Part shown: piece by piece, positions 1 through 40,281 of the stretch
Layout: the number at the start of each line of letters is the position of its first letter
Numbering within the stretch: position 1 is the first letter of the stretch
NCBI GenBank assembly: GCA_023250205.1
Contig: JAHFBE010000015.1
Coordinates: 1 to 40,281 of the forward strand
Direction of reading: 5' to 3'
DNA from: Candidatus Melainabacteria bacterium
GTDB taxonomy: Bacteria; Cyanobacteriota; Vampirovibrionia; 2-02-FULL-35-15
DNA: 40,281 nt
Made by a program: the position numbers and the translations under genes
Notes under the pieces: model-generated
What the model saw: the letters and a program-made list of their open reading frames with translations, nothing else
Told to the model about the DNA's origin: nothing
Database searches by the model: none

Positions 1-714
1 GCAACTGGAAAAATTGGATTTAAAAGGAATTTAAAAGCTTCAGAAATTGTAGATCAAATTTTAGGGATTCAAAGAGATACAAAAGAAAGAATAAGTAATA
101 TTGTTTTTATGGGACAAGGAGAACCACTATTAAACTATGATGAAGTTCTTTCTTCTATCAGTCTAATTAAAGACTCCGTTGGAATTGGTGCACGTCATAT
201 AACTCTTTCCACCAGTGGGATAGTTCCAAATATAAGAAAACTGGCTGATGAAAAGCTTCAGATTACTCTTGCCGTATCATTACATGCCCCCGATCAAAGA
301 ACAAGAGAAATTTTAGTCCCTATTTCAAAAAAATACAATTTGAACGAATTAATGCAAAGTCTTAAATACTACTACTCAAAAACAAAAAGAAGAATCACTA
401 TTGAGTATGTAATGCTTGAAAATATAAACGATCAGATTGAAAAAGCAAAAGAGCTTTCAGATCTTATTAAAGACCTTCACTGCCATATAAATTTAATTCC
501 TTATAATCCAATTGAACATTCATTTGAAATTTCTGATAGCACTTTACCTCTAGTAAGGCCAGCAAATGGAAAAATATATAATTTTAAAGACGTATTGGAG
601 AAAAAATCCGGTAAAAAAGTAACTGTCAGAAGAGAGCGTGGAGTTGATATAGCTGCTGCCTGTGGACAACTGGCTAATAAAATCGAGGCAGGAGACAAGA
701 AGCATGAAGCATGA
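1..714 (+). CDS. rlmN: 23S rRNA (adenine2503-C2)-methyltransferase RlmN, C-terminal part (5' truncated by window edge)
   Basis: Frame is open from base 1 (ATGKIGFKRNLKASEIVDQILGIQRDTKERISNIVFMGQGEPLLNYDEV...). RlmN motifs: FMGxGEPLLN, HITLSTSGIVPNI, SLHAPDQRTREILVPI, INLIPYNP, VTVRRERGVDIAAACGQL. Confidence 0.95.
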   Translation, partial: ATGKIGFKRNLKASEIVDQILGIQRDTKERISNIVFMGQGEPLLNYDEVLSSISLIKDSVGIGARHITLSTSGIVPNIRKLADEKLQITLAVSLHAPDQRTREILVPISKKYNLNELMQSLKYYYSKTKRRITIEYVMLENINDQIEKAKELSDLIKDLHCHINLIPYNPIEHSFEISDSTLPLVRPANGKIYNFKDVLEKKSGKKVTVRRERGVDIAAACGQLANKIEAGDKKHEA

Positions 715-755
715 AAAAGGGTCCTTCCTCCCTCATGTTTCCTGCTTCTTGCCTC
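685..755. repeat. Heptad-phased inverted repeat overlapping the rlmN 3' end
   Basis: Left arm in 7-nt units caggaga|caagaag|catgaag|catgaaa. Right arm (tccttcctccctcatgtttcctgcttcttgcctc) is its approximate reverse complement. Confidence 0.7.
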
Positions 756-923
756 AGTTCTCTTCTTTATTTACCAATCTATAACCTTTGCTAATTATCA
801 TTAGGGGAAAGAGCCTAATATTATTAGAAAATCAAAATATTTGCACTTTTGATATATTAATAATACAAATGAGTAAAAATGTTATTGGCTTTCTTTGTTT
901 TTTGGGAAAAATAATTATATAAA

Positions 924-2312
924 ATGAAATTTGAATTAAATACTAAAACATTACTAAAAGCAAATTATTTTCTTCTTGCAATATTTTGTATAGTTTTCTT
1001 CTCTAATTTTGAAATGAAAACTGCAAATGCAGGGATTGATGTAACTGCTGTAGAAGCTGAAAATCAAGCAAATATAACCCCAGATGAACTGTATCAGAAA
1101 GTATGGGAGCTTATAAAGAAAGACTATGTGGATCAAACTTACAACAGTCAGGATTGGAATATTTGGAAAGATCGTTATAAAGGGAAATTACAAACCTTAA
1201 ACGACTCACATAAAGCCATAGAAACAATGCTTGCAAGCCTGGGAGACAGATATACAAGGTTTTTAAGTAAAAAAGATTTTGATGATGAAAAACAAGCAAT
1301 CAATGCAAAACTAACCGGTATAGGAATTCAAATCGGCTTGGATAAAAGTCAACGTTTAATTGTTATTGCACCAATTGACGGAACACCAGCAGCAAAAGCA
1401 GGCTTGATGCCAAGTGATGAAATTACAGAAATTAACGGTGAGTCTACTAAGGGTATTTCAGTAGAAGAAGCTGCTACTCAAATAAAAGGTCCAATTGGTA
1501 CACAGGTAACTCTCACAATTGCAAGAGGAAAAGATAACTTTAAAAAGACTATTACTCGTGCTGAGATTCCAATTAGAGCAATTTCAAAGGGACATGCAAA
1601 GATGTTGAAGAATGATATTGCTTATATAAGACTTAATAGTTTTATTTCACAAGAAGCTACAAAAGAAATGAAAGAAGCTCTAAAGCAGCTCGAGAAAGCT
1701 ACAGGATTTATTATTGACCTTCGCGATAATCCTGGAGGGCTCTTAACAAACGCAATAGAAATCTCAGATCTCTTTTTAGATGATGGGGTTATAGTCAGCA
1801 CTGTTGATCGTGATGGTTATATCCAATCTGTTAACGCTGATGATAAATTAGCAAGCAATAAACCAATTGTAATTCTTGCAAATGAAAATAGCGCAAGTGC
1901 AAGTGAAATTTTGAGTGGCGCTTTAAAAGATAATCAAAGAGCAAAAATTGTAGGTGGTAAAACTTTTGGAAAAGGACTTGTTCAAGGTATTAATAAACTT
2001 GATGACGGGTCAGGAGTAAACATTACAATTGCAAAATACCTCACCCCAGCAAAAATTGATATTAATCACTTTGGCATAAAACCTGACTATGAAGTAAAGC
2101 TAACCGTTGATGACTATAAAGCCAGTAAAGGTCCTTGGTTTAGCGATCCAAATAATCTTCCTTCAAAACGGAAACCCGAAGATGGAAAAGATCTCCAGCT
2201 TACCAAAGGAATTGAAGTTATCAAAGAACTAATGAAAGTAACAAATGGATTTAATCCTCACAATACTGCAAAAGCAAAAACAGAAAGAGATAAAGCAGCT
2301 TTAAATCACTAA
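924..2312 (+). CDS. S41-family C-terminal processing peptidase with PDZ domain, exported
   Basis: N-terminal hydrophobic signal; PDZ segment (LTGIGIQIGLDKSQRLIVIAPIDGTPAAKAGLMPSDEITEING); catalytic region IIDLRDNPGG...NENSASASEILSGALKDNQRAKIVGGKTFGKGLVQ. Confidence 0.93.
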   Translation: MKFELNTKTLLKANYFLLAIFCIVFFSNFEMKTANAGIDVTAVEAENQANITPDELYQKVWELIKKDYVDQTYNSQDWNIWKDRYKGKLQTLNDSHKAIETMLASLGDRYTRFLSKKDFDDEKQAINAKLTGIGIQIGLDKSQRLIVIAPIDGTPAAKAGLMPSDEITEINGESTKGISVEEAATQIKGPIGTQVTLTIARGKDNFKKTITRAEIPIRAISKGHAKMLKNDIAYIRLNSFISQEATKEMKEALKQLEKATGFIIDLRDNPGGLLTNAIEISDLFLDDGVIVSTVDRDGYIQSVNADDKLASNKPIVILANENSASASEILSGALKDNQRAKIVGGKTFGKGLVQGINKLDDGSGVNITIAKYLTPAKIDINHFGIKPDYEVKLTVDDYKASKGPWFSDPNNLPSKRKPEDGKDLQLTKGIEVIKELMKVTNGFNPHNTAKAKTERDKAALNH

Positions 2313-2317
2313 TATTT

Positions 2318-2977
2318 TCAACTTTCTTCTTTATTATTTTCCTTCAATTCAAAGAGAAGATTGTTTCTTGCTTCTAAATGCAAAGGGTGAATAAAGTACC
2401 CTTTATCAAGTATTTTGAAGAGCTTCAAATCAAGTGTTTTCAAAGCTGCCTCTTCAAGTCCTCTCTTACGAAGAGCTTTCTCGATTTTCTTTATAGCTTT
2501 TGGAGCTCTTTCAGGTTCAGTATCATCACCAACCATTACAGCCAGATGAATCTTTCCTTGTCTAATTTCAATTTGCTTTCCTTTATTAGGAATAATTTCA
2601 TCAATTCCTGAAGGACCAAAAGTATGGCACCATATTGCTGCCAAAATCTCTGGATCTTCAATTTCAAGATCTCTTCTCACTAAAAAAGCACCAACTCTTG
2701 CATGAAGATCTTCCTGAACTATATTATCCGTGAAATCTCTTTCAATCCCAAATTCTTCTGCAAGCTCAACTTGTCGTTCCCCTGGTAATTCTTTAGCACT
2801 ATCATGTAGTAACCCACCAATTGCAGCTTTATCAAAATTTAAATCTAAGTCATCAGCAATTTTTTGAGATTGCTGCATTACACGGAGGCTATGCGCATAC
2901 AGTTTCGGGCTTACCCTCTCACGTAACCATAGTTTAATTTGTCCTATTGAGACCCCGGATATACTAGGCATCTCCAT
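2318..2977 (-). CDS. HD-domain phosphohydrolase, YqeK-like
   Basis: YAHSLRVMQQSQKIADDLDLNFDKAAIGGLLHDSAKELP carries the H...HD pattern; overall layout resembles YqeK. Confidence 0.75.
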   Translation of the reverse strand: MEMPSISGVSIGQIKLWLRERVSPKLYAHSLRVMQQSQKIADDLDLNFDKAAIGGLLHDSAKELPGERQVELAEEFGIERDFTDNIVQEDLHARVGAFLVRRDLEIEDPEILAAIWCHTFGPSGIDEIIPNKGKQIEIRQGKIHLAVMVGDDTEPERAPKAIKKIEKALRKRGLEEAALKTLDLKLFKILDKGYFIHPLHLEARNNLLFELKENNKEES

Positions 2978-4007
2978 CCACCTTATTTACTACATTAGTT
3001 AAAGCTCTCCCTATATTACCACCCTCAGTAAAAGATCTAAAAGGATGTTTTGAAAACTCTTCATCATCTTTTAAGAGATCACCAGAGTGAATAGCATATA
3101 CAGGTGCAGGAGCAGTTTCATCTAAAGATAAATTTATTTTTTGAACTCGAAGATGCTTGTCATTTTGTGAATCTCCAAGTGCTATGCCAGCTTTTAATTC
3201 TCTTAACTTGTCTTTTGGTAACCGACTAACAATCAAATCAAAAATGGAAGCTTTATCTATTTGAACTTTTCCAACTGGTGCAAAAAACATGTAGAAATAA
3301 TTTCCATGATTTGAGATATTAAATTTAATTTCTTTGTCTGATATACCTTTATATTTTTCTTTAATCATTTCACCAAATTTTTTCATTTCAGACTCACGCA
3401 AATGAAGATTAACCTCAGGATTCATAATCATATAAACAGCTGATTCCCCTTTGCTAAACACTGCAAATGAATTAAATACATCTTCTCTTCTATAAACCTT
3501 ACAGTGTGGATATGCTAATTCTGGTTTTATACCATCAGATTCAAGCTCAGCAAAACACTCGTTTTGAAAACACTCCTCTAAAACAGAAAATAATAAACCT
3601 CTATCCCATCCTGTATTTTCTCTTATATACGTTTCCCATCCTTTGTCATAATCTTCTGGCTTTACTCTAGAAACCCATTCCCCAAATGAAGAAACATCAT
3701 TTTCATTAAAATAAACAATTTTTCCGTTATCAGTAGAGAGAAAATCAAAAGGAGGAAAGCCTTCCAATAAACCTTTTATTTCTCTAACTGACATAAAGTC
3801 AAGTCCTGTAACTGCACCAATTACTGCTCTTTCAGATACTTGCTTAAAAGCAGATTGATTTTCTCTTAAAAAGTCTTCATTCCAGCTTTTTCGAAATTTG
3901 ACCCAGGGGATTAAAGTATCATCTAGATCTGCAAGGATTATTTTATTTGGTGCTTTTGTCGTAAATCTTGCTGGTAAAAAAGATTTGTTTAATTCAAGTA
4001 CTTGCAT
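2964..4007 (-). CDS. HAD-superfamily hydrolase (sucrose-phosphatase-like)
   Basis: HAD motif I LADLDDTLIPW; late motif ALGDSQNDKHL. Confidence 0.7.
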   Translation of the reverse strand: MQVLELNKSFLPARFTTKAPNKIILADLDDTLIPWVKFRKSWNEDFLRENQSAFKQVSERAVIGAVTGLDFMSVREIKGLLEGFPPFDFLSTDNGKIVYFNENDVSSFGEWVSRVKPEDYDKGWETYIRENTGWDRGLLFSVLEECFQNECFAELESDGIKPELAYPHCKVYRREDVFNSFAVFSKGESAVYMIMNPEVNLHLRESEMKKFGEMIKEKYKGISDKEIKFNISNHGNYFYMFFAPVGKVQIDKASIFDLIVSRLPKDKLRELKAGIALGDSQNDKHLRVQKINLSLDETAPAPVYAIHSGDLLKDDEEFSKHPFRSFTEGGNIGRALTNVVNKVDGDA

Positions 4008-4111
4008 AAAATATTGATTTCATTTTTTCACAGGAATGAAATTTTTTGTTGATATATAGCTCTTAATATATTAATTTCTTTTAATCTTAGTTAAATTAAA
4101 AGAAAAAATAA

Positions 4112-4414
4112 TTCTTAACCAATAACAAAGAAGCCCTAAAACTGGAGGAGAGAAGACCTGATCTTGGAATTTTTGTTGGTGCGCATACTCATGAAGATGA
4201 GCACAAAGTAGGTAAAATACATTATTTTAATCCTGGGGCATGGAAGCCTGTAATTTCTGCATACCGAAGAGGGTGGGAATGGTTTTTTCCTGAAGAAAGC
4301 ATCTTAAATGGACACGCTTTAAGGCTTGAAACTGATTTAACATCAACAAAAAGAAGAAGGCATATTAAATACAAAATGGCTCCTGATAAAGGTACAATTC
4401 TTATTAATAAGTAA
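4112..4414 (+). pseudogene. Start-less remnant of a calcineurin-like metallophosphoesterase C-terminal region
   Basis: Open frame with no upstream start (stop at 4109-4111): ...EALKLEERRPDLGIFVGAHTHEDEHKVGKIHYFNPGAWKPVISAYRRGWEWFFPEESILNGHALRLETDL...; GxHTHE plus YFNPGAW resembles the MPE GHTH...NPGS region. Not in the supplied ORF track. Confidence 0.5.
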
Positions 4415-4417
4415 CTG

Positions 4418-5926
4418 TTATAGTTTCTCCTTTACCCACAAAATCGCTTCTTCTTTTGTTTTAATCTCACCAACAGCAATTGCTTCATCTAATTCTTTCA
4501 TTAAATCCCCAAGCTCTCTTGAGGGCTTTAGTCCAGTTAAATTCATTATTTGATTTCCATCCAGTAGTTTTGGTTTTTTTGCCTTTTCAATTTCTTTGGT
4601 TTCATATCTTTTATACTCATCAAACAAATAAAGAAGTAGCTTTTCTCCATTTAGAATATCTTCTTCTGAAATTTTTGGACCACGAGTAGCATGAAGATCA
4701 CTAAATGCCAGCATCAACAAAAGAGGAGTATCATTCCCTACATCCCTAAAGAATCTGTACAAAGCTCTTTCTGTAATAGGTGCATTACCCTGACTTAGCT
4801 GAAAAGGTCTTAAATGATATCTAACTAATTTTGAAGCTGTTTCAGATATTGAATTACTGAATTTAAGCCTTTCACTAATTGTATTCATGATTTCTGAACC
4901 AGTTTTATCGTGTCCATAAAAAGTATGTTTTTCTTCATCATTTATATTTTTAATTTCCCATGTACCAGGCTTACCTATATCATGAAAGAGTGCCCCAAAT
5001 TTTGCCAGTGCTTTTCTTTTAGGGGAAAGTGCATTTCCTACTGGATCTTGAAGTTCTTCTTTTGCCCAGGATGGGATTTTATGAAAATTCTCCTCAAAGG
5101 TTTTAATAAGCTCAAGTGAATGATCATATAGCCATAAATGATGATGGCTGTTTGGTGTAACTTTTCTCATTGGGGTTAATTCCGGAAAAATCTTTTCAAG
5201 AAGCCCTGACTCAGAAAGTTGTTTTATATATTCAAAGGAAGAATTACAATCAAAAATTTTCCATAACTCATAAGATACTCTTTCTACAGAAACCGGCTCA
5301 TCAAATGATTTTAAATTGTTTTTTATAAATTTTATAATGTCCGGGGCAATTTCAGCTTGTAATAAGGCACCAAATCTAAACGCTCTTAAAAACCTTAAAG
5401 GATCATCTAAAAGATTCTCCAATTTTATTGCCTTAATCTTCTTTTCTTTTAAATCTTTAATTCCATCAAATCTATCTATAAACAAACCTGGGTTTTTAAG
5501 ATCTATTGCAATAGAATTAATAGTAAAGTCTCTCCTTGCAAAGTCTAACTCCAGAGCAGTACCTTTAACTGGGGTAAAATCAAAGGTATATCCTCTACTT
5601 TCTTCATCCTTTAAGACAAATCTTATAGTTTGAGTAATTTCATCAAGTAAGAAATAATTACCAGAAATCTTATTAACTAGCTCTTTTCCTAACAAATCTG
5701 TACTTTTATCTACTACAATAAAGTCTAAATCATGGGATGGTATCCCCAGGATCATGTCTCGAACAAAGCCACCAATTAGATACAGCTTCTCCTCTGACAG
5801 TATTTTAATTAGGTTTTTAACCTCTACCGGGAAAGCAATATCTCCAAAACTGGGTAAATTCATCATAGAAGCTTTTAACGTTTCTTTAGTCATATTTAAT
5901 TCATTCCAGATTATTATATAGCGCAA
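4418..5926 (-). CDS. CCA tRNA nucleotidyltransferase / poly(A) polymerase family with HD domain (start may be internal, at MTKETL)
   Basis: LYLIGGFVRDMILGIPSHDLDFIVV, FARRDFTINSIAIDL, DPLRFLRAFRF, and HD segment KFGALFHDIGKPGTWE. Confidence 0.93.
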   Translation of the reverse strand: MRYIIIWNELNMTKETLKASMMNLPSFGDIAFPVEVKNLIKILSEEKLYLIGGFVRDMILGIPSHDLDFIVVDKSTDLLGKELVNKISGNYFLLDEITQTIRFVLKDEESRGYTFDFTPVKGTALELDFARRDFTINSIAIDLKNPGLFIDRFDGIKDLKEKKIKAIKLENLLDDPLRFLRAFRFGALLQAEIAPDIIKFIKNNLKSFDEPVSVERVSYELWKIFDCNSSFEYIKQLSESGLLEKIFPELTPMRKVTPNSHHHLWLYDHSLELIKTFEENFHKIPSWAKEELQDPVGNALSPKRKALAKFGALFHDIGKPGTWEIKNINDEEKHTFYGHDKTGSEIMNTISERLKFSNSISETASKLVRYHLRPFQLSQGNAPITERALYRFFRDVGNDTPLLLMLAFSDLHATRGPKISEEDILNGEKLLLYLFDEYKRYETKEIEKAKKPKLLDGNQIMNLTGLKPSRELGDLMKELDEAIAVGEIKTKEEAILWVKEKL

Positions 5927-5957
5927 AACTACTTTGTGCTTTTAAAAAGCAAATCAT

Positions 5958-8438
5958 ATGAAAATAAATCTAAAAATACTTGTTATTACGGCCATTTCAA
6001 GCATTTTCCTAATAACAGCTTTTACTGTTCTATACTCTAAATTCAGTCAACCAAAAAGAAACGGTTCAATTAATATTAGCGGCTTACATGATAAGGTAAA
6101 CATTTACTTTGATAATCATGGTAGAGCACATGTCTTTGCTAATAACCTTCACGACTTAGTTTTCACACAAGGATACTTAACAGCACAGGATCGCTTGTTT
6201 CAGCTTGATATTAGCAGAAGAGCCGCAAAAGGAGAACTTGCTGAAGTCCTCGGTAAGAAAGGATTAATAAGAGATAAGTTTGCCAGAACTATTGGTTTGT
6301 TAAGAAGCGCAGAAAAAGAATTAAAAAGCTCAAGCAAAGAAAGTCTTGAAATCCTTGATTACTATAGCGAAGGAGTTACTGCATACATAAACAAACATAG
6401 ATACAACCTCCCGCTTGAATTCAGAGTTTTAAATTACAGACCAAAACCATGGAAGCCAGTTGATTCAATTCTAATCTTTAAACAAATTGCAGAAGTGACA
6501 GATACCAGCTGGCAAATTGATTTAATGAGACAGGAAATCTACAAAAAACTTTCTCCAGAACAAGCACAGGAATTATTTGAACAAAATTTCCCTGGAAACC
6601 CAGTCATTAACTATGATGCAAAGAGATATCTTGTATTTGATGATTATATTTTAAAGAAGCCAAATCTAGTTCAAAGATGGAAGTCCATAAAAGAAAATGT
6701 GGCATTAAAGAAAATACTTGAAACCCCATATTTTAAAATCAGAAGAGCAATCATTGAAGCTGCAGATTTTTTAAGAAACGGATCAGATCGCTGGGAAGGA
6801 TTTAACTGGGGATCAAACTGCTGGGTAATCAGAGCAGATAAAAACAAGAATCCAATACTTGCAAATGATCCACATATGGAAATTGCAAATCCAAGTTTTT
6901 GGTATCCAGTTCATCTTATAGATAAAAATGATGGGGTAAATTTCTTAGGTTTAAGTATTCCCGGTATCCCAGGAATACTAATCGGACATAATGGAAATGT
7001 TGCATGGGGGATTACAAGTCTTTCTGCAGATGTACAGGATGTTTTTATTGGAGAATTTAAAGACAACAATTCACTGGTTTACAAAACAGGAGATTCATGG
7101 GAAAAAGCGAGGGTAATTAAATCAAAGATCAAAGTGAAGAATCAAAGAAAACCTTATATCCATAAAATAGTGCTTACAAATAGCGGTCCAATTTTAGATC
7201 GAAATGGCTCAAAAGCAGTTGCACTAAAATGGAGTCTTATAGATTCAGAAAACGCAGACTCCGTAAAAGCAATCTGGAATCTAAATAAAGTTAAAAATTG
7301 GGAAGACTTCAGGAATGATTTAAAAGACTACAATGCCTCTACTTTAAGCTTCCATTATGTAGACAAAGATGGAAACATCGGATATCAGGCTGCTGGCGTT
7401 ATCCCAAATAGAAAAGATATTTCAGGAAATCTTCCAGTTTCAGGATTTAGCGCAAATGAACATTGGTCTGGAAACATCCCTTTTGAAGAGCTTCCACATG
7501 CCTATAATCCAGCCGTAAACTATATAGTTAGTGCAAACAATAAAGTAGTAAGTTCAAACTATAAATATGACTTAGGTCATAATTTCCTATCACCATTTAG
7601 AGCAGTCAGAATTAGCACATTACTTTCTCAGGAAAAAGCTTTAGATATAAAATCAAACAAAGAAATGCAAAAAGATCTTTATTGCTGGGTTGCAAATTAT
7701 TTAACAGTACAAATTTTAGAAGCATATTACAAATCAAAGATGTCAAATCAGGACCTCTTACCTGTTATTCAGCTCTTAAACAAATGGGATTTTAATTTAA
7801 CAACAGAAAGCCCACAAGCATTGATCTTTGAAAAGACATATGAAAATCTGCTCAAAAAGATTCTCCTAGATAAGTTGGGGGATGATCTAACAAAGAATTA
7901 TCTAAAAGAATGGAGAGCAAATAGTCTTGCCCTTATAAATATACTTATAAATGGAGATGAATACTGGTTACCAGATGGGATAAAAAGTTTTGATTCTCTT
8001 TTATTAATTTCGCTTTCAGATGCAGTGAAGGAAATTAAAACACTTACAAAAACAGATAATCCTGAAAACTGGAGCTGGGGGAAATATCACACTTTAACAA
8101 TAGAGCATCCGTTTAGCAAAGGACTCCCTATTTTAAGTCCACTAACCAATGCAGGTCCCATAAGCGTGGGTGGCGACAGAGATACAATAAGTGCATTTGG
8201 GACCAATAATAATTTAAAAGTAGTATGGGGACCATCTGCAAGAGTAGTTCTAGATTTAAAAAATTTAAATAAAGCTCATGTTCAGATACCTCTTGGAACA
8301 TCAGCACAGCTTGGAAGCCCGTATTACAGAGATCAAACAAAAGGTTGGATAGAAAACAATGACGAGCCATTTGTTTATGATGATAAGCTAATTACAAAAA
8401 ATGCAAAAGAAACACTGGAATTGATACCAAGAACTTAA
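5958..8438 (+). CDS. Penicillin acylase family (S45, Ntn-hydrolase) protein
   Basis: YLTAQDRLFQLDISRRAAKGELAEVLG; putative autoprocessing Ser in NWGSNCWVIRADKNKNPILANDPHMEI; NGNVAWGITSLSADVQDVF. Confidence 0.93.
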   Translation: MKINLKILVITAISSIFLITAFTVLYSKFSQPKRNGSINISGLHDKVNIYFDNHGRAHVFANNLHDLVFTQGYLTAQDRLFQLDISRRAAKGELAEVLGKKGLIRDKFARTIGLLRSAEKELKSSSKESLEILDYYSEGVTAYINKHRYNLPLEFRVLNYRPKPWKPVDSILIFKQIAEVTDTSWQIDLMRQEIYKKLSPEQAQELFEQNFPGNPVINYDAKRYLVFDDYILKKPNLVQRWKSIKENVALKKILETPYFKIRRAIIEAADFLRNGSDRWEGFNWGSNCWVIRADKNKNPILANDPHMEIANPSFWYPVHLIDKNDGVNFLGLSIPGIPGILIGHNGNVAWGITSLSADVQDVFIGEFKDNNSLVYKTGDSWEKARVIKSKIKVKNQRKPYIHKIVLTNSGPILDRNGSKAVALKWSLIDSENADSVKAIWNLNKVKNWEDFRNDLKDYNASTLSFHYVDKDGNIGYQAAGVIPNRKDISGNLPVSGFSANEHWSGNIPFEELPHAYNPAVNYIVSANNKVVSSNYKYDLGHNFLSPFRAVRISTLLSQEKALDIKSNKEMQKDLYCWVANYLTVQILEAYYKSKMSNQDLLPVIQLLNKWDFNLTTESPQALIFEKTYENLLKKILLDKLGDDLTKNYLKEWRANSLALINILINGDEYWLPDGIKSFDSLLLISLSDAVKEIKTLTKTDNPENWSWGKYHTLTIEHPFSKGLPILSPLTNAGPISVGGDRDTISAFGTNNNLKVVWGPSARVVLDLKNLNKAHVQIPLGTSAQLGSPYYRDQTKGWIENNDEPFVYDDKLITKNAKETLELIPRT

Positions 8439-8486
8439 GAATTTTTTACACTATATTATTTGGGTATGTAAAGCTTTTACAGATAA

Positions 8487-8580
8487 ATGTCATTGCGAGG
8501 AGGTTCTTTAGAACCAACGAAGCAATCTCCAAAACGTTAGGAGATTGCCACGCCTCGCTTTGCTCGGCTCGCAATGACAT
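8487..8580. repeat. Palindromic element, intergenic copy
   Basis: ATGTCATTGCGAG...CTCGCAATGACAT are perfect 13-bp inverted termini with an internal AGCAATCTCC/GGAGATTGCC arm. Imperfect extension outward to TATGTAAA (8465) / TTTACATA (8602). Confidence 0.9.
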
Positions 8581-8634
8581 GGAAAGTTTTACCGTTTACA
8601 TATCAACATTACTTTTTGTATTAGAATAATAACT

Positions 8635-9132
8635 ATGGCTCAAGACAATTCTTTTGACATTGTTAGTAAAGTTGATCTGCAAAATCTCGATAATGCAGTA
8701 AACAATGCCATGAAAGAAATTAAAAGCAGGTATGATTTAAAGAACACGAATAGTTCAATAGAACTTGATAAAGGAGATAACACTGTTAAGTTAATTGCTG
8801 ATGCCGATTTCCAGCTAGATCAAATCATTCAGGTTTTGTATCAAAAGATGATAAAACAGGGGATTGATATCAAAGCCATAAAATCAAAAGGGCGTGAACC
8901 CGCTGGTGGAGACAAAATACGTGAAATATTTAATCCTATAAATGGGATAGAACAAGAAGTAGCAAAAAAAATTATAAAAGATATTAAAGACACAAAACTA
9001 AAAGTTCAGACTACTATTCAAGGCGATCAGCTAAGAATCTCAAGTAGATCAAGGGATGACTTGCAAGCAGCAATCTCTGCTGTTAGAGAAAAAGACTATG
9101 GGATCGCTTTGCAATTTGTAAACTATCGGTAA
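8635..9132 (+). CDS. yajQ: YajQ family nucleotide-binding protein (DUF520)
   Basis: MAQDNSFDIVSKVDLQNLDNAVNNAMKEIKSRYDLK and DDLQAAISAVREKDYGIALQFVNYR are characteristic. Confidence 0.96.
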   Translation: MAQDNSFDIVSKVDLQNLDNAVNNAMKEIKSRYDLKNTNSSIELDKGDNTVKLIADADFQLDQIIQVLYQKMIKQGIDIKAIKSKGREPAGGDKIREIFNPINGIEQEVAKKIIKDIKDTKLKVQTTIQGDQLRISSRSRDDLQAAISAVREKDYGIALQFVNYR

Positions 9133-9136
9133 ATAA

Positions 9137-9706
9137 TCAAGCTTTATTATTCACAAGCTTATCTTTTATAACAAACCCCAGACTAATAACTATTACCAAA
9201 AATACAGCCATTAATAATATTGTCTTTTCAAACTGAAGTCTTAACTGTTCACCAATAATACTTGCAGAATTTGCAACTAAAATATATCTAAGACTTCTTA
9301 CTGGAAAACTTACACATGCAAATAAAATCGGATTAAATTTCATTAACCCACTTCCCAATGTTAGAGCCTTATAAGGAATAGGTGTAAAAGCATCTATAAC
9401 AATTGCCCAGACACCATATTTTTTAAAAAGAACCTCCGCTTTATCGATAAAAATAAGGTTTGGGAAAATCTTATCTACAATTTTTCTTCCACCAAATCTT
9501 CCGATACAATACCCAATGCATCCACCAATTACCGAACCAATACTACAAACCATCGCTAGTATTGTTGGATTTAAAATGTTTTGTATTGCAAGAGTAGATA
9601 ATAAAAAATCCGGCGGTAAAGGTAAAATAAACCCATCAAAAAAAGCATTAAAAAACAAACCAGTGGTACCATATTGTTTAAAGAATTCTTTTAAACTGTC
9701 TAACAT
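9137..9706 (-). CDS. DedA/YqaA-like VTT-domain membrane protein
   Basis: Several hydrophobic segments; CSIGSVIGGCIGYCIGRFGGRKIVDKIF and DAFTPIPYKALTLGSGLMKF. Confidence 0.85.
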   Translation of the reverse strand: MLDSLKEFFKQYGTTGLFFNAFFDGFILPLPPDFLLSTLAIQNILNPTILAMVCSIGSVIGGCIGYCIGRFGGRKIVDKIFPNLIFIDKAEVLFKKYGVWAIVIDAFTPIPYKALTLGSGLMKFNPILFACVSFPVRSLRYILVANSASIIGEQLRLQFEKTILLMAVFLVIVISLGFVIKDKLVNNKA

Positions 9707-9710
9707 AAAT

Positions 9711-10826
9711 ATGCGAAAGAAAAATTACGCTCAAAAAAATCTGCGTTCTGTGATACTTAACCTGCATCAGTATACAGCAGGTAAGTCCATTGGGGAAATA
9801 GCACATAAATACAAACTTCACCCAAGCAAAATCCTGAAATTAGGTAGCAATGAAAACGTTTTAGGTTCTTCACTAAAAGCAAAAATTGCAGCAACATTTG
9901 CCCTGGAAAAAGTAAATATTTATCCAGAGGTTGTTTCTACTGAGCTTTCCAATAAAATCAAAAAACTGCACAGACTAAAGAACGTAGAAGTTGTAGTAGG
10001 AAATGGAATGGATCAGATCCTGGAAATGCTGGGAAGATTATTCCTCAACAATGGAGATGAGACTATTATTTCTGTTCCAACATTCACACCGTATGAATTA
10101 TCCACCTTATGGGCAGGTGGCAAACCTCGCTTAATCCCACTTTTAAAAAACACCTGGCAAATGAATGTAGAGAAAATTTTAAAAACAATAAATAAAAGAA
10201 CAAGAATTATATATATTTGTTCTCCCAATAATCCTACAGGTAATTTAATGAATGAAGAAGATATTAAAAAAATTGTTGAGTCTACGGACAAAATAGTTTT
10301 TCTAGATGAGGCCTATGCAGAATTTGCAGGAAAATCATATATAAAATGGGTTGAGAAATATCCTAATTTAATTATTGGAAGAACATTTTCAAAAATTTAT
10401 GGATTAGCCGGATACAGAGTTGGCTATGCCTTTATAAATAAGGCATTGATTAGTTATTACTTAAATTCAATCACACCATTTGTTGTATCAAGACCCGGAC
10501 AAGCAGCCGCTCTTGCAGCATTGGACGATAAAGACTTTGTTTCAAAAACCTTAAAAATGAATAGTGAAGGTAAAAAGTTTTACTATGAAAATTTGAAAGC
10601 CGCTGGTATAAAATATCTTCCGACAAATGCAAACTTCATCACCATAAATACTTTCCCAATTAAGGCAAAACTTATAGGAACAAAATTACTTGAAAAAGGA
10701 ATAATTACAAGAGAATGTACCTCATTTGGCAATGGTGGAGAATATTTCGTACGGATTACTATAGGAACAAAAGAACAGAATAAAAGGGTTTTAGAAGCGC
10801 TGAAAAGCCTGTCATTGCGAGCGTAG
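9711..10826 (+). CDS. hisC: Histidinol-phosphate aminotransferase (start moved from 9516 to 9711)
   Basis: LGSNENVLGSS, YICSPNNPTGN, FLDEAYAEFAG, RTFSKIYGLAGYRVGYAF, FVRITIGT. The extra N-terminus from 9516 is antisense to the DedA-like gene and not HisC-like. Confidence 0.93.
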   Translation: MRKKNYAQKNLRSVILNLHQYTAGKSIGEIAHKYKLHPSKILKLGSNENVLGSSLKAKIAATFALEKVNIYPEVVSTELSNKIKKLHRLKNVEVVVGNGMDQILEMLGRLFLNNGDETIISVPTFTPYELSTLWAGGKPRLIPLLKNTWQMNVEKILKTINKRTRIIYICSPNNPTGNLMNEEDIKKIVESTDKIVFLDEAYAEFAGKSYIKWVEKYPNLIIGRTFSKIYGLAGYRVGYAFINKALISYYLNSITPFVVSRPGQAAALAALDDKDFVSKTLKMNSEGKKFYYENLKAAGIKYLPTNANFITINTFPIKAKLIGTKLLEKGIITRECTSFGNGGEYFVRITIGTKEQNKRVLEALKSLSLRA

Positions 10827-10930
10827 CGAAGCAATCTCACTTGACCATTAATAAATACATACTCAAGCTAAGAAAGTGTTAGGTTTTTATGAGATTGCTT
10901 CGTCAGGACTACGTCCTTCCTCGCAATGAC
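10811..10930. repeat. Palindromic element overlapping the hisC stop, between convergent genes
   Basis: GTCATTGCGA...TCGCAATGAC termini; internal AAGCAATCTCA/TGAGATTGCTT arms. Confidence 0.9.
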
Positions 10931-10939
10931 ACCAACAAT

Positions 10940-12241
10940 TTAATATGCCTGCACTCTAGTGGAATAATCTCTAATAATTCTTGCGGCTTCCTCTTCAGCC
11001 AAATATGACCTGGCAATATTGCTCATCTTTTTTGCAGCATTTAAATAATTTTCATCATTTAACATACAACGAACATTAAATGAAATAGAATCAACATTTA
11101 AATCTCTATATGAAAGCTTAGAAGCTAATCCCAATTCACATAATCTCTTTGCATTTGATTCCTGCTCAACCTGACCTGCATCAGGAACCACAAGCATTGG
11201 AACACCAAGAGTAATTAATTCCATTGCAGTACTATGCCCAGCCTGAGTGATAACTAAATTTGCATTCAAATAATATTCTGCCGGATTATCTACAAATCCT
11301 ACAAGGTACAAATTTGGAAGGGAAATATTTGATTTAAAATTGCTTAAAACAATAAACAAAACATCTGGCATTTGTTTAGCAAGTAAAGGAATTACATCAA
11401 ATAATGGCTTTCTATATTTATGTCCTCCAAGAGTACAAACTATTTTTCTTTTAAACCCTTGATATTGCTGAGGAAGAATGTTTTTAGAACCTTCTTGTAA
11501 TAAAGACTTCCAACTCCATGGGAGTAGAGGTCCAAGAAATCTTTGTTTCTTCTTTACAAAATTTTCATTACACAATAATGGTAAACAAAGTGAATAAGGT
11601 GGTGGTAAGTCAGGGAGGAATATTTCATCTGTAGCTTCAAGCCAATCCTTTACTACTTTAAGAAAGAAAGGCTCTGCCGCATTCGTTAAAACAGCCTTTG
11701 TCCCAGCTCTAAGCCATTCTCTAAATGAAATCTCTATCAAACTATCTTCTAGATTATTTAATTCTGCCTCAAAAAAAGGAGCAAATGTAGTCTGATTTGT
11801 AAGTAAAATACACGGTATACCAAGTTTATGTGCAGCAAAAACCGGAGCACTCCTTGAATCAGCAATGACACAGGTAATACCATAATTTTGAATAATTTTT
11901 CTCTCTTCACTGATAATCTGATTAATTGCTACAGGCCATGAGCTGTTTTTCAAAATAGTCAACCCAATATCAAAATTTCCATCCTTTCCAACAAAACTAA
12001 TCTCTGGAGTTACTTCAACCGTTGAAAAAGATGTATTTTCAAATCTCTTTAATGCATATCCATAACTACCTAATAGAACTTCCTCTGGATTTAGTTGCCT
12101 TGCAATTGCAAGAGCCCTACTTGAATGTCCATATCCTTCCCCATTAACAGAAAAATAAATCTTATGTTTAAGTTCCTTACTTCCGAACTCACTTGTAGAA
12201 ATAAGATTCTTTGAATATTTTTGTAATATCTGGTCTTTCAT
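10940..12241 (-). CDS. Glycosyltransferase, GT-B fold, MurG-like
   Basis: GEGYGHSSRALAIARQL N-terminal motif; C-terminal NLVITQAGHSTAMELITLGVPMLVVPDAGQVEQESNAKRL. Confidence 0.8.
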   Translation of the reverse strand: MKDQILQKYSKNLISTSEFGSKELKHKIYFSVNGEGYGHSSRALAIARQLNPEEVLLGSYGYALKRFENTSFSTVEVTPEISFVGKDGNFDIGLTILKNSSWPVAINQIISEERKIIQNYGITCVIADSRSAPVFAAHKLGIPCILLTNQTTFAPFFEAELNNLEDSLIEISFREWLRAGTKAVLTNAAEPFFLKVVKDWLEATDEIFLPDLPPPYSLCLPLLCNENFVKKKQRFLGPLLPWSWKSLLQEGSKNILPQQYQGFKRKIVCTLGGHKYRKPLFDVIPLLAKQMPDVLFIVLSNFKSNISLPNLYLVGFVDNPAEYYLNANLVITQAGHSTAMELITLGVPMLVVPDAGQVEQESNAKRLCELGLASKLSYRDLNVDSISFNVRCMLNDENYLNAAKKMSNIARSYLAEEEAARIIRDYSTRVQAY

Positions 12242-12315
12242 CTTAATTTAAATTCTATTACCCGTTATTATAAGCTATTACAATCTTTATAACCTTTTAA
12301 TATTTTGAAAGTTTT

Positions 12316-12371
12316 AAGCTATAAGTTGCAAGTTATAAGCTTATAACTTACTGCTTAAAGCTTATTGGTTT
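12316..12371. repeat. Heptad-phased palindromic repeat upstream of pstB
   Basis: aagctat|aagttgc|aagttat|aagctta|taactta|ctgctta|aagctta|ttggttt; contains a perfect 20-nt palindrome AAGTTATAAGCTTATAACTT (12330-12349). Confidence 0.7.
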
Positions 12372-12406
12372 AATATGTTAAAATCCTCATTGATCAATCA
12401 GGAATT

Positions 12407-13195
12407 ATGACTGTAAAAACTGCAACTCAACCCGTAATTAAGCTAGAAAAGGTTTCTTGCTCGTACAATGGTTTTCTTGCTGTTAAAGACGTTAACCTGG
12501 AAATAGAATCAAATAAAATAACTGCACTTATTGGACCTTCCGGATGTGGTAAGTCTACTGTACTTAGAACCCTAAACAGGATGAATGACACTGTACCTGG
12601 AGCAAAAATCAGCGGCACTATCCTTATCCACAACGAAGACATTTATAGGAATAATGTGGATTTAATAGAGCTTAGAAGGAACATTGGGATGGTTTTTCAA
12701 AGGCCCTATCCGTTTCCCATGAGTATCTACGATAATGTTGCTTATGGACCAAGAATGCATGGTATCAAAGATAAAAAAATTCTTGACGAGCTTATAGTAC
12801 ATAGCTTAGAGCAAGCTGCTCTCTGGAATGAAGTAAAAGACAAACTTACACAAAATGCATATGAACTTTCTGGCGGTCAACAACAAAGACTTTGTATTGC
12901 AAGAGCACTTGCTGTAGAGCCTGAAATATTACTTTTAGATGAGCCTTGCTCAGCATTGGATCCCATTGCTACTTTAAAAATCGAAGATCTGTTAAATGAG
13001 TTAAAGAAAAAGCTAACCATTGTTATAGTTACACACAACATGCAACAAGCAAGCAGAATATCAGACAATACTGCCTTCTTTTGGACTACTGAAGAAAGAA
13101 CAGGTTTCTTAGTGGAGTATGATTCAACTGCTCAAATTTTCAGCAGTCCAAACGATAAACGTACTGAAGACTATATAACAGGAAGATTTGGTTAA
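12407..13195 (+). CDS. pstB: Phosphate ABC transporter ATP-binding protein
   Basis: Walker [43 protein letters not shown], signature [33 protein letters not shown]. Confidence 0.95.
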
Positions 13196-13671
13196 TGGCA
13201 GAAATAATTCCACTCGATCAACTAGCAAATAGACTACAATTTCTTCATTCAAAAAACAAAGATCTTAAGATTGTCGCAACCAATGGTTGTTTCGATATCC
13301 TCCATATTGGACATATAAGATCTCTTCAAAAAGCAAAGTCACTTGGAAATTTTCTAATTGTGGGTCTAAACAGTGATTCTTCGATAAAAAGACTAAAGGG
13401 AGATGATAGACCCCTAAATAATGAAAAAGAGCGAGCAGAAGTTCTTGCTGCTATTTCATGCATTGATTTTGTAAGCATTTTCAATGACGATACTGCTGAA
13501 AATTTTCTAGAAATAGTGAAACCACAAATTTATGTGAAGGGTGGGGAATATAGCATAGATATTCTCCCGGAAACCAAGATAGTAAAAAAATACAATGGTG
13601 AAATTATTCTAGTTCCGATGATCCCAAATTCCTCTACTACTAACCTGATTAACAAAATTAAAAAAATTTAA
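13195..13671 (+). CDS. rfaE2: D-glycero-beta-D-manno-heptose 1-phosphate adenylyltransferase (RfaE2-type)
   Basis: ATNGCFDILHIGHIRSLQKAKSLGNFLIVGLNSDSSIKRLKGDDRPLNNEKERAEVLAA; GGEY...ETKIVKKYNGEIILVP. Confidence 0.92.
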   Translation: MAEIIPLDQLANRLQFLHSKNKDLKIVATNGCFDILHIGHIRSLQKAKSLGNFLIVGLNSDSSIKRLKGDDRPLNNEKERAEVLAAISCIDFVSIFNDDTAENFLEIVKPQIYVKGGEYSIDILPETKIVKKYNGEIILVPMIPNSSTTNLINKIKKI

Positions 13672-13776
13672 GGTGCCTACCTCTATCTTTTTAGAAATAT
13701 TTTTTGCTAGTATAAAATTAAGAGATCATTAAGGAACCAATTTATTTAATTAACTACATTATTTAAGGAGCAATAT

Positions 13777-13983
13777 ATGGCAAAATACACAAAAAAATGG
13801 GAAATCGCATATGTAGCCAAGAAATTAAGACAAGAAAAGACTGTTACCTTAACCTGTTTACAAAGCGAAACTTCTTTAATAATTGAAATGTTACGTTCTT
13901 TCAGTAATTCAAATCCAATTTTAAGACAAACTATATGCAAACCTAACTCTCAAGAAGTCCTTTTAGAAATTGTTAATCCATAA
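13777..13983 (+). CDS. Small hypothetical protein (68 aa)
   Basis: ATG with upstream AAGGAG; coding-like intergenic ORF; no recognised family. Confidence 0.6.
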   Translation: MAKYTKKWEIAYVAKKLRQEKTVTLTCLQSETSLIIEMLRSFSNSNPILRQTICKPNSQEVLLEIVNP

Positions 13984-13990
13984 AACAAAT

Positions 13991-14014
13991 CGAGGCACGA
14001 TTACTCGCGCCTCG
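13991..14014. terminator. Possible intergenic hairpin between convergent small ORFs
   Basis: CGAGGCACGA-ttac-TCGCGCCTCG, stem with one mismatch; T-rich tract is weak. Confidence 0.35.
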
Positions 14015-14035
14015 AAGTATTAATAACTCTTTTAT

Positions 14036-14221
14036 CTAAAGGTCTACACCTGAGCCATCGCCAAGTTTATCTTCTAAATTATCAACAAATTCAAGCATTA
14101 AACCTAGTCTTCTCAGTTTATCTTCTTTAAAAATAACTTCTTTAGCTAACTCTTTCCTTTGCTGATATAGATCACTTAGGTCTTTAGCTAACATTCTAAA
14201 TTCTTCTGTTACTGTTGCCAT
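14036..14221 (-). CDS. Small hypothetical helical protein (61 aa)
   Basis: ATG ORF preceded by an AAGGAATT-like RBS; predicted alpha-helical, charged. Confidence 0.5.
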   Translation of the reverse strand: MATVTEEFRMLAKDLSDLYQQRKELAKEVIFKEDKLRRLGLMLEFVDNLEDKLGDGSGVDL

Positions 14222-14334
14222 ATTTAATTCCTTTGTCTTGTGAAATTAACTACTTTTATGCTTCGGCAAAAGCAACATGAACAAAAGCCTTGAAGAGGGA
14301 TAACCTATCATGATTTTTATTTAGGGGTATCCCC

Positions 14335-15993
14335 TTATGAGACAGTCTCTATATCTGGAGAAAACTTTTTGCTAAAAAAAGCTTTAACTGTATCATATAA
14401 ATTACTTAGGCTTGAAGTACATGCCTGATAAGTAGCCTTAGGGTTAATAGCAGGAAATAAGCTTGCAATTGACTCATCACTTGTTTCTTTTTGAATATCT
14501 AACATTTCTTTCCTAAAGTTAGCAAGATTATCAAATAAAAGCTCATTTGCAATTGGAAAGATTTTCAATGCTGAATTTGTAACAAAGCCTAATAGTCCTT
14601 TATCAAACACTTTTGCCAGTATTGGCATAGCAAGGTTTAGTGGGACAAATATTGCTCCAAATATATTTGAATACTCTTTAATTTTTTTAGCTGGAATTGA
14701 TCTGGCAAAACTTGTAATACCCCAGATAATTTTTGCTCCCCATGATTTCTTATAATCATTAAATTTATTTTCAGGAATATCACTTCCAGCACCCTCTTTT
14801 AAGCCTTCATATAGCTTCTTAATAAAGCCATCATCCTTGGTATCCTCTGTAAATTCTTTTGCAAATTCCTGGAAGCTATTATATTGATTATCCTTCAACA
14901 CTTTATTTACAATAATAGAAGACACTGTGCTTTCTTTACCCAGGATTCTTTCAAATCCACTGCTAATATTTTTAATAATCTTTTGGAGGGAGAATTCTTT
15001 ATAAGTAAGCGGGCTTAATTTAATTTCACCAAGAATTTTGTCCTTAGACTTGGAAACATTTTGAATCGCTTCAATTTCACCCACATAATTACCCATATTC
15101 TCACTTACCAAATCATAAACCCATGGATTAACAGTAACCATAAAATCAAATAGTTTTACATTAGGACAAAGCCATTTTAAAAATGGCATTGCAATGTTTT
15201 GAATACAAAAGATTTTTGGAAACAATTTAACAAAATCTAGATTTAACTTGTTGTAGTTATCAATAAGAAAGATTGCATTTTTTACAAGCTTTTGTTTTAC
15301 CTCCGGCTCAGCTTCTCCATCTTTTTCTTGAAAAGTACCAGATAAAAATTTTTGAGCATCTAAAGGATCTATTTCAGCCCGCCTTTTATATTCCGCAAAA
15401 ACTTTAGCAAATTCAGGATCTTTCAGGATATTTTTTATAGGCTCAAAATCATCTTCTTTAAAGCCATAGGACTTAAATACATGGTATGCAATCCACGATG
15501 TTAATGTAGTCCGCCTGTTATATGCTCTGTCCAGAATATCAGCAACATTATGCAAAGAAACATGTGCTTTCTCCTCATCAGGAGCAAGTTCAATACGGCT
15601 TGCATTTTTTGACAGAGTTTCATCAATAAAAACCCTGTCCTCTTTCTCTCCTTGATTTTCTAAGCCAGACTGAAGACTTTCTACAAATTGTTTCAAGCCA
15701 CCATAAGCCTGTATCTGTTTATCTAATATCTGCGAAATTTTAAGAGTGCTACCATCAGGAGTAAATTCATACCCATTTGTACCTACCTCACCAGCAATAA
15801 TTTGTACATTTTTAATTTTTTGATCGTCAAATTTATCTAAGTCTTTAGAGATATCAATTTGTTGACTTAAACGCCTTTTCAATTCCTGGGCAACACCAGA
15901 ATCTAAGCCTCGTCGCAAAACAGTAAATGATAAATTTGGTTTTATAGTTGTCATAATATAAATCAAAAACAAGAATATGCTTTTACTGGCCAT
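14335..15993 (-). CDS. Hypothetical protein, 552 aa (start may be internal at MTTIKPNLSF)
   Basis: Long ORF with no competing frame; hydrophobic C-terminal segment (FGAIFVPLNLAMPILAKVFDKGLLGFV); no recognised domain. Confidence 0.8.
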   Translation of the reverse strand: MASKSIFLFLIYIMTTIKPNLSFTVLRRGLDSGVAQELKRRLSQQIDISKDLDKFDDQKIKNVQIIAGEVGTNGYEFTPDGSTLKISQILDKQIQAYGGLKQFVESLQSGLENQGEKEDRVFIDETLSKNASRIELAPDEEKAHVSLHNVADILDRAYNRRTTLTSWIAYHVFKSYGFKEDDFEPIKNILKDPEFAKVFAEYKRRAEIDPLDAQKFLSGTFQEKDGEAEPEVKQKLVKNAIFLIDNYNKLNLDFVKLFPKIFCIQNIAMPFLKWLCPNVKLFDFMVTVNPWVYDLVSENMGNYVGEIEAIQNVSKSKDKILGEIKLSPLTYKEFSLQKIIKNISSGFERILGKESTVSSIIVNKVLKDNQYNSFQEFAKEFTEDTKDDGFIKKLYEGLKEGAGSDIPENKFNDYKKSWGAKIIWGITSFARSIPAKKIKEYSNIFGAIFVPLNLAMPILAKVFDKGLLGFVTNSALKIFPIANELLFDNLANFRKEMLDIQKETSDESIASLFPAINPKATYQACTSSLSNLYDTVKAFFSKKFSPDIETVS

Positions 15994-16299
15994 TTTTACT
16001 TCCAGTCAAAGCTATAAACGTTTTCAATATTTTTTTTAGAAAAAAGCTATATCTCATATAAATACAGCTTTTAAGCCAATATTACCAATCCTTAACCCTG
16101 CAAAGGAAGTTTTTCTTAACCTAGAAATATAAGGAAATCATTAAAGAATTTAATAGCTAAAATATTTGATAAATATCAACTTTTTATTGATATAAATCCA
16201 CAAAATACTCTAAAAAGCTTAACCGTTTTAACCATATTAAGGGTATAAAAACAAAAGTAATAGATATAACTTTTGAAAACTTAAAAACAAGGAGTACTT

Positions 16300-17592
16300 A
16301 TGAACAGGGTAGTTGTAATTGGCGGGTGTGGAAGATTAGGTCTTAGAATTTCTCTCATTGCTGCAAACAAAGGATTCAATGTTACAGCAGTAGATATTGA
16401 TGATGAAAGAATAAATGAAATTAAACATGGCTCTCTACCATTTATTGAAAATGGTGCAGAGATTTATCTTGAGCAAGCTCTAAAAAACAAAACTCTAAAA
16501 CTTAGTCTTGAGTACGACACTGTCTCAAATGCAGATGTTGTAATAATAACAATTGGAACCCCCGTAGATTCAAATTTAAATCCAAGCTTAGAACCTCTTG
16601 CTGGAGCAATTTTTGATATAGCAGGATACTTAAAGAAAGAGCAGCTTCTTGTTTTCAGGAACACTATTTCACCAGCAATTTTAAATAGAATTAAAACCCT
16701 AATTGAAGATAAAACTGGTTTCAAGGTTGGAAAGGATATTTATCTGGCATTTGCTCCAGAAATGTTAAACGAGCATGAAAACATTCATAATCTTTCTAAT
16801 ACTCCACAACCAATTGGAACCTTTGAAAAAGAAAGCTTTAAAGTTGCAGAAAAATTCTTCAAAGCAATTACAAAAGGTAAGATTAGCTGGCTAACTCCTG
16901 AAGAAGTAACTCTTGCAAAACTAATGCAAAATGCAACTTCTTATATACAAGCAGCTTGGGTAAATGAATCTTATTTAATTGCTGAGAGTTTTGGAGCAAA
17001 TATGCATAGGATAATAGATGCTATGGAAATAGAAACAGGAGGCAAGAAACAAGAAGCAAGAAGCACAGAGCATTCTTCCATTCTTCGAAATCCAAATCCA
17101 AACAACAGTGGACCTGGAATGCATAAAGAAGGATGGTTCTTGACAGACAGGACTCCATTTACTGAATTAATAACAAATGCATTTAAAATTAATGAGTCAA
17201 TGCCTTCTCTCATAATAAAAAAATTACAAGAACATAAGGTAAGTAAAGTAACTATTCTTGGAATGACAAGTAAAGCTGATTCAGATGATGCAAGAGCATC
17301 CCTTAGCTACAAGCTAAGAAAAGCGCTTTTTTATCAGGACTATAATGTTACCTGCTATGACCCATATTTGCCAGAGTATTCTGATTCTTCCGCTCTTCAA
17401 GATACAGATGTTGTAATTCTTATGACTCCGCATAAAGAGTTTCAAAATCTCGCTAACATTTTGAAACTTGTAAAAAGATCCAACTGTCTAATAATAGACT
17501 TACAAGGGTTTTGGAAAGAAACTAGAGAAAATGGAAACAATGGAATTTTGCAAATAAGCTCAACAAAAACTGCAACAAAAACAAAAAAATAA
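16300..17592 (+). CDS. UDP-glucose/GDP-mannose dehydrogenase-like protein
   Basis: N-terminal Rossmann VVVIGGCGRLGLRISLIAANKGFNVTAVDID, VIITIGTPVD, LAFAPEMLNEH, central EVTLAKLMQNATSYIQAAWVNESYLIAE, C-terminal VTILGMTSKADSDDARASLSYKL. Confidence 0.85.
   Translation: MNRVVVIGGCGRLGLRISLIAANKGFNVTAVDIDDERINEIKHGSLPFIENGAEIYLEQALKNKTLKLSLEYDTVSNADVVIITIGTPVDSNLNPSLEPLAGAIFDIAGYLKKEQLLVFRNTISPAILNRIKTLIEDKTGFKVGKDIYLAFAPEMLNEHENIHNLSNTPQPIGTFEKESFKVAEKFFKAITKGKISWLTPEEVTLAKLMQNATSYIQAAWVNESYLIAESFGANMHRIIDAMEIETGGKKQEARSTEHSSILRNPNPNNSGPGMHKEGWFLTDRTPFTELITNAFKINESMPSLIIKKLQEHKVSKVTILGMTSKADSDDARASLSYKLRKALFYQDYNVTCYDPYLPEYSDSSALQDTDVVILMTPHKEFQNLANILKLVKRSNCLIIDLQGFWKETRENGNNGILQISSTKTATKTKK
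17042..17069. repeat. Heptad repeat inside the nucleotide-sugar dehydrogenase CDS
   Basis: gcaagaa|acaagaa|gcaagaa|gcacaga, encoding (GG)KKQEARSTE. Confidence 0.6.
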
Positions 17593-17596
17593 ACTA

Positions 17597-17923
17597 ATGG
17601 CAAAGAGATATAGTCTGATTTTTTCTAGCCTTGTTCTAATTATGGGCTTATTTCCGATTTCTTCTTTTGCAAAGCCTCTTTCCTCTATATGCAAAGAAGG
17701 AATTAAAATTTGCACATCACAAAAGCAAGGGAATCAAACAGCTGAAGAAGCCCTACAGGAATGCATTCACTGTTGTACGACAGACACAAAAAGAATTATA
17801 AATGAGAAATGTTTTAACTCTTGCACAAATAAATGTGCAATTAAACATACAGGAAAACCTATTAAAAGAACCTCAAAAAAATCAAACCAATCTCTTTCGA
17901 CAAATTGCACAAAAGACTTTTAA
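17597..17923 (+). CDS. Secreted Cys-rich small protein
   Basis: Signal peptide MAKRYSLIFSSLVLIMGLFPISSFA; mature part with paired cysteines (CHCC, CTNKC). Confidence 0.65.
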   Translation: MAKRYSLIFSSLVLIMGLFPISSFAKPLSSICKEGIKICTSQKQGNQTAEEALQECIHCCTTDTKRIINEKCFNSCTNKCAIKHTGKPIKRTSKKSNQSLSTNCTKDF

Positions 17924-18154
17924 TCCTTGTTTTTTATAAAACCTGAAATCTGAATAATTTCTATTTCTTGCTACATGCATTTTTCCATCTGCAAGCCCAC
18001 GAACAAAAATATGTACGGTTTCTTTATGGCAAAATTCAAAATTATCAGGGATTTGATATTCGTCAAGGTTCCTACTCGTAGGGACTTGCCATGGCAAATC
18101 CTTACGACATAATAATTTTGCCCAATTTATAATAGCTTTGATGTAATTATGCAT
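17882..18154 (-). CDS. Hypothetical protein (90 aa) containing a palindromic repeat
   Basis: Intergenic minus-strand ORF overlapping the 3' end of the preceding CDS; contains repeat-derived CRKDLPWQVPT. Confidence 0.3.
   Translation of the reverse strand: MHNYIKAIINWAKLLCRKDLPWQVPTSRNLDEYQIPDNFEFCHKETVHIFVRGLADGKMHVARNRNYSDFRFYKKQGLKVFCAICRKRLV
18077..18106. repeat. Near-perfect 30-nt palindrome
   Basis: CGTAGGGACTTGCCATGGCAAATCCTTACG: 13 Watson-Crick pairs, one G-T and one mismatch. Confidence 0.8.
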
Positions 18155-18234
18155 TTTTATTGTCTTTTAACATTTAAGTATCTTATAATTAGTCACACCT
18201 TTTAGTATTATAGTTAAGTACAAAGGAAAAGAAA

Positions 18235-20025
18235 ATGCCAGAAGAAAAGAAAAGCAAAATCACAGGTTCAGAAGCACTATTAAATTGTCTTGTTAAAAAC
18301 GAAGGTGTAAAAACCATTTTTGGATATCCTGGTGGAGCAGTACTTGGACTTTATGATGAACTTTATAAAAGAGATGACATAAATCATATTCTTGTAAGAC
18401 ACGAACAATCCGCAGGATTTATGGCTGACGGCTATGCCAGGATTACAGGAAAGCCCGGAGTTGTTTTAGCTACCAGTGGTCCTGGTGCTACAAACATAGT
18501 TACAAGCTTATGCAGCTCTCATATGGATTCGATACCGGTAGTAGCATTAACAGGACAAGTACCCACTTATGGAATCGGGAAAGATTTCTTCCAGGAAGCA
18601 GATATTACAGGAATAACAATGCCTGTAGTTAAACATAGTTACCTTGTCCTTGATCCCACTCAAATTCCAAAAACTGTAAAAAAAGCATTTTTAATTTCAT
18701 CTACAGGAAGACCAGGTCCTACTCTTATTGATTTACCAAAAGATGTTTTAAGCGGAACATTTGAATATCACGAAGGAATGGAAAACAAATTTACTCTACC
18801 AGGTTATAAACCTACAGTAAAAGGAAATGCCAGACAAATACATGCAGCAAGCAAAGCAATTTTAGCGGCAAAAAAACCAATGCTTTATATTGGTGGTGGG
18901 GTAGTTTCAAGTAATGCTTCAGAAGAAATCATAAAACTGGCTGAGACCTGCTCTATTCCAGTAGTTTACACAGTAATGGGAAAGGGAGCTTTCCCGGACA
19001 ATCATGTTTTAAATTGTGGAATGCTTGGAATGCACGGAACAGCATATGCAAATTATGCTATTCACGAATGTGATTTATTAATCGCTGTTGGAGTACGTTT
19101 TGATGACAGAGTTACAGGAAAGATAGAAACATTTGCACCAGATGCAAATGTAATCCACATTGATGTTGATCCTGCTGAAATTGGAAAAAACAGAAAGATG
19201 AAAGATGTTGTTGATATTCCAATTGTAGGAGATGCCAAATCAGTTTTAACCGAGTTAAATGAAAAAGTAAATGGAAAGAAATGTGCCTCTGAGAAGTGGG
19301 TTGAACAAATTGAAGAATGGAAAAAGCAATATCCTCTTGATTTACCAAAAAACAAAGAATACATTTCTCCACAACAAATACTCTTAGCTTTAAATAAATA
19401 TTTTAAGGATGCTGTTTACACTGTAGATGTTGGTCAACATCAAATGTGGACAGCACAATATCTTGAAATTAATAAGCCAAGAAGATGGTGTAGTTCGAGT
19501 GGTTTAGGTGCTATGGGATACGGTTTTCCTGCTGCTCTTGGTGCTAAAGCTGCTGTAAAAGATCTCAAGCTTAATATTCCCGTTGTTGCTATTACTGGAG
19601 ATGGTGGTTTTCAGATGAATTTCCAGGAACTTGGCACAATGGTATCTCATGATCTCCCTGTAGTTATTGTTCTTTTTAATAACAATAACCTTGGTATGGT
19701 CAGACAATGGCAGGAGCTTTTTTACGATCGTCATTATAGTTACATTGATTGGGGAGCAGGAAGTCCTGACTATGTAAAGCTTGTAGAAGCTTTTGGTGTA
19801 AAAGGAATTAAAGTTACAGATCCAAAAGATGTTGAGTCAGCAGTTCAGGAAGCATCAAAAACTAAAAAACCCATACTATTAGAATTCCAACTTCACTACG
19901 AAGCAAATGTATGGCCGATAGTACCACCCGGTGGTAGCAGCCATGAAATGATGGGAGTCAATGCAGCTACAATTCCATCAAAACCAGTTAACAAAAGTGA
20001 GCTTGAAAAGATTATTAAGAAGTAA
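18235..20025 (+). CDS. ilvB: Acetolactate synthase large (catalytic) subunit
   Basis: TIFGYPGGAVLGLYDELYK, VRHEQSAGFMADGYARITGKPGVVLATSGPGATN, GQVPTYGIGKDFFQE, TGDGGFQMNFQELGT, LFNNNNLGMVRQWQELFYDRHYS. Confidence 0.96.
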   Translation: MPEEKKSKITGSEALLNCLVKNEGVKTIFGYPGGAVLGLYDELYKRDDINHILVRHEQSAGFMADGYARITGKPGVVLATSGPGATNIVTSLCSSHMDSIPVVALTGQVPTYGIGKDFFQEADITGITMPVVKHSYLVLDPTQIPKTVKKAFLISSTGRPGPTLIDLPKDVLSGTFEYHEGMENKFTLPGYKPTVKGNARQIHAASKAILAAKKPMLYIGGGVVSSNASEEIIKLAETCSIPVVYTVMGKGAFPDNHVLNCGMLGMHGTAYANYAIHECDLLIAVGVRFDDRVTGKIETFAPDANVIHIDVDPAEIGKNRKMKDVVDIPIVGDAKSVLTELNEKVNGKKCASEKWVEQIEEWKKQYPLDLPKNKEYISPQQILLALNKYFKDAVYTVDVGQHQMWTAQYLEINKPRRWCSSSGLGAMGYGFPAALGAKAAVKDLKLNIPVVAITGDGGFQMNFQELGTMVSHDLPVVIVLFNNNNLGMVRQWQELFYDRHYSYIDWGAGSPDYVKLVEAFGVKGIKVTDPKDVESAVQEASKTKKPILLEFQLHYEANVWPIVPPGGSSHEMMGVNAATIPSKPVNKSELEKIIKK

Positions 20026-20209
20026 GGTTAAGAGGTTAAGAAAACAAAATTACTTATAAACCCTTTAACCAATGATTCAATAACCATTTATAAACTAATT
20101 CTAAAATTCAAATAAAGAAGTTAATAATGTCTGTATGAGTTGTATATAATAACTTAAAATCTATTCAAAAAGATTTTAAACGAAAAAATTTAAGTAGAAT
20201 AATCATTTA

Positions 20210-21238
20210 ATGAGCAATGGGATAACACCTACTAACGCTGCAGTTGCACCTGCAAATTCAGGTACAGCAGTATCAACTCGCTCACAAGAAGAAACTCAAA
20301 GTTCTGACAAATCTACTGAAAAAAAATACTTCAATAATACTCATAAATATTTATATGAAAAAAGAGGAAATATTAACACCTATGTTCACGGAGCATCTGC
20401 AGTTGCAAATGCTTTTGTATTTTTAAATGGAAATTTTAATTTCTTAAATATTGGAGATGAACTACAGGAAGGTGTTAGTAATTTTGTTTCCAGATGCGCT
20501 ACTGCTACCAGGGGTTTAACTGGGGTGTTAGATTGTCAAATGAAAAACAATTTAATTCCTATGCTTGGTGCTGCTATGGAAGTACCAGTAGCTATACTTG
20601 CAAAAGGTGATGATCTATGGTTAATGAGAGGTATAGCTCAGTCAATTAGGCAATTTCAAGGAGTCATAAAACGTAGTGGAATGAAACACCCTGATAAAGA
20701 AGGAGTTGTATTAAGTACTGAAGATGGTGACGATTTTACAGAAAATGAAATAAGCATGTTCAAAGGTTTTACAGCTTCCATTAAAGAAGCAGGAAAAATA
20801 ATAGGGGGAATGTTTACTTCTCCATTTAAAGAAGAAAGAAGATTCTCTCGTTCTGTTTTATTTTGTTCTATGTTCCAAGGTGGTGGTCCAATACTACATA
20901 TGCTTGGATTTGAAAAACTTGGTCCATTCTTTAGGGATCTTGCTGGTGCATTAATAGATGTAGCTTATATTACTGATAAAAAGAAGGCAGATGAACCTTC
21001 ATATGTACCTGCTGGCTCCTTGTGGATCGGTTCTGCAATATGCGATTATGCAAAGAGATTTGAAGGAGTTAGTGATTCTGTTAAAAATATGACTCAACTT
21101 TCTCTTTTCTTTGACATGCTCGCAGCAATATATGAAAGTAACGCAAACTTTGGAAAGTTAAAAAAGACAACAACACTAGCTAAAGAAAAAGAACAATCTA
21201 AAACAGCTAATGAACCCGATCACTCCCTAGCTGCCTAA
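20210..21238 (+). CDS. Hypothetical protein, paralog A of a tandem pair
   Basis: 342-aa ORF with clear similarity to the adjacent ORF 21333..22235 (NGNFNF, SYVPAGSLW..SA..D..KRFE, MTQL). Confidence 0.85.
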   Translation: MSNGITPTNAAVAPANSGTAVSTRSQEETQSSDKSTEKKYFNNTHKYLYEKRGNINTYVHGASAVANAFVFLNGNFNFLNIGDELQEGVSNFVSRCATATRGLTGVLDCQMKNNLIPMLGAAMEVPVAILAKGDDLWLMRGIAQSIRQFQGVIKRSGMKHPDKEGVVLSTEDGDDFTENEISMFKGFTASIKEAGKIIGGMFTSPFKEERRFSRSVLFCSMFQGGGPILHMLGFEKLGPFFRDLAGALIDVAYITDKKKADEPSYVPAGSLWIGSAICDYAKRFEGVSDSVKNMTQLSLFFDMLAAIYESNANFGKLKKTTTLAKEKEQSKTANEPDHSLAA

Positions 21239-21332
21239 AAATAGCTCTTAACCATAGAGCTTAAAAGTACGGCTATAATAGGTCAATATTCATTGTAGAA
21301 TATTTTTAATACTACTATTTTAGAGAAAGTAA

Positions 21333-22235
21333 ATGTCTACTGTAACCAGTATTAATGGCAGTGCTCCGGCCTTTAATGTTTCTGAGTTTTTAAATAAACA
21401 CAGAAAAAAAGCAAACTATTGGGTTAATGGAATTGCCGCAGGAACCAACCTCGTTACCTTTGCAAATGGTAATTTAAATTTTTTTGATGGTGTTCAGGAA
21501 AAGCTTGAATCATTAAGCTTTTTTTCTACAAAAGTTGCTACTGGATTTAGCGGACTTATAAATGCATATATTTCAAATAAAGGTAGAAATCCTTTTGCCG
21601 CATTGGGCGGTTTGTTAGAATTACCCGTTTCATTTCTAAGTGAAGGTTATAACCACTGGCTATTTCGAGGAGCGGCTATAGGACTAAATAATTTTCAAGC
21701 AATATTTTCAAGGCTTGGCAAAAGAGATGAAAATGGAAATAGAACTGAAAAGAAAATTGATGAGGATTTCAAAGATAAAGAATTTTGGGCAGGGCATTTT
21801 GAAGGATTTAAAACTATTGTTAAAGAAATCCCGCATGTTTATAAGGATATCTTAAAAGATCCTAAGAAAAATTTACTAAGCTTTCCTCATCTCTTGTTTT
21901 CTGCAGCCAGCTTACAAATTATTGGCACATCGATTGCCACATTTACAGAACAAACCACATTAGCTGCAGGATTCAGAAATCTTGGCGGCTCCATTGTTGA
22001 CTTTTCATTTATGCTTGATAAAGCAGAAAAAGGAAAGAAGTCATATGTGCCAGCAGGCAGTATATGGGCAGCATCAGCATTTATTGATTTCTTTAAACGA
22101 TTTGAACCTTTTGAAGCATTGTTTCATAATCATACTCAGCTTGCAAACATATTTGACAGAACAGCAACGGCATTATTCACTGAATCAAACAGTGATGCTG
22201 CTCAAAGCGAACCTCAACTTACATTAGCTGCATAG
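21333..22235 (+). CDS. Hypothetical protein, paralog B of a tandem pair
   Basis: 300-aa ORF paralogous to 20210..21238 (NGNLNFF, SYVPAGSIWAASAFIDFFKRFE, HTQL). Confidence 0.85.
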   Translation: MSTVTSINGSAPAFNVSEFLNKHRKKANYWVNGIAAGTNLVTFANGNLNFFDGVQEKLESLSFFSTKVATGFSGLINAYISNKGRNPFAALGGLLELPVSFLSEGYNHWLFRGAAIGLNNFQAIFSRLGKRDENGNRTEKKIDEDFKDKEFWAGHFEGFKTIVKEIPHVYKDILKDPKKNLLSFPHLLFSAASLQIIGTSIATFTEQTTLAAGFRNLGGSIVDFSFMLDKAEKGKKSYVPAGSIWAASAFIDFFKRFEPFEALFHNHTQLANIFDRTATALFTESNSDAAQSEPQLTLAA

Positions 22236-22280
22236 ATAATAAACTCGGGTATGAAAACTTTTCGAGGATAAGACTGTTTT

Positions 22281-22412
22281 GTCATTGCGAGGAGCCCAAG
22301 GGGCGACGTGGCAATCTCATTTAGATATAACAATTTTGAGCAGGACAATAAATTGATAGCTGTCAGCAAAGATTGCTTTGTCGTCCGCCTAAGGCGGACT
22401 TCTCGCAATGAC
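22281..22412. repeat. Palindromic element, intergenic copy between paralog B and polA
   Basis: GTCATTGCGAGGAGCCCAAGGGGCGACGTGGCAATCTCAT...AAAGATTGCTTTGTCGTCCGCCTAAGGCGGACTTCTCGCAATGAC. Confidence 0.9.
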
Positions 22413-22488
22413 ATAGAATATTTATTCTCGATTTGTTAGCACACCCAATAAACTCTTTGCTATCTAAAATAGTGTAAAATTGTTTTAA

Positions 22489-25341
22489 ATGTCTTCTCCT
22501 AACAACACTATTATTCTTATTGACGCCCCAAACCTTGCTTTTAGAATGTTTTTTGCCATGGAACGTACAAACATGCGCACACTGGGTGGCACACCTACAT
22601 GGGCAACTTATGGTTTTTTCAAAGCAATCTTTGATCTTTTAGATAAAGTCAAGCCAAAAGCAATTGCTGCAGCATATGACTGTAAAGAACCTACATTCAG
22701 ACACAAAGAATATGAGGAGTATAAAGCAAACAGGCCTGAAGAAATGCCAGAAGAACTTTCAGCTCAATGGCCTTATATAAGAGAAGGCCTGGAAAGTTTT
22801 GAAATTCCTATCTATGAACTACCGGGATATGAAGCTGATGATGTAATAGGTACCCTTGCAAAAAAAGCAGAAAAAGAAGGACTAAACGTTTTAATTCTTA
22901 CTGGTGACAGAGATGCTTTCCAATTAATTAATGACAAGGTTAAAGTTCTTGTTCCATCAAAGGGAGAGTTAAAGGAATTCGGAAGACAGGAAGTTTTTGA
23001 TTACTGGGGAATATGGCCCGAACAAGTGGTTGACTTTAAAAGCTTATCTGGAGATAGCTCTGACAATATTCCAGGGATAAAAGGAATTGGTGAAAAAACA
23101 GCTACAAAGTTGCTTACAGAATTTGGTTCTTTAGATAATGTGTTTAAAAATACAAAAACAATCCCTCAAAAAGGATTACAGGAAAAAATAACTACTGGTG
23201 AAAAAAGTGCATATCTGTCTAAAAGACTTGCCACAATAGACACAGATGTTCCTATAGACATTAATCTAAGAGATGCTCACCTGAACATCCCCAACACTGA
23301 AAAACTGATTTCATTTCTCCAAAAATTTGAGTTCAACAGTTTTATAAAAAGACTTCCAAGTGTCCTTTCTTTATTTAACGATGGAAAGATTGTTGAGGTG
23401 AAAGATAAAGAAAAACTTCTTGTCAAAAGCCTTGGACAAATGAAATTAGATATAGATACTACAAATGGAAAGAAAGATGATCCTCTTGAATCATTAAACA
23501 TTCCAGATTTAGAAATAAATATTATTGATACAGAAAAGGAGCTTGAGAAACTGATTACAGCTCTAGAAAATAAAAATTATATCTGTGTGGATTTAGAGAC
23601 TAATTCTGTAAACAGCAATACTTGTAACATTGTAGGCATAAGCCTTGCATACTTTAACAATGAAAGAGCAAATTTAGAAAAATCAGATGATATCAATGGC
23701 TGTTATATACCGATTGGGCATGAAGAAGGAAAGCAGTTAAACTCAGAAAATGTTTTAAAAGTTTTAAAATCAGTGTTAGAAGATAACAAAAAAACAAAAA
23801 TTGCTCAAAATTGCAAATTTGAATACAAGATCTTAAAAAGACATGGGATTAATCTTGGAGAAAATATTTATGACACTATGCTTGCAAGCTATGTAATGGA
23901 TCCTGATGAAAAGCATGGATTAAAAGATCAAGCTGCAAAAATTCTTGGGATAAGAATGCAAAAAATAGATGAATTAATAGGGAGTGGTAAAAAACAGCTT
24001 TCAATGGCTCAGGTAGAAATCGATAAAGTTGCTCCATATGCAATTAGTGATGCCACATATACCTTACAGCTTGCACAATACTACAAATCAAAGCTTGACA
24101 AGCCTCTTGAAAACGTACTTGAAACTATTGAAAATCCTCTTGTCCCAGCCCTATCAGTGATGGAATTAAATGGTGTAAGAATAGACACAAAAATATTAAA
24201 AGACCTCTCAAACATAATCACAAAAAAGGTTCAGGAGTTAGAAGAAACAATATTTAAAATTGCAGGTGAACCATTTAATATAAACTCTTCACAACAATTG
24301 GGAAAAATACTTTTTCAAAAACTTGAGATTGAACATGAAGGAAAAATAACTAAATCTGGACAACTCTCCACAGATGCAAGAACACTGGAAGCTCTTACAC
24401 TCGATGATAAGACTGGCATCATCCAGAATATCTTAGAATATCGACAGTTAAGTAAACTAATTTCCACATATACAGATAGCTTGCCAGAGCAAATAAACAA
24501 AAATACAAAAAATATTCACTGCGACTTCAATCAAACAATTACATCAACTGGCAGGCTTAGCTCAAGTAACCCAAATCTTCAAAACATTCCAATCAGATCT
24601 GACCTTGGAAGGAAAATCAGAAAAGCATTTGTTTCAAGTTTTGATGATGGATTACTTTTAAGTGCTGATTATTCACAAATTGAACTTAGAGTTCTTGCTC
24701 ACATGTCTGAAGATCCAGTACTTATAGAGTCCTTCAAAGCTGGTGAAGATATTCATAAAAGAACTGCTATGGAAATATATGGAGTCAGCGAGAATGAAGT
24801 TACCTCAGATATGCGCTCACACGGCAAGACTCTAAACTTTGCTTTAATTTACCAACAGGGAGCATTTGCCACTGCACGACAATTGGATATAAGTCAAAAA
24901 GAAGCCCAGGAATTCATTGACAAGTATTTTCAAAAATTCAAGAAAGTGAAACCTTTTTTTGAAAGACTTCTAAACCATGCAAGAGAACATGGTTATGCAG
25001 AAACTATTTATGGAAGAAGAAGGTACTTTAAAAATTTAAACGTAAGAAGTAAAGCCCTTCAAAGAGAAGACGAAAGAGCTGCCTGCAATGCACCATTACA
25101 AGGAACTGCAGCAGATATCATGAAACTAGCAATGATTAAAGTTCACAAGGATTTGAAAGAGAAAAAATACAAATCAAAATTAATTTTACAAGTACATGAT
25201 GAACTGGTCATGGATGTTCACCCCAATGAAAAGGAAAAGATTGAAGCTCTTATTTTAGAAGGAATGGAATTAGGGCAACCGCTACTTGTTCCACTTGTAG
25301 TAAATATTTCATGGGGAAAAGATTGGTATGAATGTGGGTAA
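22489..25341 (+). CDS. polA: DNA polymerase I
   Basis: 5'-3' exonuclease (AAYDCKEPTFRHKEYEEYKANRPEEMPEEL), 3'-5' exonuclease-like (ICVDLETNS), polymerase motifs (LLSADYSQIELRVLAHMSED, RSHGKTLNFALIYQQGAFA, QVHDELVMDV). Confidence 0.97.
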   Translation: MSSPNNTIILIDAPNLAFRMFFAMERTNMRTLGGTPTWATYGFFKAIFDLLDKVKPKAIAAAYDCKEPTFRHKEYEEYKANRPEEMPEELSAQWPYIREGLESFEIPIYELPGYEADDVIGTLAKKAEKEGLNVLILTGDRDAFQLINDKVKVLVPSKGELKEFGRQEVFDYWGIWPEQVVDFKSLSGDSSDNIPGIKGIGEKTATKLLTEFGSLDNVFKNTKTIPQKGLQEKITTGEKSAYLSKRLATIDTDVPIDINLRDAHLNIPNTEKLISFLQKFEFNSFIKRLPSVLSLFNDGKIVEVKDKEKLLVKSLGQMKLDIDTTNGKKDDPLESLNIPDLEINIIDTEKELEKLITALENKNYICVDLETNSVNSNTCNIVGISLAYFNNERANLEKSDDINGCYIPIGHEEGKQLNSENVLKVLKSVLEDNKKTKIAQNCKFEYKILKRHGINLGENIYDTMLASYVMDPDEKHGLKDQAAKILGIRMQKIDELIGSGKKQLSMAQVEIDKVAPYAISDATYTLQLAQYYKSKLDKPLENVLETIENPLVPALSVMELNGVRIDTKILKDLSNIITKKVQELEETIFKIAGEPFNINSSQQLGKILFQKLEIEHEGKITKSGQLSTDARTLEALTLDDKTGIIQNILEYRQLSKLISTYTDSLPEQINKNTKNIHCDFNQTITSTGRLSSSNPNLQNIPIRSDLGRKIRKAFVSSFDDGLLLSADYSQIELRVLAHMSEDPVLIESFKAGEDIHKRTAMEIYGVSENEVTSDMRSHGKTLNFALIYQQGAFATARQLDISQKEAQEFIDKYFQKFKKVKPFFERLLNHAREHGYAETIYGRRRYFKNLNVRSKALQREDERAACNAPLQGTAADIMKLAMIKVHKDLKEKKYKSKLILQVHDELVMDVHPNEKEKIEALILEGMELGQPLLVPLVVNISWGKDWYECG

Positions 25342-25415
25342 ATGTAACCAATAGTTACACAGACACAGACAAAACCTTGTAGAAAATTAAAATATTCGCA
25401 TGCTATAAAAGGTCT

Positions 25416-25625
25416 ATGATGACCTACGATAAGTATAGAGCCGAGACCTTTAGAATATTTGGATTAGTGTTCATGACTCCTTTTGGGAAGTTAGTTCTTG
25501 ATTTCCCAAATTTTAGATTCAACAATATCAACCTTCAATCAATAGCTTATTTCATATTTAGTTTAATACTTATATATTTTGGTATAATCTTGGTGTTAAA
25601 AGGATTTGAGATATTAGAAAATTAA
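25416..25625 (+). CDS. Small membrane protein (69 aa)
   Basis: Hydrophobic C-terminal helix SIAYFIFSLILIYFGIILVLKGF; located between polA and thiL. Confidence 0.5.
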   Translation: MMTYDKYRAETFRIFGLVFMTPFGKLVLDFPNFRFNNINLQSIAYFIFSLILIYFGIILVLKGFEILEN

Positions 25626-25635
25626 AGGAATAAAA

Positions 25636-25752
25636 ATGACTCCAGAAATAATTGTATTGTTAATAATGTTTGGTGTTATTATGTCTGGAACAGGCTATTT
25701 ATACTTAGGCTTAATGAACAAACTTCCCTGGCAAAAGAAAAGCAAACCATAA
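25636..25752 (+). CDS. Small single-pass membrane protein (38 aa), below ORF-track cutoff
   Basis: MTPEIIVLLIMFGVIMSGTGYLYLGLMNKLPWQKKSKP, preceded by AAAGGAA. Confidence 0.5.
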   Translation: MTPEIIVLLIMFGVIMSGTGYLYLGLMNKLPWQKKSKP

Positions 25753-25755
25753 ACT

Positions 25756-26790
25756 GTGCCAACTGAACAAGAAATTTTAAAAGTTATAAGAAAAATTATC
25801 CCAGGATCAAAAAAGTATTTATTTGATGACACTGCCATAATCGACAAGAATCTGATTGTAACTACTGACACATTAGTAGAAAATACACACTTTACTTTAA
25901 AGACTTATGTTCCTGAAGAAATTGGATGGAAGGCAATGGCTGTCAATTTAAGTGATATTGCTGCTATGGGTGGAAAGCCATTATACGCTTTAGTTTCATT
26001 ATCACTACCAGTAGGAATCAAACTTAAATGGATAAATGATTTTTACAAAGGATTAATAAGCTGTGCAAAAAAATATAAGACTCAAATCATTGGTGGTAAC
26101 TTAACAAGATCAAAAGAAATAAATATTACTATTACTTTAATTGGGAAAGTAAATGATAAAAACATTGGGAAAAGAGTAAATGCAAAAGAAGGGGATTTTG
26201 TTTTCACAACTGGTACATTTGGGGATTCTGCTTGCGGATTGTTGCTTTTGAAGAATCCTGTCATTGCGAACACATTTGCTTCGCTCAGTGTAAACTCTGC
26301 AAAGCAATCTCACAAAAGCGAAATCAGTCAGGTGAGATTGCTTCGGGCTAAAGCCCTCGCAATGACAAAACAATTAATTAAACAACACAAAAAACCAACA
26401 CCTCAAATTAGTCTTGGACAAAAAATAGTTAAACTTACAAGAAGAACTTCATTGATGGATGCAAGTGATGGACTTGCAGACTGTCTTATACAAATCTCAA
26501 ACCAAAGTAAAGTAAAAATTATTATTGATAAAGGTAAAATTCCGGTTTCACAAAATACTAAATCTGCAGCAAAAATATTAAATAAGAACTTTTTAAACTT
26601 ATCTTTATATGGTGGAGAAGATTATCAATTGGTAGGGACAGCTAGCAAAATCGATTGTAAAAAACTAGCAAAAATTAAAGAAATAAAAATAATAGGAAGA
26701 GTAATTAAAGGTAAAGGTACATTTTTAAAGCAAAACAATAACAGGCTTGTTAGACTTGATCTGCAAAAAACTTATGAACACTTCTCCTGA
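25756..26790 (+). CDS. thiL: Thiamine-monophosphate kinase (GTG start), with a repeat-derived internal insertion
   Basis: DDTAIID..LIVTTDTLVENTHF, GWKAMAVNLSDIAAMGGKPLYALVSLSLP, GGNLTRSKEINITITLIG, LMDASDGLADCL, LYGGEDYQLVGT. Confidence 0.93.
   Translation: MPTEQEILKVIRKIIPGSKKYLFDDTAIIDKNLIVTTDTLVENTHFTLKTYVPEEIGWKAMAVNLSDIAAMGGKPLYALVSLSLPVGIKLKWINDFYKGLISCAKKYKTQIIGGNLTRSKEINITITLIGKVNDKNIGKRVNAKEGDFVFTTGTFGDSACGLLLLKNPVIANTFASLSVNSAKQSHKSEISQVRLLRAKALAMTKQLIKQHKKPTPQISLGQKIVKLTRRTSLMDASDGLADCLIQISNQSKVKIIIDKGKIPVSQNTKSAAKILNKNFLNLSLYGGEDYQLVGTASKIDCKKLAKIKEIKIIGRVIKGKGTFLKQNNNRLVRLDLQKTYEHFS
26260..26366. repeat. Palindromic element inserted in frame inside thiL
   Basis: GTCATTGCGA (26260) ... 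TCGCAATGAC (26366); internal AAGCAATCTCAC/GTGAGATTGCTT arms as in the intergenic copies. Confidence 0.92.
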
Positions 26791-28372
26791 ACGTATTGCA
26801 GCTATAGATATCGGATCAAACTCCTTTCATATTGTTGTTGTTGAAATAAATGCTGAATCTCAATCTTTTAGGGTTCTTGACAGACTCAGAGAGACTGTTC
26901 GTCTTGGCACATTCCATGAACCTAAGAATGAGCTCTCTAAAGCTGACATGAAACGAGGTTTTGAAACTCTTCAAAGATTTAAAAAACTTGCAGAAGGACA
27001 TCATGTCTCTGAAATATTTGCCTGCGCAACTAGTGCTGTTAGAGAATCAGTAAACGGGAGAGAATGGCTACAAAAAGTTAGAAATGAATTAGGAATAGAT
27101 GCACATATAATTGCCGGGGTAGAAGAAGCAAGATTGATTTATCTTGGAGTATTGTCTGCCACAGAATTACAGAGAAGAAAGATCGGCATAGTAGACATTG
27201 GTGGTGGAAGTACCGAGTTAATAATCGCCAATGAACAGTTCATCTATCATCTATCCAGCACAAAGGTAGGTGCAGTAAGACTTACAGAGAAAGATTTATT
27301 TGATGAAACTAATATTCTACAAAAGATCGAATACATGGAAAATCATATTGAAGGGCTTATCCTAACAAAGCTTCAACAAATTGAAGAAGCTGGTGGATTT
27401 GATTCTTTAATAGGAACTTCAGGAACTATTAGAACTATTGCAACCATAGATTATAGAATGCATAATTTTGCTGACTCTGAGAATACTCCGAACTTAAACC
27501 AGTATAAAGTTACCTACCAATCACTTTGTACAATAATTGAAAAAATGATTGCCACACCAAAGGAAAAACGTTCAAGTACTTTTGATATTAGTAAGAACAG
27601 AGCTGAAATTATTCTGGCAGGGGCAATTATTTTAAAAGTAATAATGAAGAATTTAAAAAAGAATGAGATATTCTATTGTGACAGAGCATTAAGAGAAGGC
27701 TTAATTGTAGACAAATTATTACAAAAGGGAATTATAAAAGACAGGCTTCAATATCAACAAAGTATTAGAGAAAGAAGTGTTTTTGAACTTGCCAATAAAT
27801 ATAAATTTATGAAAGAACATGCTCTTCATGTAAGAGATTTAAGCTCTAAGATATTTGACCAAACAAAGGGGACACTGCATAACTATGGTGAATATGAAAA
27901 AGAGCTCCTTGGAGCAGCGGCCATATTACATGATATCGGCTCTCTTGTAACACATAATGATCATCATAAACATTCTTACTATCTAATCAGACATAGTGGA
28001 TTATTAGGATTTAATGATGAAGAGGTAGAGCTTATTGCAAACATAGCTAGATATCATAGGCAAAGCAATCCTAAAGATAGTCACTCTAACTTCCAAAATC
28101 TACCCAGAGAACATAAAAAACTAGTAAAAGAGTTAAGTTCAATCCTAAGGATTGCAGAGGGTTTGGACAAAGGACATAAATGTGCTATAAAAGATATTGA
28201 TATTAGCCCTAATTTAGCTAAAAAGAGGCTAAAATGTAAGCTTGTAAGTAACATAAAAAGTTATGATTGTGCACTGGAAATATGGTCAGCTGTTGGAAAA
28301 AGTAAAGAATTTAAAAAGGAATTTGGAGTAGACATTGATTTTGTTTTACAAAAAAGGGTAAATCGTGAGTAA
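26774..28372 (+). CDS. Ppx/GppA exopolyphosphatase / pppGpp phosphohydrolase with C-terminal HD domain (start trimmed from 26747)
   Basis: RIAAIDIGSNSFHIVVVEI, ACATSAVRES, VDIGGGSTELIIAN, GTSGTIRTIA, and HD-like AAAILHDIGSLVTHNDHHKHSYYLI. Confidence 0.93.
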   Translation: MNTSPERIAAIDIGSNSFHIVVVEINAESQSFRVLDRLRETVRLGTFHEPKNELSKADMKRGFETLQRFKKLAEGHHVSEIFACATSAVRESVNGREWLQKVRNELGIDAHIIAGVEEARLIYLGVLSATELQRRKIGIVDIGGGSTELIIANEQFIYHLSSTKVGAVRLTEKDLFDETNILQKIEYMENHIEGLILTKLQQIEEAGGFDSLIGTSGTIRTIATIDYRMHNFADSENTPNLNQYKVTYQSLCTIIEKMIATPKEKRSSTFDISKNRAEIILAGAIILKVIMKNLKKNEIFYCDRALREGLIVDKLLQKGIIKDRLQYQQSIRERSVFELANKYKFMKEHALHVRDLSSKIFDQTKGTLHNYGEYEKELLGAAAILHDIGSLVTHNDHHKHSYYLIRHSGLLGFNDEEVELIANIARYHRQSNPKDSHSNFQNLPREHKKLVKELSSILRIAEGLDKGHKCAIKDIDISPNLAKKRLKCKLVSNIKSYDCALEIWSAVGKSKEFKKEFGVDIDFVLQKRVNRE

Positions 28373-28477
28373 GCAAGTTTAAATGAGATACGCAATAGTT
28401 TTAAAAAAATTAAATTGATGATGATAGAGATGTTAAATCTATCACTAAAATTCTTGAGTTTAGAAATCAAGATTCAT

Positions 28478-28519
28478 AGCTTAAAGCTAACAGCTAATAG
28501 CTTGAAGCCAAAAGCTATT
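28478..28519. repeat. Six exactly phased 7-nt units immediately upstream of tRNA-Leu
   Basis: agcttaa|agctaac|agctaat|agcttga|agccaaa|agctatt. Confidence 0.75.
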
Positions 28520-28522
28520 TTC

Positions 28523-28606
28523 GCCGAAGTGGTGAAACTGGCAAACACACTACGTTCAGGGCGTAGCGAGCGCAAGCTCTTAAGGGTTCAACTCCCTTCT
28601 TCGGCA
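28523..28606 (+). tRNA. tRNA-Leu (anticodon CAG)
   Basis: Acceptor GCCGAAG/CTTCGGC+A; anticodon stem-loop CTACG-TTCAGGG-CGTAG (CAG); long variable arm; T arm with GGTTCAACTC. CCA not encoded. Confidence 0.93.
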
Positions 28607-28656
28607 GTTCTTTTAAAAAGAAATAGTAATAAATAAGAAAGGAGAAATGTTTAAAC

Positions 28657-29220
28657 GTGAGATTTGAAAAATTTGAAAGGAGACCCTATAGGGAGATTCC
28701 AAATATTAATGAGAGAATACGCGCAAAAGAAGTTAGATTGATTTCTGAAACTGGAGAAATGCTTGGTGTAATGCCAACAATGCAAGCAGTAAAAATTGCA
28801 AAGGAAAAAGGATATGACCTTGTTGTAGTAAGTAGTGGAGAACAGCAAACTCCCGTAGCAAAGATTATGGATTACGGGAAATTTAAATTTGAACAAGAAA
28901 AAAAAGCTCGTGACGCCAAGAAAAAGCAACACATTGTTGATGTAAAAGAAATTAAAATGAGTTACAAAATTGAAAAACATGACTACTTGGTCCATGTTAA
29001 AAAAGCTGAAAAATTCATGGCTCATAATGGAGATAAAATCAAAGTAACTATTCAACTTCGTGGAAGAGAAATGGAACATAAAAAACTAGCTATTGATCTC
29101 CTAAACCGTTTTGTACAGGATACGGCTCAATGGGGAACTCCCGAAAAGCCTGTAAAGATGGAAGGAAAAACCGCACTGGTAATCCTAGTTCCTTTGCCAC
29201 ATACACATAAAAAAACATAA
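28657..29220 (+). CDS. infC: Translation initiation factor IF-3 (GTG start)
   Basis: NERIRAKEVRLISETGEMLGVMPTMQAVKIAKEKGYDLVVVS, PVAKIMDYGKFKFEQEKKAR, HDYLVHVKKAEKFMAHNGDKIKVTIQLRGREM. Confidence 0.97.
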   Translation: MRFEKFERRPYREIPNINERIRAKEVRLISETGEMLGVMPTMQAVKIAKEKGYDLVVVSSGEQQTPVAKIMDYGKFKFEQEKKARDAKKKQHIVDVKEIKMSYKIEKHDYLVHVKKAEKFMAHNGDKIKVTIQLRGREMEHKKLAIDLLNRFVQDTAQWGTPEKPVKMEGKTALVILVPLPHTHKKT

Positions 29221-29241
29221 ACTATTTGTAGAGACATAGCA

Positions 29242-29263
29242 GAGACGTAGCATGCTACGTCTC
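29242..29263. repeat. Perfect 22-nt palindrome between infC and rpmI
   Basis: GAGACGTAGCATGCTACGTCTC is identical to its reverse complement. Confidence 0.85.
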
Positions 29264-29286
29264 AACAAGGTATAATCTTATTTCTT

Positions 29287-29499
29287 ATGCCAAAATTACA
29301 TACAAATCACTCAGCAAAAAAGCGCTTCAGAATTACGAAGAAGGGCAAAGTATTGGCCAAGGGTGGAGGAAAACAGCACATTAACACACACATGTCTTCA
29401 AAGAAAAAAAGACATATCAGGACTCCAAAATTTCAAGTACATGAAACGTTGGTAGAGCATGTAGTTAAGCAATTACCATATGCAAAATATGCAAGATAA
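29287..29499 (+). CDS. rpmI: 50S ribosomal protein L35
   Basis: [25 protein letters not shown]; position between infC and rplT. Confidence 0.96.
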
Positions 29500-29510
29500 G
29501 GATATATATT

Positions 29511-29861
29511 ATGCGAGTTAAAAGAGGAAGAGCAACAAGAAAAAGACATAAGAAAGTTTTAAAAGCTGCAAAGGGATTTGTAGGCTCAAAGAGCAAACTT
29601 TACAAATCAGCAAATCAGGCAGTAATGAAAGCCTGGAAATACGCTTATAAGCATAGAAGACAAAAGAAAAGAGACTTTAGAAAACTCTGGATTACTAGAA
29701 TAAATGCTGCCTGCAGAGAATTAGGATTAACCTACAGTAAATTTATTAATGCTCTAAGTAAATCAGATTTAAAGTTAAACAGAAAAATTCTTGCTGATCT
29801 AGCAGTAACTGATAAAGAAGCATTTAAACTGATAGTTTCACAGGTTAGCAAAGCTGCATAA
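29511..29861 (+). CDS. rplT: 50S ribosomal protein L20
   Basis: [67 protein letters not shown]. Confidence 0.98.
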
Positions 29862-29871
29862 AATGCCTAGT

Positions 29872-30988
29872 TTATAACTTATCGCTTACAGTTGTCTTTA
29901 AATATTCCTGTATAAAATCATCTAAATCTCCATCTAAGACTCTTTGAACATCCCTGGTTTCATATTTTGTACGAGCATCTTTTACACGTCCTTCATCCAA
30001 GACGTAGGACCTAATTGCATTTCCAAAAGTAGCAGAAACAATATCTCCTTTAAGTTGTTTTATTTTTGCTTCATGTTCTTCCTGTAATTTTGCAAACAAT
30101 TTACTTCGTAATATTTCTAAAGCTCTTTCTTTATTTTGAAGCTGACTTCTCTCCTGATCACAGCGAACAACTATGCCACTTGGTATATGCCTGATTCTAA
30201 CTGCTGTTTCTACCTTATTTACATTTTGACCACCAGCACCACCTGAACGCATTGTATCGATCTCTAACTCTTCAGGTTTTATTTCTATCTTTGTTTCAAG
30301 CTCAGGAACTACTGGTGTTACTTCAAGTCCTGCAAAACTGGTTTGTCGACTATCTTTCCCCGATTTATACGGTGATTTTCTAACTAATCTATGTACACCT
30401 TTTTCTGCACTTAAATAACCATAAGCATAAGGACCAGTCACTTTAAATGTTGCACTTTTAATTCCTGCTTGCTCACCATCAGATCTTTCTAAAACTTCAA
30501 ATTTATATCCATGAAACATTTCTGCCCATCTTTGATACATTCGAAGAATCATTTCTGCCCAGTCCTGAGCATCAGTACCACCGGCTCCAGCATTAATAGA
30601 AACTATTGCATCAGAAATATCATATTCTCCAGATAAAAGCTGTTCTGTTTTATATGAGTTAAGCTCTTTTTCAAGCTTTGACATATCAGTTTCTAATTCA
30701 GTAAGAACATTTTTATCCTCTTCTTTTAATGCAATATCATAAAGTTCATTTAAATCAACAATTTTATTTGTCCAATGTAAGATTTTTTCTTTTTTATTTT
30801 TAAGAAAACTGAAGCTACTGCTTAGTTTTGCTGCATTTTGAGGATCATTCCAGGTGTCAGATTTTGCTAATTCTTCTTCTAAACTTTTTATCTCAGAATC
30901 AATTTTACACAGATCAAAGCAACCCCCTTATAGAGGTCCATAAGTCATTTAAACTTGCAAGTTTATTTTGCAGTTCTAGAGTATCCAT
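29872..30988 (-). CDS. prfB: Peptide chain release factor 2, complete, with programmed +1 frameshift at the in-frame TGA (30916..30914)
   Basis: Zero frame from ATG at 30988: [27 protein letters not shown]. Shift motif AGGGGGTTGCTTTGA; the +1 frame continues [26 protein letters not shown]... into the listed ORF. GGQ motif: [19 protein letters not shown]. Confidence 0.96.
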
Positions 30989-31010
30989 GGTTAAAAATAT
31001 ATCATAGAAA

Positions 31011-31307
31011 TCAATTATCCGAAAAAGGTTTTGCATTTTTTACTTGTCTTTCAAGAACATCACACCACTGAGTTTTACTTAAGCCTGAATAGAAAGAATA
31101 GTTTTCTTTTAAATCAGAGTCTTCTAACGTGGTTCTCTTTAAAATCCTGATTATCTCTTCAAGGGATTTTTGTCTAATAAGAAAATCATTTGAAGATGCT
31201 AATAGAAAACTTTTTCTGATTTTTCTAGGCCTGGTATATAAAGCATCAGGGAAAGAAACTCTCTTCCTGCTCCCAAAATCTACAGAAATTATCTTGCCCA
31301 CATCCAT
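31011..31307 (-). CDS. Hypothetical protein (98 aa)
   Basis: Intergenic ORF upstream of prfB; basic N-terminal half; no recognised family. Confidence 0.5.
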   Translation of the reverse strand: MDVGKIISVDFGSRKRVSFPDALYTRPRKIRKSFLLASSNDFLIRQKSLEEIIRILKRTTLEDSDLKENYSFYSGLSKTQWCDVLERQVKNAKPFSDN

Positions 31308-31500
31308 CGTATATATTTAAATATCAGTTTTGGAGAGATGTTTTCAAGTTAAAACCTTAAAATCTAACAATTTTGTAAATAGTTAAAGCCTATCAATCAA
31401 TTTTCCTTAACCAAATCAGAGATTTTACCGGGTTGAATTTCTGATTCACAAAAGATACTATATATCCTAATAACAATAAGGAAATTAAAGGAGAAAAATT

Positions 31501-31803
31501 ATGACAGGAGAAGTATTTTTACTTGGACCAACTTATATAGTAGGACAATCAAAAGGAATAACAGACTTTGCAGCTACACTTGCAAAGAAATCAGGAGGCA
31601 ACCTTATTACAGATAAAATTGGTTATCCAACAACACAATATGCTGTTAGAAAAACAGTTACTGAGCTTGCAAAAGGAAATGATGTTGTAGTTGATGCCGG
31701 CAGAATGCCTTCTATAGTTGAGGCAATTCAGCAAGACCCAAGAATTACACCAGCACTTAGAACAAGACTTCATATCTTCCAAGGCCCTACTAATCCAAAC
31801 TAA
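31501..31803 (+). CDS. Hypothetical protein (100 aa)
   Basis: Good RBS (AAAGGAG) 7 nt before ATG; no recognised family. Confidence 0.65.
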   Translation: MTGEVFLLGPTYIVGQSKGITDFAATLAKKSGGNLITDKIGYPTTQYAVRKTVTELAKGNDVVVDAGRMPSIVEAIQQDPRITPALRTRLHIFQGPTNPN

Positions 31804-31994
31804 ACAATAAGTGTGTTTTTACTGTTTTAAGTAATGCTTAGTACCTGTCAATTAGTTGATGGGTACTTCATTATGAGTAATTTGTGTTTTTCAGCCATTT
31901 AAAATATTTAACCTTACTTTAAACAACTAATGGTACTATCCCCGAAACGTTCTTGTTATTAGTAGATACTACTATTGTTTTTAAGGGGAAAAAT

Positions 31995-32945
31995 ATGGCT
32001 GTTGAATCAACACAAGTTACTAATAACCCAAACACTCCTAATAATCACGTACAGGAAGAAATTGATGAAACTTTAAAACAACAAGTGGAAAAATTAATAG
32101 AGAAGTACGGAGAGAATGTAGTAATAATTGATGGAAGTAAATTAAATGGAGCTGGAATAATTACTGACTCTCAAGGACATGTACATGCCCCTGGCATACT
32201 GCATCAAAACTCTAATTCTTCAGCAAATGCAATATATATAATAGAACCTACTTTAGAAGACACAAATCCACTACCATCTGATGACCCGCTACCTCGACCT
32301 GATGATCCACCACCTCCTCCAGTTGATCCTATTATCATTGCTGCAAATGAAATGGGAAGAATCCTTGGAGATCCTCACTTCTATGGTTTTGAAGGAAATG
32401 GAGAATACTTTGATGTAATGGGTAAAGCCGGTGAAACTTATAATCTCATTAGTGATAAAGATGTCCAGGTAAACGGACAATTTATTGGTGGAGGAGCTAC
32501 TTTACTTGGAGATGTTGGTATTAAAGCAGGGAATGACAAAATAAAATTTAATACTGATCGTACTGCCCCAACTATAAACGGAAAACAGCTTACTGTTGGA
32601 GAAACAGTAAAGCTCGACAAATGCACTGTTACTTGGGACGGAAATTCTTTAACTGTTACAACCAATGAGTATGAAATAAAAGTTTCTCAATACACAATGG
32701 AAGTTAAAACTGGCGCTAATGGTGTATTCACTGATGGAGTAATGCCACACGGTCTTCTTGGTCAAACTGCAGATGAAAATAATATTGCACAACATGGTAC
32801 CGGAAATAACGGAGAAGGTGCTATTGAAGGAGTTTACACAGATTATAAAGTTGCTGATTTATTCTCTGATGATTTCAAATACAACAAATATAACTCCAAT
32901 AAATATGGATTAAATGTTATTGAAGAAGAGAAAGAAGAAGTTTAA
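31995..32945 (+). CDS. Hypothetical protein with vWD-like (GDPHF) domain and Pro-rich linker (start trimmed from 31953)
   Basis: RILGDPHFYGFEGNGEYFDVMGKAGETYNLISDKDVQVNGQFIGGG...MPHGLLGQTADENN; linker PLPSDDPLPRPDDPPPPPVDP; AAGGGG upstream of ATG 31995. Confidence 0.65.
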   Translation: MAVESTQVTNNPNTPNNHVQEEIDETLKQQVEKLIEKYGENVVIIDGSKLNGAGIITDSQGHVHAPGILHQNSNSSANAIYIIEPTLEDTNPLPSDDPLPRPDDPPPPPVDPIIIAANEMGRILGDPHFYGFEGNGEYFDVMGKAGETYNLISDKDVQVNGQFIGGGATLLGDVGIKAGNDKIKFNTDRTAPTINGKQLTVGETVKLDKCTVTWDGNSLTVTTNEYEIKVSQYTMEVKTGANGVFTDGVMPHGLLGQTADENNIAQHGTGNNGEGAIEGVYTDYKVADLFSDDFKYNKYNSNKYGLNVIEEEKEEV

Positions 32946-32970
32946 TTCAAAGATTTCATAGAAGAATTTA

Positions 32971-34854
32971 TTACTTTATCGTAGCCAATAAAACAGTAAT
33001 GTCAGCGGGTGAAACCCCACCTATCCTTGATGCCTGCCCTATAGTAATCGGTTTAATTTTATCCAGCTTTTCTCTAGCTTCATTTGATAAGTGAATTAAT
33101 TTTTTAAAATCAAGCGATGAAGGTATTTTTATTTTTTCAAATTTATCCTGTTGTGTAATCTGCAACAACTGTCGATTTATATATCCTTCATATTTAATCT
33201 CAGTTTCAATTTCGTATTCAGGAATATCAAATTCTATGTCATTGCAAGCCTCAGGCGAAGCAATGACACCTCGAGAAAGTTCATTTACACATTTATAAGT
33301 TACTCCTGTCCTTTTTAAAAGATCAAGTAAGCTAATTGGTTCATCAATATCTTGATCATATTTGTCTAATATATTTTTATTTTCAGTAGTAGGTTGAACT
33401 TTAGTTTTTTTAAGTCTGGATTTTTCATTTTTTATTTTTTCCATTTTGTCATTAAATACTTTCCATCTAAAATCATCTACAAGACCAATCTCCCTTCCAA
33501 GAGGTGTTAATCTTTGGTCTGCATTATCTTGCCTTAAAAGCAATCTATACTCAGAACGAGAAGTAAGCATTCTGTACGGCTCATCCATTTCTTTTGTAAC
33601 TAAATCATCTATCAAAGTCCCTATATAACTTGAATTACGTTCAAAAGTTAACGGTTCCAAATCTTTCACATATCTACTTGCATTTATTCCAGCTACAATT
33701 CCCTGTGCAGCAGCTTCTTCATATCCACTGGTACCAAGAACTTGACCAGCAATAAAAAGTCCTTCAACATTTTTTGACATAAGACCGTGGTTAAATTGGA
33801 CTCCCGGGAAGTAATCATACTCAACAGCATATGCAGGTCTTACAATTAAAGCATTTTCAAGCCCTGGAAGTGAACGTACAATATCCCACTGAATTTCTAT
33901 AGGTAAACTTGTTGAACAACCTTGCAGATAGATTTCATTTGTATTTCTTCCCTCCGGTTCTAAAAATAAATGGTGAGAGGGTTTGTCTTTAAACCTAACT
34001 ACTTTATCTTCAATTGATGGACAATATCTGGGACCTACGCATTCTATTATTCCTGCATAGATAGGAGACTTATCTAAATTAGCTCTGATTATTTCATGAG
34101 TTCTTTCACTTGTTCTTGTTAAGTGGCATGGTACTTGTTTACGAATTATTCTATCTGGTAAAAAAGAAAAAAATGATGGACTTGCATCACCCCAATGTTC
34201 TTCTAACACAGAAAAATTTATTGTTTTGCCATCAAGCCTTGGAGGAGTACCAGTTTTAAGTCTTTTGGATTTAAAACCAAGAGAAACAAGATATTCTGTT
34301 AGACCATAAGAAGCAAACTCTCCTGCTCTTCCAGCAGAATTAGATTTCAAACCAACATGAACTTTCCCAGAAAGAAATGTACCTGTTGTTATTATTACTG
34401 CATTTCCATAGATCCTTTCACCTAACGAAGTCTCTATCCCTTTAATCTTGCTTAATTGTGAAGTTTCTTCAACAATTAGACCTGTTACCATTGCTTGATA
34501 TATATCTAAACTGGGTATATTTTCTAGGTAATTCTTGACCCAACATGAATACTCTTTTTTGTCAGATTGAGCTCTAAGTGATCTTACTGCAGGGCCTTTA
34601 CTAGCATTAAGTGTTTTAAGTTGTAAATAAGTAGCATCAGCAGCAATTCCCATTAAACCACCAAGAGCATCAATCTCTTTTACAAGATGTGATTTAGCTG
34701 GACCACCTACTGCGGGATTACATGGCATTAATGCAATTGTGTCAAGGTTTAATGCAAGAAGTAATGTTTTTGCACCAAGCTTACTTGCAGCATGAGCTGC
34801 TTCACAACCTGAGTGCCCTGCTCCAACTACAATAATGTCGTAAAATCTATCCAT
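32971..34854 (-). CDS. mnmG: tRNA uridine 5-carboxymethylaminomethyl modification enzyme MnmG, with a repeat-derived insertion
   Basis: YDIIVVGAGHSGCEAAHAASKLGAKTLLLALNLDTIALMPCNPAVGGPAKSHLVKEIDALGGLMG, MLTSRSEYRLLLRQDNADQRLTPLGREIGL, IKYEGYINRQ. Confidence 0.97.
   Translation of the reverse strand: MDRFYDIIVVGAGHSGCEAAHAASKLGAKTLLLALNLDTIALMPCNPAVGGPAKSHLVKEIDALGGLMGIAADATYLQLKTLNASKGPAVRSLRAQSDKKEYSCWVKNYLENIPSLDIYQAMVTGLIVEETSQLSKIKGIETSLGERIYGNAVIITTGTFLSGKVHVGLKSNSAGRAGEFASYGLTEYLVSLGFKSKRLKTGTPPRLDGKTINFSVLEEHWGDASPSFFSFLPDRIIRKQVPCHLTRTSERTHEIIRANLDKSPIYAGIIECVGPRYCPSIEDKVVRFKDKPSHHLFLEPEGRNTNEIYLQGCSTSLPIEIQWDIVRSLPGLENALIVRPAYAVEYDYFPGVQFNHGLMSKNVEGLFIAGQVLGTSGYEEAAAQGIVAGINASRYVKDLEPLTFERNSSYIGTLIDDLVTKEMDEPYRMLTSRSEYRLLLRQDNADQRLTPLGREIGLVDDFRWKVFNDKMEKIKNEKSRLKKTKVQPTTENKNILDKYDQDIDEPISLLDLLKRTGVTYKCVNELSRGVIASPEACNDIEFDIPEYEIETEIKYEGYINRQLLQITQQDKFEKIKIPSSLDFKKLIHLSNEAREKLDKIKPITIGQASRIGGVSPADITVLLATIK
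33238..33267. repeat. 30-nt palindromic mini-element in frame inside mnmG
   Basis: GTCATTGCAAGCCTCAGGCGAAGCAATGAC; outer GTCATTGC/GCAATGAC and inner GCCT/AGGC stems. Confidence 0.85.
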
Positions 34855-34914
34855 AAGAATTACATACTTACCTAAAATTATTGTACGATAAGACCCAGGT
34901 TAACAGAAACTACA

Positions 34915-36546
34915 ATGGAAAATAAAATCAAAAACACTGGAAAAAACTCTTTATTAGATGGTATTTCCATAATTAAAAGAAATGGAAACACAGATCAGAA
35001 GTATACAAATCCATCGACAAAGCCAACTAATGTAGAAGGACATTATCCTCGTTTTATGTTACATGGAGCAATTAATCTCCTTAAAGAAGACCTTAGAGAA
35101 TTAAGCATTATATTAGAAAGTTTTGTCCCATCCCTGGACAAAATTGGAATCCAATTAAACCAAACAAATTCACTAATAAAAGAAATAATTACAGGTACAG
35201 AAATATTTAGAAGACTAAAAGGGATCAGCCAGGTAGAGCTTCTTCCTTTTGCATTTAAACAAGTGCCATGGTTCACAAGATACACACATTCATGCCTAAC
35301 CTTTGTCTTTGGTGAGTATGTAGTTAATAAATTAGAAAAAAGTCTAAAGTTTAACCCTGTTGATCAGGAAGCTATTAAACTTTGCTTTTTAATTCATGAT
35401 CTTGGACACGGACCTTTTAGCCATCTTACTGAAAGAGCTTTTAAGAAACCAAGGGGTAGAGGCGGCAAGATTCCAAAGGAATATGATCATGAATACTGGA
35501 CAATAATTCTTTTAAATGAATTAAAAGATCAATTATTTGATATTAAGGAAAATCCATACCTAAAGAAAAAGTTAAATGAGTCAGAGAGATTTAATCTGAA
35601 TGTCTTCTCAAGAGCAATTAAAATAATTTCAAAAGAAGACAATAGCTTATTCACCCAACTCCTTTCAAGCCAGGTTGATTTAGATCGATTATCAAATTAT
35701 TTAGGTGACAGGCTTGTTGTAAATGCCATTCTGGAAGATGATGATGTAAAGAATGAAACCATGGTAAAACATTTAAGTTCTTCAACTGATGTTGTTGATA
35801 ATTTAAAAAGAATAATGAATAACTTTTGTGTATTGGAAAAAGATGAGAATGGAAATCGTTGTAAGCCTTATATGGCAATCCATGAGGATGCTGTAAGCCC
35901 ATTGATTCATTATTTGTTAGACAGGCATATAATCCGATATTATCTCTTAAAGCATTATAGAAGAGAGGCTTCAAATAACTTGCTGGAAAAGATTTTGTTA
36001 AGATCTCAGCAACTTGTAAGAAGCAATCAAATTGACTTACTTGGAAAGACTGATCTTCTAATTCAGACCTGGTTATTTGGAAATCATACAGAAGCTGAAT
36101 TTGTAGAAATGGATGATCAGCTTTTATTTAACCAGATTAGGAAATGGGGAAAAAACACAAAAGATGAGATTCTTAGAGATTTGACATTAAGGTTTACTGC
36201 TCATAATTTCTTCCATGCATATTCCTGTGAGAAAAATGGGAAACCATTTCCTCCAGGTAAAGAAAATGTTGAAAAAACAAAAAAATATGTTGCAAAAGAA
36301 ATGAAGAGAAAAGCTTTTTCTAATATAAATGAAGAACTTCTAGGAGAGTACTATTTTACCTATGACGAAACAACTTCAAAGCCCTATCATGTAGATAAGG
36401 ATGAAATAATGATTCTTACCTCAAATAAAAAAGTTAAAAAACTATCTAAATATATTAAGGATACAAAAAGTGAACTTGGCGAATTACTTTTAAATTCTGA
36501 ATTTGAAAGATATTTATTTATAGTCCCAACTGAAATCAATTTGTAA
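34915..36546 (+). CDS. HD-domain phosphohydrolase, SAMHD1/dGTPase-like
   Basis: RLKGISQVELLPFAF...YTHSCLTFVFGEYV...LCFLIHDLGHGPFSHLTERAF...LSSQVDLDRLSNYLGDR. Confidence 0.85.
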   Translation: MENKIKNTGKNSLLDGISIIKRNGNTDQKYTNPSTKPTNVEGHYPRFMLHGAINLLKEDLRELSIILESFVPSLDKIGIQLNQTNSLIKEIITGTEIFRRLKGISQVELLPFAFKQVPWFTRYTHSCLTFVFGEYVVNKLEKSLKFNPVDQEAIKLCFLIHDLGHGPFSHLTERAFKKPRGRGGKIPKEYDHEYWTIILLNELKDQLFDIKENPYLKKKLNESERFNLNVFSRAIKIISKEDNSLFTQLLSSQVDLDRLSNYLGDRLVVNAILEDDDVKNETMVKHLSSSTDVVDNLKRIMNNFCVLEKDENGNRCKPYMAIHEDAVSPLIHYLLDRHIIRYYLLKHYRREASNNLLEKILLRSQQLVRSNQIDLLGKTDLLIQTWLFGNHTEAEFVEMDDQLLFNQIRKWGKNTKDEILRDLTLRFTAHNFFHAYSCEKNGKPFPPGKENVEKTKKYVAKEMKRKAFSNINEELLGEYYFTYDETTSKPYHVDKDEIMILTSNKKVKKLSKYIKDTKSELGELLLNSEFERYLFIVPTEINL

Positions 36547-36612
36547 GAAAAATCTTTCACCTGAAAGTATTGACTAATCCCATTGGTAATGTAAGAATTA
36601 CTAAATTAGTAT

Positions 36613-37095
36613 ATGCCTCCAATCACCCTTAGTTTAGGTCTTATTACCCCAAGACGTAATTATCCTTATAACTCTAGGCTTGATATTCAACCCGGAGTAT
36701 ACAAAGCTTGTGGGACTAACCTTGGATACTGTGACCCAGATACTGCTTTTGATAGTTTTCAATGTAAAGGTGGAGATATAAACGAACAACTTCTTCTCTT
36801 TAAAAATACTTTTATCCCTGAAGATGGTTTAAAAACAAAATCTAAAAACAATATCATTGGTTACAGATATGAACCAGATACACAAATATTATTTATAGGG
36901 GTTAGAGAAGAAGGAGAGACTTCAAATAAAATTCATGAAGTTCCTATTGCTTCAATAAATCCAAGTACAAAAATTGAACTTTCTATTTCAGGAAACGAGC
37001 AATGGCAAATTAATGTTGAACGTTCAAATGAAAAGACTACCTATATACTAACCAAACAAGAAAAAAGAGATATTGTTAACAAATCGGCAGCTTAA
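36613..37095 (+). CDS. Hypothetical protein (160 aa)
   Basis: ORF following the HD gene on the same strand; no recognised family. Confidence 0.6.
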   Translation: MPPITLSLGLITPRRNYPYNSRLDIQPGVYKACGTNLGYCDPDTAFDSFQCKGGDINEQLLLFKNTFIPEDGLKTKSKNNIIGYRYEPDTQILFIGVREEGETSNKIHEVPIASINPSTKIELSISGNEQWQINVERSNEKTTYILTKQEKRDIVNKSAA

Positions 37096-37862
37096 ATGCC
37101 CATTCCATGTATAAAGTCATCAATGTTTTGCATCGTATCTTTTTTCGATTGAGAACCATTTCCTTCTATCTCGGGCATTGATTGTTGATCAAGAATCTTA
37201 TCTATCCCCTTACAATTTGTCTCCTTTGACAAAACTCTTATTGCTGATTCAAGCTCTTTTATTTTTGTAACCAAACACTTGATAGCATCTGCTTCTGGAT
37301 CTGGCAAAAGATTGTGATTCAAAGAATCTCGTTCTGAGATTTTTCTTCCTTCATAAAGAACTATTCTTGCAGGAATACCCACTACTGTTGAATTAGCAGG
37401 AACATCTTTTAAGACAACTGAGTTAGCACCAATTTGACAATTGTCCCCAATATTAATATTTCCTAGAATTTTTGCTCCACAACCTACAACAATATTATTC
37501 CCAAGAGTAGGATGCCTTTTTACTCTTTTCGTACTTGTACCACCAAGTGTTACACCCTGATAAATTACTACATCATTACCCACTTCAGTAGTTTCACCAA
37601 TTACAACTCCTTTACCATGATCAATAAAAACTCTTTTTCCAATCCTTGCTCCTGGGTGAATTTCAATACCAGTAATCCACCTGGAAATATGAGATATCAG
37701 TCTGGGTATAACCGGAATTCTTAATTTATAAAACAAGTGTGCAAATTTATGAAATATCAGAGCATGTATTCCCGGATAACAAAGAAAAACTTCCAGCCAC
37801 ATCCCACTTGCAGGATCTTTTTTCTGGATATTTTTTATTTCATCGTTTAGCCAAAATAACAT
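37092..37862 (-). CDS. cysE: Serine O-acetyltransferase
   Basis: Left-handed beta-helix: GIEIHPGARIGKRVFIDHGKGVVIGETTEVGNDVVIYQGVTLGGTSTKRVKRHPTLGNNIVVGCGAKILGNI. Confidence 0.95.
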   Translation of the reverse strand: MLFWLNDEIKNIQKKDPASGMWLEVFLCYPGIHALIFHKFAHLFYKLRIPVIPRLISHISRWITGIEIHPGARIGKRVFIDHGKGVVIGETTEVGNDVVIYQGVTLGGTSTKRVKRHPTLGNNIVVGCGAKILGNINIGDNCQIGANSVVLKDVPANSTVVGIPARIVLYEGRKISERDSLNHNLLPDPEADAIKCLVTKIKELESAIRVLSKETNCKGIDKILDQQSMPEIEGNGSQSKKDTMQNIDDFIHGMGI

Positions 37863-37870
37863 TTATTTCC

Positions 37871-38839
37871 TTACCTAGAAGCAACTGCTTCTGGTTTTAC
37901 AAGATCTGCAAATAATGCAGTAGACAAATATCTTTCACCGGTACTTGGAAGTATAGTTACTATTAATTTACCTTTATTTTCTGGTCTCTTGCCTACTTCT
38001 AATGCTGCATATACAGCAGCTCCTGAGCTTATTCCAGCAAGTATCCCTTCTTCTTTAGCAAGCTTACGTCCAAATTCTAAGGCTTGATCACTGGTAACAT
38101 GAAATATTTCATCAATAACTGATTTGTCCAGAATATCCGGGATAAAACCAGCTCCAATTCCTTGAATTTTATGAGGGGAAGGTTGTCCACCAGATAAAAC
38201 AGGTGATTCTTTAGGCTCTATTGCAATCATTTTTAAAGATGGTTTTTTAGATTTCAAGACCTGACCACACCCGGTAATTGTTCCACCAGTACCAACACCA
38301 CTAATAACAATATCTACTTTCCCGTCAGTATCATTCCAAATTTCAGCAGCAGTAGTAGTTCTATGAACTAAAGGGTTTGCAGGATTATTAAATTGTTGAA
38401 GCATGTATGCATTTGGGGTTTCTTTTACAATTTCTTCTGCCTTTGCAACAGCACCCTTCATTCCCATTGCACCAGGAGTCAATACAAGCTCTGCACCAAG
38501 AGCTTTTAAAAGAATTCTCCTCTCCAAGCTCATAGTATCAGGCATAGTAAGAATCAATTTATATCCCTTTGCAGCAGCAACAAATGCAAGCGCAATTCCA
38601 GTATTTCCACTGGTCGGTTCAACAAGCACAGTTTTCTCAGGTTTTATTTTTCCTTCTTTTTCTGCTTCACGAATCATGCTTACACCAATTCTGTCTTTAA
38701 CTGAGCCAAGCGGATTCTGGCTTTCCAATTTACATGCAATTATTGTAGAAGGATCCAAGCCATATTGCTTATTTAATTTATTTAGTCTGACTAGTGGTGT
38801 CCCACCAATTAATTCAGTTATATCATTTGCAATTTTCAT
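37871..38839 (-). CDS. cysK: Cysteine synthase A (start trimmed from 38863)
   Basis: [89 protein letters not shown]. Confidence 0.96.
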
Positions 38840-38892
38840 AACTTTCTCCTTATAAACTAACACAATTATATAACAGAGTTAAAACAACAATT

Positions 38893-39471
38893 CTACTTAA
38901 ATAACCGCTGAAGCTGCTTAAATTCCTCAGTACCAGCCGTATAAGCAATCTCAAACAAAATAGTTTCTACCGAGCTAATAATTACTCCAGCATTTTTCAT
39001 TTTCTCAATTGCAATTCCCTTGTTATATAAGACTCTTGCTGTTATTGCATCACATACTAAATGAACCTGAAATCCATTATGAATCAAATCCAAACAAGTT
39101 TGCAAAACACAGACATGAGCTTCTATGCCACATACAGCAACAGACTTTACTCCCCGACTCTTAAGTTCTTCAAGAAATCCAACTTGACCACAACAACTCA
39201 TTGTTTTTTTGTAAAAATACTTTGCTTTATGTAAGCAATCCTTTAATTCACCTATTATAGAACCAAGCTTTTCTGGAACTTGCTCTGTAGCAATAATTGG
39301 AATCCCATAAATATTTGCCCCGGATAAAAGAAGTTTGATGTTTTTTACAGTATCTTCATTGTTAGCTAAAACTGGAACGAATCTTTCCTGATAATCAATT
39401 AACAAAACCACCGAGTCTTCACTTGTGAAAAGATGTGGGTGTCTTTTATTACCAACCATAGCTTTTATCAT
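38893..39471 (-). CDS. Isochorismatase-family cysteine hydrolase
   Basis: SVVLLIDYQERFVPVL, IIATEQVPEKLGS, VAVCGIEAHVCVLQTCLDLIHNGFQVHLVCDAI. Confidence 0.9.
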   Translation of the reverse strand: MIKAMVGNKRHPHLFTSEDSVVLLIDYQERFVPVLANNEDTVKNIKLLLSGANIYGIPIIATEQVPEKLGSIIGELKDCLHKAKYFYKKTMSCCGQVGFLEELKSRGVKSVAVCGIEAHVCVLQTCLDLIHNGFQVHLVCDAITARVLYNKGIAIEKMKNAGVIISSVETILFEIAYTAGTEEFKQLQRLFK

Positions 39472-39799
39472 CTTCCTTCTTTACATCAGCCTGTTCTTTT
39501 AAATTTTGCAATTGCTTTGCACCAATTTCTTTTTTTATACGCCCTTTCATAATTAGAGATTCATCTTTTTTTCTTTGACCTGCTTTAATAAGGTCTAATC
39601 CTTCAACAATCAATTCCTGTGCTTCTTTTTTCCTCTTTTCCATTATTTTGTAAGCTTCATCTCTTATTGGAATCTCATCTGTATTAAATGGAGCCTCTCC
39701 AGAACTACTAGAAGAAGAATTCCCAAATAAGCCAGCCATTGCAGGATTTAAATCGGTTAGAAGAAATATCATTAATAAGAAAACAAAAATTAATTTCAT
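39449..39799 (-). CDS. Small exported hypothetical protein
   Basis: N-terminal signal MKLIFVFLLMIFLLTDLNPAMAG; charged helical remainder. Confidence 0.65.
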   Translation of the reverse strand: MKLIFVFLLMIFLLTDLNPAMAGLFGNSSSSSSGEAPFNTDEIPIRDEAYKIMEKRKKEAQELIVEGLDLIKAGQRKKDESLIMKGRIKKEIGAKQLQNLKEQADVKKEDDKSYGW

Positions 39800-39806
39800 T
39801 TCGCTA

Positions 39807-40280
39807 TTAAAAACTCCTACATGTAATATCCATTTTCAATGTAGATTCAAATACATGTGCAGTGCCAAGCAATAACTCCTCACTTAGTGAAGGTCCAATA
39901 ATCTGCAATCCAATCGGAAGTTTTTTAGAGTCAAATCCACATGGAATAGAAATGGCAGGTAAGCCTGCAAGACTTGCTGGAACAGTTGCAATATCTGAGA
40001 TATACATGGACAAAGGATCATCTGTTTTTGATCCAAATTCAAATGCTGTAGTTGGGCAAGTTGGAGAGATTAATAGATCAACTTTTTCAAATGAATTTAA
40101 GAAGTCTTGGGTAACAAGTTTTCTTACTTGTTGAGCCTTTTTATAATAAGCATCATAATAGCCTGAACTTAAAGCATAAGTTCCAAGCATAATTCTTCTC
40201 TTTACTTCTGAACCAAAACCTTCCTGCCTAGTTTTTGTATACATTGGCAATAATTCTTTTGCTCCAGGAGTTCTATAGCC
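39807..40280 (-). CDS. gatA: Aspartyl/glutamyl-tRNA(Asn/Gln) amidotransferase subunit A, C-terminal part (truncated by window edge)
   Basis: [68 protein letters not shown]...[19 protein letters not shown]. Confidence 0.95.
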
Positions 40281-40281
40281 A

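Follow-up and report, generated by a model that had tools for sequence, protein, structure and literature searches.

A palindromic repeat lying in frame in thiL and probable recurrent repeat insertion at the same gene sites of related bacteria

In-frame palindromes within genes are best known from Rickettsia, and intragenic REPs occur in scattered other species. According to a review (PMC10969869), Rickettsia genes contain in-frame copies of the Rickettsia palindromic elements, or RPEs (Ogata 2000/2002). RPE-4, -6, and -7 are found at the same sites of orthologues and have ATGAC ends in common, and the choice between insertion hotspots and a common origin was left not fully settled (PMC3767692). 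When the CGTC-tagged repeats were defined, RPE-6 was placed in CGTC-1 and RPE-4 in CGTC-4; in-frame intragenic copies were described in several species, including in DNA ligase and tRNA synthetases, recB of two Xanthomonas was found to carry a copy at nearly the same position, and the CGTC repeats were said to “apparently lack a dedicated transposase” (PMC3733652). Here, we describe a palindromic element within thiL, its copies elsewhere in the same genome, and the corresponding sites in related genomes; the window denotes the whole stretch of DNA analyzed (40,281 nucleotides [nt]).

The element within thiL

The thiL open reading frame (ORF) scored 280.3 bits against TIGR01379 (cut-off 184.15) and retains the invariant columns, which assigns it to ThiL; an AIRS N-terminal domain was also detected, and the closest solved structures are those of Aquifex aeolicus ThiL (1vqv/3c9r). 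The gene looks intact, and the enzyme otherwise appears functional. The features at this locus are as follows.

25756..26790, + strand: thiL, thiamine-phosphate kinase (GTG start, 344 amino acids; TIGR01379, AIRS N-domain, AaThiL 3c9r fold match)
26260..26366, + strand: palindromic element in thiL, two inverted [C/T]GTC-tagged hairpin units (exact arms, RNA fold, genome copies)
26259..26312, + strand: first unit of the element, TGTC-ATTGC...GCAAT-CTCA (direct reading, unit consensus)
26333..26367, - strand: second unit, inverted, TGTC-ATTGCGA-GGGC-TTTA-GCCC-GAAGCAAT-CTCA (direct reading)

The element comprises 107 nt with the ends GTCATTGCGA...TCGCAATGAC and exact 10-nt arms, and it occupies exactly the positions inside the plus-strand ORF that the first-pass annotation had given. 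The codon-aligned translation from GTC proposed there, VIANTFASLSVNSAKQSHKSEISQVRLLRAKALAMT, is correct; its 36 codons consist of the 107 nt plus the next A, are read in phase 0, and correspond to residues 169 to 204 of the protein, with VIANTFASLSVNSAK... as a peptide belonging to the insert. The repeat thus appears to add 36 amino acids to ThiL. The RNA fold of the insert has an energy of -45.2 kcal/mol versus -23.3 kcal/mol for shuffled sequences (z -6.4), and the second unit occurs four times in identical form.

In a pairwise alignment with Aquifex ThiL, homology stops at residue 165 and restarts at residue 206; in Aquifex, 12 residues separate these two stretches. All invariant residues of the class ThiL alignment lie outside the insert and are retained, in agreement with the earlier statement that motifs on both sides are intact and in frame. 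An AlphaFold model of ThiL with the insert, built with 28 class sequences, reached a mean pLDDT of 92.4 and a pTM of 0.89; its TM-score against AaThiL 3c9r (by target length) is 0.87, and the ThiL fold is intact. Over the insert, the 10-residue pLDDT means are 70, 65, 87, and then 95, and its second half is modeled as prolonging a native helix at the N-terminal end (pLDDT 87 to 95). The insert sits in a variable loop that separates the N-terminal half of the enzyme from the C-terminal half. A surface position of this loop is suggested by the variation in its length.

Copies across the genome and the frame rule

Arms with at most one mismatch occur nine times in the window (1.1 expected) and form four paired elements, the one in thiL and the following three, which carry no strand assignment.

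8489..8578: element copy, intergenic (arm search)
10811..10930: element copy overlapping the hisC 3' end (hisC stop codon at 10824-10826, inside the element)
22281..22412: element copy, intergenic, upstream of polA (arm search)

The second of these provides hisC with its stop codon and last residues. In the whole genome, a draft of 2.08 Mb in 83 contigs and 87% complete, exact half-sites number 147 + 149, compared with 0 + 1 for a reversed control pattern, corresponding to a copy number of about 150. A census of 1.13 Mb (about half of the genome, in stretches chosen partly for carrying repeats) yielded 121 paired elements, mainly inverted dimers like the CGTC repeats, in stretches that hold 119/117 exact half-sites. 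The elements are mostly 80 to 130 nt long (62 to 149 nt in the first batch), and their GC content is 49% against a background of 34%. Each consists of two inverted units, built of a [C/T]GTC tag, ATTGC...GCAAT, and a tail, most commonly CTCA; among the 121 elements, the base 5' of GTCATTGCGA is T in 80, C in 40, and G in 1, and the base 3' of TCGCAATGAC is A in 93, G in 25, and another base in 3. The unit interiors vary greatly, with 138 different forms in 179 units, but the tip tends to stay palindromic; perfect apical stems of at least 4 bp are present in 49% of distinct units versus 11% of shuffles. Rfam matched only a tRNA in the window, and blastn of the thiL element against plasmid records returned no match; a literature search with the repeat letters gave titles pointing to PCR primers and nothing in combination with “palindrom,” and one with typical element peptides gave no match.

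Copies were counted as in frame when the ORF extends at least 40 codons on both sides. By this measure, 25 of the 121 elements in the genome of the window (G000) lie in frame within continuous ORFs, and no copy disrupts a gene; being ORF-based, the count misses broken genes that have already vanished from the population or whose ORF on either side has shrunk to fewer than 60 codons. Two relatives behave in the same way (7 of 24 copies in G009 and 1 of 25 in G001, none breaking genes), so that the three genomes together contain 33 genic copies, all in frame and free of stop codons, and no breaking copy. Non-genic copies are stop-free in 23% of frames, before any length requirement (30% in phase 0, 26% in phase 1, and 15% in phase 2). 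The in-frame copies of G000 divide into 18 in phase 0 (VIA...), 5 in phase 1 (RHCEE...), and 2 in phase 2 (SLRG...). This in-frame excess is what selection against disrupted proteins predicts. Six apparent out-of-frame insertions (two in G000 and four in G009/G001) were rejected, being gene junctions, e.g., lpxD-wecB and murE-aroE, which were recognized by sequence reading. The same intergenic junctions are filled in different genomes (murE-aroE, L092 and L182; lpxD-wecB, L163 and L184), indicating that non-genic sites are likewise reused or inherited.

About 20 ORFs are affected in G000. Ten host ORFs are named by NCBIfam, some scoring lower than the strict equivalog cut-offs and all with E below 1e-38: valS, ligA, mtnA, the CCA-adding enzyme, murT-like, pabB-like, hemC, prmC (which carries two insertions), nadD, and ribE. 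Further hosts, named by sequence reading alone, are metH-like, nuclease-like, and ubiD-like ORFs and large surface-type proteins.

Reuse of the same sites in relatives

ThiL is present in 55 of the 60 relatives searched. Nine of the 10 family relatives have no element in thiL, in agreement with the lineage-specific gain that had been proposed, and only G009, which belongs to another genus, has another copy. The native loop reads “LLLKEIAHAHIGTYAQKLI” in G003, is similar in G010 and shorter in G004, and is almost missing in G001, G002, and G008. The earlier statement that ThiL proteins run on almost directly at this point therefore applies to these three nearly loopless relatives, but in several others a loop is present that can reach about 13 residues, and compared with them the net gain is about 26 residues. 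Two further loci stand apart: the loop of G006 (L002), “NEQNKLNSQSSILNPQS,” is a different insertion-like stretch and not of the GTCATT type, and thiL of G005 (L008) has an in-frame TGA just 5' of the NAKPGD motif, which may be a sequencing error, a mark of a pseudogene, or another insertion scar.

In G009, a full element occupies the same ThiL loop in the same phase, with GFN immediately preceding and HKKP immediately following it. The element of G000 lies between GLLLLKNP and KQLIKQHKKP; relative to the native flanks, the two are offset by 5 to 6 codons. Their similarity (score 27.0, rank 53 of 121) is no closer than that of random copies. Because of this offset and random-level similarity, the G009 copy is probably a separate insertion, and two independent insertions are the simpler reading. 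In a tree of ThiL, LigA, ValS, and PrmC, G000 pairs with G002 (73) and then with G001 (100), and G009 pairs with G008 (89).

Other genes repeat this pattern. At the ligA site, G000, G001, and G003 have full elements, G009 has a 30-nt remnant (GTCATTGCTTCGCCGTTGGCTCGCAATGAC), and G002, G004, G005, G006, G007, and G008 are empty; the remnant looks as if the part between the element's two ATTGC words had been deleted. At the first prmC site, G000 has an element of the GTCATTGCGA kind, and G001 and G003 have palindromes of another family, GTCATTCCC...GGGAATGAC, whose phase differs between the two; the second site holds a phase 0 element in G000, a phase 1 element in G001, an ATTCCC-type palindrome in G005, and a remnant in G009. 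The different families that occupy a single prmC site in different genera cannot stem from a single insertion. This second family lies in frame, in two phases, in prmC of G001 (L141), G003 (L144), and G005 (L142), and no paired copies of it (GTCATTCCCGC arms) were found in the 1.13 Mb of G000. The mtnA and metH sites are common to G000 and G009. G000 also has two mtnA copies (L038:14548-15786 and L095:3129-4331), both of which carry two in-frame elements at corresponding sites, but with different element sequences; the copies may represent a duplication or a contig of a related strain. The valS element is found only in the sister genomes G000 and G002, where it is nearly identical save for the tip of one unit. 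These elements, shared by descent (L126 versus L127), differ almost only in that tip, by 24 nt and in frame, as if hairpin tips were exchanged between elements; the tip motif of this comparison, GTAAACTC, is found in the thiL copy too. Judged from these sequences, permissive loops evidently receive recurrent insertions, and the short relics evidently reflect decay.

A single ancestral thiL insertion in the common ancestor of G000, G001, G002, G008, and G009, followed by loss of both element and loop in three of these genomes and by divergence of the element in the remaining two, would explain why the three element-free genomes have an unusually short loop. These five genomes do group together, with weak support (bootstrap 54), and the elements at the ligA and metH sites are common to several relatives. 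Nevertheless, we consider this history unlikely, since the elements of G000 and G009 lie 5 to 6 codons apart with similarity at the level of random copies, and the prmC site with its different families demonstrates that repeated insertion does occur. We are instead inclined, with some reserve, to think that in this non-proteobacterial family at least two palindrome families continually supply protein insertions and that the permissive ThiL, LigA, PrmC, MtnA, and MetH loops were filled independently in different genera and different reading frames and then whittled down to short scars. If so, some of the length differences seen naturally among these housekeeping enzymes would be repeat debris, and hotspots would be favored over a common origin in the question raised for RPE-4, -6, and -7 (PMC3767692). 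The roughly 20 affected ORFs, together with relatives at all stages (empty, one family, another, relic), form a natural series that addresses how selfish DNA lengthens housekeeping enzymes and whether the sites are hotspots or inherited.

Origin of the insert and relation to known systems

Neither a target-site duplication nor a transposase could be tied to the element, and mobility is suggested by its distribution. Flanking direct repeats of at least 3 nt accompany at most 3 of the 121 elements, no parent insertion sequence was found, and the 14 Y1 transposase loci examined all lack the flanking paired element expected of a RAYT-mobilized REP. Nevertheless, when the genomes of the class are divided at a threshold of 10 copies, 12 of the 18 element-rich ones and 8 of the 42 element-poor ones have Y1 transposase genes (PF01797), an association that is uncorrected for relatedness (Fisher p 7e-4). 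The single Y1-transposase-like gene in G000 (C29:42245-42421, L194) is a weak partial match and has no flanking elements. Within the class, elements are abundant in several families and nearly absent in others.

Our preferred explanation, which we hold to be very probable, is that a CGTC-like mobile palindromic repeat inserts at many places in this genome and that the tolerated insertions persist. Genic copies would survive only in a tolerant loop, with the frame kept and without a stop; one such insertion would have been fixed in thiL and translated as 36 residues, the repeat itself being, as far as the protein is concerned, a selfish or neutral passenger. The same loops would be struck repeatedly in related genera, and insertions would later shorten by in-frame deletions. 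The strong mRNA hairpin could instead suggest that the element is removed at the RNA level or bypassed by the ribosome, leaving a ThiL of normal length; in that case, frame and stops would be irrelevant, yet all 33 genic copies are in frame and stop-free, compared with 23% of frames in non-genic copies. Hence, we take the repeats to be translated and not removed; splicing and ribosome bypassing were rejected on these frame statistics, and removal of either kind is extremely unlikely. Recruitment of the insert for a ThiL-specific or regulatory function, as an adaptive peptide, would be in keeping with its modeled last half, which prolongs a native helix at high pLDDT, but it seems very unlikely, given that inserts of this kind turn up in unrelated proteins, where all three reading frames are used, and that the closest relatives have none in ThiL. 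That the insert is an artefact of assembly or gene calling, or that thiL is a pseudogene, is extremely unlikely even for a draft of 83 contigs: the element copies differ and are thus not collapsed repeats, the frame is intact over 344 codons with the invariant residues retained, and parallel cases exist in independent assemblies.

The first-pass annotation had drawn a parallel to RPEs in an unrelated lineage. The 16S sequence of the family member G005 is closest to cyanobacteria (81.3%), ahead of alphaproteobacteria (79.9%), in a comparison among plasmid records, and does not place the host in Rickettsia (Alphaproteobacteria). A cyanobacterial 16S primer motif is found in only one family of the class (f6) and is absent in f1. 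The 16S result fits a nonphotosynthetic cyanobacterial class, presumably Vampirovibrionia. The parallel holds at the scale of the genome (25 in-frame copies) and for an unrelated host, but the element is probably not of an unrelated kind, because in its [C/T]GTC-AT ends it agrees with the CGTC superfamily, including RPE-4 and RPE-6.

Among the systems compared, bacterial MITEs (PMC10969869) are likewise short inverted-repeat elements with many copies and occasional in-frame fusions; the present repeat differs from them in having no target-site duplication of at least 3 nt and no parent insertion sequence. Wolbachia palindromic elements (Ogata 2005, as cited in PMC3767692), compared here by description, are also protein-coding palindromic repeats, but alphaproteobacterial. 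The likeness to RPEs is closer: they are palindromes of about 70 to 150 nt with many copies in frame in unrelated genes, and orthologous sites are occupied in relatives, as described in PMC10969869 and PMC3767692; the copies studied here (62 to 149 nt, 25 in frame, none breaking genes) conform to the 100- to 150-nt in-frame palindromes typical of RPEs. The differences are the host phylum, the use of three reading frames, and the presence of different palindrome families in one site, and the parallel refers to size, placement, and end motif. With the CGTC REPs, the element has in common the CGTC/TGTC end tag, the inverted dimers, the in-frame genic copies, the lack of a known transposase, and a stem that starts with complementary AT (units GTC-ATTGC...GCAAT). 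The CGTC REP stem, however, has 8 to 9 bp with a loop of 4 to 5 nt, whereas here an outer ATTGC/GCAAT stem of 5 bp is followed by mismatches and then by a variable apical stem, and the host phylum is outside the five listed for CGTC repeats (PMC3733652). The phenomenon as such is already known from RPEs and from intragenic CGTC/GTAG REPs, in-frame palindromes outside Rickettsia having been reported before (PMC3733652); new here are a CGTC relative with an interrupted stem, a new host lineage, and the repeated use of the same loops.
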